Assembly (NCBI RefSeq): GCF_029893585.1
Contig: NZ_JARXYX010000002.1
Location: 62,001-126,000 of the forward strand
DNA length: 64,000 nt
Reading direction: 5' to 3'
Origin: Streptomyces sp. LBL
Lineage (GTDB): Bacteria; Actinomycetota; Actinomycetes; Streptomycetales; Streptomycetaceae
Program-made: the position numbers and the translations under genes
Notes under the pieces: generated by a model
Databases searched by the model: none
What the model saw: only the letters and a program-made list of their open reading frames with translations
What the model was told of the DNA's origin: nothing
Part shown: positions 1-64,000 of the stretch, piece by piece
Position numbering within the stretch: position 1 is the first letter of the stretch
Layout of the letters: each line of letters starts with the position of its first letter

Positions 1-373
1 CCCACCTTGCGCGCACATTGGACGGCGTATCCTGGCAGTGGCTGCGCATCCACCGATTGTGCCCGGTGGCGGGAGGAAACCGTGGCCCGGATGTGGTCCC
101 CCATGAACGTGGAGCTGAACGTCCCCACTCTGCCCGATCGAGGGGATGCGTCAAGCGCCCACCGAGCGATTCCTTGGCGGCCTCGACCCTCCCTCGCCGA
201 AACCTGGACTGCACACTCGCGTCCCGTGGCACGGAGGCGGTGTGTCCCCACTGTGGTGCCTTCGGGCCGCCGCCGGCCGGCGGCGGCGGCCGGCGGCCCG
301 AAGGCGCCTGGGTGACTGCCGCCCGAGGGACGCTGTGTCTCGGTGTCGGTCATCCAGGGAAGGGCTCCGGGGC
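1..373. other. Leading non-coding stretch
   Basis: No convincing gene is visible. Several long open frames cross it, but they run antisense to the oxidoreductase gene or show no recognisable motif. It contains the strong hairpin at 258-305. Anything cut by the left edge of the window cannot be judged. Confidence 0.5.
258..305 (-). terminator. Strong hairpin downstream of the first oxidoreductase gene
   Basis: Perfect 15-bp arms (258-272 and 291-305) begin and end with GCCTTCGGGCCGCCG and its complement, around an 18-nt GC-rich loop. It lies about 70 nt past the stop codon of the minus-strand gene ending at 374, which fits a transcription terminator. There is no U-tract, which is common in Streptomyces terminators. 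A different structural role is possible. Confidence 0.6.
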
Positions 374-1129
374 TCAGCCCCAGAACGGGAGGGCGGCGAA
401 AGAGCCGCCCACGGGGCCTCGGACGGCCGCGTCGATGAGCTCCTTGACCCGGTCGGCGGGCACCGGCTCGCCCGGGCCTTCCCGGAACCACCGCTGCGAC
501 TCCTCCTTGGTGGCCCCCTCAGGGCGTTCTCCGAGGTAGGGCCAGACGTAGACGGGTGTGCCGGGCTCGCAGCGCCAGCTGTCGGCGAGGGTGCCGATGT
601 CCACGGCGTCATAGCCCAGGACGTCGAGAAGCCTGACCATCTCGGCCTTGGCGGCCGGGTCGTCGCCGGCTACGGGCAGGGCGCTGCGGTCGGGGGCGCC
701 GGCGGGGCGGGCCCGGCTGTACAGGCGGATCCAGTCCATGTTGTGGAGCGTCTTCACCACGCGGGAGCCGGTCAGGTGCCGTTGGAGCAGCTCACTGGAG
801 GTGATGTCGCCGCCGTCCAGTTCGGCGATGCGGCCATCGCGCTCCGGGTAGTAATTCAGGGTGTCGATCACGGTCCTGCCCGCGAGAGCCTCGGCGGGGA
901 GCTGGTCGTAGGCGCTCATGGGGACGGTCGCCACCACCAGGTCACCCGCCTGCGCCGCCTCCTCGCGGCCGGCCGCGCGGGCGTGCTCACCGAGTTCGGC
1001 GACCAGGTCGGCGAGGGTCTCGGGGCCGCGGGAATTGCTCATGACGACGTTCAGGCCGGCGGCGACTGCGAGGCGGGCGAGAGCGCCGCCGATCATGCCG
1101 CTTCCGATGAATCCGATGGTCTGGGTCAC
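374..1129 (-). CDS. F420/NADP-type oxidoreductase (NADPH:F420 reductase-like), copy 1
   Basis: The 251-residue Rossmann protein opens with IGFIGSGMIGGALARLAVAAG, the GxGxxG nucleotide-binding loop of the F420-dependent NADP reductase/pyrroline-5-carboxylate reductase superfamily. It is probably a cytosolic hydride-transfer enzyme; the substrate is unknown. The GTG start is supported by GGAGG about 10 nt upstream. A second gene at 5914-6666, on the opposite strand, shares the start region, about 38 bp of upstream DNA and a long central block at complete nucleotide identity, while other parts differ. The C-termini also differ (this copy ends in GGSFAALPFWG). It faces away from the MFS gene at 1262-2506. 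Confidence 0.9.
   Translation of the reverse strand: MTQTIGFIGSGMIGGALARLAVAAGLNVVMSNSRGPETLADLVAELGEHARAAGREEAAQAGDLVVATVPMSAYDQLPAEALAGRTVIDTLNYYPERDGRIAELDGGDITSSELLQRHLTGSRVVKTLHNMDWIRLYSRARPAGAPDRSALPVAGDDPAAKAEMVRLLDVLGYDAVDIGTLADSWRCEPGTPVYVWPYLGERPEGATKEESQRWFREGPGEPVPADRVKELIDAAVRGPVGGSFAALPFWG
545..835. repeat. Central identity tract of the inverted oxidoreductase duplication (partner 6208-6498)
   Basis: The 291 nt here appear identical, read by eye, to 6208-6498 on the opposite strand. Outside this block the two genes diverge at both DNA and protein level. Near-perfect identity flanked by divergence suggests gene conversion or a recent recombination between paralogues. Confidence 0.8.
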
Positions 1130-1167
1130 AGTGTCAAACCTCCATGACGAAAGCGCGCGAACGGCGC
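971..1167. repeat. 5' identity tract of the inverted oxidoreductase duplication (partner 5876-6072)
   Basis: The 197 nt covering the first ~53 codons plus 38 bp of upstream DNA, including the ribosome binding site, appear identical to 5876-6072 in inverted orientation. Homology stops abruptly upstream, so each copy has its own promoter region beyond this point. Confidence 0.8.
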
Positions 1168-1261
1168 CTCTGTTGTGAGAGTGAACAGGCGGATGGTTGT
1201 GGGATCTGCGGGGCGAAGGCTGGTTCGGTCGGCTTCAAGTGGGCCATGCAGTGCGTCACCG

Positions 1262-2506
1262 CTATCGGTCTCCCGTGAGAGGTCCACGGCGGCCGATCGC
1301 CCACACGGTCAGGGCGACAAGGGCCAGGCCGGCACCGGTGAGCGTCACCCCGGGCCAGCCTCCGGCCTGCCACAGCAGGGAGGCTGCGGCCGAACCGATC
1401 GCGCCGCCGACGAAATTGCTGGTCACCAGTGCGGTGTTGATCCGACTTCGGGCCTGCCGCGACACAGCGAACAACCGCGCCTGGTTGAGGATCGTCAGGC
1501 CCATGACAGCGATGTCCAGCAACACGATGGCCACCACGAGCAGGACGACGGAGCGACCGGCGAGGGCTGCGGCACCGAAGGCGACCAGGGCCAAGGCCCA
1601 GCCCGCACCGGTGGCCGGCAGCGACCATCCGCGGTCGTGGAGCCGGCCCGCCCCCTGTGCGGCCGAGGCACCGGCCAGACCTGCCAGCCCGAACAGGCCG
1701 ATGACGGACACCGGGTAGGAGAACGGAGGCGCGCTCAGCAGGAACGTCAGCGCTGTCCAGAACATCGTGAACGCGCCGAATCCAGTGGCACCCAGGACCA
1801 GGGTCCAGCGCACCATCCGCTCCTGCCGGACCACCCGTCCGACGGACGCGATCAGTGCCGGGTACGGCATCCGGAGCTTGGGTTCCATCGACGGGATCGC
1901 ACGGTGGAGGAGGACGGTGAAGATCACCTCGGCAACCGCTGCGACGACGAACACGACGCGCCATCCCGCGACACTCGCGACCAGACCGCTCACGGTCCGC
2001 GAGACAAGGATGCCGATGAGAATTCCGGAGGCCACCGTACCGACCACACGGCCACGGTCGGCGTCGTCGGCGAGGTCCCCGGCGAGCGGGGCGAGGATCT
2101 GCCCGGACACCGTGCTCAACCCCAGCGCGGTGATCGCCACCAGGAGCACGCCGATCGACGGGGCCAGCGCGCATCCCACCAGCGCCACGGCCCCGATCAG
2201 CATCATCAGCGGGATGAGCCGGCGCCGGTCCATCACGTCGCCGAGCGGCACGATGAGCAGGATGCCGACCGCGTAGCCGATCTGGGTGGCCGTGACCAGC
2301 CATCCCGCGAGCGAGGCGGACGCGTGCAGGTCGCGCGCGATGAAGTCCAGCAGGGGCTGCGCCCAGTAGAGATTCGCGACGGCCGCACCGCCGGCGATGG
2401 CGAACAGCAGCGTCAGCCCGCGGCTGATCCCCCGCCGCCGCTGCCGGGTCACAGCCGGACCGGACCGCGCTGTGGCAGGCGGCACAGTGTTCTCGGGAGT
2501 GGACAC
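1262..2506 (-). CDS. MFS transporter (DHA1-like drug/metabolite efflux)
   Basis: This 414-residue protein has about 12 hydrophobic segments and the MFS loop 2-3 signature (GDVMDRRRLIP) near residue 85. The N-terminus (NLYWAQPLLDFIARDL) resembles the YnfM/arabinose-efflux branch of the DHA1 family. It should be an inner-membrane proton-coupled exporter, substrate unknown. The GTG start is preceded by AAGGA. It is transcribed divergently from the XRE regulator at 2781, which probably controls it. Confidence 0.92.
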   Translation of the reverse strand: MSTPENTVPPATARSGPAVTRQRRRGISRGLTLLFAIAGGAAVANLYWAQPLLDFIARDLHASASLAGWLVTATQIGYAVGILLIVPLGDVMDRRRLIPLMMLIGAVALVGCALAPSIGVLLVAITALGLSTVSGQILAPLAGDLADDADRGRVVGTVASGILIGILVSRTVSGLVASVAGWRVVFVVAAVAEVIFTVLLHRAIPSMEPKLRMPYPALIASVGRVVRQERMVRWTLVLGATGFGAFTMFWTALTFLLSAPPFSYPVSVIGLFGLAGLAGASAAQGAGRLHDRGWSLPATGAGWALALVAFGAAALAGRSVVLLVVAIVLLDIAVMGLTILNQARLFAVSRQARSRINTALVTSNFVGGAIGSAAASLLWQAGGWPGVTLTGAGLALVALTVWAIGRRGPLTGDR

Positions 2507-2704
2507 GTAGTGCTTCCTTGTTCGGGGCTGCCCTCAAAACGGGACAACAGGTCGAGCGAGTGGCGCCAGAGGGCGGAGCACAGGCCACTACGCCGGGGCC
2601 GCGCTCCGCCGACCCAGGGCAGCTGAGTGGCCGACGCCGTGCATCCGGTGGACGGGTCCTCTCGCCACCACCGGAGCACCATCCATGCAACAGCCCTCGA
2701 CGTC

Positions 2705-2856
2705 CGATGAGGGAGAGCCTGACGAGCCGGGTACTGACAGGGCCTCCCAGCCTCGCCATTGCCGGACATAACCTCGGAGAATGGACAGGAGAAAAGAGAT
2801 CCGGGAGTTCCTGACAACCCGCCGAGCCAAGATCACCCCCGCACAGGCGGAGCTGC
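2705..2856 (+). repeat. Intact copy of duplicated XRE promoter/5' region (partner 3686-3836)
   Basis: This segment holds the upstream region and first 25 codons of the XRE gene. Its reverse complement recurs, with mismatches, at 3686-3836. The shared upstream motif GATGAGGGAGAGCCTGA, followed by a CCTCCCAG block, lies in the promoter region and could be an operator of this regulator type. Confidence 0.65.
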
Positions 2857-3677
2857 CCGCCTTCGGCAGCGACGCACGGCGTGTTCCCGGTCTGCGTCGC
2901 GAGGAAGTCGCACTCCTGGCCGGAGTCAGCGTCGACTACTACACCCGCCTGGAGCGCGGCAACGCGCGCGGCGTCTCCGACAACGTCCTGGACAACCTCG
3001 CCCGGGCACTCCAGCTCACCGAGGCCGAGCGAACCCACCTCTTCGACCTGGTCCGCGCGGCGAACGCCACCACCCGGCCCCGCCGGACCGGCCGGCAGCG
3101 GATGCGTCCGGCTGTGCAGCGCATCCTGGACGCGATGACGACACCTGCGCATGTGTGGAACGGACACTTCGACACGCTGGCCGCCAACCGGCTGGGGCGT
3201 GCCCTGTTCTCACCGGTGATCCAGGACCGGCCCCTGCCCGTCAACCACGCCCGGTTCCTCTTCCTCGACCCCCGGGCGGAAGAATTCTTCAGCGACTGGG
3301 AGGGTTCCGCCAACGGCACCGTCGCCGCCTTGCGTTGGCAAGCAGGCCGCAACCCCTACGACAAGGCGCTGACAGACCTCGTCGGTGAACTGTCCACGCG
3401 CAGCGAGTTCTTCCGCACCCGATGGGCAGCCCACAACGTGCGCGTGCACCGCAATGGCGTCAAGAAGCTCCACCACCCTGTCGTCGGCGACCTTTCCCTG
3501 CCCTATGAGTCGATGGCCCTCGACGCCGACTCCGGCCTGACCCTCGTCGCCTACAGCGCCGAACCCGGCTCCCCCTCCGAAGAGGCGCTCGGCTTCCTTG
3601 CCAGCTGGGCCGCCGCCTCCGATCACGAGCAGGGCGATCAGCCGGCCCAGGGCCCCGACCCGCGGCAAACTCGCTGA
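2781..3677 (+). CDS. XRE-family regulator with MmyB-like ligand-binding domain
   Basis: The 298 residues comprise an N-terminal helix-turn-helix (RREEVALLAGVSVDYYTRLE, about residues 35-55) and a C-terminal MmyB-like domain thought to bind fatty-acid-like ligands. This architecture is abundant in Streptomyces and often sits beside an oxidoreductase or transporter it represses. The ATG start has CGGAGA immediately upstream. It is divergent from the MFS gene at 1262-2506. Its 5' region is repeated in inverted, truncated form just past its own stop codon. Confidence 0.93.
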   Translation: MDRRKEIREFLTTRRAKITPAQAELPAFGSDARRVPGLRREEVALLAGVSVDYYTRLERGNARGVSDNVLDNLARALQLTEAERTHLFDLVRAANATTRPRRTGRQRMRPAVQRILDAMTTPAHVWNGHFDTLAANRLGRALFSPVIQDRPLPVNHARFLFLDPRAEEFFSDWEGSANGTVAALRWQAGRNPYDKALTDLVGELSTRSEFFRTRWAAHNVRVHRNGVKKLHHPVVGDLSLPYESMALDADSGLTLVAYSAEPGSPSEEALGFLASWAAASDHEQGDQPAQGPDPRQTR

Positions 3678-3685
3678 GACCATCT

Positions 3686-3760
3686 CAGTCCTGCCTGCTT
3701 CGGGGTGATCTTGGCTCTTCGGGAGGTCAGGAATTCGCGGACCTCTGTCTGTCCGTCCAT
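3686..3760 (-). pseudogene. Truncated XRE/MmyB regulator remnant (N-terminus only)
   Basis: Reading the minus strand from ATG at 3760 gives REFLTSRRAKITPKQAGL after six residues. This closely matches residues 8-25 of the regulator encoded at 2781 (REFLTTRRAKITPAQAEL). Homology continues into its upstream DNA to about 3836 and then stops. After codon 25 the frame runs into the antisense of the neighbouring gene with no similarity, so about 270 residues are missing. It lies divergent to the SDR at 3959, so the lost regulator was probably that gene's controller. Confidence 0.75.
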
Positions 3761-3958
3761 GCTCCGAGACTGGTCGGCGTGCGCGTGACCTGGGAGGTCC
3801 TGCCAGTACCTGGGTCATCAGGCTCTCCCTCATCGGTCGCCCGGGCGGTTGTATGGGGTCCGTTGCCGCGGGGGCGGACCGTCCGTTCGTCGCGGCACGA
3901 CGTCTGGTCGCCGCGAGTCGCGGGGCCGTAGGAACACTCGGTAGCCGGAGGAGCAATC

Positions 3959-4618
3959 ATGAGCAAGGGATCCGCGCTCATCGTGGGTGTAGGCCCCGGC
4001 CTCGGTCTGGCTCTCGCGGAAGCCTTCGCCCGGGACGGCAACCCGGTGGCGCTGTTCGGTCGTTGCGCCGAGAGCCTGGAGACATATGCGGCCGGGCTTT
4101 CGGCCGAAGGTCATACCGCGAACGCTTACCAGGTGGACGCCACCGACCCCGAGGGACTGCGGGCAGCGCTCGTCCAGGCGGCAGATGACCTGGGGGCGCC
4201 GGAGGTGCTCGTGTACAACGCGGCCCTGATGGCTCCCGACACGCCCACCGAACTGGACGCGCAGGACTTCGCGCGCACCCTCGCGGTGAACGTCACCGGG
4301 GCCATGGTCGCGGCCAGGACGGTCCTCCCGCTCCTGCCGGGCGGCCGGGGAAGCCTGCTGTTCACCGGCGGTGGACTCGCCCTCGATCCCTCGGCGGAGT
4401 ACGCCTCGCTGTCGGTGGGCAAGGCGGCACTGCGGGCCTACGTCCAGTCCCTGTGCAAGCAGCAGCAAGGCTCCGACGTGCACGTGACCACCGTGACCGT
4501 CACCGGCTACATCGGCGGTGGCGACCCGCGCTTCACACCCGAAGCCTTGGCCGCGGCCTACCTCGACCTGCACCAGCAGCCGCAGGGCTGGTGGCAGGCG
4601 GAACTCCTCTACACCTGA
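3959..4618 (+). CDS. SDR-family oxidoreductase, atypical active site
   Basis: This 219-residue protein begins with a Rossmann loop (GVGPGLGLALAEAFARDG) and retains the NAA segment of short-chain dehydrogenases. The usual YxxxK catalytic pair is replaced by YASLSVGK, so the Lys is six residues after the Tyr spacing expects. Activity by the standard SDR mechanism is therefore uncertain. The ATG follows GGAGGAGCAATC, a good ribosome binding site. It sits beyond the XRE remnant at 3686-3760. A related atypical SDR lies at 23215. Confidence 0.88.
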   Translation: MSKGSALIVGVGPGLGLALAEAFARDGNPVALFGRCAESLETYAAGLSAEGHTANAYQVDATDPEGLRAALVQAADDLGAPEVLVYNAALMAPDTPTELDAQDFARTLAVNVTGAMVAARTVLPLLPGGRGSLLFTGGGLALDPSAEYASLSVGKAALRAYVQSLCKQQQGSDVHVTTVTVTGYIGGGDPRFTPEALAAAYLDLHQQPQGWWQAELLYT

Positions 4619-4622
4619 CACA

Positions 4623-4641
4623 CGCCGGCCCCGGGCCGGCG
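4623..4641 (+). terminator. Hairpin just after the SDR stop codon
   Basis: Nine-base complementary arms, CGCCGGCCC and GGGCCGGCG, nearly abut four bases after the stop of the gene ending at 4618. The position suits an intrinsic or stabilising 3' hairpin. It separates this gene from the secreted protein starting at 4762. Confidence 0.5.
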
Positions 4642-4761
4642 CTGTACTGCCCACACCCCAGAGCCGACGGCCCTCGAAACGCGGCCACCGGGCCGAAGGC
4701 TCGCGCAGGCCAAGTCGATGTAACCGCCATGACCCGTCATGCCCGAACCTCAGGAGGAATC

Positions 4762-5739
4762 ATGAAGAACAGAATCATGCGTGCAGTCCTTGCCGCGGCC
4801 GCGGCAAGCCTGACTCTCGCGACGGTCGCCGTTGCGACTCCCGCGGGGGCCGCCACGGAGCCCCTGTCCCGGGCTCACATCGTCGCCCACTTCAACCTGG
4901 CCAAGGGGCAGAGCCCGGAGAACGCACTCATCGAGCCGAACGGCTCCGTGGACATGACCTTCGCCGGCGCCCACCAGATAGCGCGCGTCGACGGCAACGG
5001 CACGACGCACATCCTGGCCACCCTGCCGGCCCCCTCCGACGGCGGTGTCCACACCCCCGTGCTCGGCTTCGCCCTCGCCACCGGACTCGCCCGCACCCCC
5101 GACGGAGCGCTCTACGCCCTGTACGCCACCGGCGCCAAGGACCTGACCGGGCTGTGGCGCTTGAAGCCGGGGCACACGACGCCGGAACGCATCGCGGCCC
5201 TCCCGGCCGACAGCCTGCCCAACGGACTCGCCTTCGACCCTCGCTCGAACGCCTTCTACATCACGGACTCGGTCCTCGGCACCGTATGGTCCGTGCCTGC
5301 TCACGGCGGACGCGCGACGGCCTGGTCCACCGCACCGGAACTCGCACCCCACGGATTCCTCGGAGCCAACGGCGCACGCGTGCACGACAACGCCCTCTGG
5401 GTGACCAACTTCGACCAGGGCACCGTGGTGCGCATACCCGTCGGCGACGACCACCGCGCGGGCAGGCCGACCGTCAAGGCCACCGGCCTGCAGGGCATCG
5501 ACGACTTCGCCTTCACGGGCCGTGGCAACGAGATTCTCGGCGCCCTCAACCAGCCGAACAAGGTCGTGCGCATCACGGACGACGGATCGAACACCACCGT
5601 CCTGAACGCCTCCGACGGGCTGCAGAACCCCACCTCCGTGGCGGTCCGCGGCAACGACGTCTACATACCCAGCGCCGCCTACACCACCGCCACCGACCCC
5701 AACCTGCTCCACGCCCACCTTGACCGTCAAGGTCACTGA
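4762..5739 (+). CDS. Secreted SMP-30/gluconolactonase-like beta-propeller protein
   Basis: The 325-residue product starts with a Sec signal peptide (MKNRIMRAVLAAAAASLTLA, then a run ending ATPAGA-A). The mature part shows repeated propeller blades with SMP-30/strictosidine-synthase-like motifs: GLARTPDGALYAL, LPNGLAFDP, FYITDSVLGTVW and NPTSVAVRGNDVYIPSA. It is probably extracellular; hydrolysis of a sugar lactone is possible but unproven. The start was placed at ATG 4762 because AGGAGG lies 5-10 nt upstream and the signal peptide begins there. The longer open frame upstream overlaps the SDR gene. Confidence 0.88.
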   Translation: MKNRIMRAVLAAAAASLTLATVAVATPAGAATEPLSRAHIVAHFNLAKGQSPENALIEPNGSVDMTFAGAHQIARVDGNGTTHILATLPAPSDGGVHTPVLGFALATGLARTPDGALYALYATGAKDLTGLWRLKPGHTTPERIAALPADSLPNGLAFDPRSNAFYITDSVLGTVWSVPAHGGRATAWSTAPELAPHGFLGANGARVHDNALWVTNFDQGTVVRIPVGDDHRAGRPTVKATGLQGIDDFAFTGRGNEILGALNQPNKVVRITDDGSNTTVLNASDGLQNPTSVAVRGNDVYIPSAAYTTATDPNLLHAHLDRQGH

Positions 5740-5761
5740 GCGCCGCAAGGCCGCACGGAAC

Positions 5762-5798
5762 GCCTCAGCTGGGCTCATGGTGGCGGCCTGGCTGAGGC
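5762..5798 (+). terminator. Weak hairpin after the propeller gene
   Basis: Eight-base arms GCCTCAGC (5762-5769) and GCTGAGGC (5791-5798) flank a 21-nt loop shortly after the stop codon at 5739. It may end transcription before the next gene. There is no U-tract. Confidence 0.3.
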
Positions 5799-5913
5799 AG
5801 TCCGCAGAACCACTTCACAGACCTATGCGTCTGCGTTCCCTTTCAGTCCGCCGAGGACTCATTCAGTTCCAGAGCGCGCCGTTCGCGCGCTTTCGTCATG
5901 GAGGTTTGACACT

Positions 5914-6666
5914 GTGACCCAGACCATCGGATTCATCGGAAGCGGCATGATCGGCGGCGCTCTCGCCCGCCTCGCAGTCGCCGCCGGCCTGAACGTCGTC
6001 ATGAGCAATTCCCGCGGCCCCGAGACCCTCGCCGACCTGGTCGCCGAACTCGGTGAGCACGCCCGCGCGGCCACCCCGGAGGAGGCGGCGAAGGCGGGCG
6101 ATGTGGTGGTGGCGACCGTCCCGCTGGGCGTCTACGCCAAGCTGCCCGCCGACGCTCTCGCGGGCAGGACCGTGATCGACACCATGAATTACTACCCGGG
6201 GCGCGACGGCCGCATCGCCGAACTGGACGGCGGCGACATCACCTCCAGTGAGCTGCTCCAACGGCACCTGACCGGCTCCCGCGTGGTGAAGACGCTCCAC
6301 AACATGGACTGGATCCGCCTGTACAGCCGGGCCCGCCCCGCCGGCGCCCCCGACCGCAGCGCCCTGCCCGTAGCCGGCGACGACCCGGCCGCCAAGGCCG
6401 AGATGGTCAGGCTTCTCGACGTCCTGGGCTATGACGCCGTGGACATCGGCACCCTCGCCGACAGCTGGCGCTGCGAGCCCGGCACACCCGTCTACGTCCA
6501 GCCCTACCAGGGCCCACGACCGGCGCAGATCACCCAACAGGATTGGCACCAACCGGAGTGGCAGCGGTGGTTCCGGGAAGCCCCGGGCGAGCCGGTGCCC
6601 GCCGACCGGGTCAAGCAGCTCATCGCCCAGGCCGTCCGAGGCCACGTGGGCGGCCACAGCGGCTGA
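5914..6666 (+). CDS. F420/NADP-type oxidoreductase (NADPH:F420 reductase-like), copy 2
   Basis: This 250-residue paralogue of the gene at 374-1129 has the same GSGMIGGALARLA nucleotide loop. It probably performs hydride transfer with a nicotinamide or F420 cofactor in the cytosol. The first ~53 codons plus leader and codons ~99-195 match copy 1 base for base. Codons ~54-98 and the C-terminus (QITQQDWHQPEWQRWFRE) differ. The GTG start has GGAGG 8-12 nt upstream, inside the duplicated leader. The two copies flank a 4.8-kb segment as an inverted pair. Confidence 0.9.
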   Translation: MTQTIGFIGSGMIGGALARLAVAAGLNVVMSNSRGPETLADLVAELGEHARAATPEEAAKAGDVVVATVPLGVYAKLPADALAGRTVIDTMNYYPGRDGRIAELDGGDITSSELLQRHLTGSRVVKTLHNMDWIRLYSRARPAGAPDRSALPVAGDDPAAKAEMVRLLDVLGYDAVDIGTLADSWRCEPGTPVYVQPYQGPRPAQITQQDWHQPEWQRWFREAPGEPVPADRVKQLIAQAVRGHVGGHSG

Positions 6667-6733
6667 CCCCGGCGCCCTTTCCGTGGGGGGCCTGACACCG
6701 GAAACACCACAGGGAGTCCGAAGGAGACACCCC

Positions 6734-6811
6734 ATGTCCACCGCTGTTACGGCGAATCCCCGCCCGGTCACAATGAGGCAATCCCCACCGGGAGTCACGG
6801 GCGGTCGATGA
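6734..6811 (+). pseudogene. Stranded gene start: 25-codon ORF with good ribosome binding site
   Basis: AAGGAG lies 8 nt before an ATG, opening a frame of 25 codons (MSTAVTANPRPVT..., ending GGR). It reads like the N-terminus of a protein whose body has been lost. The next feature is the convergent end of the alpha-galactosidase gene. It could instead be a genuine short peptide; no homology can be claimed. Confidence 0.3.
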
Positions 6812-6885
6812 CGGGGTGACGGGGTGACGGGTCCGACCGTGTTGCGACTGTGCGGCTCCCGGACGACTGTCGGCTGCGCCTGAGC

Positions 6886-8940
6886 TCAGCAGCCGAGCTT
6901 CGCGTCCGCCCAGTCCGCGTGGTCCGAGTCGATGCCGTCGCCGCCGTCCGTGACGACGAGGCGAACCGTCCGGGCTCCGCTCACGTCGGCCGAAATCGAC
7001 TGCGCCGGCATCGCGGTGGTCAAGACCCCGGTTTTTGCGACGTTGACGTCGTCTGCCCAGATCTCGAAGGCGACGGTTCCGTTGGCATCCTTCTCGTCGT
7101 CGACGCCGACCTCGGCGGTGACCGTCTCGCAGGCCTTGCTCGTGTAGTACTCGATGCTGCTCTCGGCGTGCGCACCCAATCCCTTGGCGTGGACGACTCC
7201 GCCGATGGTGATCGGTCGGCCGTCTCCCGCTCCGCTCTCCCCGTTACTCGTGTCGCGTTCGACGGGACCCCAGCCGTTGGTCGTCGACAGCCAGGGCAGG
7301 TCGCCGAGCGAGGAGACTCCCGCCGGCGGTGCCACGACCACGGACGCCTTCAGCGGGAGCACGCTCTCGGCGCGTACGCCGGTGGGTGAGCGGTAGGTCG
7401 TCCTCAGCGTCAGGTCGTACGCACCCGTCGCCGCGTCGACAGGTGCGAGGATCCGCCACTTCGTACGCAGCGCTCGGCCCGTCGGCAGCGTGCCCGCAGT
7501 GGTCGGCGACGCCGCTCGCACCGTCCAGCCCTCCGGTCCGCTCAGCGCGACCGAGACACGGGTCGCCGGTGTCCGTCCGAGGTCGGTGACCGTCGACGTC
7601 AGCGTGTTCGCCCTGCCCGCCTCGACCAACAGGCCGTCATCGACACCGAGTTCGACGGCCGGAGGCTTCTCGGCCCACCTCGCGTCCACCGAGGCGCGGA
7701 CGAGCACGGTGCCGTGCGCGGGTACGGTCGCGGAGATCGTGCCCGCGGTGTTGTACCTCTTGTGCTGCCACAGATCGCGCAGGGCGTAGGCGTCCGCGGC
7801 GGGCAGTCCGACGGCCTCAGCGCTCGTGGCGATCCGCTGCGGGCTGCCGGTCTCGTTGAACAGGGCCACTGCCCTGCTACCGTCCTGCATCTCCTTGGCG
7901 ACGACCCAGCGGCCTCCCGCGGAGGAGAGCACCCTGCCCTGCCGTCCCAGTGGGTCCTGGTCGACCGCGATGACTTCCTTGTTGTCGAGGATGTCGAAGG
8001 TCGCGTCGGAGGCCGTGCGCAGGTCGGAGCCGATGAGCAGCGGCGCGGCCATGATCGACCACATCGAGAAGTGCGAACGGTACTCGGTGTCGGTCATACC
8101 TCCGTTGCCGACCTCCAGCATGTCCGGGTCGTTCCAGTGTCCGGGACCGGCGGACGACGCGAGGGGCAGATTCTGCTTGAGGATCGACAGCATCGAGCCC
8201 CAGCTGTCGCTGATGTCACCGGTGGTGCGCCACAGGTGTCCGACCTCCGAAGCCCATTCCCACGGTTTGTTCTGGCCCCACTCGCAGATGCTGTAGACGA
8301 TGGGGCGCCCGGTGGCCCTGAGGGCGTCACGCATGGTCGTGTACCGCGACTTCGCGTCCACGCCCTGGTTGTTGCAGTTGTCGTACTTGAGGTAGTCGAC
8401 GCCCCAGTCCGCGAACTGCTGGGCGTCGCTGTACTCGTGACCGAGGGCGCCCGGGAACCCCACGCTGTCGCACGTCTTCGTGCCGGCGCTGGTGTAGATA
8501 CCGAGTTTGAGCCCCTTGGCGTGCACGTAGTCGGCGACCGCCTTGATTCCGCCGGGGAATCGCGTGGGGTCGGGCACCAGCTTGCCGTTCGCGTCACGAG
8601 ACGGCAGGGCCCAACAGTCATCCAGATTGACGTACTGGTACCCGGAGTCCTTGAGACCCTTCGCCACGAAGAGGTCCGCGATCCCCTTGACCATGTCCTC
8701 GTTGAACTCGGCACGGCAGTGCGTGGAGTTCCAGTTGTTGAAACCCATCGGCGGGGTGAGGGCAAGGTCGTCGGCCGGCCCTGGCGCGGCGGGTGCGTCA
8801 GGGGAGGGGTTCTGTGCCGGCGACTGCGGCGCGGCGGCGGCAAGGGCCGGCGGGGTGAGGCCGACCACGCACAACAGGCCTGTGGCGACAAGTACGGCTG
8901 TTCTTCTACGGATTGGGCGGGCGTGAAGGTGGCGCGTCAC
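6886..8940 (-). CDS. Secreted GH27 alpha-galactosidase with C-terminal NPCBM domain
   Basis: This 684-residue exported enzyme should release terminal alpha-galactose from plant or microbial glycans. A signal peptide (RRRTAVLVATGLLCVVGLTP) precedes the GH27 barrel. MGFNNWN, the nucleophile motif YLKYDNC (Asp near residue 189) and the acid/base region GDISDSW followed by WNDPDML are all present. An Ig-like/beta domain follows, then an NPCBM-type carbohydrate-binding module (GVVHAKGLGAHAESSIEYY). GTG 8940 was chosen because GGAGG lies 7-11 nt upstream. The open frame extends 17 codons further without one. Confidence 0.95.
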   Translation of the reverse strand: MTRHLHARPIRRRTAVLVATGLLCVVGLTPPALAAAAPQSPAQNPSPDAPAAPGPADDLALTPPMGFNNWNSTHCRAEFNEDMVKGIADLFVAKGLKDSGYQYVNLDDCWALPSRDANGKLVPDPTRFPGGIKAVADYVHAKGLKLGIYTSAGTKTCDSVGFPGALGHEYSDAQQFADWGVDYLKYDNCNNQGVDAKSRYTTMRDALRATGRPIVYSICEWGQNKPWEWASEVGHLWRTTGDISDSWGSMLSILKQNLPLASSAGPGHWNDPDMLEVGNGGMTDTEYRSHFSMWSIMAAPLLIGSDLRTASDATFDILDNKEVIAVDQDPLGRQGRVLSSAGGRWVVAKEMQDGSRAVALFNETGSPQRIATSAEAVGLPAADAYALRDLWQHKRYNTAGTISATVPAHGTVLVRASVDARWAEKPPAVELGVDDGLLVEAGRANTLTSTVTDLGRTPATRVSVALSGPEGWTVRAASPTTAGTLPTGRALRTKWRILAPVDAATGAYDLTLRTTYRSPTGVRAESVLPLKASVVVAPPAGVSSLGDLPWLSTTNGWGPVERDTSNGESGAGDGRPITIGGVVHAKGLGAHAESSIEYYTSKACETVTAEVGVDDEKDANGTVAFEIWADDVNVAKTGVLTTAMPAQSISADVSGARTVRLVVTDGGDGIDSDHADWADAKLGC

Positions 8941-9482
8941 TACGAACCTCCGCGAAAGAGAATGGGCACCTGTCCATGCCCTTGAGTGCATTCGTCTCGG
9001 GACGCGCCACTACGGTCGAGGTGCTCGGGTGCGCCTCGCCGGGACGGCCGGACACGACCAGTGCCGACAACCGGGCATCCGGCGGCGGTTGAGCGCAACC
9101 GGCTCTGGGAGACACGTTGCTGACGGCAGGTCCGGCCGGGACCGCGAGGCGTAACTGACAGGCGAGCCGGGCTGCTGGCAAGCATGAGGACCTCCGTCGC
9201 CGAGATCTTCAAAGGCTAGGGGCGGCAGCACCTGCGCGCCGATCACAGATCCGGCCAAGTATGCGATCAGGTCCGTGAGCGGCCCGACCGCCGGACTGCG
9301 GCTCTCCATCCCTGCGGGTGCGGGGAGCAGCGCCTGACGATGGCATGGCCGCCGCGGCGGCCGGTGTGGCGGCTGCCCGGCGTGGCAACGGCCAGCTCGC
9401 CCTCCTCGGAGAAAGACCTCCCCGCGGGCTGCGACCGGTACCGGCATGGAGTCTGCCCCCCGCCCCTGCGGGGATGTTCCCT
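8941..9482. other. Intergenic region upstream of the alpha-galactosidase gene
   Basis: The stretch must carry the alpha-galactosidase promoter on the minus strand, but no clear sugar-regulator palindrome was recognised. Open frames across it have no convincing motif or start. The inverted-repeat structure at 9302-9481 fills its right end, abutting the stop codon of the next gene. Confidence 0.5.
9302..9481. repeat. 180-bp element with CRISPR-repeat-like inverted ends
   Basis: The right end (9453-9481) is a 29-nt unit containing CCCCGCCCCTGCGGGGATG. The left end (9302-9330), read on the minus strand, contains CTCCCCGCACCCGCAGGGAT. The first 24 nt of each match at 20 positions. Both resemble Streptomyces type I-E CRISPR repeats in length and sequence, but they point in opposite directions, about 120 nt apart. 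No array and no cas gene is nearby. It may be a decayed CRISPR trace, a small mobile element, or a terminator-like hairpin pair. Confidence 0.45.
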
Positions 9483-12170
9483 TCACTGGCTGTGCGGCGC
9501 TGTCAGGACCTGCACCTCGGCAAGTGCGAGTTGGTTGGTCCCGGCGAGCTGGACGCGGACGTATCGACCGGTGCGCCCCACGTCGATCGTGCTCGGCCTA
9601 CCGGCCTGCTCGCTCTTGTGCGTCCACCACACTCCTGGCTGAGTGAGGGTGTCGCTGAGCGAGGTGGATGTGAAAGGGGTGTCGGACACGAAGATGTAGT
9701 AGTCCGCGAGCCGGTCGGCGCAGCAGTCCGCCCGGTTGTGGAGGGCGATCTTGTCGATCGGATAGGAGGCTCCCGTGTCGACCTGCCACCACGGCTGCGC
9801 CTCGGTCTTGGTGCCGGCGTAGTCGCGCAGGTCGTCGTCCACGGCATAGCTCGCGGGGTAGTTGGACGAGACCGTCGACGACTGCTCGGCGGGTTTGCCC
9901 AGTGCGACATCGGGCGCCGGAACCACGCCGGACGCCACGCCGGCGGGTGTCGTGACGGTCACCGAGGTCACGGCCGTGCCGGAGGGTGCGGTGGCGGTCA
10001 GGAAGGCCGGCGAGTGCACCGTCACGGACGCGGCGGGCGTCCCGGCGACGCTCACCCTGGTGCGGGCCGTGAAACCGTCCCCCGCCACGAAGACCGTACG
10101 GCCCTCGGCCTGGGCGTAAACGACCTGCGGGGCTCGGTCCGTCACCAGGTCACGGAAGCCGCTTTGCAGCCCGGCGTCACGTACCCTCCCCAACGGCAGG
10201 TCGCTCGCCGTCGGCCGCAGAGGCAGGGCCTTGTTGTCCGTGTAGGTGACGTCGGTGCCACCGGGCGGCGTGCAGTGGTACTGGCCGATGGGCTGTGCGG
10301 AGTAGTTGCCCGTCACGTCGAAGTGTCCGGTGGTCTGGCAGCCGCCCTGTGACAGCTTGCCGTTCCATTCGACATTGCCGTCCCAGTTGATCCACTTCGC
10401 TCCCGCGTCGTCGTACCAGGTGAAGTTGACGTTGCCCTGGTCGTAGGCGACGTTGCCCACGGCGTGCAGTCCGTGCTTGATGCCGGCAGCGCGGTCGACG
10501 GAGCCGTCGGCGGCGAGGACGGTCTGGCCCTGGTGGCCTTCGGCGTAGATGGCACCGCCGTCGCCGAGCACCTGCATGAAGCCGTGGATCAGGTTGGCGC
10601 TGATCGTGTTGTCGCTGTTGACGTTCGTGGTGTTGTCGGGGTGGTCGACGTTGTCGACATGCCCCTGGATGACGCCCGCGCTGATCCCGGTGTACGGCAC
10701 GTCCCGGATGTCGTTGTGCGTCACCGACGTGTGCTGGGTGAAGAACAGCGTGATGGCCGCCGCGCTCGGGTAGTCGGTGCCGACGTGCTCGATCAGGTTG
10801 TTGTCGATCGTGTTGTACGCGTTGATCTCCCGGTCGTCCGCGCCCACGTCGGACGGGTGCGGGTCGGTGGTGTCGCCGAGGATCACACCGTTGCCGGCGA
10901 TACCGCTGAACACGTTGCCCTGAATCGTGTTGTGCCGGCTGCCGTACTCGAAGACCAGTCCTGCGGCGCCCAGGCCGGTGAACGTGTTCCGTTCGAAGGT
11001 CACGTCGTGCGCGGCACGCCACTGCACATTGCCCGGCTGACGGGTCAACGAGCCGAACGGGCAGGTGCCCGGCGGGGCTCCGAACGTGCACGTCCCCTGC
11101 GGGTAGGTGGGGTCGGCGCCGGTGAGCCGCAGATTGTCCTGCACGTCGGCGAACCCGGCGGCCGAACTCGGCTCGTTCCATGTCGCGTACGCGAACCGCA
11201 GCCCCCTGAAGGTGATGTCGTGCACCGGCTGGTCGAGCGTGCCGGCACCCGTGACCAGCGAGGTCAGCCGAGGCGCCTCGATGTCGAGGCGGTTCACGTC
11301 CTGCCCCGGCAGCGGAACGTAGTTCAGCACCTGCCGCTTCGGGTCGAGATACCACTGCCCGGTGTGCAGGAACGGGTAGGCGTTCTCCATCCGGGTCGGC
11401 GCGGTGCCCGGTTTCATGTTGGGCAGGCCTCCGGATGCCTGGGTGAACACCGGGCGGCTGGTGATGTTGCGCCAGCAGGGTTGCTGCATCAGCACGGTGG
11501 TTCCGCTGACCGAGTCGACGCGGCAGCGCGACTCGGTCCAGTCCCCGTTCTTCCCTGTGTAGGCGAACTCCACCCGCGACATCGCGGCGGCACCGATACG
11601 GTCCCGCAGTCCGGCGGCCCAGTCCGGCGAGGTGGTGTAACCGCCGTCGGTGGCTGCGAAGGTGACGCCCTGCTCATCCGGAGTGGTCTGCGCGATCGGC
11701 GCCTGCTTGCCGTCGACGTAGATCTGCCGTGTGGCGAGGCCCGCGGGCAGGGGAGCGGACCAGACATTCTTCACCGGATCGGTCAACCGCCAACCCTTCA
11801 CACGTGTCGCGCCGTTCAGCACCGGTCGAGCGCCCGGTGCGGAGGTCCAGGTCACCCGATGTCCGTTCCGGCCGGAGTCGGCCGGCCCGAACCGCAGCGG
11901 CGCGGTGAGCCGGTACGTGCCGTCGGACAGCATGACGACGACGTCCCGGCCCGCGCCCTCGTTGCCGGCCAGCGCCTGCCGCTCACGTTGCTGTGCGCCG
12001 AGCACGGAGCACGGCCGCGACAAGGTGCACGCCGATCCGGATCCGTCCGGTGCCGCGTGGAGCAGCACAGGGGGCGGCGCAGGCGCCGCGGAGGAGGAGG
12101 CCGCGGTGCCGAGAGCGCCCAAGAGCAGGGCTGCGGTAAGGCCGGAAGCCAAACGAACGAATCTAGGCAT
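9483..12170 (-). CDS. Secreted right-handed beta-helix protein with IPT and F-type lectin-like domains
   Basis: This 895-residue exported protein has a signal peptide (RLASGLTAALLLGALGTAAS). A parallel beta-helix of the pectate-lyase/inverting-glycosidase type follows (repeats such as HNTIQGNVFSGIAGNGVILG). Next come an IPT/TIG-like domain (VVYAQAEGRTVFVAGDGF, about residues 660-740) and a C-terminal F5/8-type domain. The last carries PWWQVDTG and HNRADCCADR, the Arg-x-Asp-x4-Arg part of the fucose-binding F-type lectin motif. The partnering His, expected 27 residues earlier, is Gly here. ATG 12170 has GGAGA upstream. It is likely a polysaccharide-degrading enzyme; the substrate is unknown. 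Confidence 0.88.
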   Translation of the reverse strand: MPRFVRLASGLTAALLLGALGTAASSSAAPAPPPVLLHAAPDGSGSACTLSRPCSVLGAQQRERQALAGNEGAGRDVVVMLSDGTYRLTAPLRFGPADSGRNGHRVTWTSAPGARPVLNGATRVKGWRLTDPVKNVWSAPLPAGLATRQIYVDGKQAPIAQTTPDEQGVTFAATDGGYTTSPDWAAGLRDRIGAAAMSRVEFAYTGKNGDWTESRCRVDSVSGTTVLMQQPCWRNITSRPVFTQASGGLPNMKPGTAPTRMENAYPFLHTGQWYLDPKRQVLNYVPLPGQDVNRLDIEAPRLTSLVTGAGTLDQPVHDITFRGLRFAYATWNEPSSAAGFADVQDNLRLTGADPTYPQGTCTFGAPPGTCPFGSLTRQPGNVQWRAAHDVTFERNTFTGLGAAGLVFEYGSRHNTIQGNVFSGIAGNGVILGDTTDPHPSDVGADDREINAYNTIDNNLIEHVGTDYPSAAAITLFFTQHTSVTHNDIRDVPYTGISAGVIQGHVDNVDHPDNTTNVNSDNTISANLIHGFMQVLGDGGAIYAEGHQGQTVLAADGSVDRAAGIKHGLHAVGNVAYDQGNVNFTWYDDAGAKWINWDGNVEWNGKLSQGGCQTTGHFDVTGNYSAQPIGQYHCTPPGGTDVTYTDNKALPLRPTASDLPLGRVRDAGLQSGFRDLVTDRAPQVVYAQAEGRTVFVAGDGFTARTRVSVAGTPAASVTVHSPAFLTATAPSGTAVTSVTVTTPAGVASGVVPAPDVALGKPAEQSSTVSSNYPASYAVDDDLRDYAGTKTEAQPWWQVDTGASYPIDKIALHNRADCCADRLADYYIFVSDTPFTSTSLSDTLTQPGVWWTHKSEQAGRPSTIDVGRTGRYVRVQLAGTNQLALAEVQVLTAPHSQ

Positions 12171-12480
12171 CGGATCTCCGAGCATCTGGCTGGCGATCAC
12201 GTGGCCAGCTATAGAAGGAGCACCTGCCCCGGACAGAGAGCGCCATTTAGGTGGTTCTCGCAGTTCGGATGGGACGTCAAGCCAATGTCGCCGCGGTGAC
12301 GGACACGCCCGGTGGACGACTTTGAACATTAATCGAGCCTTCCAGCTTTGAGAAGGCATCCGATGTTTACAGCCGGAGCGTAGGCGCAACTCGAAACGGG
12401 GGTCAAGACGTGCGACCGCTGCTGACTGTGGTGCGGGCACTGGAGGTGGAGAGTTCCGGCGGGACGGCGTCCGGTCAAGG
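12171..12480. other. AT-richer upstream region of the beta-helix gene
   Basis: No gene is visible. A relatively AT-rich patch (about 12318-12380, containing TTTGAACATTAATC and a second CTTTGA) stands out. It probably carries the minus-strand promoter and a regulator site for the beta-helix gene. Confidence 0.4.
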
Positions 12481-12517
12481 GGGGGAGGGGATCAATGCAC
12501 GAAGTCGCCGGCCTCCG

Positions 12518-13000
12518 TCACGTTGTGGGCCGGTCCAGCCGCGGCTTCAGCCGTACCTCAGTCACGCTCACGCCCTCCGGAGCACCGAACGCTTCAACCA
12601 TCACGCCGTTGTTGACGCCGGTGACCTGCAGAGCCAAGCGCTCGGCCCCCACGCGCAGGTCGAGCCTTGCCACGGGCTCGCCCGAGAAGTCCGGCATGCG
12701 GTGAATCCGCGCCGCCGGGCACTTCAGGCTCGTCGCTTGTCCCACATCTCCCCGTACCTGGCCGTGCCCTTCCCCGAGAACGCCCTGCTGATGCGCAGTT
12801 GGTGCCTCTGGGCGGCGCACTCCTCTGCCGGCACATCAGCTCACCAGCTCACCGGCGACCCGCAGGAGCCGTACCTCAACCGATCATGGAACGTGGGGTC
12901 GAACAGGTTTCCCGCCGGGTGATCTTCCCGTTGTAAGCGCATGAAGGCAGGCCCTGTCGGTAGCTCGGGGATGCGCATCTGACCGAGCAGTGCCGGGAGA
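12518..13000 (-). pseudogene. Degraded coding remnant of unknown family
   Basis: On the minus strand, protein-like sequence is split between frames. An upstream part (LPTGPAFMRLQREDHPAGNL, then FDPTFHDRLRYG) runs to a stop near 12841. Shifting frame continues it as LLRVAGEL, and a third frame (12518-12700) gives GEPVARLDLRVGAERLAL and EAFGAPEGVSVTEVRLKPRL. The composition and codon pattern look like decayed coding DNA, with at least two frameshifts. No family was recognised. Confidence 0.35.
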
Positions 13001-13338
13001 CCCTGGTGTCGTTGTGGTGCGTGTCCGAGCCCGTTCAGTTCAACTCGGCTGCTCCATCGTGTGATTGCCTCGCGCCTGTGTACGGCAACGCGGCCGCCCA
13101 TCCGGACCGGGAACGCCGGTATCCCTTGTCGGAGAACGCCACTCGAGGAAGCGGCAGGCGGGACGCTCACCCGTTCACGGCGCCTCCGTCGCGAGCGTGC
13201 TGCTGCCCCTGGGGCAGACCCTGCCGCTCGCGGTGCGGACCCGGTGGCCGGCCGCCTGTCTCGAGGTGACGGGCACTTCGCCACCGCCCGCATGACCGCA
13301 GCGTAACCACACCACCCACAAGTGTGTCGGGCGCGGTG
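13001..13338. other. Intergenic stretch without a recognisable gene
   Basis: Open frames on both strands overlap each other and lack family motifs. Nothing supportable was seen before the GlsB/YeaQ gene, apart from possible continuation of the degraded remnant to the left. Confidence 0.4.
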
Positions 13339-13602
13339 TCAGCGGCGGCCCTTGGTCCGGTCCAGTGCGGCGACGCCGAGGGCCGCCAGGCCGATCTGGA
13401 TGGCCAGTTCGATCCAGTCGACCCCCTTGGTGTCGGCCACGTCGAACGCCGCAGCGACGCCGGTGCCGACGAACGCGGCCGCGATGCCTACGAGGATCGT
13501 CCACAGCACGCCGATGTGCTGGCGTCCAGGGACGACCAGCCGCCCAAGGAGGCCGATGACAATGCCGATCACGATGGCACTGATGACACCCGAGATCTCC
13601 AT
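13339..13602 (-). CDS. GlsB/YeaQ/YmgE-family (transglycosylase-associated) membrane protein
   Basis: The 87-residue protein has three hydrophobic segments: ISAIVIGIVIGLLGRLVVPG, HIGVLWTILVGIAAAFVGTG and a C-terminal helix ending GVAALDRTKGRR. The GLLGRLVVPGRQ turn is the family hallmark. Members are small stress-associated inner-membrane proteins of unclear biochemical function. The ATG follows GAGGGG by 4-5 nt. It stands alone, with no operon partner. Confidence 0.88.
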   Translation of the reverse strand: MEISGVISAIVIGIVIGLLGRLVVPGRQHIGVLWTILVGIAAAFVGTGVAAAFDVADTKGVDWIELAIQIGLAALGVAALDRTKGRR

Positions 13603-14077
13603 GACTGCCCCTCATTGAGAAGTATGCTCACCCCAGATATGCCCCGAGGGCCGCGGCACAGTCCCCTCCGCTTCTGTCGAGGCGAACAGACCCGTCCGCC
13701 TCCCACGCCGCGCGGCCGTCCTCCGTCCGGGGAGCGGGCAGCAGGTCGGGTACCTCGACGGGATCGTGCTCGTCCGGCGGGCCGGGTGACGATGGATGAG
13801 GCCCCGGGGCGGTCGATATCCAGGTGGGTCTGGCTAGTGCCGCGGCAGGCAATGTTTGCCCGAGAAGGAGCGGCGTCTGGTGCGTGCTATCGGCGTGCCG
13901 GGCGGAAGCCCTCGTACTGGATGTACTTGGGCTTTCGCCCGGTGCGGCGAGAGTGCGTGCCAGGCGTCGCGACGGGGCGAACATTGCCTGCCGCGGCACT
14001 AGAGGACACGACCGAGCGTTGATCCTGGTAGTTTCCGGGCCACGCTGTTCCGCCGGACTCACGGCATCATCGTCTGC
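13603..14077. other. Intergenic region holding interspersed element A
   Basis: No gene is recognised. The middle is occupied by the 169-bp element at 13834-14002. The last 75 bases are the leader of the XRE gene at 14078. Confidence 0.5.
13834..14002. repeat. Interspersed element A: 169 bp with perfect 23-bp terminal inverted repeats
   Basis: The left end (13834-13856) starts CTAGTGCCGCGGCAGGCAAT. The right end (13980-14002) is its exact complement, and both ends carry CTAG. Inside, GTGCCGGGCGGAAGCCC is followed by a near-complement GGGCTTTCGCCCGGTGC, so the whole unit could fold as one long hairpin. A shorter relative lies at 56178-56297, sharing the TTTGCCCGAGA and GTGCCAGGCGTCGCGACGGG segments. 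It encodes no plausible protein. A MITE-like element or structured RNA is likely. Confidence 0.75.
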
Positions 14078-14911
14078 ATGACCGCAGGCAATGATTTCGG
14101 CGTCGTACTCCGGCGATGGCGCGACCAGGCGACGCCGCCGCAGAACGGGTTCGGCTCCTCCACCCGCCGACGTGCACCTGGGATGCGCCGGGACGAGCTC
14201 GCCGCTGCGGCCGGGGTGTCCGCCGAATACATCAAACGGCTTGAACAGGGCCGGGGACGGCCGTCGGCCGGGGTGTTGTACGCACTCGCCAGGGCTCTGC
14301 GGTTGTCCCGGCCGGAGTACGAGTACCTCTGTTCGCTGGCCGGGCACGCGCCTTCGGGTGCCGGGCGGGTACCACACCAGGTCGGGCCCGGCGCCCGACG
14401 TCTGCTCGACCGGCTCGGCGAGACCCCGGTCTGTATCAGTGACGCCGCCTGGACCGTTTTGGCCTGGAACACAGCCTGGGAGCAACTGGGCTGCGCCTCG
14501 ATCGATTCCCATGGCCGGGAACGGAACATGGCCTGGCGTGCCTTCACCGGGGATCAGGGACGTACGGAGCGGACTTCCGAGAAGGAGATCCGCTTCCAGT
14601 CCTCGCTCGTCACGGACCTGCGCGCCACGGCCCTGCGGTATCCGGACGACGACTGGTTGCGGGATCTCGTCGCTGATCTGCAAACGGTCAGCGAAACGTT
14701 CGCGCGCCTGTGGCAGGCGCATGTGGACACGCGTTATCAGGACGATCAGGTCACGATCCACCACCCGGACGCCGGAGACATCACGGTCGACTGCGACATC
14801 ATGACGATCCACGAGGGCGACCTCCGCGCAGTGGTTTTCACCGCGGAGACCGGCTCTGTCGACGCCGCTCGCCTTGCCCTCACCCAGGGTCGCCACCCCG
14901 ACCGAGGCTGA
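14078..14911 (+). CDS. XRE-family regulator with MmyB-like ligand-binding domain
   Basis: The 277-residue protein has an N-terminal helix-turn-helix (MRRDELAAAAGVSAEYIKRLE, about residues 35-55). A C-terminal MmyB-type domain contains the family's WTVLAWNTAWEQL and VWQ/LWQAH-type segments. It lies 36 bp ahead of a flavin-dependent monooxygenase/flavin reductase pair on the same strand and probably regulates them. Element A lies immediately upstream, so a mobile or structured sequence may influence its promoter. Confidence 0.92.
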   Translation: MTAGNDFGVVLRRWRDQATPPQNGFGSSTRRRAPGMRRDELAAAAGVSAEYIKRLEQGRGRPSAGVLYALARALRLSRPEYEYLCSLAGHAPSGAGRVPHQVGPGARRLLDRLGETPVCISDAAWTVLAWNTAWEQLGCASIDSHGRERNMAWRAFTGDQGRTERTSEKEIRFQSSLVTDLRATALRYPDDDWLRDLVADLQTVSETFARLWQAHVDTRYQDDQVTIHHPDAGDITVDCDIMTIHEGDLRAVVFTAETGSVDAARLALTQGRHPDRG

Positions 14912-14947
14912 CTCCGCCTCTTACCTGCTTAAGGAAGATCACCAGCT

Positions 14948-16078
14948 GTGAACGACACGTTGCTGAATGCTGCCCGTAAAACAGTGCCGACGCTGTCAGC
15001 GAACGCGGCACTTACCGAACGCGAACTGCGGCCCGCGCCGGACAGCGTGACGGCGGTGCGCGACGCCGGCTTGTTCGCTCTCTCCGTGCCCACCGAGGCC
15101 GGTGGCCTTGACGTCGACCTGCACACATTCGTCGAGGTGATCGCCGAGTTGGGACGCGGCTGCGCCTCGACCGCCTGGGTCGTCGCGCTGTGCGCCTCGG
15201 CCAAGAAACTGACTGCGTCGATCGTCTCCGACACGGCCCGCGACGCTCTCCTGGCCGACCCGAACGCGGTCGTCTGCGCCTCCGGTGTCCCCCAGGGCGC
15301 CCGCGGTGAGCGCGTGCCCGGCGGCCTTCGGATCTCCGGGCGGTGGGCGATGGCGTCCGGCTCCGAACTGGCGTCCTGGGCCATGGTCATGGTGCCGCTG
15401 ACGGGCGACGGGCCGCCGACTGTCTGCCCCACTCTCGTACCGGCATCGGACCTCTCGGTCGACCGTACGTGGAGGGCGGCGGGCCTGGCCGGGACGAGCA
15501 GCCACACCCTCGTGGCCGAGGACGTCTTCGTACCGGAAAGCCTCGTCACGTTCCCGGACGGTGCCGGCCCCATGGTCCCGCCGGAGGCGGTGTTCATGGG
15601 CGGCCTCGCGGCGCTCGCGCCCATGATCGGGGCGACACGCGGAGCACTGGACGTCGTCGAGGCGGCGATCGCCGGTAAACGGGCTCCGTACGCGACCACC
15701 TACGCGCGCGTCGCGGATTCCCCCTTGGGCCGGTACTGGTTCACCGAGGCGCTCCAGCGCACCGAATCGGCCCTGCAGCGGACGTTGCGGGTGGCGGACG
15801 TCATAGACGCGCTCCGTCCAGGTGCGGCGATACCGGTGACCGAACGGATCCGGCTGCGAGTGGAGCTGACGACAGCAGCCCGGGAGTGCCGCGAGGCGCT
15901 GGAACTGCTGCTCGATCTCCACGGTGCGAGCGGATTCGCCGACGCCAATCCGCTGCAGCGCTTCTGGCGGGACGTCGCTGTCGGCACCCGGCACCCGTAC
16001 TTCACGCCCTACATCCTCGCCGAGGACCACGGCCGGGTCGCCTTCGACATGATGCCCACTGTCTCGCTGACTCTGTGA
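14948..16078 (+). CDS. Acyl-CoA dehydrogenase-fold flavin-dependent monooxygenase (HsaA/HpaB-like)
   Basis: This 376-residue protein has the acyl-CoA dehydrogenase fold. The N-terminal helices start with LSANAALTERELRPAPDSV. The middle flavin-binding beta region includes ISGRWAMASGSELASWAMV, and a C-terminal helical bundle follows. With a flavin reductase directly downstream, it is best read as the oxygenase half of a two-component, reduced-flavin-using hydroxylase acting on an aromatic or polycyclic substrate. The GTG start has AAGGA upstream. Its stop overlaps the next start. Confidence 0.88.
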   Translation: MNDTLLNAARKTVPTLSANAALTERELRPAPDSVTAVRDAGLFALSVPTEAGGLDVDLHTFVEVIAELGRGCASTAWVVALCASAKKLTASIVSDTARDALLADPNAVVCASGVPQGARGERVPGGLRISGRWAMASGSELASWAMVMVPLTGDGPPTVCPTLVPASDLSVDRTWRAAGLAGTSSHTLVAEDVFVPESLVTFPDGAGPMVPPEAVFMGGLAALAPMIGATRGALDVVEAAIAGKRAPYATTYARVADSPLGRYWFTEALQRTESALQRTLRVADVIDALRPGAAIPVTERIRLRVELTTAARECREALELLLDLHGASGFADANPLQRFWRDVAVGTRHPYFTPYILAEDHGRVAFDMMPTVSLTL

Positions 16079-16629
16079 TCCGGCCAATGACCCCGGAACT
16101 GTTCAAGCGCATCATGCGCCGCCAGGCCGCCACGGTCGCCCTCATCACCACGGATGGGGGTGACCGTGGCGACCGGGCCGGCCTGACGGCGACATCGCTC
16201 ACCTCCGTGTCCGCGGATCCACCGCTCGTGCTCTTCTGCGTGGCCCGGACGGCGTCCGCGTGGCCGGCCCTGTCCGTGACTGACCGGATAGGCATCCATC
16301 TACTCGGCGAGGACAGCCAGGAGCTGGCCCACAGATTCGCCACCACGGGAATCGATCGGTTCGATCACCCGGCCATCGGTGACGACGACGGTCGGACGTC
16401 GGTCGCCGACGCCGTCGCCTGGCTCGAATGCCGGATCGTCGACCGCATCCCGGCGGGCGACCACCACATCGTCCTGGCCGCGCCGGAAAGGGGCGGCCAC
16501 AGCGGCCGAGACCAGCCCGGACCGCTGCTGTACCACGACCGCCGCTATACCTCGGTCACGGAGCCGAAGCCCGGCGAGGTATCAGCCGACGGCGCCGAAA
16601 CCGTAGAGATCATCAACAAAGCGGTATAG
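16075..16629 (+). CDS. Flavin reductase (HpaC/HsaB-like) partner of the monooxygenase
   Basis: The 184-residue protein has the flavin-reductase-like split barrel typical of HpaC/HsaB. The segments LTATSLTSVSADPPLVLFCV and WPALSVTDRIGIHLLGEDSQ carry the FMN-binding region. It would supply reduced flavin to the oxygenase at 14948. The GTG at 16075 overlaps the upstream TGA as GTGA, indicating translational coupling. An in-frame ATG at 16087 is an alternative. The protein is slightly longer than usual at the C-terminus. Confidence 0.88.
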   Translation: MIRPMTPELFKRIMRRQAATVALITTDGGDRGDRAGLTATSLTSVSADPPLVLFCVARTASAWPALSVTDRIGIHLLGEDSQELAHRFATTGIDRFDHPAIGDDDGRTSVADAVAWLECRIVDRIPAGDHHIVLAAPERGGHSGRDQPGPLLYHDRRYTSVTEPKPGEVSADGAETVEIINKAV

Positions 16630-16871
16630 CACCGGTGTTCGGCGGCGACATCGTCCGTCGCGCCCTACGGCGACGTGCCCGCCGGCCAGGACCCCGACCA
16701 GGCCGCCTGGGGCCAGGCGCGGTGCCGGACGAGGAGGAACAGGTGTGCTGCTTCACCGACCTTCTGGACGACTTCGAGGAGGAAGGAGTGAACCGAAGAA
16801 GGTCTTCCACACAATGACGGCCAGGTACCCACGCCGGAGAGCCGTCACGAAGTACTCCATGTCCAACTGGA

Positions 16872-18257
16872 TCACCGGATGTCATCAAGGTCAAGGTCGG
16901 TTCCCACCACCAGGGTCACCACACCCGCGGCGGCATCCGGCCGTTGCGTGGCCCGGGCGCCGGGCAGCCGCGAAGTGAGTACCTTCGCCTGCTCGTCCAG
17001 GCCCTGCGGGTAGGTGGCCGTGGTGGTGCGGGTGGTCTCCGGCGCGTTTCCCGTTCCGGCGACGGAGAAGCCGGCCTCGCGCAGCATTCCGGCGACGGTT
17101 GCGGCACGCCCTGTGACGCCGGTGCCGTTGAGGACCTGGACGCGCACTCTGGACGCGTAGATCAAGTCCTGGGCGTCGGCTTGCAGTTCCTTCTTGTTGA
17201 CCTCCTTGTCCTGGGCAAGGGAGGTGAACAGGTCGGCGGCCTGCGGATACTGCCACACGATGTTGGCCTTGTCGGTGGCCACATCCGCCTCGCGCGGATA
17301 GTTGGGGACGGTGAGGAACGTCAGCCTCTGGCTGGGGATGCCCTTCACCTCGGAGGCGAGGCTGTACAGCGGCTTGATGCCGGCCAGGTCCTCGTCCGTG
17401 GTGAGGGACTTGGTTGCGGACTGCAGGAAGTCGTACAGGGCCTTGGGGCTGGTCAGCTTGGACTGGGCCTTCTCAGCGAGTGCCTCCATGAACTCCTGCT
17501 GGCGGCCGATGCGTCCGATGTCGGAGCCGTCACCGACGCTGTAGCGGGCGCGTACATAGCCGAGCGCTTCCTCGTCCTTGACGGTCTGGCAGCCGGCTTC
17601 CAGGTCGAGGCGTGCCTTCTCGTCGTGGATGGCCTGTTCGGGGCAGACCTTGATGCCGTCCAGGGCGTTGACCATCCCCTTGAAGCCCTGGAAGTCGACG
17701 GACATGAAGTGGTCGATGCGCAGGCCCGTGTCGGCCTCGACGGTCTTGATGGTGCAGGCGGCGGCCTCGGCGACCTTGCCGCTGGTACCGCCGATCGCGA
17801 AGGCTTCATTGATCTTGGCGTGGTGCCGGGCGGAGGTGACGCCGTCGCCCTTGTCGCACGCGGATATCCGCACCCACGAGTCACGGGGGAAGGACACCAC
17901 GGTCGCCCATTTCCGGTTCGCCGGAACGTGCATCACCATCAGGGTGTCCGACTGCATGGTGGTCAGATCCTTGCCGTACTTCGCGTTGGCTCCGTCGCGG
18001 CTGTCCGAGCCGACGACCAGGATGTTCTTCGAGCCCGGGCTGAGGTTGGCGGGGCGGTCCCCGCCTAGTTTGTTGTCGAGGTCGGCGGCGTTGATGTTGT
18101 CGTCCAGGTCCTGGTAAATCCAGGCACCGACTCCGGCGACGCCGAGGATGAGCACCGCGACCGCCCCCGCGACCCGTGCGAGGATCCGGCCCCGCCGCGT
18201 CAGCCGCGTCGGCCTGCTTCCGGCCGGAGCGCGCCGCCGTTGTCCCGTACCGCCCAC
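16872..18257 (-). CDS. LCP (LytR-CpsA-Psr) family cell-wall glycopolymer ligase with LytR C-terminal domain
   Basis: The 461-residue protein has a cytoplasmic basic N-terminus, one membrane segment (VAGAVAVLILGVAGVGAWIY) and an extracellular LCP domain. The LCP domain shows LVVGSDSRDG, MQSDTLMVMHV and FPRDSWVRI, including the Arg/Asp residues that bind the polyprenyl pyrophosphate. A C-terminal LytR_C domain follows (VRVQVLNGTGVTGRAATVAG). It should transfer secondary wall polymers from lipid carrier to peptidoglycan. The GTG start follows GGGAGGAAGG. An operator-like dyad identical in its arms to one upstream of the BlaI gene lies 85 bp upstream. Confidence 0.94.
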   Translation of the reverse strand: MGGTGQRRRAPAGSRPTRLTRRGRILARVAGAVAVLILGVAGVGAWIYQDLDDNINAADLDNKLGGDRPANLSPGSKNILVVGSDSRDGANAKYGKDLTTMQSDTLMVMHVPANRKWATVVSFPRDSWVRISACDKGDGVTSARHHAKINEAFAIGGTSGKVAEAAACTIKTVEADTGLRIDHFMSVDFQGFKGMVNALDGIKVCPEQAIHDEKARLDLEAGCQTVKDEEALGYVRARYSVGDGSDIGRIGRQQEFMEALAEKAQSKLTSPKALYDFLQSATKSLTTDEDLAGIKPLYSLASEVKGIPSQRLTFLTVPNYPREADVATDKANIVWQYPQAADLFTSLAQDKEVNKKELQADAQDLIYASRVRVQVLNGTGVTGRAATVAGMLREAGFSVAGTGNAPETTRTTTATYPQGLDEQAKVLTSRLPGARATQRPDAAAGVVTLVVGTDLDLDDIR

Positions 18258-18310
18258 CGGGGCCCCTTCCTCCCGTTCGGCCGCGCCCGGCCGATCAGCC
18301 GCTCACGAGC

Positions 18311-18334
18311 GTTCGGTGCCCATGGTCACCGAAC
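18311..18334 (-). promoter_or_regulatory. Second dyad in the LCP leader
   Basis: GTTCGGTG and its complement CACCGAAC are separated by 8 nt, between the BlaI-like operator and the LCP start. It could form an mRNA hairpin in the 5' leader or bind another regulator. Confidence 0.4.
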
Positions 18335-18342
18335 GGCGAAAC

Positions 18343-18358
18343 TCTACATCCATGTAGA
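18343..18358 (-). promoter_or_regulatory. Putative BlaI operator upstream of the LCP gene
   Basis: TCTACATCCATGTAGA is a dyad with 7-bp arms. It has the TACA...TGTA half-sites typical of BlaI/MecI operators. On the minus strand it overlaps a plausible -10 (GTATAT), with TGAGAA 17 nt upstream as -35, so a bound repressor would block the LCP promoter. The same arms with the same 4-bp centre spacing occur at 20040-20055, upstream of the BlaI gene. Confidence 0.72.
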
Positions 18359-18612
18359 TATACGGGCCGCAGGCGGGTTTTTCTCACCGCACGCAGAAGC
18401 GGGAACGCCACACCACCCGTCTTCAAGACACGTCGGCAGACACGGAAGTCAAGGGGCGCACATGGGCGGCACCGACAGCACACCCGGCCTGTTCGCCTCC
18501 TTCTTCGCGACGGGGAGGTCTCGGCCAACCCGCCCTGGGCCTCGTCATCGGAATCGCCCCGATTCATCGACAACGTCTGATCAGTGGCCCCTGCCACACC
18601 CAGAGATCGTCC

Positions 18613-19545
18613 TCAGAATGGTGTCGCCGTGTGCAGGATGAGCACCATCGTCACCGCGGAGTTCGCGGAGGACAGCGCGGAGACCGCGGTCCCGACCGCC
18701 GCACCCCAGGCGGCCAGGCCCACCGAGGTGAACACCGGCGGCCAGTTGCGCAACGCGGGCGGGGGCCCCAAAAGGGCGGCGACCCTTCGCGGCACCGGTC
18801 CCGGCGCGGCGAAGCCCGCGATCGTGGGGGCCGGGGTGCCGCGGGAGACCAGGGCGGCCTTGCCGATCGCGCATGCCACGGCCGTGCGGCTGCCGACCGT
18901 CCGGGCCGCCTCCTCGTCGGCCCACCGCTCCGCGGTGTAGGACACGGCTGTACGCAGTGGTCGCAGGAACGGGTTGGCGCGTGCGGCCAGTTGAACGGCG
19001 AGCAGGAACCGGTGGTGCCGGGCGGTGAGATGGGCACGCTCGTGGGCGAACAGGGCACGCCGTTCTGCAGGTTCGAGGCAGGACAACATGGCGGTGGTCA
19101 CGACCACCCGGTCCCGTCGCCCGCCGGGGAGCGCGTAGGCGTAGGGCACCTCATGGGGCAGCACCGCCACCTCGGCGCCCGGCAGCCCGGCCAGGGCCCG
19201 GTGGGCGCGGCGGCGGACCCGCCCATGCCGCAACAGGGACCGGCCGCACGTCAGCAACACGGCCAGCAACGCCGGAATGGCCAGCTTTCCGGCAACCTCG
19301 TCGTACGGCACGGCTTCGCGCACCTCAGGGTCCGACCAGGCGTCGGGCAGCGGGTTCCCGGGCAGCTGCGCGGTACCGACCACCATCAGCAGTCCCAGGC
19401 ACACGGTGCTGCACACCGCCATCACGACGGCCAGCCCGGTCAGCAACCGCGTGGCGGTCCGCGGGTGCAGCCGCTGCTCGGCCAGGCGTGCGATCGGCCA
19501 TGCCGTGAGCGGCAGGACCAGCGGCAGAAAGACGAACACCCCCAT
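18613..19545 (-). CDS. BlaR1/M56-family membrane metallopeptidase
   Basis: This 310-residue membrane protein begins with hydrophobic helices (FVFLPLVLPLTAWPIARLAE). It carries the zinc-protease motif HERAH near residue 165 (LFAHERAHLTARHHR). Further membrane segments precede the end. In the BlaR1 paradigm the peptidase senses an envelope signal and triggers inactivation of the BlaI repressor. Unlike BlaR1, no penicillin-binding sensor domain is present, so another stimulus is likely. It lies 6 bp downstream of the BlaI gene, in one operon. Confidence 0.92.
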   Translation of the reverse strand: MGVFVFLPLVLPLTAWPIARLAEQRLHPRTATRLLTGLAVVMAVCSTVCLGLLMVVGTAQLPGNPLPDAWSDPEVREAVPYDEVAGKLAIPALLAVLLTCGRSLLRHGRVRRRAHRALAGLPGAEVAVLPHEVPYAYALPGGRRDRVVVTTAMLSCLEPAERRALFAHERAHLTARHHRFLLAVQLAARANPFLRPLRTAVSYTAERWADEEAARTVGSRTAVACAIGKAALVSRGTPAPTIAGFAAPGPVPRRVAALLGPPPALRNWPPVFTSVGLAAWGAAVGTAVSALSSANSAVTMVLILHTATPF

Positions 19546-19551
19546 GAGGAT

Positions 19552-19941
19552 TCAGTCTTCCCTTTCATTCTCGGCTCGACCCAGCAGTTCGCGCAGCAGC
19601 CGTTCGTCGTCCGGTTCCAGAGAGGTGATGAAGCTGGACAGCACAGCCTCCCGGTTGCTCTCGGCGTCCAGCACCTTGCGCATCTTGTGCGCGGCCAAAC
19701 CCGCCTGATCCGAGGCCGGGGTCCAGGCGAAGGACCGGCCGGCGCGCTCGCGGGTCACCGCACCCTTGGCCAGCAGCCGGGTCAGGATCGTGATCACCGT
19801 CGTATAGGCGAGGTTCCCGCCGAGCCGCTCCTGCACCCAGCCCGCGCTCGCCGGACGATCCGCCTCACGCAGCGCGGACAGGACGAGCGCCTCCAGCTCC
19901 CCCTGGCCCCGCCGCCGGGGGCCCTGCCGCTGATCCGTCAC
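19552..19941 (-). CDS. BlaI/MecI/CopY-family transcriptional repressor
   Basis: The 129-residue protein has the penicillinase-repressor winged helix: GELEALVLSALREADRPASA and YTTVITILTRLLAKGAVTRE. A C-terminal dimerisation helix (AVLSSFITSLEPDDERLL) holds the region cleaved in family members. GTG 19941 was chosen because GGGAGACAGGAC precedes it. The longer frame upstream lacks family sequence. It probably represses itself, the M56 peptidase and, through the matching dyad, the LCP gene. Confidence 0.92.
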   Translation of the reverse strand: MTDQRQGPRRRGQGELEALVLSALREADRPASAGWVQERLGGNLAYTTVITILTRLLAKGAVTRERAGRSFAWTPASDQAGLAAHKMRKVLDAESNREAVLSSFITSLEPDDERLLRELLGRAENERED

Positions 19942-20039
19942 GTCCTGTCTCCCTTCCACCGACCCCGAGTTCACAGGCGGTCCATCGTATAGACGCCTCG
20001 CCGCCGGCCATCGCGCCCCGACCGGCACTCACCACATCA

Positions 20040-20055
20040 TCTACATAATTGTAGA
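20040..20055 (-). promoter_or_regulatory. Putative BlaI autoregulatory operator
   Basis: TCTACATAATTGTAGA has 6-bp arms identical to those of the dyad upstream of the LCP gene (18343-18358) and the same 4-bp spacing. It lies about 100 bp before the BlaI start codon. On the minus strand it includes a possible -10 (TACAAT). No other copy was noticed in the window. Confidence 0.72.
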
Positions 20056-20197
20056 AGCCAGGCTGCCGGAACAGGTTCCTGCGCCAGGTCCAGGTCAGCG
20101 TCGACACATCATCCAGTTGCTCGGCCCGCCAAGTGGTGTCGAAAAGGGGTTCCGGTGCTCCCCCAGCGAGCAACTCCTGCGATGTCATTGACCGCGG

Positions 20198-21067
20198 TCA
20201 GCGGACGGTAGAAGAGGCCGACATGTTCTGGTCGGCGGCCCATGAAGCGAGGATGCGCAGCCGCTCGTGGGTTGGAGAACCGGGGGCGGCGGTCCAGACG
20301 GTGAGATGCTGGTCGGGATCGGTGTTGGCGGTGAGGGTGTCCCAGTCCAAAACCAACTCACCGACGACCGGGTGATGGAGGGTCTTGGTGCCCACGGTGC
20401 GGGCGGCGACCTTGTGGTCGCCCCACCATTGCGAGAACTGCTTGTCCCGCGTGGACAGTTCACCGACCAGCTCGATGAGACGGGGATCCTCGGGATACTT
20501 CGCCGCCTCCATCCGCACCTGCGCCACGGCGATCCGCGCCGAGTGCTCCCAGTCGGCGTACAGGCTGCGCATCGCCGGATCGGTGAAGATGAGCCGCGGG
20601 TAGTTGCGGTGCTTTTCCGGGATCCGGGAGAAGTCGGTGACCAGGGCGGCCGCCAGCGCGTTCCACGCCAGAATGTCACCGCGCCGCCCCTGCACGATGG
20701 CCGGGGTGGCGGTGAGGTCGTCCAGCACGCGTTGCAGCTGGGGCTGAACCTTCTGCCTGCCGTGGCGCCGGGTGCGGGTAGTGGTCTTGCCCGCGAGCTG
20801 GAACAGATAGCCCCGCTCGTCGTCGTCCAGGTGGAGGACACGGGCGATGGTGTCCAGCACAGGAGCGGACGCCTGCATACGGCCCTGCTCAAGACGCGTG
20901 TAGTAGTCCGTGCTGATCGAGGCGAGCTGGGCGACCTCCTCACGGCGCAGCCCGGCCACCCGGCGGGGTCCGCCCGTCTCCGGCAGCCCGACCGTGCGCG
21001 GGCTCAGTTCTGAACGGCGCTTCTTGAGGAACTCGCCCAGCTCATTGAGAGGAACGTTGCTGGTCAT
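20198..21067 (-). CDS. XRE-family regulator with MmyB-like domain (tandem paralogue 2)
   Basis: This 289-residue regulator has an N-terminal helix-turn-helix (REEVAQLASISTDYYTRLEQ) and a MmyB ligand-binding domain. It is highly similar to the gene just upstream; for example, both contain GRMQASAPVLDTIARVLHL. The start ATG at 21067 overlaps the upstream stop as ATGA, so translation is coupled. A further in-frame ATG lies three codons upstream. The pair diverges from the alcohol dehydrogenase at 22122. Confidence 0.92.
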   Translation of the reverse strand: MTSNVPLNELGEFLKKRRSELSPRTVGLPETGGPRRVAGLRREEVAQLASISTDYYTRLEQGRMQASAPVLDTIARVLHLDDDERGYLFQLAGKTTTRTRRHGRQKVQPQLQRVLDDLTATPAIVQGRRGDILAWNALAAALVTDFSRIPEKHRNYPRLIFTDPAMRSLYADWEHSARIAVAQVRMEAAKYPEDPRLIELVGELSTRDKQFSQWWGDHKVAARTVGTKTLHHPVVGELVLDWDTLTANTDPDQHLTVWTAAPGSPTHERLRILASWAADQNMSASSTVR

Positions 21068-21936
21068 GCTTCCCATCCTGAGGAGGTCGGCAGGTTCTGG
21101 TCGGCGGCCCAGGAGGCGAGGACGCGCAGCTGATCATGCGCGGGAGATCCCGAGGCGGCGGTCCAAACCGTCATGTACTGGTTGGGGTCGGTGGTGGCGG
21201 TGAGAGTGTCGCAGTCGAGGGTGACCTCGCCCACGACCGGATGGATCAGGGTCTTGGTGCCGACGGGGCGGGCCGCTACGCGATGATCTCCCCACCACTG
21301 GGCGAACTGCTTGTCGCGCATGAACAATTCACCGACAAGCGCGATCAGACGGGGGTCCTCGGGATACTTCGCCGCCTCTATCCGCAGCTGCGCCACCGTC
21401 ACCTGCGCGGCCGTGTCCCAGTCGGCGTGGAGCTCGCGCATCGCCGGAATCGTGAACAGGAGCCGCGGGTAGGTGCGGTGCTTCGCCGGAATGCGAGAGA
21501 AGTCGGTGACCAGGGCGGCCGCCAGCGCGCTCCACGCCAGAATGTCACCGCGCCGCCCCTGGACCAGGGCCGGGATGGAGGTGAGGCCCTCCAGCACCCT
21601 CTGCAATAGCGACCGGACCTCCTGCACGCCACGGCGCCGCGTGCGTACAGTGGTCCTGGCCGCGAGCTGGAACTGATAGCCCCGCTCGTCGTCGCCCAGG
21701 TGGAGGACGCGGGCGATGGTGTCCAGCACAGGAGCGGACGCCTGCATACGGCCCTGCTCAAGACGCGTGTAGTAGTCCGTGCTGATCGCGGCAAGATGGG
21801 CGACCTCCTCACGGCGCAGCCCCTCGGCCCGGCGCGGCCGGCCGGTCGATGGAAGCCCGACCGTGCGCGGGCTCAGCTGTGAGCGGCGCTTCCTGAGGAA
21901 TTCTCCCAGTTCATTCAGGGGGACGGTGCTGGTCAT
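21064..21936 (-). CDS. XRE-family regulator with MmyB-like domain (tandem paralogue 1)
   Basis: The 290-residue regulator has the helix-turn-helix REEVAHLAAISTDYYTRLEQ and a MmyB domain. With the following gene it forms a recent tandem duplication: long stretches match and both begin MTSxVPLNELGEFL. Two co-translated near-copies might heterodimerise or have split ligand specificities. It faces the alcohol dehydrogenase/SDR genes starting at 22122 and 23215, the probable targets. Confidence 0.92.
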   Translation of the reverse strand: MTSTVPLNELGEFLRKRRSQLSPRTVGLPSTGRPRRAEGLRREEVAHLAAISTDYYTRLEQGRMQASAPVLDTIARVLHLGDDERGYQFQLAARTTVRTRRRGVQEVRSLLQRVLEGLTSIPALVQGRRGDILAWSALAAALVTDFSRIPAKHRTYPRLLFTIPAMRELHADWDTAAQVTVAQLRIEAAKYPEDPRLIALVGELFMRDKQFAQWWGDHRVAARPVGTKTLIHPVVGEVTLDCDTLTATTDPNQYMTVWTAASGSPAHDQLRVLASWAADQNLPTSSGWEA

Positions 21937-22121
21937 GCTTCCCAGAATGACATCGATCGCTCATGAGCAAGGGGGGAGAATTTCCTCCCTGGATGTTCCT
22001 CTCCCCGGATAAATTCCTCCGCTTTTCGCGCCCGCCCTCGCGTGTGAGGCTCGATATCGAGCAGCCGCCCCAGATTCCAGACTGCGGTTCCAGACCCTCG
22101 TACCGAAGGAAGCACCCCATC

Positions 22122-23138
22122 ATGCGCGGAGCAGTCATTCACGCCCCCGGCGACGTGCGCTTCGAGACCCTCGACGACCCGAAGATCAGCCGGCCGACCG
22201 ACGCGATCATCCGCACGGTCGCCACCTGTGTGTGCGGCTCGGACTTGTGGCCCTACCGTGGCGCGGAGCCGGTGGCCGAACCCCATCCAATGGGACACGA
22301 GTACGTCGGCATCGTCGAGGAAGTCGGCAGCGAGGTCACCAACGTCAAGCCGGGCCAGTTCGTCGTCGGGTCGTTCGCCACCTCGGACAACACCTGCGCG
22401 AACTGCCTGAACGGCTGGCAGTCCTCCTGCCTGCACCGCGAGTTCATGGGTACCTGCCAGGCCGACTATGTGCGCATCCCCAACGCCCACGGCACGCTCG
22501 TGGCCACCCACGAGCACCCGCCTGGCGAGTTCGTGCCCAGCCTGCTCGCCGTCTCCGACGTCATGGGCACTGGCTGGTACGCCGCCGTCGCCGCCGAAGT
22601 GAAGCCTGGCTCCACCGCCGTCGTCGTCGGCGACGGAGCGGTCGGTCTGTGCGGCGTCATCGCCGCCAAGGAACTCGGCGCCGAGCGGATCATCGCCATG
22701 AGCCGCCACGCGTCCCGCCAGAAGCTCGCCCTCGAGTTCGGCGCCACGGACATCGTCACCGAACGCGGAGACGAAGGCATCGCCCGCGTCAAGGACCTCA
22801 CCGACGGCATCGGCGCGGACTCCGTACTGGAGTGCGTCGGCACCCCCGAGTCCATGCACCAGGCCCTGCACTCCGCCCGCCCCGGCGGCAACGTGGGCTT
22901 CGTCGGCGTCCCGCACGAGGTTTCGGTCGAGGGCCAGGAGCTGTTCTTCTCCCAGGTCGGCCTGCGCGGCGGCCCCGCCCCGGTGCGCGCCTACCTGCCC
23001 GATCTGATCGAGCGGGTCCTCTCCGGCCGGATCGACCCTGGCAAGGTCTTCGACCTCACCCTGCCCCTGGACCAGGTCGCCGAGGGCTACCGGGCCATGG
23101 ACGAATGCCGCGCCATAAAAGCGCTTCTGAAGCCCTGA
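22122..23138 (+). CDS. Zinc-dependent alcohol dehydrogenase (MDR family)
   Basis: This 338-residue medium-chain dehydrogenase has the catalytic zinc region CVCGSDLWPYRG and GHEYVGIVEEVGSEV. The structural-zinc loop is shortened (DNTCANCLNGWQSSC), and the nucleotide loop is VVVGDGAVGLCGVIAAKELG. It should oxidise an alcohol or reduce an aldehyde with NAD(P). ATG 22122 follows CGAAGGA; the open frame extends further upstream without family sequence. It is followed by an SDR on the same strand and is divergent from the tandem XRE pair. Confidence 0.93.
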   Translation: MRGAVIHAPGDVRFETLDDPKISRPTDAIIRTVATCVCGSDLWPYRGAEPVAEPHPMGHEYVGIVEEVGSEVTNVKPGQFVVGSFATSDNTCANCLNGWQSSCLHREFMGTCQADYVRIPNAHGTLVATHEHPPGEFVPSLLAVSDVMGTGWYAAVAAEVKPGSTAVVVGDGAVGLCGVIAAKELGAERIIAMSRHASRQKLALEFGATDIVTERGDEGIARVKDLTDGIGADSVLECVGTPESMHQALHSARPGGNVGFVGVPHEVSVEGQELFFSQVGLRGGPAPVRAYLPDLIERVLSGRIDPGKVFDLTLPLDQVAEGYRAMDECRAIKALLKP

Positions 23139-23214
23139 CCCGTAAATCGTCCATCGCGGGAGCCGGGCATCCCCTGCCCGACCCCGGACGGCCCCCTCCT
23201 GGACAAGGACCACC

Positions 23215-23880
23215 GTGACCACTTTCGCCCTCGTCGGTGCCGGACCCGGCCTCGGGCTCGCCACCGCCCGCCGCTTCGGAACCGTCGGCCACTCCGTCGC
23301 TCTCATCGCCCGCAACACCCAGCACCTGGACGACCTCACGGCCGAGCTGGCCCGCGACGGCATCAAGGCCCGCGGCTTCGCCGCCGACGTCCTCGACATC
23401 GAGTCCCTGACCGCGGCCCTGTACGCGGCCGGCACCTCGCTGGGGACCATCGAGATCCTCCAGTACAGCGCCGTGCCCCGCGCCGACTTCATGAAGCCGG
23501 TCCTGGACACCGGCGCCGACGACCTCGACGCCCCCCTCGCCTTCTCCGTCAAGGGCCCCGTCTCGGCCGTGAACGCCGTCCTGCCCGCCATGCGCGAACT
23601 CGGACGCGGCACGCTGTTGTTCGTCAACGGCTCCAGCGCCGTACGGCCCAACCCGAACGTCGCCGGCACCTCCATCGCTTTCGCCGGCGAGAGCGCCTAC
23701 GCCCGCATGCTGCACGACGCGCTCGCCCCGGAGAACATCCACGTCGCCCAGCTGATCGTCCCCGGCGCCATCCGGCCCGACGCCGAACACAGCAGCCCCG
23801 ACGCCCTGGCCGGGCGCCTGTATGACATCCACACCGAGCGCGACGGCTTCCGCCACTACTCCGAGCCGCTGCCCGACTGA
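23215..23880 (+). CDS. SDR-family protein lacking the YxxxK catalytic pair
   Basis: The 221-residue protein has the Rossmann loop GAGPGLGLATARRFGTVGH and an NGSS segment, as in the atypical SDR at 3959. At the place of the catalytic Tyr-x3-Lys it reads TSIAFAGESAYARMLHDAL, so Lys is absent. Either catalysis differs or it has a non-catalytic role. The GTG start follows AAGGACCACC. It belongs with the alcohol dehydrogenase 76 bp upstream. Confidence 0.86.
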   Translation: MTTFALVGAGPGLGLATARRFGTVGHSVALIARNTQHLDDLTAELARDGIKARGFAADVLDIESLTAALYAAGTSLGTIEILQYSAVPRADFMKPVLDTGADDLDAPLAFSVKGPVSAVNAVLPAMRELGRGTLLFVNGSSAVRPNPNVAGTSIAFAGESAYARMLHDALAPENIHVAQLIVPGAIRPDAEHSSPDALAGRLYDIHTERDGFRHYSEPLPD

Positions 23881-23897
23881 ATCCCTGGACGCCCCGT

Positions 23898-24748
23898 GAT
23901 GCCGACCGCCTTCCCCAACCTGGCGGCCCGTGGCGCCGTAGCCGCCGCCCTGCTGCTCGCCGTCACCGCCTGCACCGACAACACGCCCGCCGCCGCCTCC
24001 GCGTCGTCCCCTGGCCGCTCTTTCCGCGCTCGCCGCCGTCTTCATCGGCCGCTTCATCCCCACCCAGGAACAGCGCGCGACCGCCTCGCTGTGCGCCGAG
24101 TTCGGCGCCCTGCGCCAGGGCCGGCTATGGCTGACACTGAGCGCCGCCATGCTGATCATGGGCGGCGTCCTGGCGACGTACAGCTACATCACCCCGCTGC
24201 TGACCAACCGCGCCGGGATCCCGGCGGGCGCCGTCCCGTTCGTCCTCATCGCCTTCGGCCTCGGCGCCCTGGGCGGCACCACTACCGGTGGGCGTCTGGG
24301 TGAACGCCGTCCGATGGTCACCACCATCACCGCCGCCGCGGCCACCGCCCTGGTCCTGTTCCTGATGATCCCGCTGTCCACCAACGCGGTCACGGCCATC
24401 GTCCTCGTCTTCCTCATGGGCCTGACCGGTTTCGCGGTGAACCCTGTCGTCACAGCGCTCGCCATGCGCTTCGCCGGCGACGCGCCCACCCTCACGTCCG
24501 CGCTGACTACCTCCGCCTTCAACGTCGGCGTGGCCGGCGGATCCTTCATCGCGGGTGCGGCCCTGGATTCCTCCCTCGGGCTGACCGGCCCGCCCCTGGT
24601 CGGCACCCTCATCGCCGTGCTCACCCTCTTCCCGCTCATCGCCCTCGCCGTCCGCGGCACCTCCGGCAAGAGCCGAATCGTGGCCCAGCGCACCGCCCCG
24701 GCCCACGCGCTGGATGACATATCCGCACAGGCGCCGTCCCCTCGCTGA
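23898..24748 (+). pseudogene. 5'-truncated MFS transporter joined out of frame to a lipoprotein signal start
   Basis: From ATG 23898 the frame encodes a lipoprotein-type signal (AVAAALLLAVTACTDN, with lipobox AVTAC) and then loses sense near 24000. From about 24002, in another frame, the C-terminal half of a DHA1-type MFS protein begins (LAALSALAAVFIGRFIP). It runs to 24748 with about six to seven membrane segments. The N-terminal half, including the loop 2-3 motif, is missing. The junction looks like a deletion fusing two unrelated genes. The half-transporter is unlikely to work. Confidence 0.7.
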
Positions 24749-24871
24749 CCGCGGACCCTCCGCTGCACGACCACCGACACGGACCGGCGCACAGAGCAAG
24801 CGCGCAGACCTCGCCACGAACCCAATAACGAGACCCGGGCCACAGAACAGCCCTCGATCGAAGAGCACGAC

Positions 24872-25440
24872 ATGAACCCCACCTACAACTTCACCGGCAA
24901 GGTCGCCTTCGTTACCGGAGCCAGCTTCGGCATGGGCCTGGCGACCGCCCGCGCGTTCGCCGAGTCCGGGGCCGCCGTCGCCTCACCGACATCGACGAAG
25001 CAGCCCTCAACTCAGCCGCGAAGGATCTCACCGACGCAGGCCATCGGGTCCTCGCCCTGACCTGCGACGTCAGCGACGAGGGCCAGGTCGCCGACGCGGT
25101 CGACCGAACCGTGGAGACGTTCGGTCGCCTCGACATGGCCTACAACAACGCCGGTATCCACATCCCGCCCAGCGACGCCGCCGACGAACCCGCCGAACGC
25201 TTCGACCGCGTCAACGCGATCAACCTCCGCGAGGTCTGGGCCTGCATGAAGCACGAGCTGCGGCACATGCGCACCCAGGGGCAGCGGCGCCATCGTCAAC
25301 GGCTCCTCCCTCGGCGGCCTCGTCGGCCTCCCCGGCCGCGCTTCCTGCCACGCTTCCAAGCACGGAGTCATCGGCCTGACCACCAGCGCCGCCCTCGAAT
25401 ACGCGCCCCGCGGCATCCGCGTCAACGCCGTCTGCCGACA
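24872..25440 (+). pseudogene. Frameshifted, 3'-truncated SDR dehydrogenase
   Basis: An SDR reading starts at ATG 24872 with VAFVTGASFGMGLATARAFA. It jumps frame near 24983 (continuing LTDIDEAALNSAAKDLTDAG to AYNNAGIHIPP) and jumps again near 25280 (continuing [20 protein letters not shown]). The catalytic Tyr position reads Cys ([12 protein letters not shown]), and the C-terminus is lost after IRVNAVC. The combination of two frameshifts, active-site loss and truncation marks a dead gene. Confidence 0.82.
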
Positions 25441-25773
25441 CTCATTTGGGATTCAACTCCGTCGACGCCGTCACCGCCCCGCGTCGAGCACGGGAGAGGT
25501 GAGAACGGGTGATGACATGGGCTTTCAGTCAGCACCGAACCAGCACGGGAATCAGCACCCCACCTCAAAAGCGTGCCTGAATAGTGCACATCAGGCAGCA
25601 CCCTCGCGGGCTCGATTGAGGCTCTCCCAGTGGCGTCGGCAGCGTCCGCATGGTGCCCGCACGCACCTCAGCACCCAGAACTATGGTGTCCCACCACATG
25701 TGCCCCTGACCTGCGGATTCCTACGGTATGGCGACACGAACACGTCCCCGCCAACCGCTTGGAAGTGGTACCG
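25441..25773. other. Intergenic stretch at the accessory/core junction
   Basis: No gene is recognised. A short dyad (GCCTGA...TCAGGC, about 25577-25600) and somewhat lower GC than the surroundings are visible. The tail is the leader of the MHS transporter gene. This is where degraded genes give way to intact ones. Confidence 0.4.
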
Positions 25774-27177
25774 ATGTCCTCCCCCGCGACCGCTCCGCCT
25801 GCCCCGTCGAACCTCAAACGCATCGTCGCCGCCAGCCTCATCGGCACCACCATCGAGTGGTACGACTTCTTCCTCTACGGCTCCGCGGCCGCCCTCGTCT
25901 TCAACAAGCTGTTCTTTCCGGGCTCGGATCCGCTCGTCGGCACGCTGCTGTCGTTTCTGACGTACGCCGTCGGGTTCGCCGCCCGGCCGCTGGGGGCCCT
26001 GGTGTTCGGGCACTACGGTGACCGGCTCGGGCGGAAGAAACTGCTGGTGTTGAGCCTGCTGTTGATGGGCGGGGCGACCTTCGCGATCGGGCTGCTGCCC
26101 ACGCATGCCACGATCGGCACCGCCGCTCCCGTGCTGCTGACCGTGCTGCGTCTGGTGCAGGGCTTCGCACTCGGGGGTGAGTGGGGCGGCGCCGTGCTGC
26201 TGGTGTCCGAACACGGGGACGCACGTCGGCGCGGCTTCTGGGCCTCGTGGCCGCAGACCGGGGCGCCCGCGGGGCAACTGCTCGCCACCGGTGTGCTGTC
26301 CCTGCTGACCGCCGTTCTGTCCGAAGGCGCGTTCGGCGACTGGGGCTGGCGGATCCCGTTCCTGCTCTCCGGTGTGCTGGTGATCGTCGGTTTGTGGATT
26401 CGTCTGTCTGTCGATGAATCTCCGGTGTTCAAGCAGGCACTGGCGCAGGCAGAGGCACGCAAGACGGCCCGGGCGGCCGAAACCGAGGCGGAAGCCGAAG
26501 CCGAGAAGCTTCCGCTCGTCTCCGTGCTGAAGCACCACTGGCGGGACGTGCTGGTGGCGATGGGCGCCCGCCTGGCGGAGAACATCAGCTACTACGTCAT
26601 CACCGCGTTCATCCTCGTCTACGCCACCACCTCCGCCGGTGTCTCCCGGCAGACCGCGCTCAACGCGGTGCTGATCGCCTCCGCCGTGCACTTCGCGGTG
26701 ATCCCGGCCTGGGGTGCCCTGTCGGACCGTGTCGGTCGCCGCCCCGTCTACCTGCTGGGCGCGGTCGGCGTCGGCCTGTGGATGTTCCCGTTCTTCTCGC
26801 TCATCGACACCGGCGGCTTCGGCAGCCTCATCCTCGCCGTGACCGTCGGTCTGGTCATGCACGGCGCGATGTACGCACCCCAGGCCGCCTTCTTCTCCGA
26901 GATGTTCGCGACCCGGATGCGCTACTCGGGGGCTTCCATCGGCGCCCAGTTCGCCTCGGTCGCGGCCGGCGCACCCGCACCCCTGATCGCCACCGCACTG
27001 CTGGCCGACTACGACAGCTCCACCCCCATCGCGCTGTACGTCATCGCCGCCGCAGTCCTCACGGTCGTCGCGGTCGGCGTGGCCAAGGAGACCCGCCGCC
27101 GGGACCTGGCCGACGTGGAAGCTCCCGCCGACGCCCAACCCGCGACCGTCACGGCCGCGGACGCGCGCACGGCCTGA
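25774..27177 (+). CDS. MFS transporter, metabolite:H+ symporter (MHS) family
   Basis: The 467-residue membrane protein opens with [20 protein letters not shown], the MHS-family signature. It carries [15 protein letters not shown] in the first cytoplasmic loop and [16 protein letters not shown] further on. Family members import organic acids with protons. The neighbouring PucR-type regulator and 3-hydroxybutyrate-dehydrogenase-like SDR suggest a short hydroxy acid such as 3-hydroxybutyrate. ATG 25774 has GGAAG upstream. The longer upstream frame is unsupported. Confidence 0.92.
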
Positions 27178-27209
27178 ACCCCGAGAGCCCGCAACGAGTC
27201 CGGCTCCGG

Positions 27210-27235
27210 CCCCCGTACGACCGTGCGTACGGGGG
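27210..27235. terminator. Bidirectional terminator between convergent genes
   Basis: Perfect 10-bp arms (CCCCCGTACG and CGTACGGGGG) flank a 6-nt loop between two genes ending at 27177 and 27236. Placement and symmetry fit a terminator serving both strands. Confidence 0.75.
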
Positions 27236-29269
27236 TCAGCGCGGCCCGGCGCCCGACAACTGGTGGAGTCTCAGGGCAAGTTGGATCTCCAGCACCCTGG
27301 CGGGACTCTGCCAGTCGGCGCCGAGGAGGCGGCCGACCCGCTCCAACCGCTGGGCGACCGTGTTCACATGGACGTGCAGTGCGTCCTTGGTACGGGCCGG
27401 GCTCATCCCGCTCGCGAAGAAGGCGTCGAGGGTGCGGACCAGTTCGGTGCCGCGCCGCTCGTCGTACGCGACGACCTGACCGATGGTGCGGGCGACGAAG
27501 CCGGCGATGTCGCGGTCCCCGGCGAGCAGGAGGCCCAGGAAGCCGAAGTCCTCGGCGGCGGCTCCGTCGCCGGAGCGGCCGAGCAGCCGTAGCGCGTCCA
27601 GGCAGCGACGGCCTTCCTCATAGGCGGCGGCCACGGCGTCCGGGTGGGTGGCGAGGTCCTCGACGGGGGCGGACGCTCCGACGGTGACCGACTCGTGCAC
27701 GGCGGTGCCGAGGTGGCGGGCCGTGCGGCGGGCCACCTCCGACGCACGGTCGCCGGGCTCGAGCGGCAGCAGCAGGACGGTGCCGCCGTCGCGGGCCGCG
27801 GCCAGGCCGTGCCGGGTCGCGGCGAGGTGGGAGGCGGCGGACCACAGACGCCTACGGGCGGCCGCCTCCTGGTCGGCGTCGGCCGCCCTACCGTCCAGAC
27901 GCGCGGCCAGCACCACATGGGTGGCGTCGAGATCGGCACGCAACCGGGACGCGCGCTCGCGCAGCAGCCGCGGGTCGCGGTCACGGGCGTCCAGCAGGTC
28001 GTCCAACAGCTCGCCCCGCACGCGCTGTTCGGCCTCGGCGGCGGAGCGCTGGGCGAGCAGCAGCAGTGAGGTGACCATCGCCGCGCGCTCCAGCGTGCGC
28101 TGGTCGACGGGATCGAGCCCCGGGTGGCCGCGCAGGACGAGGACGCCGAGGAGTTCGCCGCCGGCGGCCACGGCGGCGATCCAGTCGTCCGCATGCCGCA
28201 CCGCGTGCCCGTCCGCGCGGGATGCCTCCAACGCCCCGGCCGGGGCGGCGGTCGCCTCCCTGAACTCGACCGCGCCGCCCAGGACTCCGGAGACCGCGGC
28301 GGCCACGTCATGGACCCCACCGCCGCGCAGAACGAGTTCGGCGAGCCGGTCGTGGACGTCCGAGGCGCGCTCGATCACCCCGCTGCGGTCTCTGATGATC
28401 TCGTTGGCCCGCTCCAGGTCGGCGAGGGCGGAGCGGGTCTCGGTGAGGAGGTTGGCGGTGTCGATGGCGGCGGCGGCCAGCGCGGCGAACGAGCCGAGCA
28501 GCGCGATCTGCTCGCGTTCGAAGACCCGGGCCCGCCGGTCCGCCGCGAACAGCACCCCGATCACCTGCGGACCGAGCATCAGCGGCACACCGAGGATGGC
28601 GACCAGACCCTCGTCCCGCACGCCCGCGTCGATGGGGAGAGTGTGCTGGAAGCGGGCGTCCTTAAAGTAGTCGTCGGTGACGTACGGCCGGGCCGTCTGG
28701 GCGACGAGGCCGCCGAGTCCCTCGCCCATCCCGAGGCGCAACTGCTGGAAGCGGGCGGCGACCGAGCCCTCGGTGACGCGCATGTAGGTGTCGCCGCGGG
28801 CCGGATCGTTCAGGCTGAGGTAGGCCACGTCCGTGCCGAGCAGTGAGCGGGCGCGCTGCACGATGGCCTGCAGCACGGCGTCCAGGTCGCGCAGTCCGGC
28901 CAGGTCGTGGGCGGTCTCGAAGAGGGCGGACAGCTCGGCCTCCCGCCGGCGCCGGCCCTCCAGCTCCGAGCGCACGCGCAGCGCGAAAAGCTTGGCCGCC
29001 TCCAGCGCGGTGATCTCCCGGGCGGGCCGCCCCTCGGCGCGGGCGATCAGCACCGGCTGCTCATAGGCGTCGGCGGACGCGCCCCGGGCCAGCAGCTCCA
29101 GGAAGGGCGCCTCGGCGCTGCCGGGCACCGACGCGGCGCCCACATCGCCAGGAGCCGGCACCTGGGCGGCGTCGCTCGGCGCACCGTCGGCCAGCCGGTC
29201 GTCGGCCGGTGGGTCGGCGACGTCGGCGCCAACGGCTCGCTCGGCGGACTGTACGTGATCGCGGGACAT
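27236..29269 (-). CDS. PucR/CdaR-family transcriptional regulator with GAF domain
   Basis: This ~677-residue regulator has a central GAF-like sensor domain (LGTDVAYLSLNDPARGDTYM to LGVPLMLGPQVIGVLFAADR). A middle region and a C-terminal PucR helix-turn-helix (ARTKDALHVHVNTVAQRLER) follow. It probably activates the adjacent SDR and/or the MHS transporter in response to a small metabolite. Start choice is uncertain: ATG 29269 has GAGGA upstream, while ATG 29287 lies six codons earlier. It is followed upstream by the 3-hydroxybutyrate-dehydrogenase-like gene, on the same strand. Confidence 0.9.
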   Translation of the reverse strand: MSRDHVQSAERAVGADVADPPADDRLADGAPSDAAQVPAPGDVGAASVPGSAEAPFLELLARGASADAYEQPVLIARAEGRPAREITALEAAKLFALRVRSELEGRRRREAELSALFETAHDLAGLRDLDAVLQAIVQRARSLLGTDVAYLSLNDPARGDTYMRVTEGSVAARFQQLRLGMGEGLGGLVAQTARPYVTDDYFKDARFQHTLPIDAGVRDEGLVAILGVPLMLGPQVIGVLFAADRRARVFEREQIALLGSFAALAAAAIDTANLLTETRSALADLERANEIIRDRSGVIERASDVHDRLAELVLRGGGVHDVAAAVSGVLGGAVEFREATAAPAGALEASRADGHAVRHADDWIAAVAAGGELLGVLVLRGHPGLDPVDQRTLERAAMVTSLLLLAQRSAAEAEQRVRGELLDDLLDARDRDPRLLRERASRLRADLDATHVVLAARLDGRAADADQEAAARRRLWSAASHLAATRHGLAAARDGGTVLLLPLEPGDRASEVARRTARHLGTAVHESVTVGASAPVEDLATHPDAVAAAYEEGRRCLDALRLLGRSGDGAAAEDFGFLGLLLAGDRDIAGFVARTIGQVVAYDERRGTELVRTLDAFFASGMSPARTKDALHVHVNTVAQRLERVGRLLGADWQSPARVLEIQLALRLHQLSGAGPR

Positions 29270-29343
29270 GCCCACAGGATTCCTCATCGTCCGGCCGCCG
29301 CGTCAGCCCTGTGGAAAACTCCGGGGGTCACCGCCATCCCCCC

Positions 29344-30144
29344 TCAGTGCGCGGTCCAGCCGCCGTCGAGGACGAGCGAGGTCCCGGTCACGAAGGAGGC
29401 ATGCGGGCCGCAGAGATACGCGACAGCCTCGGCGACCTCCTCCGGTTCGATCAGCCGTTTGAGGGCGCTGTCCTGCAACAGCACCTCGGCCAGTACCCGC
29501 TCCTCGGGGATGTCGTGCGCCCGAGCCTGGTCCGCGAGCTGCTTCTCGACCAGTGGTGTGCGCACATAGGCCGGGTTCACACAGTTCGAGGTGACCCCGT
29601 GGGGGGCGCCTTCGAGGGCGGCCGTCTTGGACAGCCCCTCCAGCCCGTGTTTCGCGGCCACATAGGCGGACTTGTAGGCCGAGGCCCGCAGGCCGTGCAC
29701 GGAGGACACGTTCACGATGCGGCCCCACCCCTGTCCGTACATGTGGGGCAGGGCGCCGCGGATGAGCCGGAAGGGCGCCTCCAGCATCACCGTGAGCACG
29801 GTGTGGAAGACGTCGGGCGGGAACTCCTCGATGGGGCACACCAGTTGCAGCCCGGCGTTGTTGACGAGGACATCGGTGCCTGCGGCGGCGCGTTCGGCGT
29901 CGTCCAGGTCCGTGAGGTCGAGGACGTGTGCCTCGACGGTGCCCGCGAGGTCCCGGCCCTGCTCGGCGAGCGCCTCCAGACCGGCGGCGTCCCGGTCGAC
30001 CGCTCTCACCTTGGCCCCGGCGGCGGCGAGCCGCAGGGCACAGGCGCGGCCGATGCCGCCGGCCGCACCGGTGACGAGGGCGGTGCGGCCGCCGAGGTCG
30101 AGCGTGGGGGCGTGGGATCCCGGGAGGGCGCTGCGAGCGGTCAT
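29344..30144 (-). CDS. SDR dehydrogenase, probable 3-hydroxybutyrate dehydrogenase
   Basis: The 266-residue SDR has TALVTGAAGGIGRACALRLA, VNNAG, the Ser of NVSSVHG and the catalytic pair YVAAK (SAYVAAKHGLEG), plus the C-terminal SFVTGTSLVLDGGWTAH. Overall it strongly resembles bacterial 3-hydroxybutyrate dehydrogenases, which oxidise (R)-3-hydroxybutyrate to acetoacetate with NAD. It lies immediately before the PucR/GAF regulator on the same strand and near the MHS importer. Assignment to the substrate is by family resemblance. Confidence 0.9.
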   Translation of the reverse strand: MTARSALPGSHAPTLDLGGRTALVTGAAGGIGRACALRLAAAGAKVRAVDRDAAGLEALAEQGRDLAGTVEAHVLDLTDLDDAERAAAGTDVLVNNAGLQLVCPIEEFPPDVFHTVLTVMLEAPFRLIRGALPHMYGQGWGRIVNVSSVHGLRASAYKSAYVAAKHGLEGLSKTAALEGAPHGVTSNCVNPAYVRTPLVEKQLADQARAHDIPEERVLAEVLLQDSALKRLIEPEEVAEAVAYLCGPHASFVTGTSLVLDGGWTAH

Positions 30145-30198
30145 GCCCCGACCTTAGGCAGCACCCGCCTCCCGCCCCATGTGGTCACCACCCATACT

Positions 30199-30678
30199 TC
30201 ACTCGGAGCTGGTGGAGTCGAACCATGTGGGGTCGTCTGCCATGGCCTGCTTGATCCTCAGCAGCGCGAACTCGTTCAGCTCGGGCAGGGCGTCCACGGC
30301 GAACCAGCCCACGTCCAGCGACTCGTCGTCGTTGACCCGCGCCTCGCCGCCGACGGCCCGACAGCGGAAGCCGATGTCCATGTACTGGCACACGTCGCCG
30401 TTGTCGTAGGTGACGGGTGAGAGCGTCTGCACGACGATCACCCGCTCCACCTCGCAGCGCACCCCCGTCTCCTCCTCGACCTCGCGCACGGCGCAGGCCG
30501 CCGGCTGCTCGCCCGGCTCCGGGATACCGCCGATCAGCGCCCACTTGAGGGTGTCCGTGCGGCGGTTGAGCAGCACTCTGCCCTCGTCGTCGAAGACGAC
30601 GGCGCTGACACCGGGCAGCCACAGCAACGTGTGGCCGATGGAGGTCCGCAGCGAGCGGATGAAGTCAGGAGTAGCCAT
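30199..30678 (-). CDS. Nudix hydrolase
   Basis: The 159-residue protein has a clear Nudix box (GX5EX7REVEEETGV around residues 50-72, beginning GGIPEPGEQP). It would hydrolyse a nucleoside diphosphate linked to another moiety, using Mg2+. The substrate cannot be told. The start ATG at 30678 follows AGGGTCGGGGC. The gene is on the same strand as the lipoprotein N-acyltransferase, 67 bp away. Confidence 0.93.
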   Translation of the reverse strand: MATPDFIRSLRTSIGHTLLWLPGVSAVVFDDEGRVLLNRRTDTLKWALIGGIPEPGEQPAACAVREVEEETGVRCEVERVIVVQTLSPVTYDNGDVCQYMDIGFRCRAVGGEARVNDDESLDVGWFAVDALPELNEFALLRIKQAMADDPTWFDSTSSE

Positions 30679-30745
30679 GCCCCGACCCTAACGGGCCGGT
30701 TTCCCGGCTCCGGTGATCTTCGCCGGGCGTGCGACGGGCGTACGG

Positions 30746-32356
30746 CTACACGTCAGCGGCGCGTCGACGGCGCACACCGGTGCCGATCGCCCAGCCGAGT
30801 CCGCCCGCGGCGACCAGTACCAGAGCGATCTCCGGCAGGATGCCCAGACGCGCGGCCGGCGTCTGCGAGGACCGCAGGGGAATCTTCTGCACCAGCGAGT
30901 CGGCCACGAACATGCCGGTCCTCTGGGTGATCCGGCCGTCCGGCATGATGATCGCGCTGACGCCGCTGGTCACCGGGACGGTGACGGTCCGGCTGTGCTC
31001 GACGGCGCGTACCCGGGACATGGCGAGCTGCTGGTAGGTCATCTCGCTGCGGTCGAAAGTGGCGTTGTTGCTCGGCACGGAGATCATCTGGGCTCCGTCG
31101 GTGACCTCGGAGCGCACGGCCCAGTCGAAGGCGGCCTCGTAACAGGTGACCAGGCCGACCTTGGCGCCGCCCATGTCGAACACGCCGGGCTCGCTGCCCC
31201 GGCTGAAGTCCTGGCGGACCATGGAGGTCCAGTTCTTGTTGATCGCCCCGAGGAGCGAGCGCAGCGGGAGGTACTCGCCGAACGGCTGGATCTGCCGTTT
31301 GTCGTAGGTGTCGACGGGCCCCTTCACCGGGTCCCACAGGATCTGCTCGTTCAGGAGCTTGCCGTCGCGTTCCACGACACCGCCGACCGAGATCGGCACG
31401 CCGATCGCCTTGGCCGCCTGGTCGATGACGACGCCCGCGTCGGCGTTGGCGAACGGGTCGATGTCGGAGGAGTTCTCGGGCCACAGCACGAAGTCGGGCT
31501 TGGCGACCTTGCCTGCCCTGACCTCCGCGGCGAGCCGCTCGGTCTCGCGCGCGTGGTAGTCGAGCACGGCCCGCCGCTGAGCGTTGAACTCCAGCCCCGC
31601 GCGCGGCACATTGCCCTGGATGACCGCGACGGTGACGCTCCCGTCCTCGGCCTTGTCGGTCACCAGCGGCCGCGCGGCCGCCGCGCCCACCACCGGCACG
31701 GCCACGCTCAGCAGGGCCACGGCCGCCGCCGACCGTCGAACGGCACCCGTGCCCCGCGCCTGAACGGCCAGCCGCACGACCTCGTACAGGCCGAAGCCGC
31801 ACAGGACGACGGCGAAGCCGAGCACCGGGGTGCCGCCCACCGCGGCGAGCGGCAGGAAGACACCGTCCGCCTGGCCGAACGCGATCTTGCCCCAGGGGAA
31901 GCCGTGGAAGGGCGCACGCGCGCGTGCCGCCTCTCCGGCGATCCACACCGCGGCCGCCCACACCGGCCAGCCCGGCAGCTTCGACACCGCGGCGACGCCC
32001 GCGCCGACCAGCGCGACGAAGATCGCCTCGATGACGACCAGCGCCAGCCAGGGCCCGGGGCCGACCTCCACGCCGGTCCACACCAGAAGGGGCAGCAGGA
32101 AGCCGAGGCCGAAGAGGTAGCCGAGACCCAGGCCCGCCTTCCAGCCGCGCCCGCGCAGCACCCACCCGAAGACGGCGAAGGCCGGCAGGGCCAGCCACCA
32201 CAGGGTGCGCGGCGGGAAACTGACATAGAGCAGCACTCCGGAGAGCACTGCGGCGGCGGCCGGAACGAGTCGCAGGAGCCGCGTCCCGCGCGATGCGGGC
32301 GCGATCGGCGGCCTCACCTGGTCCGACTCGTCCACGGAAGTTGCGGTGACGGTCAC
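30746..32356 (-). CDS. lnt: Apolipoprotein N-acyltransferase
   Basis: This 536-residue membrane enzyme adds the third acyl chain to the N-terminal cysteine of lipoproteins. About six to eight membrane segments precede an extracytoplasmic nitrilase-fold domain (about residues 230-480). The catalytic set is visible: Glu in FGEYLPLRS, Lys in DTYDKRQIQPFGEY and Cys in GLVTCYEAAF. The conserved LWPENSSDIDP is also present. One more hydrophobic segment ends the protein, before a basic tail. The upstream Nudix and downstream PH-like genes show no functional link. Confidence 0.95.
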   Translation of the reverse strand: MTVTATSVDESDQVRPPIAPASRGTRLLRLVPAAAAVLSGVLLYVSFPPRTLWWLALPAFAVFGWVLRGRGWKAGLGLGYLFGLGFLLPLLVWTGVEVGPGPWLALVVIEAIFVALVGAGVAAVSKLPGWPVWAAAVWIAGEAARARAPFHGFPWGKIAFGQADGVFLPLAAVGGTPVLGFAVVLCGFGLYEVVRLAVQARGTGAVRRSAAAVALLSVAVPVVGAAAARPLVTDKAEDGSVTVAVIQGNVPRAGLEFNAQRRAVLDYHARETERLAAEVRAGKVAKPDFVLWPENSSDIDPFANADAGVVIDQAAKAIGVPISVGGVVERDGKLLNEQILWDPVKGPVDTYDKRQIQPFGEYLPLRSLLGAINKNWTSMVRQDFSRGSEPGVFDMGGAKVGLVTCYEAAFDWAVRSEVTDGAQMISVPSNNATFDRSEMTYQQLAMSRVRAVEHSRTVTVPVTSGVSAIIMPDGRITQRTGMFVADSLVQKIPLRSSQTPAARLGILPEIALVLVAAGGLGWAIGTGVRRRRAADV

Positions 32357-32887
32357 TGTGGGAGTGTACGGCGGCCGGCCTCGGCGCCGACAGCGCGGCC
32401 CCTCCCGCCCCAGGGCCGCCGGCCCTCACGTCGGCCCCGTCGTTCCTGCACATCTCGGTCCAACTCGTCCACAAACCGTCATCAGCGGTTACGGTGTGCC
32501 CCACGTTTTTGTCGTACGGGCCGGTGACGTCCGTACGACCGGGGACGACGCTGGTCGGGGGCGACCGGGGTTCGGGGGCGGGGTGGGCTCCACGGGGATG
32601 GCCCCGGGTGCGGCCCCGACGGCGGTTGCGGCGATCGCCTGCCTGGGCAACGCCCTGGGCTTCACCACGGTGTCGGTGGCGCGGGACTGCCGGCGGGGCC
32701 GGCCACAGCCCGTCCCCTGGCCGACGAGTCACCGCGGCACCGAACTGGCGTCCGCGCACGTGGTGGCCGGCGGCACGGGCGTCCGCGCACGTGGTGGCTG
32801 GCCGGCTCCGTGAACTACGAGACAGCGGGGGTATGGGGGTCCCGTGCGCTGTGATCCCCGGGTTCACCGCGCCGCGATCCGTGCCCT
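32357..32887. other. Intergenic stretch upstream of lnt
   Basis: No gene is convincing, although one plus-strand frame stays open. It holds a 21-bp direct repeat at 32747-32767 and 32778-32798 (unit beginning GGCGTCCGCGCACGTGGTGG). The left end must carry the lnt promoter. Confidence 0.45.
32747..32798. repeat. 21-bp direct repeat, 31-bp period
   Basis: Two identical units start at 32747 and 32778 in otherwise non-coding DNA. They are probably a small replication-slippage duplication. Confidence 0.7.
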
Positions 32888-33424
32888 TCAGTGCGCGGCG
32901 CCGGACCGCAGCCGCTCCCTGATCACCCGTACGGCCGCCTCGGCGTCGTCCACGGTGACGGTGAACGTGTGGCCGTCCCACAGTCGCAGCACCACACCCT
33001 CGCCCCGGCGTACGACGACGGCGGTGCCCTTCTCGGGGCGCCAGCGGTAGCCCCAGCCACCCCAGTGGCGCGGAGTGACGAGCGGGTCGAAGTCGGCGCC
33101 GACCACATGGGCCAGCGGAATACGGCGGCGCGGCACGCCGATGTGGCCGCAGCGCACCTCGAGGGACTCCTTGTCGACCTTCAGGGCGACATGCACGAAG
33201 GCGAGGGTGCCGAACAGGACCAGCAGCCCGGCCGCGATGCAGCCGACGACGGACATCACGAGCGGGGCGATGCCGGTCGTCCACTTGGAGTCGACGGCCA
33301 GCTCGATGCCGAGCGCCAGACAGGCGGCGCCGCCGAGCGCCAGCAGCCACTGGAACCGGTTGGAGGCCCGCCCGGTCCAGACATCGGAGTGTGGAGTGGT
33401 CTTGCCGTGGGGGTGGTCCCTCAT
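32888..33424 (-). CDS. PH-like domain membrane protein
   Basis: The 178-residue protein has two membrane segments: WLLALGGAACLALGIELAV and APLVMSVVGCIAAGLLVLFG. A C-terminal beta-rich, PH-like domain follows (VDKESLEVRCGHIGVPRRRI). The function is unknown; such proteins are common in actinomycetes. It is on the minus strand, with about 70 bp to the racemase gene. Confidence 0.85.
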   Translation of the reverse strand: MRDHPHGKTTPHSDVWTGRASNRFQWLLALGGAACLALGIELAVDSKWTTGIAPLVMSVVGCIAAGLLVLFGTLAFVHVALKVDKESLEVRCGHIGVPRRRIPLAHVVGADFDPLVTPRHWGGWGYRWRPEKGTAVVVRRGEGVVLRLWDGHTFTVTVDDAEAAVRVIRERLRSGAAH

Positions 33425-33493
33425 GGCTATGAGACTACTCAGGTTTCGCTGCGCCGGTAGGGCGTTGCACAGAGTGACTGCTCCGAGTGGGGG

Positions 33494-34279
33494 TCACCAG
33501 GCGGGGCTGACCGCCTTGAGGAGTCGGCCTTCCGCATAGGCCAGTGCGGGCTCGGGGAGCGTGCCCTCGCGACCGCTGAGCAGCACGGTCAGGGTCCCGT
33601 TCGCCGCTGCCCGCGCGGCGGGCTGTTCACCGAGCCGGCGCAGCGCCTGGGCGGCGACCGCTCCGGCGGAGCCGTGCAGGACGAGCGGGGGGAAACCGGG
33701 GCGCTGCACGGCGGCGCGAATGTGCTCGGAGACCAGTTCGTAATGGGTGCAGCCCAGGACGACGGTCGTCACGTCGTCGGGGGTCAGGGCCGCGGCCGCG
33801 GCGACGGCGGACGCGATGGCCGTCTCGTCCGCGTGCTCCACCGCCTCCGCGAGGCCGTGGCAGGGCACCTCGGTGACCGCCACACCGTCGGCGAAGTCGT
33901 CGATGAGCCCGCGTTGGTAGGGGCTGCCCGTGGTGGCGGGCGTCGCCCAGATCGCGAAGGGTCCGCCGCCGGCCGCGGCGGGCTTGATCGCGGGGACCGT
34001 GCCGATGACCGGGATGCCGGGTTCGAGGCGGGCGCGCAGGGTGGGCAGCGCGTGCACGGTGGCGGTGTTGCAGCCGATGATGAGGGCGTCGGGCCGCCGC
34101 GCGGCGGCGGCCTCGGCGACGGCGAGAGCGCGCCGGGTGAGGTCCTGAGGGGTGCGAGGGCCCCAGGGCATTCCGTCGGGATCGAGGGAGAGCACGAGAT
34201 CGGCGTCGGGCCGCAGGCGCCGTACCGCGGCGGTGGCCGCCAGCAGACCGATTCCGGAGTCCATGAGCGCGATCTTCAC
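33494..34279 (-). CDS. Aspartate/glutamate racemase family protein (MurI-like)
   Basis: The 261-residue protein starts with MDSGIGLLAATAAVR, a divergent form of the MurI DSGxGG loop. Both catalytic cysteines are kept, in IIGCNTATVHAL and VLGCTHYELV. It would racemise glutamate or a similar acidic amino acid through a two-base mechanism in the cytosol. The altered N-terminal loop and distinct C-terminus suggest it is not the housekeeping MurI. It is divergent from the HpnB-like glycosyltransferase. Confidence 0.88.
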   Translation of the reverse strand: MKIALMDSGIGLLAATAAVRRLRPDADLVLSLDPDGMPWGPRTPQDLTRRALAVAEAAAARRPDALIIGCNTATVHALPTLRARLEPGIPVIGTVPAIKPAAAGGGPFAIWATPATTGSPYQRGLIDDFADGVAVTEVPCHGLAEAVEHADETAIASAVAAAAALTPDDVTTVVLGCTHYELVSEHIRAAVQRPGFPPLVLHGSAGAVAAQALRRLGEQPAARAAANGTLTVLLSGREGTLPEPALAYAEGRLLKAVSPAW

Positions 34280-34312
34280 CCCGCCACGATAGACGATGGG
34301 TCCTCAGCGGCC

Positions 34313-35515
34313 ATGCCGGTGGGGCAGACTGCGCCCGTGAGCGCCATCGTGTGGACCGCCGCCGGATCACTCGCCGCGTGGCTGTGGCTGCTGCTCGGCC
34401 AGGGCTTCTTCTGGCGTACGGACGTCAGGCTGCCGCCCCGCCGGGATCCGGAGGCGTGGCCGTCCGTCTGTGTCGTCGTGCCGGCCCGTGACGAGGCGGC
34501 GGTGCTGCCCGCGAGTCTGCCGTCGTTGCTCGCCCAGGACTACCCCGGGCGGGCGGAGGTCTTCCTCGTCGACGACGGCAGCACGGACGGCACGGGGGAA
34601 CTGGCGCGGGAGTTGGCCCGCCGCCACGGCGGACTGCCGCTGACCGTGTCCTCACCCGGTGAACCGCCCGCCGGCTGGACCGGGAAGCTGTGGGCCGTAC
34701 GCCATGGCGTCGGCCTGGCACGCGCGCGTGGCCCCGAGTACCTCCTCCTCACGGACGCCGACATCGCCCACGCGCCGGACAGCCTGCGCCAGTTGGTCGC
34801 GGCGGCGAGCGCGGGCGGCTTCGACGTCGTCTCCCAGATGGCCCGGCTGCGGGTGGAGAGCCTGTGGGAGCGACTGGTCGTGCCGGCCTTCGTCTACTTC
34901 TTCGCACAGCTGTATCCGTTCCGGTGGATCGGCCGGCGGAAAGGACGGACGGCGGCCGCGGCGGGCGGCTGTGTGCTGCTGCGCGCCGGGGCCGCCGAGC
35001 AGGCCCGGATCCCGGACGCCATCCGGCACGCCGTCATCGACGACGTGGCACTCGCGCGGGCCGTCAAGGGCAGCGGCGGCCACATCTGGCTGGGTTTGGC
35101 GGACGGAGTGGACAGCGTCCGTCCGTACCCACGGCTGCACGACCTGTGGCGCATGGTCTCGCGCAGCGCGTACGCGCAACTGCGGCACAACCCCCTGCTG
35201 CTCGTCGGTACGGTGGCCGGGCTGGCGCTGGTCTACCTGGTGCCGCCGGTGGCCCTGGTCGTGGGCCTGGCCATGGGGAGTACGACGGCCGGGGTCGTCG
35301 GCGGTCTCGCGTGGCTGGTGATGACCGGGACGTATGTGCCCATGCTGCGTTACTACCGGCAGCCGCTGTGGCTCGCTCCGCTGCTGCCGTTCACCGCGTT
35401 CCTCTATCTCCTCATGACGGTCGATTCCGCGGTGCAGCACTACAGGGGGCGCGGCGCCGCCTGGAAGGGCCGCACCTACACACGTCCGGACGCCGTCGTC
35501 GGCGACGAGACCTGA
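34313..35515 (+). CDS. Family 2 glycosyltransferase, HpnB-like
   Basis: The 400-residue membrane glycosyltransferase has an N-terminal hydrophobic anchor. The GT-A core follows (SVCVVVPARDEAAVLPASL, then FLVDDGSTDGT and LLLTDADIAHAP). C-terminal membrane helices end near FLYLLMTVDSAVQHY. The layout matches the hopene-associated HpnB family, though no hopanoid genes are in the window. Start ATG 34313 is weakly supported; GTG 34337, with GGTGGGG upstream, is an alternative. It converges on the TerD gene with only 4 bp between stops. Confidence 0.88.
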   Translation: MPVGQTAPVSAIVWTAAGSLAAWLWLLLGQGFFWRTDVRLPPRRDPEAWPSVCVVVPARDEAAVLPASLPSLLAQDYPGRAEVFLVDDGSTDGTGELARELARRHGGLPLTVSSPGEPPAGWTGKLWAVRHGVGLARARGPEYLLLTDADIAHAPDSLRQLVAAASAGGFDVVSQMARLRVESLWERLVVPAFVYFFAQLYPFRWIGRRKGRTAAAAGGCVLLRAGAAEQARIPDAIRHAVIDDVALARAVKGSGGHIWLGLADGVDSVRPYPRLHDLWRMVSRSAYAQLRHNPLLLVGTVAGLALVYLVPPVALVVGLAMGSTTAGVVGGLAWLVMTGTYVPMLRYYRQPLWLAPLLPFTAFLYLLMTVDSAVQHYRGRGAAWKGRTYTRPDAVVGDET

Positions 35516-35519
35516 GCGG

Positions 35520-36899
35520 TCACTTCCGGCCCGGGGCCCAGTTCATGCCCCACCCGTAGGCGCGGTCGAGGGTCCGCTGCGGGCTCACCCCGCGCTCGGG
35601 CACCAGGTAACGGGCCTCGCGCTGGACGACCAGGTCGCTTCCGCTGTTGGTGATCAGGGCCAGCGCACACACCGTGGAGGGGACCGTGCACTCGTCCAGG
35701 GAGAAGTCGATCGCGGCGCCGTGCTGCGGCTGGAGCGTGACCGTGGCGTGCAGGTCGGCGAACGAGCGCGCTCCTTCGTAGATGGTCACGAAGACGAGGA
35801 TGCGCCGGAAGGCCTGCCTGTGGTCGAGGTTGACCGTGAGGTTCTCGCCGCTCGAGACGGAGCCGGTGCGGTCGTCGCCGTCCAGGTGGATGTACGGCGG
35901 ACGGTGCAGGGCTCCGAAGGCGTTGCCGAGGGCCTGGACGACGCCCTTGCCGCCGTCGGTGAGTTCGTACAGGGCGCACAGGTCGAGGTCTAGGTCCGCG
36001 TTTCGGGCGACCGCGCGGCCGAGCTTGCTGCCCCAGCCCGAGAACTGCTTGTGCACCTCCCAGTTGAGGTTCACGCGCAGGGCGCCCGAGGCTCCGCCCT
36101 GCTTGGTGAGCGAGACGGAGGGGGCCGCCTTGGTGAGCGTCACCTTCGTCAGGCGCAGCGGCGCGGTGGAGGGTGCCGAGGGAGGAGGAGGAGGAGGCGG
36201 TGGTGGTGGTGGCGAGGTGAACGGGTGCGCGGGGACGGGGGGCGGTGTGATCGCGGGTGCGCCGGCCGGCGGGGTGATCGGGGCGGTGGGGGCGGGGGGC
36301 GGAGTGACCGCGGATGCGCCGGCCGGCGGGGCGGTGGGGGCGGGTGCGGGTGCGGGTGCGGGTGCGGCGCGCTGGGGTTCGTCGACCGTGATGCCGTAGT
36401 CCGTGGCGAGGCCCTCCAGTCCGCTGCCGTAGCCCTGGCCCACGGCCCGGAACTTCCAGGCGCCCTGCCGGCGATAGAACTCGCCGAGTACGAAAGCGGT
36501 TTCGACGGTGGCCCCGGTGCTGTCGAACCGGACGGCCACCGTGTCTCTCTCGGCGTCCCTGACTTCGATGTGGAGATCGGGCACGGCGGCGAACGTGCCG
36601 CCGTCGGCGGAGACGGCGAGGACCACGGTCCCGATCGTGGGCTCCACGCGCGCGAGGTCGACAAAAAGGGTGTCGGTCACCTGGTCGCCCGCCTGCCGTT
36701 TGCCCTCGTGCCGGACCGCGCCGGAGGAGTGCACCGGCTGGTTGTAAAAGACGAAGTCGTTGTCGGAGCGGACCTTTCCGTTCACCAGCAGCAGAGCCGA
36801 GGCGTCCGCGTCGGGCACGCCCGGCCCGGTTCGCCAGCCCAGTGCGACGCGCAGTGCCGTCGTCGGCACCGGAGCGTTGGAACCCTTCGCCATTGACAT
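35520..36899 (-). CDS. TerD-family protein with two TerD domains and a proline-rich linker
   Basis: The 459-residue protein is an N-terminal TerD domain ([20 protein letters not shown], then [20 protein letters not shown]) and a second, more divergent TerD-like domain (residues ~255-459). They are joined by a linker of Pro, Ala and Thr repeats, including a run of at least ten prolines. TerD domains bind calcium and are linked to tellurite, phage and stress responses. The start is at 36899, with GGGG upstream; two ATGs further out are less likely. It stands apart from other ter genes. Confidence 0.9.
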
Positions 36900-37000
36900 G
36901 TCCGCCCCCATCATGTGTCGGCGTGCCAGGGCCGAGCCCCGGCAGTCCTGTCCGTCCCGGCCACTCGCTCAACCTATTGTCCGGGACGGCGAACTCCCAT

Positions 37001-37036
37001 GAGCGGCACAAGGAGCGGCACAGGGAGCGGCACAGG
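37001..37036. repeat. Three tandem 12-bp repeats
   Basis: GAGCGGCACAAG is followed by two copies of GAGCGGCACAGG in the gap upstream of the TerD gene. They are short, and may be slippage-derived. Confidence 0.7.
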
Positions 37037-37218
37037 GCGGCGGGTCTCCAACCCGCAGTAACGGGTGGGGAACTCGGCCTTTACCTGAACACTGCCCAGG
37101 ACGCCGCCCCTTTTTGCCGAGTTCGCTCGCATTGGGGATCCCACACCACTGACGACACGGAAAACAACCCTCTTATCGGTCTCCCCAACCAGCACATCGT
37201 GGGCTTAACTTATGTGCC

Positions 37219-37674
37219 ATGACCTCCCCCCGCTCCACTTATGGCGGCGGCTACTACTCCGCCTCCTTCCCGGACACTCCGATCTACGACTCACTCGTGG
37301 CCGAGCGGGGCACCCCGCAGATCGCCCCGATCCGGGTCCCCGCCGCGTACGACATGCCGGGCAGTCACCTGCCCGCCCTTCCGTCGGCGCTGCCCGCCCT
37401 TCCGTCGGCCCCCTCCCAGCCCAACTACGGCTACCCGCAGCATCAGCAGCCCGCCCCGCTCCAGCAGGCGCCCGCCGCGTACATCCCGCAGCAGGCCGCC
37501 GCGCCGCGCGGGTATCCACAGCAACAGCAGCCGCAGCAGCCGCGCCCGGCGGCCCCCGGCATGGGCATGACGACGGGGTACGAGGCGATGCGTCCCGCCG
37601 CTCCCCGGCCGGCGCAGGCCACCTACCAGGAGCCGTACAACAACCAGCAGCAGCCGTACCGCGGCGGTTACTGA
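37219..37674 (+). CDS. Conserved Streptomyces Pro/Gln-rich protein (DUF6643-like)
   Basis: The 151-residue protein has a conserved N-terminus (STYGGGYYSASFPDTPIYDS, then GTPQIAPIRVP). A low-complexity tail rich in Pro, Gln, Ala and Tyr follows (for example QQQQPQQPRPAAPGMGM). No enzyme motif is present; I recall this family only as an uncharacterised Streptomyces one. No ribosome binding site is visible before ATG 37219 (TTAACTTATGTGCC precedes it), so a leaderless transcript is possible. It lies ahead of the MOSC gene. Confidence 0.78.
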   Translation: MTSPRSTYGGGYYSASFPDTPIYDSLVAERGTPQIAPIRVPAAYDMPGSHLPALPSALPALPSAPSQPNYGYPQHQQPAPLQQAPAAYIPQQAAAPRGYPQQQQPQQPRPAAPGMGMTTGYEAMRPAAPRPAQATYQEPYNNQQQPYRGGY

Positions 37675-37716
37675 CACGTCTCCCGGACTGTCCGTGCCGC
37701 CTGGCACCATGGATGC

Positions 37717-38544
37717 ATGGGGAACGCGCAACTGCAGTCGATTCATGTTCATCCGGTCAAGGCGTTCCGGGGCCTGGCGCCCCGGGAGGCCGTCGTGGAG
37801 CCCTGGGGGCTGGCGGGAGACCGGCGCTGGGCGCTGATCGACGACAGGGGAAAGGTCGTCACACAACGCGAGCACGCGCGCCTCGCACTGGCCGCCGCCG
37901 AGCTTCTGCCCGGCGGCGGCGTTCGCTTGTCCGCGCCCGGCAGGGACCCGCTGGCGGTGCCCGTCCCCCAGCCGTCCGGCACGGTGCCGGTGATCATCTT
38001 CGGGGACAAGGCCGAGGGCGTGCCCGCCGAGGGGGACGCCGCGCACGCCTGGTGCGGCGCGTACCTGGGCGCCGACGTGCGCCTGGTCCACATGGACGAC
38101 CCCGCCACCCGGCGGCCCGTCGAACCGCAGTACGCGCTGCCCGGTGAGACGGTCTCGTTCGCCGACGGCTACCCGCTGCTGCTCGCCTCCGCGGCCTCCC
38201 TCGACGCCCTCAACTCCCTGATCGCCCAAGGTGATCACGCGCACGAGGGCCCCTTGCCGATGAACCGTTTCCGGCCCAACGTGGTCGTGGCGGGCACCGT
38301 CGCCTGGGCCGAGGACGACTGGTCGCGCGTCGCCATCGGGGAGGTCACCTTCCGCGTCGCCAAGATCTGCGGCCGGTGCGTCGTGACGACCACCGACCAG
38401 GCCACCGCCGATCGTGGCAGGGAGCCCCTGAGCACCCTCGGCCGACACCGCCGCCTCGACGGCAAGCTCGCCTTCGGACAGAACCTGGTGCCCGAATCCC
38501 GAGGCACGATCCGCGTCGGCGACCCGGTCACCGTCCTCGATTAG
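37717..38544 (+). CDS. MOSC-domain protein with MOSC N-terminal beta-barrel
   Basis: The 275-residue protein has the N-terminal barrel (SIHVHPVKAFRGLAPREAVV, then WGLAGDRRWALIDDRG). A C-terminal MOSC domain follows (NRFRPNVVVAGTVAWAEDDW, then ICGRCVVTTTDQATADRG). The conserved Cys in GRC is the likely molybdenum- or sulfur-binding residue. Related proteins reduce N-hydroxylated compounds or handle sulfur carriers. The ATG start is 43 bp after the preceding gene; co-transcription is plausible. Confidence 0.92.
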   Translation: MGNAQLQSIHVHPVKAFRGLAPREAVVEPWGLAGDRRWALIDDRGKVVTQREHARLALAAAELLPGGGVRLSAPGRDPLAVPVPQPSGTVPVIIFGDKAEGVPAEGDAAHAWCGAYLGADVRLVHMDDPATRRPVEPQYALPGETVSFADGYPLLLASAASLDALNSLIAQGDHAHEGPLPMNRFRPNVVVAGTVAWAEDDWSRVAIGEVTFRVAKICGRCVVTTTDQATADRGREPLSTLGRHRRLDGKLAFGQNLVPESRGTIRVGDPVTVLD

Positions 38545-38716
38545 GACGGATCCCGCTCCGGCGAAGATCCCGGGAACACTGCCCGGGTGCCCGGACGTTG
38601 GATTTTCCGTGTGAGGTTCGTGAAAGGCCCCGGCGGTGATTTCCCTCTCTCTTCGACCGGGGCCGCACGTGAACGGCAGCGGCGGCTGTCACCGAGCGGG
38701 AAGGGGGTGCGGAACG

Positions 38717-39322
38717 GTGCGAGCAATCAGCGGACTCTGGCGCTGGCGGCACAACCCGCTGCGCCGCAGGACCGATCAGGTGGAGGGCTGGGTGTGCCTG
38801 GCGGCTCTGCTGGTGATCCTGGTCGTCGGGCCCGTGATCGGCTCACTCGTCGGCGGCGCCGCCCAGGCCACACTGCAGCGGGCCGTCCGCGAGCAGCGCG
38901 AGTCCCATCGCCAGGTGACGGCCACCGTGGTCCGCAAGCTGGACCGCTCCCCGCTGGAGGCCGACCCCGAGGCCTCCTCCGGCCGGGACCTGGGCAGCCG
39001 CGTGGTCGCCGACTGGACCGCTCCGGACGGCACCGCCCACCACGGCACGGTGCTGGCCGCCCTCCAGAGCCCGCACCGCGGCGACCACTTCAGGTTGTGG
39101 ACGGACGAACACGGCCGCATGGTGACCCGGCCGCTGGACTCCGCCACCGCGACGACCCACGCCGTCCTCGGCGGGATCGGTGCGGCCCTGTTGACGGCAG
39201 GCGTCGTCGAGGGCGCCAGACGGCTGGCCCTGTGGCGCATGGTCCGCCGCCGGTACGCCCGTTGGGACCAGGCATGGGACCGGGCGGGGCCGGACTGGGG
39301 CAGGACCGGCACCGGCAGCTGA
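38717..39322 (+). CDS. Rv1733c-like membrane protein
   Basis: The 201-residue protein has one strong N-terminal membrane segment (WVCLAALLVILVVGPVIGSL). An extracytoplasmic region follows (QVTATVVRKLDRSPLEADPE, with WTAPDGTAHHGTV), then a second membrane segment (AVLGGIGAALLTAGVVEGAR) and a basic tail. The layout matches the Rv1733c family of mycobacteria and Streptomyces, function unknown. GTG 38717 is preceded by a GGAAGGGGG tract. Confidence 0.82.
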   Translation: MRAISGLWRWRHNPLRRRTDQVEGWVCLAALLVILVVGPVIGSLVGGAAQATLQRAVREQRESHRQVTATVVRKLDRSPLEADPEASSGRDLGSRVVADWTAPDGTAHHGTVLAALQSPHRGDHFRLWTDEHGRMVTRPLDSATATTHAVLGGIGAALLTAGVVEGARRLALWRMVRRRYARWDQAWDRAGPDWGRTGTGS

Positions 39323-39430
39323 CCGCCTTCCGGCTCTGGTCAACCCACCGCCTGCGCGCACGCTACGGTGGACCGGCCGAACGCATTCGGCATCGACCCG
39401 CGTATCACGAGGTGGGGGCACAGCAACGCC

Positions 39431-41872
39431 ATGGCACAGGGCACGGTCCAGGTGACGCACACCGGCACATCGAGGTGGCGGCGCCGCACGGGTGAGTACG
39501 CGTCGCTCGCCGCCGCCCTGGAGGCCGCGGCCGACGGCGACGTCCTCACCGTCGCCCCCGGCACCTACCGGGAGAACCTCGTCATCCAGCGGGCGGTGAC
39601 CCTGCGCGGCCCGGAGGGCTCCCCCGGCTCCGTACGGATCGCGCCCCTGGACGGAGTGCCGCTGACCGTGCGCGCCTCGGCCGTGGTCCAGGACCTGCAC
39701 GTGGAGGGCCAGGACGCGGCCGCTCCCGCGCTGCTCGTCGAGGAGGGCACACCGGAACTCGCGGACCTGCGGATCGTCACCCGCTCCGCGGCCGGCATCG
39801 AGGTGCGGAGCGGCGCCCGGCCGACCGTGCGGCGCTGCACCGTCGACAACCCGGCCGGCATCGGCATCGCCGTACTCGACGGCGGTGGCGGGGTGTTCGA
39901 GGAGTGCGAGGTCGTCGCGGCGGGCCAGGCGGGCGTCGCGGTGGGCGGGGGCGCGCACCCCCGCCTCGAGCGTTGCCGGGTGCACCACACCTCGGGCGTG
40001 GGCCTGTCGGTCACCGGCGAGAACTCCGCGCTGGAGGCGGTGGGTTGCGAGGTCTACGAGGTCCGCGGCAGCGGCGTCCAGGTCACCGGCCGGGCCACCG
40101 CCCACCTCACCGACTGCGACGTGCACCGCACCACCGCCGACGGCGTCACGCTCGACACGGACGCCGTGCTGACCCTGGCCGACTGCCGTATCCACGACAT
40201 CCCCGAGAACGCGGTCGACCTGCGTTCACGCTCGGTCCTGACGCTGACCCGCACGACGGTCCGTCAGTTCGGCCGCAACGGTCTGTCGGTGTGGGACCCG
40301 GGCACCCGCGTGGACGCCAACCAGTGCGAGATCTTCGACAGCACCGGCGACTACCCGGCCGTCTGGGTCAGCGACGGCGCGACCGCCGTACTGGACTCCT
40401 GCCGCGTGCACGACGTGCCGGACGCCCTGTTCGTCCTCGACCGCGGCTCACGCGCGGACGTCGTCGACAGCGACCTGTCCCAGGTACGCAACACGGCTGT
40501 GTCGGTGAGCGACGGCGCCACCGCGCAGCTCGACGACTGCCGGATCAGCAACGCGGCGACCGGCGCCTGGTTCCGCGACCACGGCAGCGGCGGCACCCTC
40601 AACAACTGCACTGTGGACGGCACCCAGACCGGTGTGATCGTCACCAAGGGCGCCGACCCGACGATCGAGCGCTGCACTGTCGACTCCCCCGCCGAAGCGG
40701 GCTTCTACGTGTCGGCGGGCGGCCGCGGGAGCTTCCTGAACTGCCGGGTGACCGGCAGTGGCGGCTATGGCTTCCATGTGATCGACGGCTGCCGGACGAC
40801 GCTGACGAAGTGCCGCACGGAACGGTGCGCGCGCGGCGGGTACGAGTTCGCGGACGCCGGGCCCGACGCGCCGCCCGGCGCGGGTCCCGTCGTGGAGGAC
40901 TGCACCAGCGACGAGAGCGGTGGTGGCCTGCGGCCGCCCACCCCCCGGGAGACCGCCGTCCAGACGACGTCCCACTCCCCCGGACTGCTGGGCTCGATCC
41001 CCGGCCAGCGCGCCACCGAACAGGAACCGCTGGTCACCGCGGCCGAACCGGAGAAGGCGACGCGCACTCCGAAGGACGTGCTCGGTGAACTGGACGCGCT
41101 GGTGGGTCTGGACAGCGTCAAGCGCGAGGTGCGGGCCCTCACCGACATGATCGAGGTGGGCCGGCGTCGTCGGCAGGCGGGCCTGAAGGCCGCGTCGGTC
41201 AAGCGCCATCTGGTCTTCACGGGCTCCCCCGGCACCGGCAAGACGACGGTCGCCCGACTCTACGGCGAGATCCTCGCCTCCCTCGGGGTGCTGGAGAAGG
41301 GCCATCTGGTCGAGGTGTCCCGCGTCGACCTGGTGGGCGAGCACATCGGCTCCACCGCGATCCGTACCCAGGAGGCCTTCGACAAGGCGCGCGGCGGTGT
41401 GCTGTTCGTCGACGAGGCGTACGCGCTGTCGCCGGAGGACTCGGGCCGTGACTTCGGCAAGGAGGCCATCGACACGCTGGTGAAGCTGATGGAGGACCAT
41501 CGGGACGCGGTCGTGGTGATCGTCGCGGGCTACACGGCCGAGATGGAACGGTTCCTTTCGGTCAACCCGGGGGTGGCGTCCCGCTTCTCGCGGACCATCA
41601 CCTTCAGCGACTACGACCCCGAGGAACTGCTGCGGATCGTCGAGCAGCAGGCCGAGGAGCACGAGTACCGGCTGGCCCCGGGCGCCGCCGAGGCCCTGCT
41701 GAAGTACTTCGCCACGCTCCCCAAGGGCCCTGCCTTCGGCAACGGCCGTACCGCCCGCCAGACCTTCGAGGCGATGGTCGAACGCCATGCGAGCCGGGTC
41801 GCCCAGCTCACCGACCCGGACACGGACGACCTGACCCTGCTCTACGGCGAGGACCTGCCCGGGTCTGCCTGA
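39431..41872 (+). CDS. Right-handed beta-helix / AAA+ ATPase fusion (CbbX/SpoVK/EccA-like ATPase)
   Basis: This 813-residue protein joins a parallel beta-helix of about 490 residues to an AAA+ module. The helix is made of many repeats like [20 protein letters not shown] and [20 protein letters not shown]. The AAA+ module carries Walker [10 protein letters not shown] (near residue 600), Walker [11 protein letters not shown] (near 660), sensor VVVIVAGYT and an arginine-finger region (SRFSRT). The ATPase resembles CbbX, SpoVK and the ESX component EccA. The helix may bind a surface or partner for remodelling. ATG 39431 was chosen on family grounds. It ends overlapping the next gene's tail by 31 bp. 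Confidence 0.88.
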
Positions 41873-44196
41873 GGCCGCTGCACCGGCACCTCCGGCCGCA
41901 GCCGGCCCAACAGCCGTTCGCGCTCCTCGGCGAACACCGGGTCGGCCTGGTAGTCGGAGTGGCCGAGGATCGGTGCGGGCAGCGGGTGCCGGGCTGTACG
42001 GCCGTAGGCGAGCGGGTCCTTGAGGGCCTCACGGTCGACTTCGGGGCCGCAGTCGCCGGGCAGGCGGACCGGGCCGCCGATGGGGTCGGTGGGCCGGTAC
42101 AGATTGCGCCAGCAGTCCACGTCACGGTGCAGGGCGCTGAGCGCGGCCGAGCCGAAGTGCGCCGGGAACCAGCGGCCGTAGAGCCGCTCCAGCGGGCAGC
42201 CGTAGGTCAGCAGGGCCACGCGCTTGCGGACGGCCGGGGTCAACTGCCAGGCGGCCGCGGCGGCCAGCACGCTGCCCTGCGAGTGGCCGGAGAGGACGAG
42301 CCGGCCACCGGTGGCCCGGGTCCAGGTCGCCATCCGCCAGGTCAGATCCGGAACCGCGCGCTCGGCGTAGCAGGGCGGGGCGAAGGGATGGGCGGCGCGG
42401 GGCCAGAAGGTGCCGACGTCCCACAGAATGCCGATGGTGCGCCGCGCGGAGGGGTCCTTGTAGGCGCGTCGGCCCCAGGTGACGAAGAGTATGAAGCCGA
42501 GTCCGATCAGCCAGGAGCCGAGCGCCTGGGCGGTCTCGGCGGCGCTCTCGACGACGGCGTACGTGTGCCGGGCGGCCTCGCCGGGTGTCTTGTCCGTTGT
42601 CGCGCCGACCAGGGCGGCGGCGCCCAGCAGCAGCGTCGTGGCGGAGACGACCGCGACCAGGAGGGGGGCCCGGTCGGTGAGGGTGGCCATCGCGCGGGTG
42701 CGGGCGATACGGCGGGTGCGCGTGGTGTCGAGCGGTTCGTCCGGGTAGTCACGCTCCACGGCGGCCATTTCGAGACGGCGCAGCAGCCAGGTGCGCCATG
42801 CCAGCCAGCCGAACAGCGCCAGCAGAACGACGAGCAGCGGCGGGATCACGGACGCCTGCCAGGTCAGCAGGACCGGCGGCCCGGGGATGTCGGTACCGGT
42901 GCCGTCCAGCCAGTCGGCGACGCGCTGGGAGACCCCGCCGGACATCACCCCGCCGAGCGCGCAGGCCAGCATCGCCACGGCCGGCCCGCCCAGGCCGCGC
43001 ATCGCGGCCCGCGGGTCGGGATGCGCCCGGTGCAGCACATGGGCGACCCCACCGAGGGCGATCACCAACAGGCCCTGGACCAGAGTGATACCCCCGAAGG
43101 TCAGGTTGCCGGGCAGCCGGCCGGCCGATTCCCACCCCGGGCGCTCCCACCCGGCGTACACCGCCGTCAGGACCAGCAGGGCGACGGCGGCGAGCGGCAG
43201 CCGTCGCACGAGATGCCGGTCGAGTTCCCGGTCCAGGCGGTGCTCGCTGCGGCCCCGCCGACACACCACCCACACCACACCGGCCGCGGCCACCACCAGC
43301 GCGGTCTCCAGGAGGCGGCCCAGGACGTCGAGGAGGACGGGGCCGCCCGGCCGGTGGTCGAAGCGGGCGGCCGAGGTGCCCACCGCGGCGGTGACGGTCA
43401 GCAGTCCGGCGGCGGTGTGCGCGGCACGCAGCCGGGCCACCAGGCGGCGCCCGTACCAGAAGCCGGGCCGGCTCAGCGCGGTGCGGCCGGTCTCCTCCTC
43501 GGGCTCCGCGGCGCGGGACATCGGCTCCTGGGACTCGTACGCGCTCCAGGTGCGGTGGGACAGGTACCACAGCAGGGCCGTGAGAACGGCCGGGACCAGG
43601 GCCGCGACCACGAGACGGCGGCCAGGCCTGCTCCACCAGCCGCCCTCGGACACCACCGGCGACAGAAAGCCCAGCCAGGAGTGCCGCTCGGCGCACGCGC
43701 GTGTGCCCGCGCACTGCCAGGCCGCGAGATCCAGCGCCACCTCGCAGGCGGCGGCGACCAGCAGCACGGTCAGGGTGAGTCCGGTGAGCCGCACCAGCAG
43801 CCCGTACAGACGCACCGTCCGCAGGCGGCCCCGGGCCGTGGGACGCATCCAGTGCGCGAGGTTGACGACCATGAACGGCAGGAGCAACAGCCACAGAGCA
43901 CGGCTGCCGTTGCCGGAGGTCAGATTGCACCAGACGTACGCCTCCGGAACCGGACGGCCGCGGCGGTCGGCCGACTGGGCCGGCTGGGATTCGGCATCGG
44001 CGTCGTCGGCGCGCCGGAAGACGGCCGCGACCTCGTCGCCGGTGATCCGCACCGTGCGCGGATCGTCCAGCATCTGCTCCGGTGTGGTGCCGCCCACCCC
44101 GTGAACCAGGAGTTCCAGGGCGGTTCCGGCTTCGTCGGTCGGGGAGCCGCGGCCGTCGGCTCTGTCGGTCGGGACACGTTCCTGCGCAGGTTCCAC
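41842..44196 (-). CDS. Large multi-pass membrane protein with C-terminal alpha/beta-hydrolase (lipase-like) domain
   Basis: The 784-residue protein has about ten membrane segments between residues ~100 and ~600. A hydrolase domain with the nucleophile elbow GHSQG ([18 protein letters not shown], near residue 638) follows. The N-terminus includes [18 protein letters not shown], a hydrolase-like oxyanion motif, so the domain may be split by the membrane part. The function is unknown. GTG 44196 was chosen because GGGGGAAG lies 8 nt upstream. Its 3' end overlaps the convergent AAA+ gene. Confidence 0.82.
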
Positions 44197-44488
44197 TGTT
44201 CGCACTTCCCCCGTGACGCGCTGTCGGCATCTGTCTGTGCGGGCACAAGGATCGCCGCTGAGCGCGCGATGTACACCTCTCGTCACCGAATCTCCCCGAT
44301 CCGTGTGCCAGCCGGGAGCCCGGATGTCGCGTGGATGACATCCGCGCGGCCCGACCGTCGGTGGGGCTTCCCGACACGGCACATGCGAGGATGAGACATC
44401 CCCGCACCAGGGACGGGCAAAATGTCCATGTCGGAGCGGGTGGCGCGAGGTGTGCCGGACGGCTTGAAGCGAAAGGACCGGAGCGTAC

Positions 44489-45319
44489 GTGAGTGAGAAT
44501 CAGAACCTCCTCGCGGAGCAGCGGCGCGCCCTGATCCTGGACGAGGTCCGGCGGCGTGGCGGTGTGCGCGTCAACGAGCTGACCCGAAAGCTCGGCGTGT
44601 CGGACATGACGGTGCGACGCGATCTGGACGCGCTCGCCCGGCAGGGTGTCCTGGAGAAGGTGCACGGCGGCGCGGTCCCGGTGGTCGAGGCGAGCACGCA
44701 CGAACCGGGGTTCGAGGCGAAGTCGGGTCTGGAGCTGTCCGCCAAGGAGGACATCGCGCGGGCCGCCGCCGAGCTGGTCGCGCCGGGCAGCGCGATCGCC
44801 CTGTCGGGCGGTACGACGACATTCGCGCTCGCACAGCAGCTGGTGGACGTGCCCGATCTGACCGTGGTCACCAACTCGGTGCGGGTGGCCGACGTCTTCC
44901 ACGCGGCGCAGCGCACCTCGGGCCCCCGGCAGGGTGCGGCCACGGTGGTGCTGACCGGCGGGGTGCGCACCCCCTCCGACTCGCTGGTGGGGCCGGTGGC
45001 CGACCAGGCGATCGCGGCGCTCCACTTCGACGTGCTGTTCCTCGGAGTGCACGGGATATCGGTCGAGGCCGGCCTGTCCACGCCGAACCTCGCGGAGGCC
45101 GAGACCAACCGGCGTCTGGTGCAGTCGGCGCGGCGGGTCGTGGTGGTCGCCGACCACACCAAGTGGGGCACGGTGGGTCTGAGTTCGTTCGCGGCGCTGG
45201 AGCAGGTCGACACACTGGTGACGGACGCCGGACTGTCGGGCGAGGCGCGCGCGGAGGTGTCGGAGCATCTGCGGCGGCTGGTGGTGGCGGGCGAGCGCGA
45301 TGCCGGTACGGACATCTGA
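44489..45319 (+). CDS. DeoR/GlpR-family transcriptional regulator
   Basis: The 276-residue regulator has the DeoR helix-turn-helix (GVSDMTVRRDLDALARQGVL) and a C-terminal sugar-phosphate-sensing domain (IALSGGTTTFALAQQLVDVP, then LFLGVHGISVEAGLSTPNLA). It probably represses a sugar-use gene, but none is directly adjacent. The GTG start has AAGGACCGGAG upstream. It is divergent from the large membrane hydrolase. Confidence 0.93.
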   Translation: MSENQNLLAEQRRALILDEVRRRGGVRVNELTRKLGVSDMTVRRDLDALARQGVLEKVHGGAVPVVEASTHEPGFEAKSGLELSAKEDIARAAAELVAPGSAIALSGGTTTFALAQQLVDVPDLTVVTNSVRVADVFHAAQRTSGPRQGAATVVLTGGVRTPSDSLVGPVADQAIAALHFDVLFLGVHGISVEAGLSTPNLAEAETNRRLVQSARRVVVVADHTKWGTVGLSSFAALEQVDTLVTDAGLSGEARAEVSEHLRRLVVAGERDAGTDI

Positions 45320-45415
45320 CGTTTCGTCAATTAAGATGGCCTGCCGCTCGCCCCGCCGTCGGGCGTGACGACTTCGCCCGGTCAACCACCCGTTCTTGCC
45401 CAGGGGGTTCCGCAC

Positions 45416-45889
45416 ATGGCTCGCCAACTCCTCCCGGTCGGCCTCGAGTTCGTCGAGACCGCGCCCGTACGGCTCGCCTTCACCCGGGAGATCTCCGCCT
45501 CCCCGGAAGTGGTCTTCCGTGCTCTCGCCGAGGATGTGCCCGGGTGGGCCGAGTGGTTCACGGCGGTGAAACTGGCCCGGCCGCTCCACGACGGTGCCCG
45601 GCGTGAGATCCGGCTCAAGGGCGGAACCCGCTTCCTGGAGACGGTGCTGGCCGCCAAGGAGCCCGAGGTGTACGCGTACCGCGTCGACGTGACCAACGCG
45701 CCCGGCGCCCGTGCACTGGTCGAGGAGTGGCGGCTCGTCCCGGTGGGCACCGGCACCCGGGTGCGGTGGACCCTCGCCGCCGACGGTCCGGCGGCGTTCC
45801 GCTTCGGGCTGACGCTGGCTCGCGCGGGCCTCGGACGCGCCTTCCGGGACGCCGTCACCTCCCTGGACCGGCGTCTTACGGCCCGCTAG
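45416..45889 (+). CDS. SRPBCC-family protein
   Basis: The 157-residue protein begins FTREISASPEVVFRALAEDV and contains YAYRVDVTNAPGARALVEEW. It matches the START/polyketide-cyclase-like ligand-binding fold. The ligand is unknown. ATG 45416 follows GGGGG by 7 nt. It is on the same strand as the DeoR gene, 96 bp downstream. Confidence 0.88.
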   Translation: MARQLLPVGLEFVETAPVRLAFTREISASPEVVFRALAEDVPGWAEWFTAVKLARPLHDGARREIRLKGGTRFLETVLAAKEPEVYAYRVDVTNAPGARALVEEWRLVPVGTGTRVRWTLAADGPAAFRFGLTLARAGLGRAFRDAVTSLDRRLTAR

Positions 45890-45922
45890 TCCCGTACTTC
45901 GCGGGTCGTCGGCTCCCTCACA

Positions 45923-45968
45923 AGCCCCTCAGCGCCAGACATCCTTCACCAGCCCCTCAGCGCCAGAC
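45923..45968. repeat. 18-bp direct repeat duplicating the 3' end of the PLP-enzyme gene
   Basis: AGCCCCTCAGCGCCAGAC occurs at 45923-45940 and 45951-45968. The right copy includes the stop codon and last codons of the minus-strand gene ending at 45957. It is probably a tandem duplication by slippage. Confidence 0.8.
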
Positions 45969-47078
45969 GCCGGTCTCCAGCAGGGAGGTGATCGCCGCCG
46001 TGTACGGCGCGATGTCCAGGCCCTGTTCCGCGAGCCATGCGTCGGAGTAGTACTTGTCGAGGTAGCGGTCCCCGTGGTCGCACAGCAGGGTGACGACGCT
46101 CCCCTGCCGGCCCTCGGCGACCATCTCGGCGACGAGCTTCAGCGCACTCCACAGCCCGGTGCCGGTCGAGCCGCCCGCCTTGCGGCCGATGACCTGCTCC
46201 AGGGCGCGGACGGCGGCGATGCCGGCGGCGTCCGGGACCTTCATCATGCGGTCGATCGCGCCGGGCACGAAGCTCGGTTCCATGCGCGGCCGGCCGATGC
46301 CCTCGATGCGGGAGCCGCGTCCGCAGGTGACGTCCGGATCGCCGGTGGTCCAGCCCTCGAAAAAACACGAGTTCTCCGGATCGGCCACACAGACGCGGGT
46401 GTCGTACTGCATGTAGTGGACGTAGCGCGCGAGGGTCGCCGAGGTGCCGCCGGTGCCCGCCGTGGCGACGATCCACGCAGGCTCCGGAAACCGCTCCAAC
46501 CGCAACTGCCGGAAGATGGATTCGGCGATGTTGTTGTTGCCGCGCCAGTCCGTGGCCCGTTCCGCGTAGGTGAACTGGTCCATGTAGTGGCCGCCGGTCT
46601 CCACCGCGAGGCGGGCGGACTCCTCGTACATCCGGCGCGAGTCGTCCACGAAATGGCACTGCCCGCCATGGAACTCGATCAGGCGGATCTTCTCGGCGCT
46701 GGTCGTCCGCGGCATGACGGCGATGAAGGGCACGCCGATCAGCTTGGCGAAGTACGCCTCGGACACGGCCGTCGAGCCGCTGGACGCCTCGATCACCGGG
46801 CGTCCCGGCCGGATCCAGCCATTGCACAGGCCGTAGAGGAAGAGGGAGCGGGCAAGCCGGTGCTTGAGACTGCCGGTCGGGTGGGTCGACTCGTCCTTGA
46901 GGTACAGGTCGATGCCCCAGCGCTCGGGCAACGGGAAGCGGAGCAGGTGGGTGTCGGCGGAGCGGTTGGCGTCGGCCTGGACTTTGCGGACGGCTTCTTT
47001 CAGCCAGCCACGGTAGGCGGCGTCGCTGTGGTCGACGTCGAGGGTGTCTCCGGTCCGGGTCTTCTGGGGGGTAGTCAC
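45957..47078 (-). CDS. PLP-dependent cysteine synthase-family enzyme (Cds1-like)
   Basis: The 373-residue fold-type II PLP protein has the Schiff-base Lys in [14 protein letters not shown], the substrate-binding [10 protein letters not shown] and the phosphate-binding [15 protein letters not shown]. It resembles the actinobacterial Cds1 group, which releases H2S from cysteine, and also O-acetylserine sulfhydrylases; the reaction is not settled. GTG 47078 has AGGAG upstream; the frame extends further without one. Confidence 0.9.
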
Positions 47079-47423
47079 GGCAGGGCTCCTTAGGCTGCGC
47101 GCCGACGGCGCGTCACGCGGCCGACACACCGATCATAGACACCTCTCGCACGCTCCTCACCTGCATAAACACACCTTTGGAGATGTCAAAGGCAGCCCTG
47201 GGGGCACGGCGGCGCACGGTCATGGGGGCGCATTGGCGTGAGTGCTCCGAGCGCCCTGGCGAAGCGTCGATGCGCACTGGTGCTCCACGCCGGTAGCGGG
47301 CAGACTGCCCGTCGGGACGAAGGTCCGGACGGGGGGCGCAGACTGGAACAGGACAGGAGCAGGACAACGGCCCCCGCGGGAGCGCGGGTCGGCACAACCA
47401 CACGCACAAGGGGGCGGGGCGCG
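47079..47423. other. Divergent intergenic region
   Basis: No gene is visible. CCTTTG and CAAAGG (47174-47192) form a dyad with a 7-nt centre in a relatively AT-rich patch. This may be an operator for the PLP-enzyme gene or for the small gene at 47424. Confidence 0.4.
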
Positions 47424-47747
47424 ATGGCGGAGCCGGAGTTCAGGGCGACAGGCGTGCGGATCGGGAAACGGCTGCGCTCACTCACGCGGGCCGGGCAGGT
47501 CCGGATCAGCGGCGGCAGACTCGAGTTGCTCACCAGTTACGGCAGCGAGATCGACAGCGCGCCGGTGCAGGCGGTACGCGCGTCCAAACCCTGGTTCGCC
47601 CCGGAGGACCGGGCCCTGGCGGACCTCAACGGCAAGCGGTACCTGCTCACCCTGGGCGGGCAGGACCCGGCCCCCGGCGAGCCCGGTCCGCCCGCGGCAC
47701 GCCGGTTCATCGAAGCCGTACGCAGGGCTGCGGGGCGTAGCGGCTGA
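47424..47747 (+). CDS. Small hypothetical protein
   Basis: The 107-residue basic protein includes ATGVRIGKRLRSLTRAGQVR and ERFIEAVRRAAG-like C-terminal helices. It is recognisable only as a small actinomycete-type protein without a named domain. ATG 47424 has GGGGGCGGGG upstream. The frame extends upstream, but that part lacks coding character. Confidence 0.65.
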   Translation: MAEPEFRATGVRIGKRLRSLTRAGQVRISGGRLELLTSYGSEIDSAPVQAVRASKPWFAPEDRALADLNGKRYLLTLGGQDPAPGEPGPPAARRFIEAVRRAAGRSG

Positions 47748-47935
47748 GTCACTACGAGTTGCGGGACCGCATCCCCTGCGTCACGCTGATCTCACGTCAC
47801 TCTGGGTTTACCGGCGACAACACTGCGAACCAGCCCGCCGGGCACTTACAGCAGGCGGCCGGTTCACGCAGGCACTCTGCTGGATCGATCCGAACTCCGT
47901 GTTCTTCCGGACCTCTACGTCGGGGAGTCGCAGCC

Positions 47936-48484
47936 GTGATCAGTCACCCGAGCAGGCACTGCACCGTGGAACTCCAAGCCCTGCCGTCGCGGATCGGCCA
48001 GGTCCGCAGAATCGTATCGGCGCAGTTGCGTTACTGGCATCTGGATCCCCTCATAGACCGAGCGGCGCTCGGTGTGACGGAGTTGTTGACGAACGTCCAC
48101 CAACACGCCCGGCCCGACAAGACATGCACGGTCGAGATCGAGCTGGTGCTCGACCGGCTCAGGGTCTCGGTGCGCGACCACGACCCGCGCCTGCCGGTCG
48201 TGGGATCCATCGAAGACGCCGACGCGGACACGCTCGCGACCTGCGGGCGCGGACTCGCGATGGTCGCCGCGGTCAGCGAGAGCTGGGGCGCGCGGCCGGA
48301 CGGCGATTCCGGCAAGGTCGTGTGGTTCACGCTGCCCACGCCGTCGTCCACGCGGGCGAACGCCGCGCGGCCGCCCCGACGTCAGCTCGTGGACACGCCC
48401 GTACACCGGTTCGCGGAGGCCGAGCACGCGGTCGACCTGCGCCGCCCGGAACGCGCTCCCGCCCGGTCGGTCGTCGCCGGCTGA
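47936..48484 (+). CDS. ATP-binding protein (HATPase; anti-sigma/RsbW-like)
   Basis: The 182-residue protein has the N-box ALGVTELLTNVHQHA and the glycine-rich GRGLAMVAAVSESWG of GHKL ATPases. The G1 box reads VRDHDPRLP, without the usual glycines. Streptomyces encodes many such RsbW-like proteins that bind sigma factors or anti-anti-sigma factors; the partner is unknown. GTG 47936 has GGGGAG upstream. Confidence 0.88.
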   Translation: MISHPSRHCTVELQALPSRIGQVRRIVSAQLRYWHLDPLIDRAALGVTELLTNVHQHARPDKTCTVEIELVLDRLRVSVRDHDPRLPVVGSIEDADADTLATCGRGLAMVAAVSESWGARPDGDSGKVVWFTLPTPSSTRANAARPPRRQLVDTPVHRFAEAEHAVDLRRPERAPARSVVAG

Positions 48485-48551
48485 CCGGGCGGTGCCTCCC
48501 CCGGGTACTGGGGGGTGTTGCTCGGCGGCACGTGGTCGCAGGGTGTGGTGG

Positions 48552-48869
48552 TCATGCCGCACCGCCCTTGCCTCCACGGCCGAACTGCTCGTCCAGGACG
48601 GACAGTCGGCGCCAGTACTCGTCCTCGTCGATCTCGCCGGAGGCGAAGCGCCGGCCGAGCATCGCGATTGGGGAGTCGCCGGACGGGTCCATGTCGCCCG
48701 CCGCGCGCCAGGGGCCGCTGCCGCCCGCCGCGCGCCACGGTCCACGGCGGCCGCGCCAGACGGTGCGGCGCAGGACGGTGACGACGCCGATCACAACGGC
48801 CGCCCAGATCAGCGGGAAGAACAGGATCCACGGGCCGGGTCCGCCGTCCCAGTTCGCCAGGGTCTGCAT
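48552..48869 (-). CDS. SHOCT-domain membrane protein
   Basis: The 105-residue protein has one membrane helix (WILFFPLIWAAVVIGVVTVL), a basic Trp/Arg/Gly-rich segment and a C-terminal SHOCT domain (RRFASGEIDEDEYWRRLSVL). SHOCT domains are short oligomerisation elements. The function is unknown. Confidence 0.88.
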   Translation of the reverse strand: MQTLANWDGGPGPWILFFPLIWAAVVIGVVTVLRRTVWRGRRGPWRAAGGSGPWRAAGDMDPSGDSPIAMLGRRFASGEIDEDEYWRRLSVLDEQFGRGGKGGAA

Positions 48870-49016
48870 CTCGGGTCATCTCCTCAGTGGGTCTTTTGGT
48901 GATGTCTCGAGACTCCCGCCGGGAAGGGGCCCGGGTCGTCGTACGGCCAGCGGCAGTCGGTGTACCTCCCTGGGAGTACGCGCGGAGGTCTCCGCTGCTC
49001 CTTGTGGACTCGACTT

Positions 49017-49038
49017 CTGTAACTACCAGTATGTACAG
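49017..49038 (+). promoter_or_regulatory. Operator-like dyad before the TetR gene
   Basis: CTGTA and its complement TACAG sit 12 nt apart, with ACT/AGT symmetry inside, in the AT-richer leader just before the start at 49046. It is a likely autoregulatory site for the TetR protein. Confidence 0.5.
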
Positions 49039-49045
49039 TTGGCGC

Positions 49046-49621
49046 ATGAGCACCTCGGAGCGACTGATCGACTCCACCCGCGAGCTGCTGTGGGAGCGCG
49101 GCTACGTGGGCACCAGCCCCAAGGCCATCCTCGAGCGAGCGGGGGCCGGACAGGGCAGCATGTACCACCACTTCAAGGGCAAGCCCGATCTCGCCCTGGC
49201 CGCGATCCGGCGCACAGCCGAGGAGTTGCTGGCTACCGCCGAGGGAGTACTCGACGGGCCCGGCACTCCGTACGAACGGATCGAGGCCTATCTCCTGCGC
49301 GAGCGGGATGTGCTGCGCGGGTGCCCGGTCGGGCGGCTGACGATGGACCCGGACATCGTCGCCAGCGACGAGCTGCGCGCGCCCGTCGACAAGACGTTCG
49401 ACCTGATCCGCGAGCGGATCGCAGGGATCGTCGAGGAGGGCAAGGAGCAGGGCCAGTTCGCGCCCTGGCTGGACGGCGAGGAGATCGCCGCGGCCGTCCT
49501 CGCGACCGTCCAGGGCGGCTACGTCCTCGCCCGCGCGTCCGGTTCGCCCGCCGCCTTCGACGCGGGTGTGCGCGGCCTGCTCTCACTCCTCGCCCCCCGC
49601 GACAACACCCGTACCCGGTAA
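49046..49621 (+). CDS. TetR-family transcriptional regulator
   Basis: The 191-residue regulator has the N-terminal TetR helix-turn-helix (YVGTSPKAILERAGAGQGSM, then YHHFKGKPDLALAAI) and a ligand-binding C-terminal domain. It lies 14 bp ahead of a DUF4865 gene and probably controls both. The start is set at ATG 49046; an ATG five codons earlier is possible. Confidence 0.92.
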   Translation: MSTSERLIDSTRELLWERGYVGTSPKAILERAGAGQGSMYHHFKGKPDLALAAIRRTAEELLATAEGVLDGPGTPYERIEAYLLRERDVLRGCPVGRLTMDPDIVASDELRAPVDKTFDLIRERIAGIVEEGKEQGQFAPWLDGEEIAAAVLATVQGGYVLARASGSPAAFDAGVRGLLSLLAPRDNTRTR

Positions 49622-49635
49622 AGGAGTTCTTCGCC

Positions 49636-50220
49636 GTGCACGCCATGCAGTACGAGCTCACCCTGCCCGCCGACTACGACACCGGCGTGATCCGCGACCG
49701 CGTCCGACGCGTCGGGCATCTGCTCGACGACTGGGAGGGCCTCGGCTGCAAGGCGTATCTGCTGCGCGAGCGCGGTGTGGACGGCTCGCCGGTCAACCAG
49801 TACGCGCCGTTCTACCTGTGGAACACCATGGAGGGCATGAACTCCTTCCTCTGGGGTGGCGCCTTCCAGGGGCTCAGCGATGACTTCGGGCGGCCGTCGG
49901 TGCGACAGTGGACAGGGGTGGCGTACGAGGAGGGCGGCACCGTCGGTTCGCCCGCGCGGGTTGCGGTGCGGCACCGGCAACCCGTGCCGGACGGCGTGGA
50001 GTTGGCGGCCTGCATGGAGGATGCCGTGCGGGAGACCGAACGGCTGGCCGGGGAGGACGGTGCGGTCCTCGCGGCGGCGGCCGTGGACACCGGCCGCTGG
50101 GAGCTGGTCCGGTTCTCGCTCTGGGAGCATGACATCCCGAAGGCCGAAGGAGACATCTTCCGGGTGCTGCACATGTCGGCGCCGGGCCGTGACCGGCTGC
50201 CCCGGGGACGCCAGTGGTGA
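49636..50220 (+). CDS. DUF4865-family protein
   Basis: The 194-residue protein has the DUF4865 pattern (YELTLPADYDTGVIRDRVRR, then DGSPVNQYAPFYLWNTMEG and FLWGGAFQGLSDDFGRP). The role is unknown; the family is often paired with a TetR regulator, as here. GTG 49636 has AAGGAG 9 nt upstream. An ATG three codons later is an alternative start. Confidence 0.87.
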   Translation: MHAMQYELTLPADYDTGVIRDRVRRVGHLLDDWEGLGCKAYLLRERGVDGSPVNQYAPFYLWNTMEGMNSFLWGGAFQGLSDDFGRPSVRQWTGVAYEEGGTVGSPARVAVRHRQPVPDGVELAACMEDAVRETERLAGEDGAVLAAAAVDTGRWELVRFSLWEHDIPKAEGDIFRVLHMSAPGRDRLPRGRQW

Positions 50221-50351
50221 GCACGGTCCGTACGGTTGCCCGGTGACGTCCGCCCCGTACGCCTGGGCGTGTGCGACGCGCACGACCGGGCGATCCGCGC
50301 CCACCGCTGTCCGACCGCCGGTGGCGGCCCCGTGGAGTCCGTGCCGGTGAT

Positions 50352-50804
50352 CTACGGGGCCCTGCCGTGGTCCAGGCGTCCGACGTGTGCCACGTTCTCG
50401 CGGTCCTCGGTGTCCTCGCCGGCCTCGGCGGAGAACCAGGCGTCGAGGATCTCCTTGAGCAGGGGCTCGGAGGTCAGCCGGAGGCTGAGGGCGAGCACGT
50501 TGGCGTGGTTCCAGCGGCGGGCGCCGTCGGCGGTGTAGGCGTCGGTGCACAGGGCCGCACGGACGCCGGGCACCTTGTTCGCGGCGATCGAGGCGCCGGT
50601 GCCGGTCCAGCAGCACACGACGGCCTGGTCGGCCCTGCCGTCGGCGACCTCGCGGGCCGCGGCCTCCGAGCAGACGGCCCACCGGGGGTCGTCGCCGGGC
50701 TCGAGCGCCCCGTGGGCGACCACGTCGTGGCCGCGCGCCCGCAGCTCCGCCACGAGACCGCGCGCGACCGGTTCGTCCATGTCCGAGGAGACGGAGATCC
50801 GCAT
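50352..50804 (-). CDS. RpiB/LacAB-family sugar-phosphate isomerase
   Basis: The 150-residue protein has the RpiB fold with the catalytic Cys in VVCCWTGTGASIAANKVPGV and the downstream NHANVLALS. It would isomerise an aldose/ketose phosphate; ribose 5-phosphate or a less common sugar is possible. It converges on the DUF4865 gene and lies upstream of no clear operon. Confidence 0.9.
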   Translation of the reverse strand: MRISVSSDMDEPVARGLVAELRARGHDVVAHGALEPGDDPRWAVCSEAAAREVADGRADQAVVCCWTGTGASIAANKVPGVRAALCTDAYTADGARRWNHANVLALSLRLTSEPLLKEILDAWFSAEAGEDTEDRENVAHVGRLDHGRAP

Positions 50805-50902
50805 GCACCGAGCCTACGCGGCGAAGTGGGCCGACCGCTCCCGCGGTACGGGTGTCTCGCCGATGACGGCGATCTTCCGGGCAGTACGACGGGGCCGGGC
50901 GG

Positions 50903-52105
50903 CTATGTCAGCGCGCCCAGCGGATCGTCGAGGACCGGCTGCCAGGCCAACTCCGCGGCGCCGACCAGGCTGTTGTGGTCGAGGGTGCAGGCGAGGAGGG
51001 GAACGCCGCCGCTCTGTCCCCACAGGCTGCGGTCGGCGACGACCGCGCGCAGCCGGTCCGGGTCGGCGTCGAGGAGGGTGCGGTGCAGGCCACCGAGGAT
51101 GATGCGGTCCGGGTTGAGGATGTTCACCAGGCCCGCGAGGCCGAGTCCGAGCCGGTCGATGAGGGTCTCGGTGGCGGTGCGGACGGACGGGTCGTCGTAG
51201 TGGTCGCGGATCAGGTCGTTGGCCAGCTGGAGCAGCGACACCTCCGGGCCCGGGTCCCGTCCGGCGGCCGTGAGGAAGGCCAGCGGGTCGGCCTCGACGT
51301 CCAGGCAGCCGCGGCTGCCGCAGTAGCAGGGGCGGCCCTCGGGATGGACGGTGAGGTGGCCGACCTCGAGGGCGAGACCCGAACTGCCGGTGTGCAGGCG
51401 CCCGTCCAGCACGAGTGCCCCGCCCACGCCCCGGTGCCCGGTGGCCACGCACAGCAGGTCACGAGCGCCGCGGCCCGCGCCGTGCCGGTGCTCCGCGAGG
51501 GCGGCGAGGTTGACGTCGTTGCCCGCGAACGCCGGTCCGGTGATGCCGGCCGCGCGCACGCACTCCTCGAAGATGCGGCGCACCGGCGCCCCCACCGGCC
51601 AGGCCAGGTGCAGCGGATTCAGTGCGAGCCCGTCCGGTTCGGCGACCGCGGACGGCACGGCGAGGCCGGCGCCGACGCAGCTGCGTCCGGTGGTGCGCAG
51701 CAGTTCTGCCCCGGCTTCCACGACGGAGCTCAGGACCTTCGCCGGGTCGGCGTCCACGGTCTCGCAGCCGGGCGCGGTGGCGACGATACGGCCGCCCAGC
51801 CCGACCAGGGCCGCCCGGAACCCGTCGGCGTGCACCTGCGCGGCGAGGACGACGGGTCCCTCCTCGGCGACCGCGAGCCGGTGCGAGGGCCGCCCCTGCG
51901 AACCGGCCGCCGCTCCGGGCCGGGCGTCCACCCGGATCAGCCCGAGGGCCTCCAGTTCGGCGGCGACGGCACCGGCTGTGGCCCGGGTCACGCCGAGCTC
52001 GGCGGTGAGGACGGCACGGGTCGGCGCGCGTCCGGTGTGCACGAGTTCCAGGGCGGGCCCGAGCGCGCCCCGCCCCCGGTCCAGCCGCGTCCGGTGGGTG
52101 GTCAT
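50903..52105 (-). CDS. ROK-family transcriptional regulator
   Basis: The 400-residue protein has an N-terminal winged helix (TRAVLTAELGVTRATAGAVA) and a ROK domain with the zinc motif CYCGSRGCLDVEA, ATP/sugar-binding GGALVLDGRLHTGSSGLALE and NDVNLAALAE. It is NagC/XylR-like and probably represses a sugar locus. The start at ATG 52105 has GGGGA upstream; an ATG 13 codons earlier lacks a ribosome binding site. Confidence 0.92.
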   Translation of the reverse strand: MTTHRTRLDRGRGALGPALELVHTGRAPTRAVLTAELGVTRATAGAVAAELEALGLIRVDARPGAAAGSQGRPSHRLAVAEEGPVVLAAQVHADGFRAALVGLGGRIVATAPGCETVDADPAKVLSSVVEAGAELLRTTGRSCVGAGLAVPSAVAEPDGLALNPLHLAWPVGAPVRRIFEECVRAAGITGPAFAGNDVNLAALAEHRHGAGRGARDLLCVATGHRGVGGALVLDGRLHTGSSGLALEVGHLTVHPEGRPCYCGSRGCLDVEADPLAFLTAAGRDPGPEVSLLQLANDLIRDHYDDPSVRTATETLIDRLGLGLAGLVNILNPDRIILGGLHRTLLDADPDRLRAVVADRSLWGQSGGVPLLACTLDHNSLVGAAELAWQPVLDDPLGALT

Positions 52106-52317
52106 CCCTTCCCCGTTCGTCCGAGGGTCCGCCTTCCCGCTCATGAGGGCGAGTCTCCCATGATCCGCGGATGCCGTCGGCCCGCAGGCCGCTGACTCCG
52201 AGCCTGATGTTCAGCCGTCCGGTCAGGCCCGGTTCCGGCGGTGCGGTTTCCCGCGTGCACCCGGGGGACGCCGTCCCGACCAGCACTGAGCTGCGGCTCG
52301 GCTAGCCTTGACGCACG

Positions 52318-53463
52318 ATGAACGACCGTATGACGACTCCCCTGGGCGAGTTCGAGCTGTCCCGCTTCCCCGCGGACCCGCGTGACCGACTGCGTGCCTG
52401 GGACGCCTCAGACACGTATCTGCTGCGGCACCTGGCGGACGAGGGGGTCCCGCTGTCCGGCACGGTCGTGGTGGTCGGGGACCGCTGGGGCGCGCTGGTC
52501 ACGGCGCTCGCGGCACACCGGCCGACGCAGATCACCGACTCCTTCCTCACCCGGGAGGCGACCTCGGCCAACCTCGCCCGCAACGGTGTCGAGGCCGGCT
52601 CGGTGGCGCTGCTGACCACGCGGGACGCGCCGCCGGCCCGCATCGACGTCCTCCTGGTGCGGGTTCCGAAGAGCCTGGCGCTGCTCGAGGACCAGTTGCT
52701 GCGGCTGGCACCCGCGGTGCACGAGCGCACGGTCGTCGTCGGCACCGGCATGGTGAAGGAGATCCACACCTCGACCCTCCAGTTGTTCGAGCGCATCCTG
52801 GGGCCGACGCGGACCTCGCTCGCGGAACAGAAGGCGCGGCTCGTCTTCTGCACGCCGGAGCCGTCGCGGGAGCGGGGCGACAACCCGTGGCCGTACCGCT
52901 ACGCCCTGCCCGACGGCATCGGTCCGCTCTCGGGGCGTACGGTCGTCAATCACGCGGGTGTCTTCTGTGCCGACCGGCTGGACATCGGCACCCGGTTCTT
53001 CCTCCAGCATCTGCCGGCCACGACGGGCGGGCGCCGGGTCGTGGACCTGGGGTGCGGCAACGGCGTGGTCGGAACGGCGGTGTCGCTGGCCGATCCCGGG
53101 GCCGAGGTGCTGTTCGTGGACGAGTCGTTCCAGGCCGTCGCCTCGGCGGAGGCGACGTACCAGGCGAACGGGGTGCCCGGACACGCGGAGTTCCGGGTCG
53201 GGGACGGGGTGGCCGGGGTGCCGGCCGGGAGCGTCGACCTGGTGCTCAACAATCCTCCGTTCCACTCGCACCAGGCGACGACCGACACGACAGCGTGGCG
53301 GATGTTCACCGGCGCCCAGCGGATCCTGCGCCCCGGCGGTGAGCTGTGGGTCATCGGCAACCGGCACCTCGGGTACCACCTGAAGCTGCGACGCCTGTTC
53401 GGCAACAGCCAACTGGTCGCCAGTGACCCGAAGTTCGTGGTGCTGAAGGCCGTGAAGAAGTAG
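52318..53463 (+). CDS. Class I SAM methyltransferase, RlmG/RsmC-like
   Basis: The 381-residue protein has two related halves. The C-terminal one is a functional methyltransferase with VVDLGCGNGVVGTAVSLADP and the NNPPFH motif of 23S/16S rRNA guanine-N2 methyltransferases. The N-terminal half (LSGTVVVVGDRWGALVTALA) has lost the motif, as in RlmG and RsmC. It likely methylates a guanine in rRNA. It is convergent with the aldolase, 10 bp between stops. Confidence 0.9.
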   Translation: MNDRMTTPLGEFELSRFPADPRDRLRAWDASDTYLLRHLADEGVPLSGTVVVVGDRWGALVTALAAHRPTQITDSFLTREATSANLARNGVEAGSVALLTTRDAPPARIDVLLVRVPKSLALLEDQLLRLAPAVHERTVVVGTGMVKEIHTSTLQLFERILGPTRTSLAEQKARLVFCTPEPSRERGDNPWPYRYALPDGIGPLSGRTVVNHAGVFCADRLDIGTRFFLQHLPATTGGRRVVDLGCGNGVVGTAVSLADPGAEVLFVDESFQAVASAEATYQANGVPGHAEFRVGDGVAGVPAGSVDLVLNNPPFHSHQATTDTTAWRMFTGAQRILRPGGELWVIGNRHLGYHLKLRRLFGNSQLVASDPKFVVLKAVKK

Positions 53464-53473
53464 CGGCGCCCGG

Positions 53474-54340
53474 TCAGGCGGGTGTGGCAGGCCCGTCGAG
53501 TGCCTGGATGACGTGGGCGACCGTGCGGGCCATCGCCTCCCGTCCCACGCTCAGGTAGGTCCGTGAGTCGACCGCCTCGGGGTGGGCGGCCAGGAATTCC
53601 CGGATCGAGCCGGTCATGGCGATGTTGAGGGCGGTGCCTACGTTCACCTTGGCGATGCCGCCCGCGGTGGCCGCGGCCAGTTCGTGGTCCGGCACTCCGG
53701 AGGAGCCGTGCAGGACCAGGGGCACGTCCAGGGTGTCGGCCAGCTGCTTGACGAGGGTGTGGTCGAGGGTGGCGGTGCGGGCGGTCATGGCGTGCGAGCT
53801 GCCGATGGCGACGGCCAGGGCGTCCACCCCGGAGTCCGCGACGAAGGCACGGGCCTCGGCCGGGTCGGTACGGGCTCCGGGTGCGTGGGCGTTCAGCGCC
53901 GCCTCACCGTTCTTCCCGCCGACCCGCCCCAGCTCGGCCTCGACCCACAGCCCTTGATCGTGCGCCCAGTCGGCGGCGGCCCGGGTCGCGGCGAGGTTCT
54001 CGGCGTACGGCAGCCGGGACCCGTCGTACATGACGGAGCTGAATCCGGCGGCGGCCGCCTGGCGCAGCAGGTCGTCGCTCTGCACATGGTCGAGGTGCAG
54101 GGCGACGGGCACGTCGGCGTGTTCCGCCGCCGCGACGGCCGCGCGGGCGAGCGGGAGCAGGCGTCCGTAGCGGAACGTGACGGCGTTCTCGCTGACCTGG
54201 AGGATGACGGGTGAACTCACCGACTCCGCACCTGCGATGACGGCCTCGATGTGTTCGAGGGTGATGACGTTGAAGGCGGCGACGGCGGAGTGTGCCGCGG
54301 CGGCGCGGCTGACGAGTTCGCCGGTGGTCAGAAGGGGCAC
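53474..54340 (-). CDS. Class II ketose-bisphosphate aldolase (GatY/KbaY/Fba-like)
   Basis: The 288-residue protein has the class II aldolase pattern: AFNVITLEHIEAVIAGAE, zinc-binding LHLDHVQSDDL, AIGSSHA and LHGSSGVPDHELAAATAGGI. It cleaves a ketose bisphosphate such as tagatose or fructose bisphosphate to triose phosphates. GTG 54340 has AAGGACCAGCC upstream. It is the second gene after the SIS isomerase, 20 bp apart, likely in one operon under the divergent DeoR regulator. Confidence 0.93.
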   Translation of the reverse strand: MPLLTTGELVSRAAAAHSAVAAFNVITLEHIEAVIAGAESVSSPVILQVSENAVTFRYGRLLPLARAAVAAAEHADVPVALHLDHVQSDDLLRQAAAAGFSSVMYDGSRLPYAENLAATRAAADWAHDQGLWVEAELGRVGGKNGEAALNAHAPGARTDPAEARAFVADSGVDALAVAIGSSHAMTARTATLDHTLVKQLADTLDVPLVLHGSSGVPDHELAAATAGGIAKVNVGTALNIAMTGSIREFLAAHPEAVDSRTYLSVGREAMARTVAHVIQALDGPATPA

Positions 54341-54360
54341 GGCTGGTCCTTCCGTGAGTG

Positions 54361-55242
54361 TCAGGGGGCGAGGATCACCGAGCGGGCGAGGTGGCGGGGC
54401 TCGTCGGGGTCGAGGCCGCGGGCCGCGGCGACCGCGACGGCGAGCCGCTGGACCCGGACCAGTTCGGCGAGCGGGTCCAGACCGCCGGGCACCCACAACG
54501 CGCCCGTCGTACGCACCTGTTCGGCCAGTCCGTCCGGTGCTTCACCGAGCATCCAGGTGGCGGTGCCGCGGGTGGTGATGCTGATGGGGCCGTGCCGGTA
54601 CTCCATCGCCGGGTAGGCCTCGGTCCAGGCGAGGGAGGCCTCGCGCATCTTCAGCCCGGCCTCGTTCGCCAGCCCCACGGTCCAGCCGCGGCCCAGGAAG
54701 GTGAACTGCGTGCAGTCGACGATCCCCTCAGGCAGTTCCGTGCGGAGTGCGGTGCGGGCGTCGGCCACGACGGCGTCGGTGTGCAGGCCGAGATGGGCGC
54801 GGAGCAGGGTCAGGGCGGTGGTGGCGAACCGGGTCTGGACGACAGAGCGTTCGTCCGCGAAGTCGAGGACAACGACCTCCTCCGCGGCCTCCATGACGGG
54901 CGTGTGCGGATCCGCGGTGATCGCGGTCGTGCGTGTATGTCCCTTCGACCGCCTGAGCAGGTCGAGGACTTCGGTGGTCGTACCGGAGCGGGTGAGCGCT
55001 ACGACACGGTCGTACGAGCGGCCGTACGGGAACTCGGACGCGGCGAAGGCGTCCGTCTCGCCCTGGCCGGCTCCCTCGCGCAGTGCGGCGGCGGCCTGCG
55101 CCATGAAGTACGAGGTGCCGCATCCCACGATCGCGACCCGCTCGCCCGGCGCCGGCAGCGCCCCGCGGTGCTCCGTGACCTCCACCGCGGCCCGCGTCCA
55201 GCATTCGGGCTGGCTGGTCAGCTCGTCCTCGACATGGGTCAT
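54361..55242 (-). CDS. SIS-domain sugar-phosphate isomerase/deaminase
   Basis: The 293-residue protein has two SIS motifs: VAIVGCGTSYFMAQAAAALR and VVALTRSGTTTEVLDLLRR. It is the isomerase half of the GlmS fold without the amidotransferase, as in AgaS and FrlB. It may convert an amino-sugar phosphate to a ketose phosphate for the aldolase. The ATG start at 55242 follows GGAGGGAACGGC. It is first in the operon, next to the dyad-bearing promoter. Confidence 0.92.
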   Translation of the reverse strand: MTHVEDELTSQPECWTRAAVEVTEHRGALPAPGERVAIVGCGTSYFMAQAAAALREGAGQGETDAFAASEFPYGRSYDRVVALTRSGTTTEVLDLLRRSKGHTRTTAITADPHTPVMEAAEEVVVLDFADERSVVQTRFATTALTLLRAHLGLHTDAVVADARTALRTELPEGIVDCTQFTFLGRGWTVGLANEAGLKMREASLAWTEAYPAMEYRHGPISITTRGTATWMLGEAPDGLAEQVRTTGALWVPGGLDPLAELVRVQRLAVAVAAARGLDPDEPRHLARSVILAP

Positions 55243-55268
55243 GCCGTTCCCTCCGTGGTCATGGTAAT

Positions 55269-55326
55269 GATTTTTCTTGCAAGATATAGCGAGGTTTCGA
55301 GCATAATCAAGCATTGGAAGAAAAAC
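55269..55326. promoter_or_regulatory. Divergent promoter with a DeoR-type operator dyad
   Basis: The 58-bp gap core is markedly AT-rich. TTTTTCTTGCAA (55271-55282) and TTGGAAGAAAAA (55314-55325) form a dyad with one mismatch. On the plus strand, TTGCAA and CATAAT lie 18 bp apart as -35/-10. On the minus strand, TTGATT and TATATC lie 16 bp apart. The dyad arms overlap both promoters, as expected for repression of the SIS/aldolase operon and autoregulation of the DeoR gene. Confidence 0.72.
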
Positions 55327-55381
55327 AGCGTGCGCTAGGGTCGCCGGAGATCGAGGAGCGGTCGAGGAACGGAGGATGCGG

Positions 55382-56161
55382 ATGTCGCGCGACGCCCGCT
55401 GGAATGCGCTGCTGGACCTGCTCGTGGAGCGCGGACGGCTGGACGTCGAGGAGGCGGCCGTCGCACTGGCGGTCTCGTCGGCGACGATCCGCCGGGACTT
55501 CGACCAGCTCGCCGAACAGCAGATGCTCGTACGCACGCGGGGCGGTGCGGTCGTGCACGGAGTGTCGTACGAACTGCCGCTGCGCTACAAGACCGCCCGC
55601 CACGCCTCCGAGAAGCAGCGGATCGCGAAGGCGGTCGCGGAGCTGCTGGTGCCGGGTGAGGCGGTGGGTCTGACCGGCGGGACGACCACCACCGAGGTGG
55701 CCCGGGCACTGGCCGTGCGCAGCGACCTGGCGACCGGTTCGCCCGGTCTGACGATCGTCACGAACGCGCTGAACATCGCGAACGAGCTGGCCGTGCGCCC
55801 CCAGTTCAAGATCGTGGTGACCGGCGGGGTCGCCCGTCCTCAGTCGTACGAGCTGGTCGGGCCGCTCGCGGACGGGGTACTCGGCCAGATCACGGTCGAT
55901 GTGGCGGTGCTCGGTGTCGTCGGCTTCGACGTGTTCCACGGGGCCGCCGCCCACGACGAGGCGGAGGCGGCGATCAACCGGCTGCTGTGCGAGCGCGCCG
56001 AGCGGGTGATCGTCGCCACCGACTCCAGCAAACTGGGCCGACGGGCCTTCGCCCGGATCTGCGCGGCCGAGGCCGTGGACACCCTGGTCACGGACACGGG
56101 GGCCGACGCGGAGACCGTGCGCCGGTTCGAGGAGGCGGGACTGCGGGTGATCGCGGTTTAG
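55382..56161 (+). CDS. DeoR-family transcriptional regulator of the SIS/aldolase operon (AgaR-like)
   Basis: The 259-residue protein has the DeoR helix-turn-helix (LAVSSATIRRDFDQLAEQQM) and sensing domain (GLTGGTTTTEVARALAVRSD, then VGFDVFHGAAAHDEAEAA). It is divergent from the SIS isomerase gene and likely represses it until a sugar phosphate appears. ATG 55382 has GGAGG at good spacing; an ATG two codons earlier directly abuts it. Element B begins 17 bases after its stop. Confidence 0.92.
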   Translation: MSRDARWNALLDLLVERGRLDVEEAAVALAVSSATIRRDFDQLAEQQMLVRTRGGAVVHGVSYELPLRYKTARHASEKQRIAKAVAELLVPGEAVGLTGGTTTTEVARALAVRSDLATGSPGLTIVTNALNIANELAVRPQFKIVVTGGVARPQSYELVGPLADGVLGQITVDVAVLGVVGFDVFHGAAAHDEAEAAINRLLCERAERVIVATDSSKLGRRAFARICAAEAVDTLVTDTGADAETVRRFEEAGLRVIAV

Positions 56162-56177
56162 TGCCGCGACCGGCACC

Positions 56178-56297
56178 AGTGCCGCGACAGGCACTGTTTG
56201 CCCGAGAGGAGCAGCGAGTGGGGCACCTCCCACGCCCTTGAGGCAGTGCGGGAGCGTGCCAGGCGTCGCGACGGGGAACATTACCTGTCGCGGCGCT
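56178..56297. repeat. Interspersed element B: 120 bp, relative of element A
   Basis: The ends AGTGCCGCGACAGGCACTGTT (56178-56198) and the near-complement AACATTACCTGTCGCGGCGCT (56277-56297) match at 18 of 21 positions. Internal TTTGCCCGAGA and GTGCCAGGCGTCGCGACGGG segments are shared with element A (13834-14002). It lies between the DeoR gene and the GH15 gene, non-coding. A partial extra arm copy sits just before it (56160-56177). Confidence 0.7.
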
Positions 56298-56378
56298 GGC
56301 TGCGTTACCGCTCCGCACTGTCCTTCCCCGCCTAAGCTGAGGCTGAGGCCGAGGGGCGTGCCGGGCAGAGAGGCTGCG

Positions 56379-58214
56379 ATGGACGGACGACCGACCGCAC
56401 GGCAGGGATCCGGGGACGGGCGGTATCTGCCGATCGCCGAGCACGGTCTGATCGGTGACCTGCGCAGTGTGGCTCTGGTGGGCACCGACGGCACGATCGA
56501 CTGGTACTGCTGCCCCTCCTTCGACGCCCCGAGCGTCTTCGCGGCCATTCTGGACGCGGACAAGGGCGGCTGCTTCGAGCTGGCGGCGACCGTCGCGGCC
56601 ACCACCAAGCAGTTCTACTTCCCCGACACCAACGTGTTGATCACCCGCTTCTACACCGAGGACGGGGTCGGCGAGGTGCAGGACTTCATGCCGGTCGACG
56701 GCGACGCGGTGGAGACCGACCGCCACCGGCTGATCCGGCGGGTGCTGTGCGTGCGCGGTTCCATCCCGTTCCGTACGCGGGTGGCGCCGCGCTTCGACTA
56801 CGGCGCGGAGCCGCACACCGTGCACGTGGCCGGGGACGTCGCGGTGTTCGAGTCCGCCAAGCTGTCGCTGGGCCTGACCGCGACGGTGCCGCTGGAGGCC
56901 GACGGCCCGGACGCACGCGCCGAGTTCAAACTCGCCGAGGGCGAGTCGGCGGTGTTCGCGCTGGACCAGCTGGGCAGCGAGGTGGTCCCCCGCCGGTGCG
57001 CGCGCACGGAGGCCGAGGAGCAGTTCACCACCACGGTGGCGTACTGGCGGAAGTGGCTGTCCGCGTCCAAGTACCGTGGCCGCTGGCGGGAGATGGTGCA
57101 CCGCTCGGCCCTCACGCTGAAGCTGCTGACCTACGCGCCGACCGGCGCGATCGTGGCGGCGCCGACGACAAGCCTGCCCGAGCAGCTCGGTGGTGAGCGC
57201 AACTGGGACTACCGGTACGTGTGGGTGCGGGACGCCGCGTTCTGTGTGTACGCGCTGCTGCGGCTGGGCTTCACCGGCGAGGCCGAGGCGTTCATGAACT
57301 TCGTGACCCGGCACATCAGTCCGGGCGACGGCAAGCCCTCGGGCCCGCTGCAGATCATGTACGGCATCGACGGCCGCACCGATCTGACGGAGCGTGAACT
57401 CGACCATCTGGAGGGGCACCGGTCCTCCGCGCCGGTCCGGATCGGCAACGGTGCCGCCCAGCAGCTCCAGCTCGACATCTACGGCGCGCTGATCGACTCG
57501 ATCTACCTCTACGACAAATGGGCCAAGCCGATCTCCAGCGACCAGTGGGACGACGTGTCCGCGCTGGTGGACTGGGTGTGCGAGAACTGGGACCAGCCCG
57601 ACGAGGGTATCTGGGAGACCCGCGGCGGCCGCAAGAACTTCCTGTACTCGCGGTTGATGTGCTGGGTGGCGATCGAACGCGGGATCCGCATGGCCAACCG
57701 GCGCGGCCTGCCCGCCGATCTGGCCCGCTGGCAGGCGTGCCGGGACACGATCTACCGGCGCATCCACAGCAAGGGCTGGTCCCGGACGCGCCAGGCGTTC
57801 GTGCAGCACGAGGACGGCGACGTGCTCGACGCGGCGGTACTGATGATGCCGCTGACGAAGTTCATCGCGCCCACCGACCCGAAGTGGCTGTCCACCCTGG
57901 ACGCCCTCACCCAGGACCTGGTGTCGGACTCACTGGTCTACCGCTACGACCCGCTGGAGAGCCCCGACGGACTGCGCGGCGACGAGGGCACGTTCTCCAT
58001 CTGCTCGTTCTGGTACGTCGAGGCCATGGTCCATGCCGGGCGGATCGACGAGGCGCGGCTGGCCTTCGAGAAGATGCTCACCTACGCCAACCATCTGGGC
58101 CTGTACGCCGAGGAGATCAGCCACACCGGCGAGCAACAGGGCAACTTCCCGCAGGCGTTCACGCATCTCGCCCTGATCAGCGCCGCCTTCAACCTGGACC
58201 GCGCCCTTGGCTGA
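56379..58214 (+). CDS. Glycoside hydrolase family 15 (trehalase/glucoamylase-like)
   Basis: The 611-residue protein has a GH15 N-terminal domain (HGLIGDLRSVALVGTDGTID) and the (alpha/alpha)6 catalytic domain with NWDYRYVWVRDAAF and EEISHTGEQQGNFPQAFTHL, which carries a catalytic Glu. No signal peptide is present, so it acts in the cytosol. Trehalose or another alpha-glucoside is the likely substrate; actinobacterial members include trehalases. ATG 56379 has GAGAGG upstream. Element B lies in its leader. Confidence 0.92.
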   Translation: MDGRPTARQGSGDGRYLPIAEHGLIGDLRSVALVGTDGTIDWYCCPSFDAPSVFAAILDADKGGCFELAATVAATTKQFYFPDTNVLITRFYTEDGVGEVQDFMPVDGDAVETDRHRLIRRVLCVRGSIPFRTRVAPRFDYGAEPHTVHVAGDVAVFESAKLSLGLTATVPLEADGPDARAEFKLAEGESAVFALDQLGSEVVPRRCARTEAEEQFTTTVAYWRKWLSASKYRGRWREMVHRSALTLKLLTYAPTGAIVAAPTTSLPEQLGGERNWDYRYVWVRDAAFCVYALLRLGFTGEAEAFMNFVTRHISPGDGKPSGPLQIMYGIDGRTDLTERELDHLEGHRSSAPVRIGNGAAQQLQLDIYGALIDSIYLYDKWAKPISSDQWDDVSALVDWVCENWDQPDEGIWETRGGRKNFLYSRLMCWVAIERGIRMANRRGLPADLARWQACRDTIYRRIHSKGWSRTRQAFVQHEDGDVLDAAVLMMPLTKFIAPTDPKWLSTLDALTQDLVSDSLVYRYDPLESPDGLRGDEGTFSICSFWYVEAMVHAGRIDEARLAFEKMLTYANHLGLYAEEISHTGEQQGNFPQAFTHLALISAAFNLDRALG

Positions 58215-58276
58215 CCGGCCGCCGAGGACACGTGGGTGCATGAACCGGGCGGGAGGCAAGGTGAACTGACGTGACG

Positions 58277-58852
58277 TCAGGATCTCCTTACGTCGACCGC
58301 GGCCAGCGCCATCGCCAGCGGCCCCGGCGCCAGGAACGCGAGCGGTACCAGCATCCACGCGCACAGCGCGGCCGTCGCCACCGCGAGCAGCACCAGACCG
58401 GAACCGCCCAGGTCCCGTACGGCGTCCCGGGCGGCCTCGCGCACGGCGGCCGGCCAGTCGGTGAGCGACTCGGGGCGGGCGCAGGCCCGCAGGCCCACCA
58501 CCAGTGCGCCCGCGCCGATCGCGGCGGCCACCAGGGCGAACAGCGGCGCCCCCGGCAGCCCCACCCCGGCCAGCGCCAGGTCCGCGACGAACAGCAGGGC
58601 CCCCGTCAGGGCGACCAGCCCGGCGGCCAGGTCACCGAGTCGCAGCCGTCGCCGTAGGACCGCGAGATACCGCCCGGCGGTGGCGGGTCGCCCCTCCCCC
58701 GCGCCCCGCAGTACGGCGCACGCGCTGGACAGCGCGGCCGGGACGGTCACCAGGGGCAGACAGGCCACCGCCGTGGCGAGACCGACGCTCAGCACGTCGG
58801 CGAACAGGGTCATCCGGGGCCCGAAGACCTCGCCCGGCTCATGTGACCGCAT
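58277..58852 (-). CDS. Membrane protein, possibly YesL/DUF624-like
   Basis: The 191-residue protein has about five membrane segments (FADVLSVGLATAVACLPLVT, LVALTGALLFVADLALAGVG and so on). The start and spacing (SVGLATAVACLPLVTVPAAL) resemble the YesL family that accompanies sugar ABC transporters. ATG 58852 follows GAGGGTGAGTGAG. It is the last gene of the minus-strand transporter operon, 25 bp after the permease stop. Confidence 0.72.
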   Translation of the reverse strand: MRSHEPGEVFGPRMTLFADVLSVGLATAVACLPLVTVPAALSSACAVLRGAGEGRPATAGRYLAVLRRRLRLGDLAAGLVALTGALLFVADLALAGVGLPGAPLFALVAAAIGAGALVVGLRACARPESLTDWPAAVREAARDAVRDLGGSGLVLLAVATAALCAWMLVPLAFLAPGPLAMALAAVDVRRS

Positions 58853-58877
58853 CTCACTCACCCTCACTCACTCTCAC

Positions 58878-59744
58878 TCACCCCTTGACTCCGGAACTGG
58901 CCATGCCCTCCACCAGGAACCGCTGGAAGGCGAGGAAGAACAGCACGATCGGCAGCAGCGCGATCACCGACATCGCGAACATCGGGCCGAACGACGACTG
59001 GCTGGAGGCGTCCACGAACGACCTCAGGGCGAGCGTGAGCGTGAACTTGTCCGGGTCGAAGAGGTAGATGAGCTGGGTGAAGAAGTCGTTCCAGGTCCAG
59101 ATGAAGGTGAAGATCGCCGTGGTGATGAGGGCGGGCCGGGTGAGCGGCAGGATCACCTGAAAGAAGCTCCGAAAGGGACCGCAGCCGTCGATACGGGCCG
59201 CCTCCTCCAGCTCGCGCGGCAGACCGCGCATGAACTGCACGATGAGGAAGACGAAGAAGGCCTCCGTGGCGAGGAACTTCGGCAGGATCAGCGGCCAGTA
59301 GGTGTTCACCAGGCCGAGCTGGTTGAAGATGATGTACTGCGGGATCAGCACCGCGTGGTGCGGCAGCATGATCGTCGCGATCATGAAGGCGAACAGCGGG
59401 CCGCGGAAGCGGAACCTGAGGCGCGCGAAAGCGTAGGCGGCGAGCGAGCAGCTGATCACGTTGCCGAGGACCGCGCCGCCCGCGATCAGCAGCGAGTTGG
59501 ACAGCAGCCGCCAGACGGACACGTCGTTCACGCCGTCCATGGCGGTCCTGTAGTTCGACCACTCCAGGTGGCTGGGCAGCAGGTCGAGGCTGGCGATGAC
59601 CTCGTCGGCGGGCTTGAGCGAGGTGGCGAGCAGCCAGGCGAGCGGATACAGCATCACCAGGAGCGCGGCCAGGCAGCCGAGGTGGAGCGCGATCCGGCCC
59701 CAGCGAACGGGCTTGCGGGAAGCGGTGGTTGAGACGACGGTCAT
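58878..59744 (-). CDS. Carbohydrate ABC transporter permease (MalG-like)
   Basis: The 288-residue protein has six membrane segments and the EAA loop (LEEAARIDGCGPFRSFFQVI) that contacts the ATPase. It forms the membrane channel with the MalF-like partner. The start overlaps the upstream stop as ATGA, so translation is coupled. No ATP-binding protein is encoded here; a shared MsiK-type ATPase elsewhere would be expected in Streptomyces. Confidence 0.94.
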   Translation of the reverse strand: MTVVSTTASRKPVRWGRIALHLGCLAALLVMLYPLAWLLATSLKPADEVIASLDLLPSHLEWSNYRTAMDGVNDVSVWRLLSNSLLIAGGAVLGNVISCSLAAYAFARLRFRFRGPLFAFMIATIMLPHHAVLIPQYIIFNQLGLVNTYWPLILPKFLATEAFFVFLIVQFMRGLPRELEEAARIDGCGPFRSFFQVILPLTRPALITTAIFTFIWTWNDFFTQLIYLFDPDKFTLTLALRSFVDASSQSSFGPMFAMSVIALLPIVLFFLAFQRFLVEGMASSGVKG

Positions 59745-60685
59745 CGGTCCCCCTCGGACGCGTAGAAGACCCAGGAGCGCGAGGTGCGGAACAGGACCGC
59801 CGTGACGACGCCGATGACGAGCAGCAGCACCCAGGCCATGGCGGAGGCGTAGCCCATGTGGGAGGCGACGAAGCCGCGGTCGTAGAGGTACATGGTGTAG
59901 ACGAGGGTCGAGTCCGCGGGGCCGCCCTTGCCGCCGCTGACCGCGAAGGCGGGCGTGAACACCTGGAAGGCCTGGATGGTCTGCAGCACCAGGTTGAAGA
60001 AGAGCACCGGGGACAGCATCGGCACGGTGACGGACACGAACTGCCGCCGTTTTCCGGCCCCGTCGACGGCCGCCGCCTCGTAGAGCTCGGCGGGTATCTG
60101 CTGGAGGCCCGCGAGGAAGATGACCATCGGCGCGCCGAACTGCCACACCGTCAGCAGCGCCACGGCCAGCAGGGCCCAGCCGGGCTTGTTGACCCAGCCG
60201 CCGTTGCCGAGGAGGTTGTCCACCGTGCCACCGTCGTTGAAGACCGCCCGCCAGACGAGGGCGATCGACATCGAGGCGCCGAGCAGCGAGGGGGCGTAGA
60301 ACGCGGACCGGTAGAAGGCCTTGCCGCGCTTCATGGACTTCAGGGCGAGGGCTACGACGAGGGCGAGGGCGAGTTGGAGGGGCACGGCGATGACGACGTA
60401 CGTGAGGGTCGTCACGACCGATCGCCAGTAGCGCGGGTCCTCGGTGAACATCTGCGTGTAGTTGCGCAGGCCGACCCAGCGGGGCGGGTCGAAGAGGTTG
60501 TAGTCGGTGAAGGACAGATACAGCGACACGGCCATCGGCAGCAGCGTGAGGACGCTCGCGCCGAGGACCCACGGGGACAGGAACACCCAGGCGGCGCCCT
60601 CGCGTTCGCGCTTGGGGCGGCGCTTCGGGGCGGTGGCGTTCCGTTTCGGGCGTGCGGTGGGCGCGGGGATGTCGGTGGTGGTCAT
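59741..60685 (-). CDS. Carbohydrate ABC transporter permease (MalF-like)
   Basis: The 314-residue protein has a basic cytoplasmic N-terminus (KRNATAPKRRPKREREGAAW), six membrane segments and the EAA loop (PAELYEAAAVDGAGKRRQFV). It pairs with the MalG-like permease. The start overlaps the solute-binding-protein stop as ATGA, and its stop overlaps the next start likewise. Confidence 0.94.
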   Translation of the reverse strand: MTTTDIPAPTARPKRNATAPKRRPKREREGAAWVFLSPWVLGASVLTLLPMAVSLYLSFTDYNLFDPPRWVGLRNYTQMFTEDPRYWRSVVTTLTYVVIAVPLQLALALVVALALKSMKRGKAFYRSAFYAPSLLGASMSIALVWRAVFNDGGTVDNLLGNGGWVNKPGWALLAVALLTVWQFGAPMVIFLAGLQQIPAELYEAAAVDGAGKRRQFVSVTVPMLSPVLFFNLVLQTIQAFQVFTPAFAVSGGKGGPADSTLVYTMYLYDRGFVASHMGYASAMAWVLLLVIGVVTAVLFRTSRSWVFYASEGDR

Positions 60686-61965
60686 GACCTCAGCTCCGCC
60701 TTCGCCTCGGTGACGTAGTTCTCGGCCGCCTCGCGGGGCGACATGCGCTCGTACGACACCTGGTCGTAGTCGCGCTGGAAGGTGGTCTGCAGGGCGTTGT
60801 CGCCGGAGGGCGGGGCCTGGGGCGGATCCTTCAGGGTGCCTTCCAGGGACGACTGGAAGGCGGCGACGGTCTTGTCGAAGTCCTTGAGCTGGGGCACGGT
60901 CCGCTCGCGGATGGTCTCGTTGACGGGGATGCCGCGGGTGACGCCGAGGATCTTCGCCGCGTCCTGGTCGTTGAGGAGGAAGTCGACGAGCTGGGCCGAC
61001 TCCTTGGGATGGCCGGTGTTGGCCGAGACACCGAGGAACATCGCCGGCTTGAAGTACTGGCCGGGTGTGCCGTCCTCGCCGGACGGCATGGGCGCGAGGG
61101 CGATGCCGGTCGGGACGAGGGCGAGGTAGCCGCTGGACGGGGCGTCCCAGTTGGTGTCCGCGGTCGCGTGGCCTCGTCCGAACGGGGTGTTCTCGACGGA
61201 ACCGTCCATCTGGGTGGTCTGCTCGGCCGCGGAGACCGCGCCCTCGCGGCGGAGCTTGTCGGCGAAGGTCCACCACTGGGTCAGGTCGTCGGCGGTGAAG
61301 CCGAGACCGCCGTCCTTGGTGTAGAGGGCCTTGCCCCGGCCGCGCAGCCAGACCTCGAAGGCGTCCTCGCTCTGGCCCGGGTCGGTGGCCCCGGGCCGGC
61401 CGGTCTTCTTCGCCAACTCGCGCACGGCGGCGGCCCAGTCGCTCCACGTCCAGCCCTGCCGCGGGAGCGGGACGCCCGACGCCTTCCAGGTCTTGACGTC
61501 GTAGACGACGGTCTCGGTGCCGCGGGCCTGCGGGATCGCGTACTGCCCGCCGGCCACCCGCCCCGCGGCGAGCAGGCCCGCGTCGATGTCGGAGGTGCGC
61601 AGTACGGACTTCTGCTTCGCCAGGTCGAGCAGGACGCCGCCGGAGGCGTACTGGTCGATCTGGCGGTAGTCGAGCTGCATCACATCGGGGGCGTCGCCGC
61701 CCGTGGCCTGCACGGCGAGCTTCTGTTTGTAGGCGTCGTAACCCGAGAACGACGTCTGCACCTGCACGTTCGGATGGCGCTTCTCGAACAGGGCGACGGC
61801 CTGTTCGGTGCGCGCCGCGCGGTCGGGGTTTCCCCACCACGTGTAGCGCAGCACGGCCTTGCCACCGCCGACCGGCTCCCCGGATCCCCCGCAACCGGCC
61901 AGCACCGCACAGAGCGCGAGTGCGGCGGCCGAAGTGCAGAACCCCTTTGTCCTGTGTCCGGGCAT
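60682..61965 (-). CDS. ABC transporter sugar-binding lipoprotein
   Basis: The 427-residue lipoprotein has a type II signal peptide ending in LAGC (Cys25), followed by a family 1 solute-binding fold (LRYTWWGNPDRAARTEQAVA, then APDVMQLDYRQIDQYASGGV). It captures a sugar or oligosaccharide outside the membrane for the two permeases. The leader carries the repeats at 62020-62075. It starts the transporter operon. Confidence 0.94.
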   Translation of the reverse strand: MPGHRTKGFCTSAAALALCAVLAGCGGSGEPVGGGKAVLRYTWWGNPDRAARTEQAVALFEKRHPNVQVQTSFSGYDAYKQKLAVQATGGDAPDVMQLDYRQIDQYASGGVLLDLAKQKSVLRTSDIDAGLLAAGRVAGGQYAIPQARGTETVVYDVKTWKASGVPLPRQGWTWSDWAAAVRELAKKTGRPGATDPGQSEDAFEVWLRGRGKALYTKDGGLGFTADDLTQWWTFADKLRREGAVSAAEQTTQMDGSVENTPFGRGHATADTNWDAPSSGYLALVPTGIALAPMPSGEDGTPGQYFKPAMFLGVSANTGHPKESAQLVDFLLNDQDAAKILGVTRGIPVNETIRERTVPQLKDFDKTVAAFQSSLEGTLKDPPQAPPSGDNALQTTFQRDYDQVSYERMSPREAAENYVTEAKAELRS

Positions 61966-62019
61966 GCCGAGGTCACCTCATTCCTTCCTCGGACGTTCCT
62001 TGGGCGGCCTCCTGGGCCC

Positions 62020-62075
62020 TGTTACTGCCTCCTGCGGACTGTGTTACTACCCCCTGGGGCCGGTAACTGCCCCTG
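62020..62075 (-). promoter_or_regulatory. Repeated motif in the leader of the sugar-binding protein gene
   Basis: Three similar 15-bp units start at 62020 (TGTTACTGCCTCCTG), 62042 (TGTTACTACCCCCTG) and 62061 (CGGTAACTGCCCCTG), about 19-22 bp apart. GTTACCG nearby adds an inverted partner. The roughly two-helical-turn spacing suggests multiple binding sites for one regulator of the transporter operon. A slippage-derived repeat is the alternative. Confidence 0.5.
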
Positions 62076-62081
62076 GGACCG

Positions 62082-62906
62082 TTACCGTTGCTGCCCCTGC
62101 CGGCCGCCCTGATACGGCAGCGTCGTCCCCGGCAGGTTGTACTCGTCCCGCCGGCCGCACATCCCGAAGCCGCCGAGCCGGGTGGGCGCGGTCTCGTGGG
62201 CGGTGGCCTCGTCGAGATACGCCGGCTCGCCCGCCGCCAGCGCGTCGAGCTGGGCGCCCGTGCGTTCGGCGGTGGCCAGCGCGCCGGCCCGCCACAGCGC
62301 GCGCCAGGTCGGCGCCTTGGCGCGGACCAGCCGGGCGGCGGCGCGCTGGAACGCGGCGTACGGACCGGTGTCGCCGGCGACGAGGGCCTCCCGCAGGACG
62401 AGGTAGCCCTCTACGGCGAGGTCCCGGCGGCGCCTGGCCGCCGCCGCCGTCTCCTCTCCCGTGCCGGCCGGGAGGGTGGCCGCCGCCGCGTACGCCCCGG
62501 GGTCGGCGAGCACCTCGGGCGGGAAGGTGAAGACGGCGTCCCCGGCCTCCGGCAGTCCGCTGTTCTGCATCAGCACGGTGATCCGCAGATCGCCGCCCTG
62601 CACCATGCGGTGCACGGTGCCCGGCGTGAACCAGGCGACCGAGCCCGCCTCCAGGGGGATGTCCCGATAGCCGTCGGGGCTGAGTGTCTGCACCGCGCCC
62701 CGGCCGCCGGTGACGACGTACGCCTCGGTGCACACCAGGTGCAGATGCGGGCTGCCGCCGCACACACCGTCGGCCGCCTCCCAGTCGTAGGCGCTCAGGT
62801 GGGACAGGCCGACGGCGCCGGGCAGCGGGTGCGGAAGCGCCGGCTTCACCGATGCGGGTTCGTTGGCGGGTTCGTTGGCGGGTTCGTTGGCGGGTTCGTT
62901 CACCAT
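62082..62906 (-). CDS. Cupin-domain protein
   Basis: The 274-residue protein begins with four tandem NEPA units ([18 protein letters not shown]). A cupin domain follows, with HLHLVCTEAYVVTGGRGAVQ and IPLEAGSVAWFTPGTVHRMV as the two conserved motifs, and a helical C-terminus. The function is unknown; it lies among sugar-catabolic genes. The start overlaps the preceding stop as ATGGTGA. Confidence 0.87.
   Translation of the reverse strand: MVNEPANEPANEPANEPASVKPALPHPLPGAVGLSHLSAYDWEAADGVCGGSPHLHLVCTEAYVVTGGRGAVQTLSPDGYRDIPLEAGSVAWFTPGTVHRMVQGGDLRITVLMQNSGLPEAGDAVFTFPPEVLADPGAYAAAATLPAGTGEETAAAARRRRDLAVEGYLVLREALVAGDTGPYAAFQRAAARLVRAKAPTWRALWRAGALATAERTGAQLDALAAGEPAYLDEATAHETAPTRLGGFGMCGRRDEYNLPGTTLPYQGGRQGQQR
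62855..62902 (-). repeat. Four tandem 12-bp repeats in the cupin gene start
   Basis: The unit GGCGGGTTCGTT (plus strand) recurs about four times and encodes the NEPA repeats. Copy number could vary by slippage without breaking the frame. Confidence 0.85.
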
Positions 62907-63832
62907 GGCAGCCCCTGCAGGTGGGTGCCGACGCGGTCGCTGTCCCAGGCGCCGTCCGCGACGACGACCCGGTAGCGGTAGGCGAAGGACTCGCCGGGAG
63001 GCAGCTCGAACTCCTCGAAGAACGCCCAGGAGAACGAGACCGTCGGGAACGGCTCGGAGCGCACGAACCAGTGCGACTCGTGGACGGCGGACTTCTCGTC
63101 GAGGTTCTCGGGGGCGTGGGCGAAGACCAGGGTGGAGTGTCCGTCCACCTCGTCGTGCTCGGTGGTGACGGCGAGCCAGGGACTTTGGGAGCCCATCAAC
63201 GCGCCCGGGTCGCTGTCCGCGTCGGTTCCCGGGGCGAGGACCGTGGCCCCGGTGAAGTCGCGTGGGCCGCGCCACTGCAGCCCGGTGTAGCCGGCCATCT
63301 CGCGGCCGGCGGTGGTCGGGGAGCCGAAGGAGAGCGGCTCGTCCCGGAGGTTGGTGAGCCGGATCGACCAGTCCAGCGCCCAGGCGCCGGCCTCCTCGTC
63401 GACCGAGTGGACCGCCAGGCCGCGCTCCTCGCGCGCCCACTCGGCGCCGCCGTTCTCCACCCAGGTCAGCTCCTCGGTGAAGGCGAGCCGGTCGTCTGCG
63501 ACTGTGAACGCGGGGAAGCCGTCGTGCCGCATCGAGCCGATCCGCTCGGGCAGGGGAAGGTAGCCCTGCCCGTGGACGTAGCAGTTGCCGCCCCAGAAGT
63601 TCTGGCCGGACAGATGACTCGCGGTCATCTGCAGGCCCTTGTGCCAGCGGTGGTCGTTGGGGCGGTAGCCGGTGACCGTGTGTCCGGCGAGGGTACGCAC
63701 CGGGTGGGCGTAGGGCTTGCGGGACTCGAAGGCGTGGGGATCGGGGCGGTAGACGTAGCGGAGGATCTCGGTGCCGTCCGCGGCCTCGACCGCGATGTGC
63801 TCGCCGTGGACGTGGCTGACGCGGATACTCAT
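62900..63832 (-). CDS. DUF6807 (PmoA-like) protein
   Basis: The 310-residue beta-rich protein has [40 protein letters not shown] and the C-terminal [20 protein letters not shown], typical of the DUF6807/PmoA family. These proteins accompany Gfo/Idh/MocA oxidoreductases in sugar-catabolic loci; the biochemical role is undefined. The start overlaps the oxidoreductase stop as ATGA. Confidence 0.88.
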
Positions 63833-64000
63833 GCGCGCTCCTTGGGGGCCCAGTGGGGGTGGTCTCCGTGCATGGCCGGGTAGAAGGGGTCGCCGGGCCC
63901 GACCTCGCCCGCGTGCACCGGGCTGCCGGTGAACGCCGCCTTGTAGAGGGCGGCGGCGAACTCGAGGGTGGCCCGGGCCTCGGGTCCGCTGGTCGGCGGC
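63829..64000 (-). CDS. Gfo/Idh/MocA-family oxidoreductase, C-terminal part (cut by window end)
   Basis: Only the last 56 residues are present. They include [20 protein letters not shown] and the terminal [17 protein letters not shown]. This tail is characteristic of Gfo/Idh/MocA NAD-dependent sugar oxidoreductases paired with DUF6807 proteins. The nucleotide-binding part lies beyond the window. Confidence 0.75.

What the first reader, a model, noticed from the sequence alone, without database searches (positions are those of the whole stretch)
16872..20055. BlaI-M56 pair likely controls an LCP cell-wall ligase through a matching operator
The dyads TCTACATCCATGTAGA (18343-18358) and TCTACATAATTGTAGA (20040-20055) have identical 6-bp arms and spacing and lie over plausible -10 elements. 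One precedes the LCP gene, the other the BlaI gene. BlaI/MecI operators contain TACA...TGTA half-sites. No beta-lactamase or penicillin-binding sensor is present, so the pair may link an envelope signal to wall-polymer attachment.
Basis: partly seen in the sequence, partly recalled or inferred. Interest (0 to 1): 0.72.

Follow-up and report, generated by a model that had tools for sequence, protein, structure and literature searches.

The report
BlaI envelope-stress regulon in Streptomyces
In this Streptomyces genome two palindromes with identical arms sit in front of a BlaI-type repressor gene and a cell-wall LCP ligase gene, and the same palindrome recurs across the genus in front of a shared set of envelope and stress genes, so the repressor and its membrane-protease partner, which lacks a penicillin sensor, likely control a wall-stress response rather than penicillin resistance.

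Summary
TCTACA-N4-TGTAGA occurs exactly twice in the 9.35-Mb genome, at the two places named. Comparative genomics supports and widens the interpretation. In 199 genomes of the genus the dyad occurs 333 times; the reversed pattern gives 6 hits. It tracks the protease orthologue: present in 106 of 117 genomes with it, 8 of 54 without; 6 of those 8 carry it beside another BlaI gene. In 80 named neighbourhoods all 110 exact dyads are intergenic, and spacings N0-N3 and N5-N12 give none. Targets recur: blaI, TerD, TerB, TatA-like, Spo0M, CNNM, GlsB/YeaQ-like genes, an ion channel, LCP. Between protease and LCP the dyad is conserved in 13 of 20 aligned spacers. In the home genome only this LCP of 11 has it. 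The protease lacks a penicillin sensor; BlaR1 is its best, but not decisive, fold match. N4 spacing differs from CopY's N2. Binding, cleavage and signal are untested. Searches of an open-licence library showed no report of this regulon.

The parts
20040..20055 (.). Dyad TCTACA-N4-TGTAGA in front of blaI (predicted autoregulatory operator)
   Evidence: Exact, one of two in the genome; dyads with up to 1 mismatch lie within 400 bp upstream of 34 of 40 blaI orthologues and within 250 bp upstream of 57 of 81
19552..19941 (-). blaI: BlaI/MecI/CopY-family winged-helix repressor, 129 aa
   Evidence: PF03965 (run on the longer ORF 19552-20028); best solved relative by sequence 2g9w, E 2.2e-11; start chosen from relatives
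18613..19545 (-). Membrane metalloprotease without penicillin sensor, predicted BlaR1-like, 310 aa, HERAH at residue 168
18343..18358 (.). Dyad TCTACA-N4-TGTAGA in front of the LCP gene (predicted operator)
   Evidence: Exact; dyad kept in 13 of 20 aligned protease-LCP spacers, window included
16872..18257 (-). LCP (LytR-CpsA-Psr) glycopolymer-peptidoglycan ligase with LytR_C domain, 461 aa
   Evidence: PF03816 E 2.6e-45 and PF13399 E 2.8e-17; one of 11 LCP matches in the genome and the only one whose fetched locus shows a dyad with up to 2 mismatches

Best explanation
The palindrome TCTACA-N4-TGTAGA is predicted to be the operator of the BlaI-family repressor encoded beside it, which likely represses its own blaI-protease operon and, through the second copy, the LCP wall-polymer ligase gene. 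The pair appears to be the core of a genus-wide envelope/membrane-stress regulon whose other targets (TerB, TerD, TatA-like, Spo0M, CNNM, GlsB/YeaQ-like, ion channel) differ from species to species. By analogy with BlaR1, the membrane metalloprotease would be activated by an envelope signal and would inactivate BlaI by cleavage; because it has no penicillin-binding domain, the signal is probably not beta-lactam acylation. Shown: sequence, position, spacing, recurrence, co-occurrence and Pfam family of BlaI and LCP. Inferred: binding, repression, proteolysis, signal.
For: Only two exact dyads in the genome, at blaI and LCP. 333 dyads in 199 genus genomes versus 6 for the reversed pattern. Dyad present in 106 of 117 genomes with the protease orthologue (E at most 1e-60) and 8 of 54 with none or E above 1e-30, Fisher p 7.6e-23, the 28 intermediate genomes left out of the test and relatedness not corrected; 6 of those 8 have a dyad 44-202 bp upstream of the matched stretch of another BlaI gene. 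110 of 110 exact dyads in 80 named loci are intergenic while called genes fill 82% of the sequence. Spacing N4 110, N0-N3 and N5-N12 zero. Dyad (up to 1 mismatch) within 250 bp upstream: BlaI 57 of 81, TerD 37 of 45, TerB 29 of 33, LCP 12 of 23, protease 0 of 79, other genes 7 of 533. 26 of 28 dyads at 27 loci picked by pattern alone sit before a gene of these classes. Conserved footprint before LCP. Home-genome TerB on another contig carries a 1-mismatch dyad, and a second BlaI-protease pair has two.
Confidence: 0.8

Rival explanations
1. The dyads belong to the second BlaI paralogue (next to DedA, contig C23) or to both paralogues in common, so the neighbouring BlaI is not the sole regulator.
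For: The C23 pair has two 1-mismatch dyads of the same type in its own promoter region; its product is about 60% identical to the nearest of the blaI orthologues in blastp.
Against: Exact dyads are at the resident pair; presence tracks the resident protease orthologue across genomes. Cross-talk would not remove the LCP link.
Confidence: 0.25
2. LCP is expressed by read-through from the blaI-protease operon, and the dyad before it is a relic without function.
For: In 7 of 20 aligned spacers LCP follows the protease with no dyad.
Against: In 13 of 20 the dyad is kept while most of the spacer around it diverges; L197 has LCP displaced about 2 kb from the protease and still has an exact dyad 87 bp upstream.
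Confidence: 0.1
3. Another regulator, such as the MmyB-like proteins encoded upstream (20198-21936), binds the dyads.
For: It is the next gene upstream of blaI in the window.
Against: A homologue of that gene was found only at the home locus among the 57 loci and does not appear in the 40 maps, whereas BlaI does; the TACA/TGTA half-sites are those quoted for the BlaI/CopY family (PMC7253601, passages seen).
Confidence: 0.04
4. A copper-responsive CopY-type repressor.
For: Weak TIGR02698 CopY match far below cut-off (23.7 versus 121.95 bits).
Against: No copper genes among the genes typed beside the pair; the home-genome BlaI paralogue beside a heavy-metal P-type ATPase (contig C61) shows no TACA-N0..8-TGTA dyad in 11 kb.
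Confidence: 0.03

Closest known systems
BlaI-BlaR1 / MecI-MecR1 (staphylococci, Bacillus licheniformis)
   Same: Repressor plus membrane metalloprotease, TACA/TGTA half-sites, repressor gene preceded by its own operator; BlaR1 is the best fold match of the protease
   Different: No C-terminal penicillin-binding sensor (310 aa), no beta-lactamase or mecA among the neighbours typed, N4 in place of N2 spacing, multi-gene regulon dispersed over the genome
M. tuberculosis BlaI (Rv1846c)
   Same: Closest solved structure in the PDB sequence search (2g9w; that 2g9w is Rv1846c is recalled). Its regulon reaches beyond beta-lactamase (atpH, sigC; PMC8265638, passages seen)
   Different: I could not read its operator; no LCP or Ter targets are known to me (recalled)
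CopY/CopR repressors
   Same: Same half-site; CopY is homologous to BlaI and MecI (PMC7253601, passages seen)
   Different: Consensus RNYKACANNTGTMRNY with N2 spacing and metal-binding CXC (PMC7253601, passages seen)
Clostridium thermocellum BlaI_0696 / BlaI_1845
   Same: Autoregulated; one operon carries a putative peptidoglycan gene (PMC8457756, passages seen)
   Different: BlaI_0696 motif has GTCTAT arms 5 nt apart; regulons of three and one operons
Streptomyces coelicolor sigma-E regulon
   Same: Envelope-stress control of LCP genes (sco3044, sco5358; PMC6767563, passages seen)
   Different: ECF sigma factor, not a BlaI repressor; the word BlaI does not occur in its main text

Membership tests
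BlaI/MecI/CopY repressor (PF03965) | Pfam domain above gathering score | tested here: met
   84.6 bits versus 22.6
BlaI/MecI/CopY repressor (PF03965) | TACA/TGTA half-sites in its own promoter region | tested here: met
   Exact dyad 98 bp upstream; 57 of 81 blaI genes in named loci, up to 1 mismatch within 250 bp
BlaI/MecI/CopY operator | TACA-N2-TGTA spacing | tested here: not met
   TCTACA-N2-TGTAGA 0 and TACA-N2-TGTA 0 in 80 loci; N4 110 and 116
BlaI/MecI/CopY repressor (PF03965) | Binds its operator as a dimer and represses | not testable with these tools
   Needs gel shift and transcript data
BlaR1/MecR1 receptor (M56) | M56 profile above cut-off | tested here: not met
   13.8 bits versus 31; M48 61.6 bits versus 20.3
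BlaR1/MecR1 receptor (M56) | Zinc metalloprotease domain with HExxH | tested here: met
   HERAH at residue 168; M48 family above cut-off
BlaR1/MecR1 receptor (M56) | BlaR1 arrangement of membrane helices and protease domain | tested here: inconclusive
BlaR1/MecR1 receptor (M56) | C-terminal penicillin-binding sensor domain | tested here: not met
   Protein ends at residue 310, after the part that aligns to BlaR1 3-290; no transpeptidase or beta-lactamase Pfam hit
LCP ligase (LytR-CpsA-Psr) | PF03816 catalytic domain | tested here: met
   154.7 bits versus 24.6, plus LytR_C

The most novel reading that the evidence does not exclude
Streptomyces use sensorless BlaI-protease pairs as a modular envelope-stress circuit with its own operator code (TCTACA-N4-TGTAGA). 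It rewires between species and converges on the undecaprenyl-phosphate and wall-glycopolymer economy: LCP at one pair, and DedA/UptA-like plus two PAP2 phosphatases at the second pair. That would make it a beta-lactam-independent lipid-carrier or wall-polymer stress response, parallel to sigma-E.
Probability: 0.35. Interest if true: 0.75.

Novelty: new variant of a known kind. Interest (0 to 1): 0.63.

Why it matters
BlaI-BlaR1 is the textbook beta-lactam switch. Here the same core, without a penicillin sensor and with a different operator spacing, appears to command a genus-wide envelope regulon that includes Ter, Spo0M and CNNM genes of poorly known purpose and one dedicated LCP ligase. It gives a predicted regulator for those genes and a testable question: what does a sensorless BlaR1-like protease sense?

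Tried and rejected
Chance: rejected by exact counts and controls. Sites with up to two mismatches in the home genome are as many as the reversed control (55 versus 56). Of the 49 two-mismatch sites I examined 44 (5 were not listed) and none lies before a regulon-class gene, so I do not claim more home-genome targets. Home-genome TerD as a target: not supported (13 loci, no dyad up to 2 mismatches; none up to 3 in the C34 region). Sigma-70 promoter overlap: not supported. Copper link: not supported. A class-wide scan of the 18-bp form (up to 1 mismatch, counted by eye) found it in 21 of 33 genus genomes and 18 of 312 others; the reversed control also hit 18 of those 312, so outside the genus the total is at chance level. 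Literature searches (terms include BlaI with Streptomyces plus LytR-CpsA-Psr, TerD, operator, M56 or regulon) in an open-licence library showed no report of this regulon; listings were seen for all, passages only for the papers cited. A paper on the S. coelicolor response to envelope-targeting antibiotics (PMC3123327, word search of the main text only) does not use the words tellur, BlaI, LytR or Spo0M. PMC7831098 and PMC4757040 (passages) added nothing on this operator.

Limits: gene calls come from a simple codon-usage caller of mine with imperfect starts. The two sets overlap in species (for example S. spinoverrucosus and S. griseoruber contigs of equal length are in both), and genomes are related, so p-values are not corrected for phylogeny.

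Full report
Observation. Exact TCTACAN4TGTAGA is found twice in the window and never in 100 shuffles. The home genome (9.35 Mb, 95 contigs) holds just these two exact copies; base composition predicts about 0.03. Six sites have at most one mismatch. They are these two, one before a TerB gene on contig C1, two side by side before a second BlaI gene on C23, and one inside an ORF.

Genus survey. Of 199 genus genomes, 186 have some match to the protease. The exact dyad occurs in 126 of 199 genomes, 333 copies in all; the reversed pattern gives 6 hits (counts typed by hand). Genomes with a protease match of E at most 1e-60: 106 of 117 have a dyad. Intermediate matches: 12 of 28. None or weak: 8 of 54. 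Those 8 were examined: 6 have a dyad 44-202 bp upstream of the matched stretch of a BlaI gene of at least 50% identity; in G073 the dyad and the BlaI match are on different contigs; G136 has no close BlaI (best E 1.2e-9). The 11 orthologue genomes without an exact dyad all have 1-mismatch sites (1-8 each), with control counts of 0 to 2 each, so some are chance.

Neighbourhoods. In 40 unnamed loci and 80 named loci (79 from records titled Streptomyces and one titled Kitasatospora aureofaciens), the dyad recurs before the same gene classes. Pfam names for representatives: TerD, TerB, TatA_B_E, Spo0M, CNNM, Acyl_transf_3, Transgly_assoc and Ion_trans; the 72-aa class has no Pfam hit. In the 80 loci all 110 exact dyads are intergenic; 65 loci have at least one exact dyad, 72 at least one with up to 1 mismatch, 8 none. 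Within 250 bp upstream at up to 1 mismatch: BlaI 57 of 81, TerD 37 of 45, TerB 29 of 33, Spo0M 25 of 36, TatA-like 18 of 35, CNNM 13 of 71, LCP 12 of 23, GlsB-like 88-aa 9 of 12 and 87-aa 2 of 5, 72-aa protein 10 of 10, ion channel 5 of 6, acyltransferase 2 of 6, cluster c10 2 of 19, protease 0 of 79, other 7 of 533. Of 28 dyads at 27 loci chosen by pattern alone (the first place in each of 27 of the 126 genomes with a match), 26 lie before a member of these classes or a BlaI paralogue; the other two lie before a PAP2 gene and a gene 38% identical to cluster c10. The classes were defined partly on the same genomes, so this is a consistency check.

Spacing. TCTACA-Nk-TGTAGA for k 0-12: 110 at k=4, 0 elsewhere. 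The family consensus in print has k=2 (PMC7253601, passages seen). The Clostridium thermocellum BlaI_0696 motif has GTCTAT arms 5 nt apart (PMC8457756, passages seen).

LCP. In 20 aligned protease-LCP spacers (window and 19 named loci) the dyad and a TAGAGT at its end stand out: 11 exact, one 1-mismatch, one 2-mismatch, 7 absent. The home genome has 11 LCP matches; only this locus has a dyad with up to 2 mismatches in the fetched stretch.

Second pair. On C23 a BlaI-protease pair shares two 1-mismatch dyads 19 bp apart with a divergent DedA - PAP2 - PAP2 - response regulator - kinase group. NCBIfam matches of these to UptA and undecaprenyl-diphosphatase models are below the cut-offs, so the lipid-carrier role is a lead. 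In another genome (L063) a BlaI paralogue with an exact dyad is divergent from a class A PBP-like gene (Transgly domain).

Mechanism. Shown: sequence, recurrence, position, spacing and co-occurrence. Following from the family: BlaI would bind as a dimer and a BlaR1-like protease would inactivate it (PMC9834060, PMC3305447, passages seen). Inferred: the signal is an envelope insult other than beta-lactam acylation. LCP control by envelope stress has a precedent in Streptomyces through sigma-E (PMC6767563, passages seen), by a different regulator.

Verdict. Interest 0.63; new variant of a known kind.

Noticed in passing
G000:C23:7771-13449 (L180:2772-8450): Second BlaI-protease pair with tandem 1-mismatch dyads 19 bp apart, divergent from DedA-PAP2-PAP2-response regulator-histidine kinase; similar 19-bp-spaced pairs of 1-mismatch dyads occur in other genomes.
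   Followed up: partly
window 20198-21936, minus strand: Two adjacent MmyB-like regulator genes (HTH_31 plus MLTR_LBD by Pfam in the first), similar to each other by eye, directly upstream of blaI.
   Followed up: no
window 13339-13602, minus strand: Small 87-aa membrane protein like the 87-aa GlsB/YeaQ-type proteins found near the pair in some other species (79% identity); no dyad near it and no Pfam hit up to E 0.001.
   Followed up: partly
window 35520-36869, minus strand: TerD-domain protein of 449 aa without a dyad.
   Followed up: no
L075:547-1410; cluster c17: Voltage-gated-type ion channel genes (Ion_trans) carry the dyad within 250 bp in 5 of 6 named cases.
   Followed up: partly
L063:672-2626: BlaI paralogue with an exact dyad, divergent from a class A penicillin-binding-protein-like gene (Transgly domain).
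   Followed up: partly
family f18 (genera g47, g64): Six genomes of another family carry 2-4 copies of the extended 18-bp dyad at up to 1 mismatch, although outside the genus as a whole the count is at control level; their targets were not examined.
   Followed up: no
window 14948-16629, plus strand: Acyl-CoA-dehydrogenase-type HsaA-like oxygenase next to a flavin reductase (HsaB/HpaC-like; NCBIfam matches below cut-offs), a likely two-component flavin monooxygenase.
   Followed up: no
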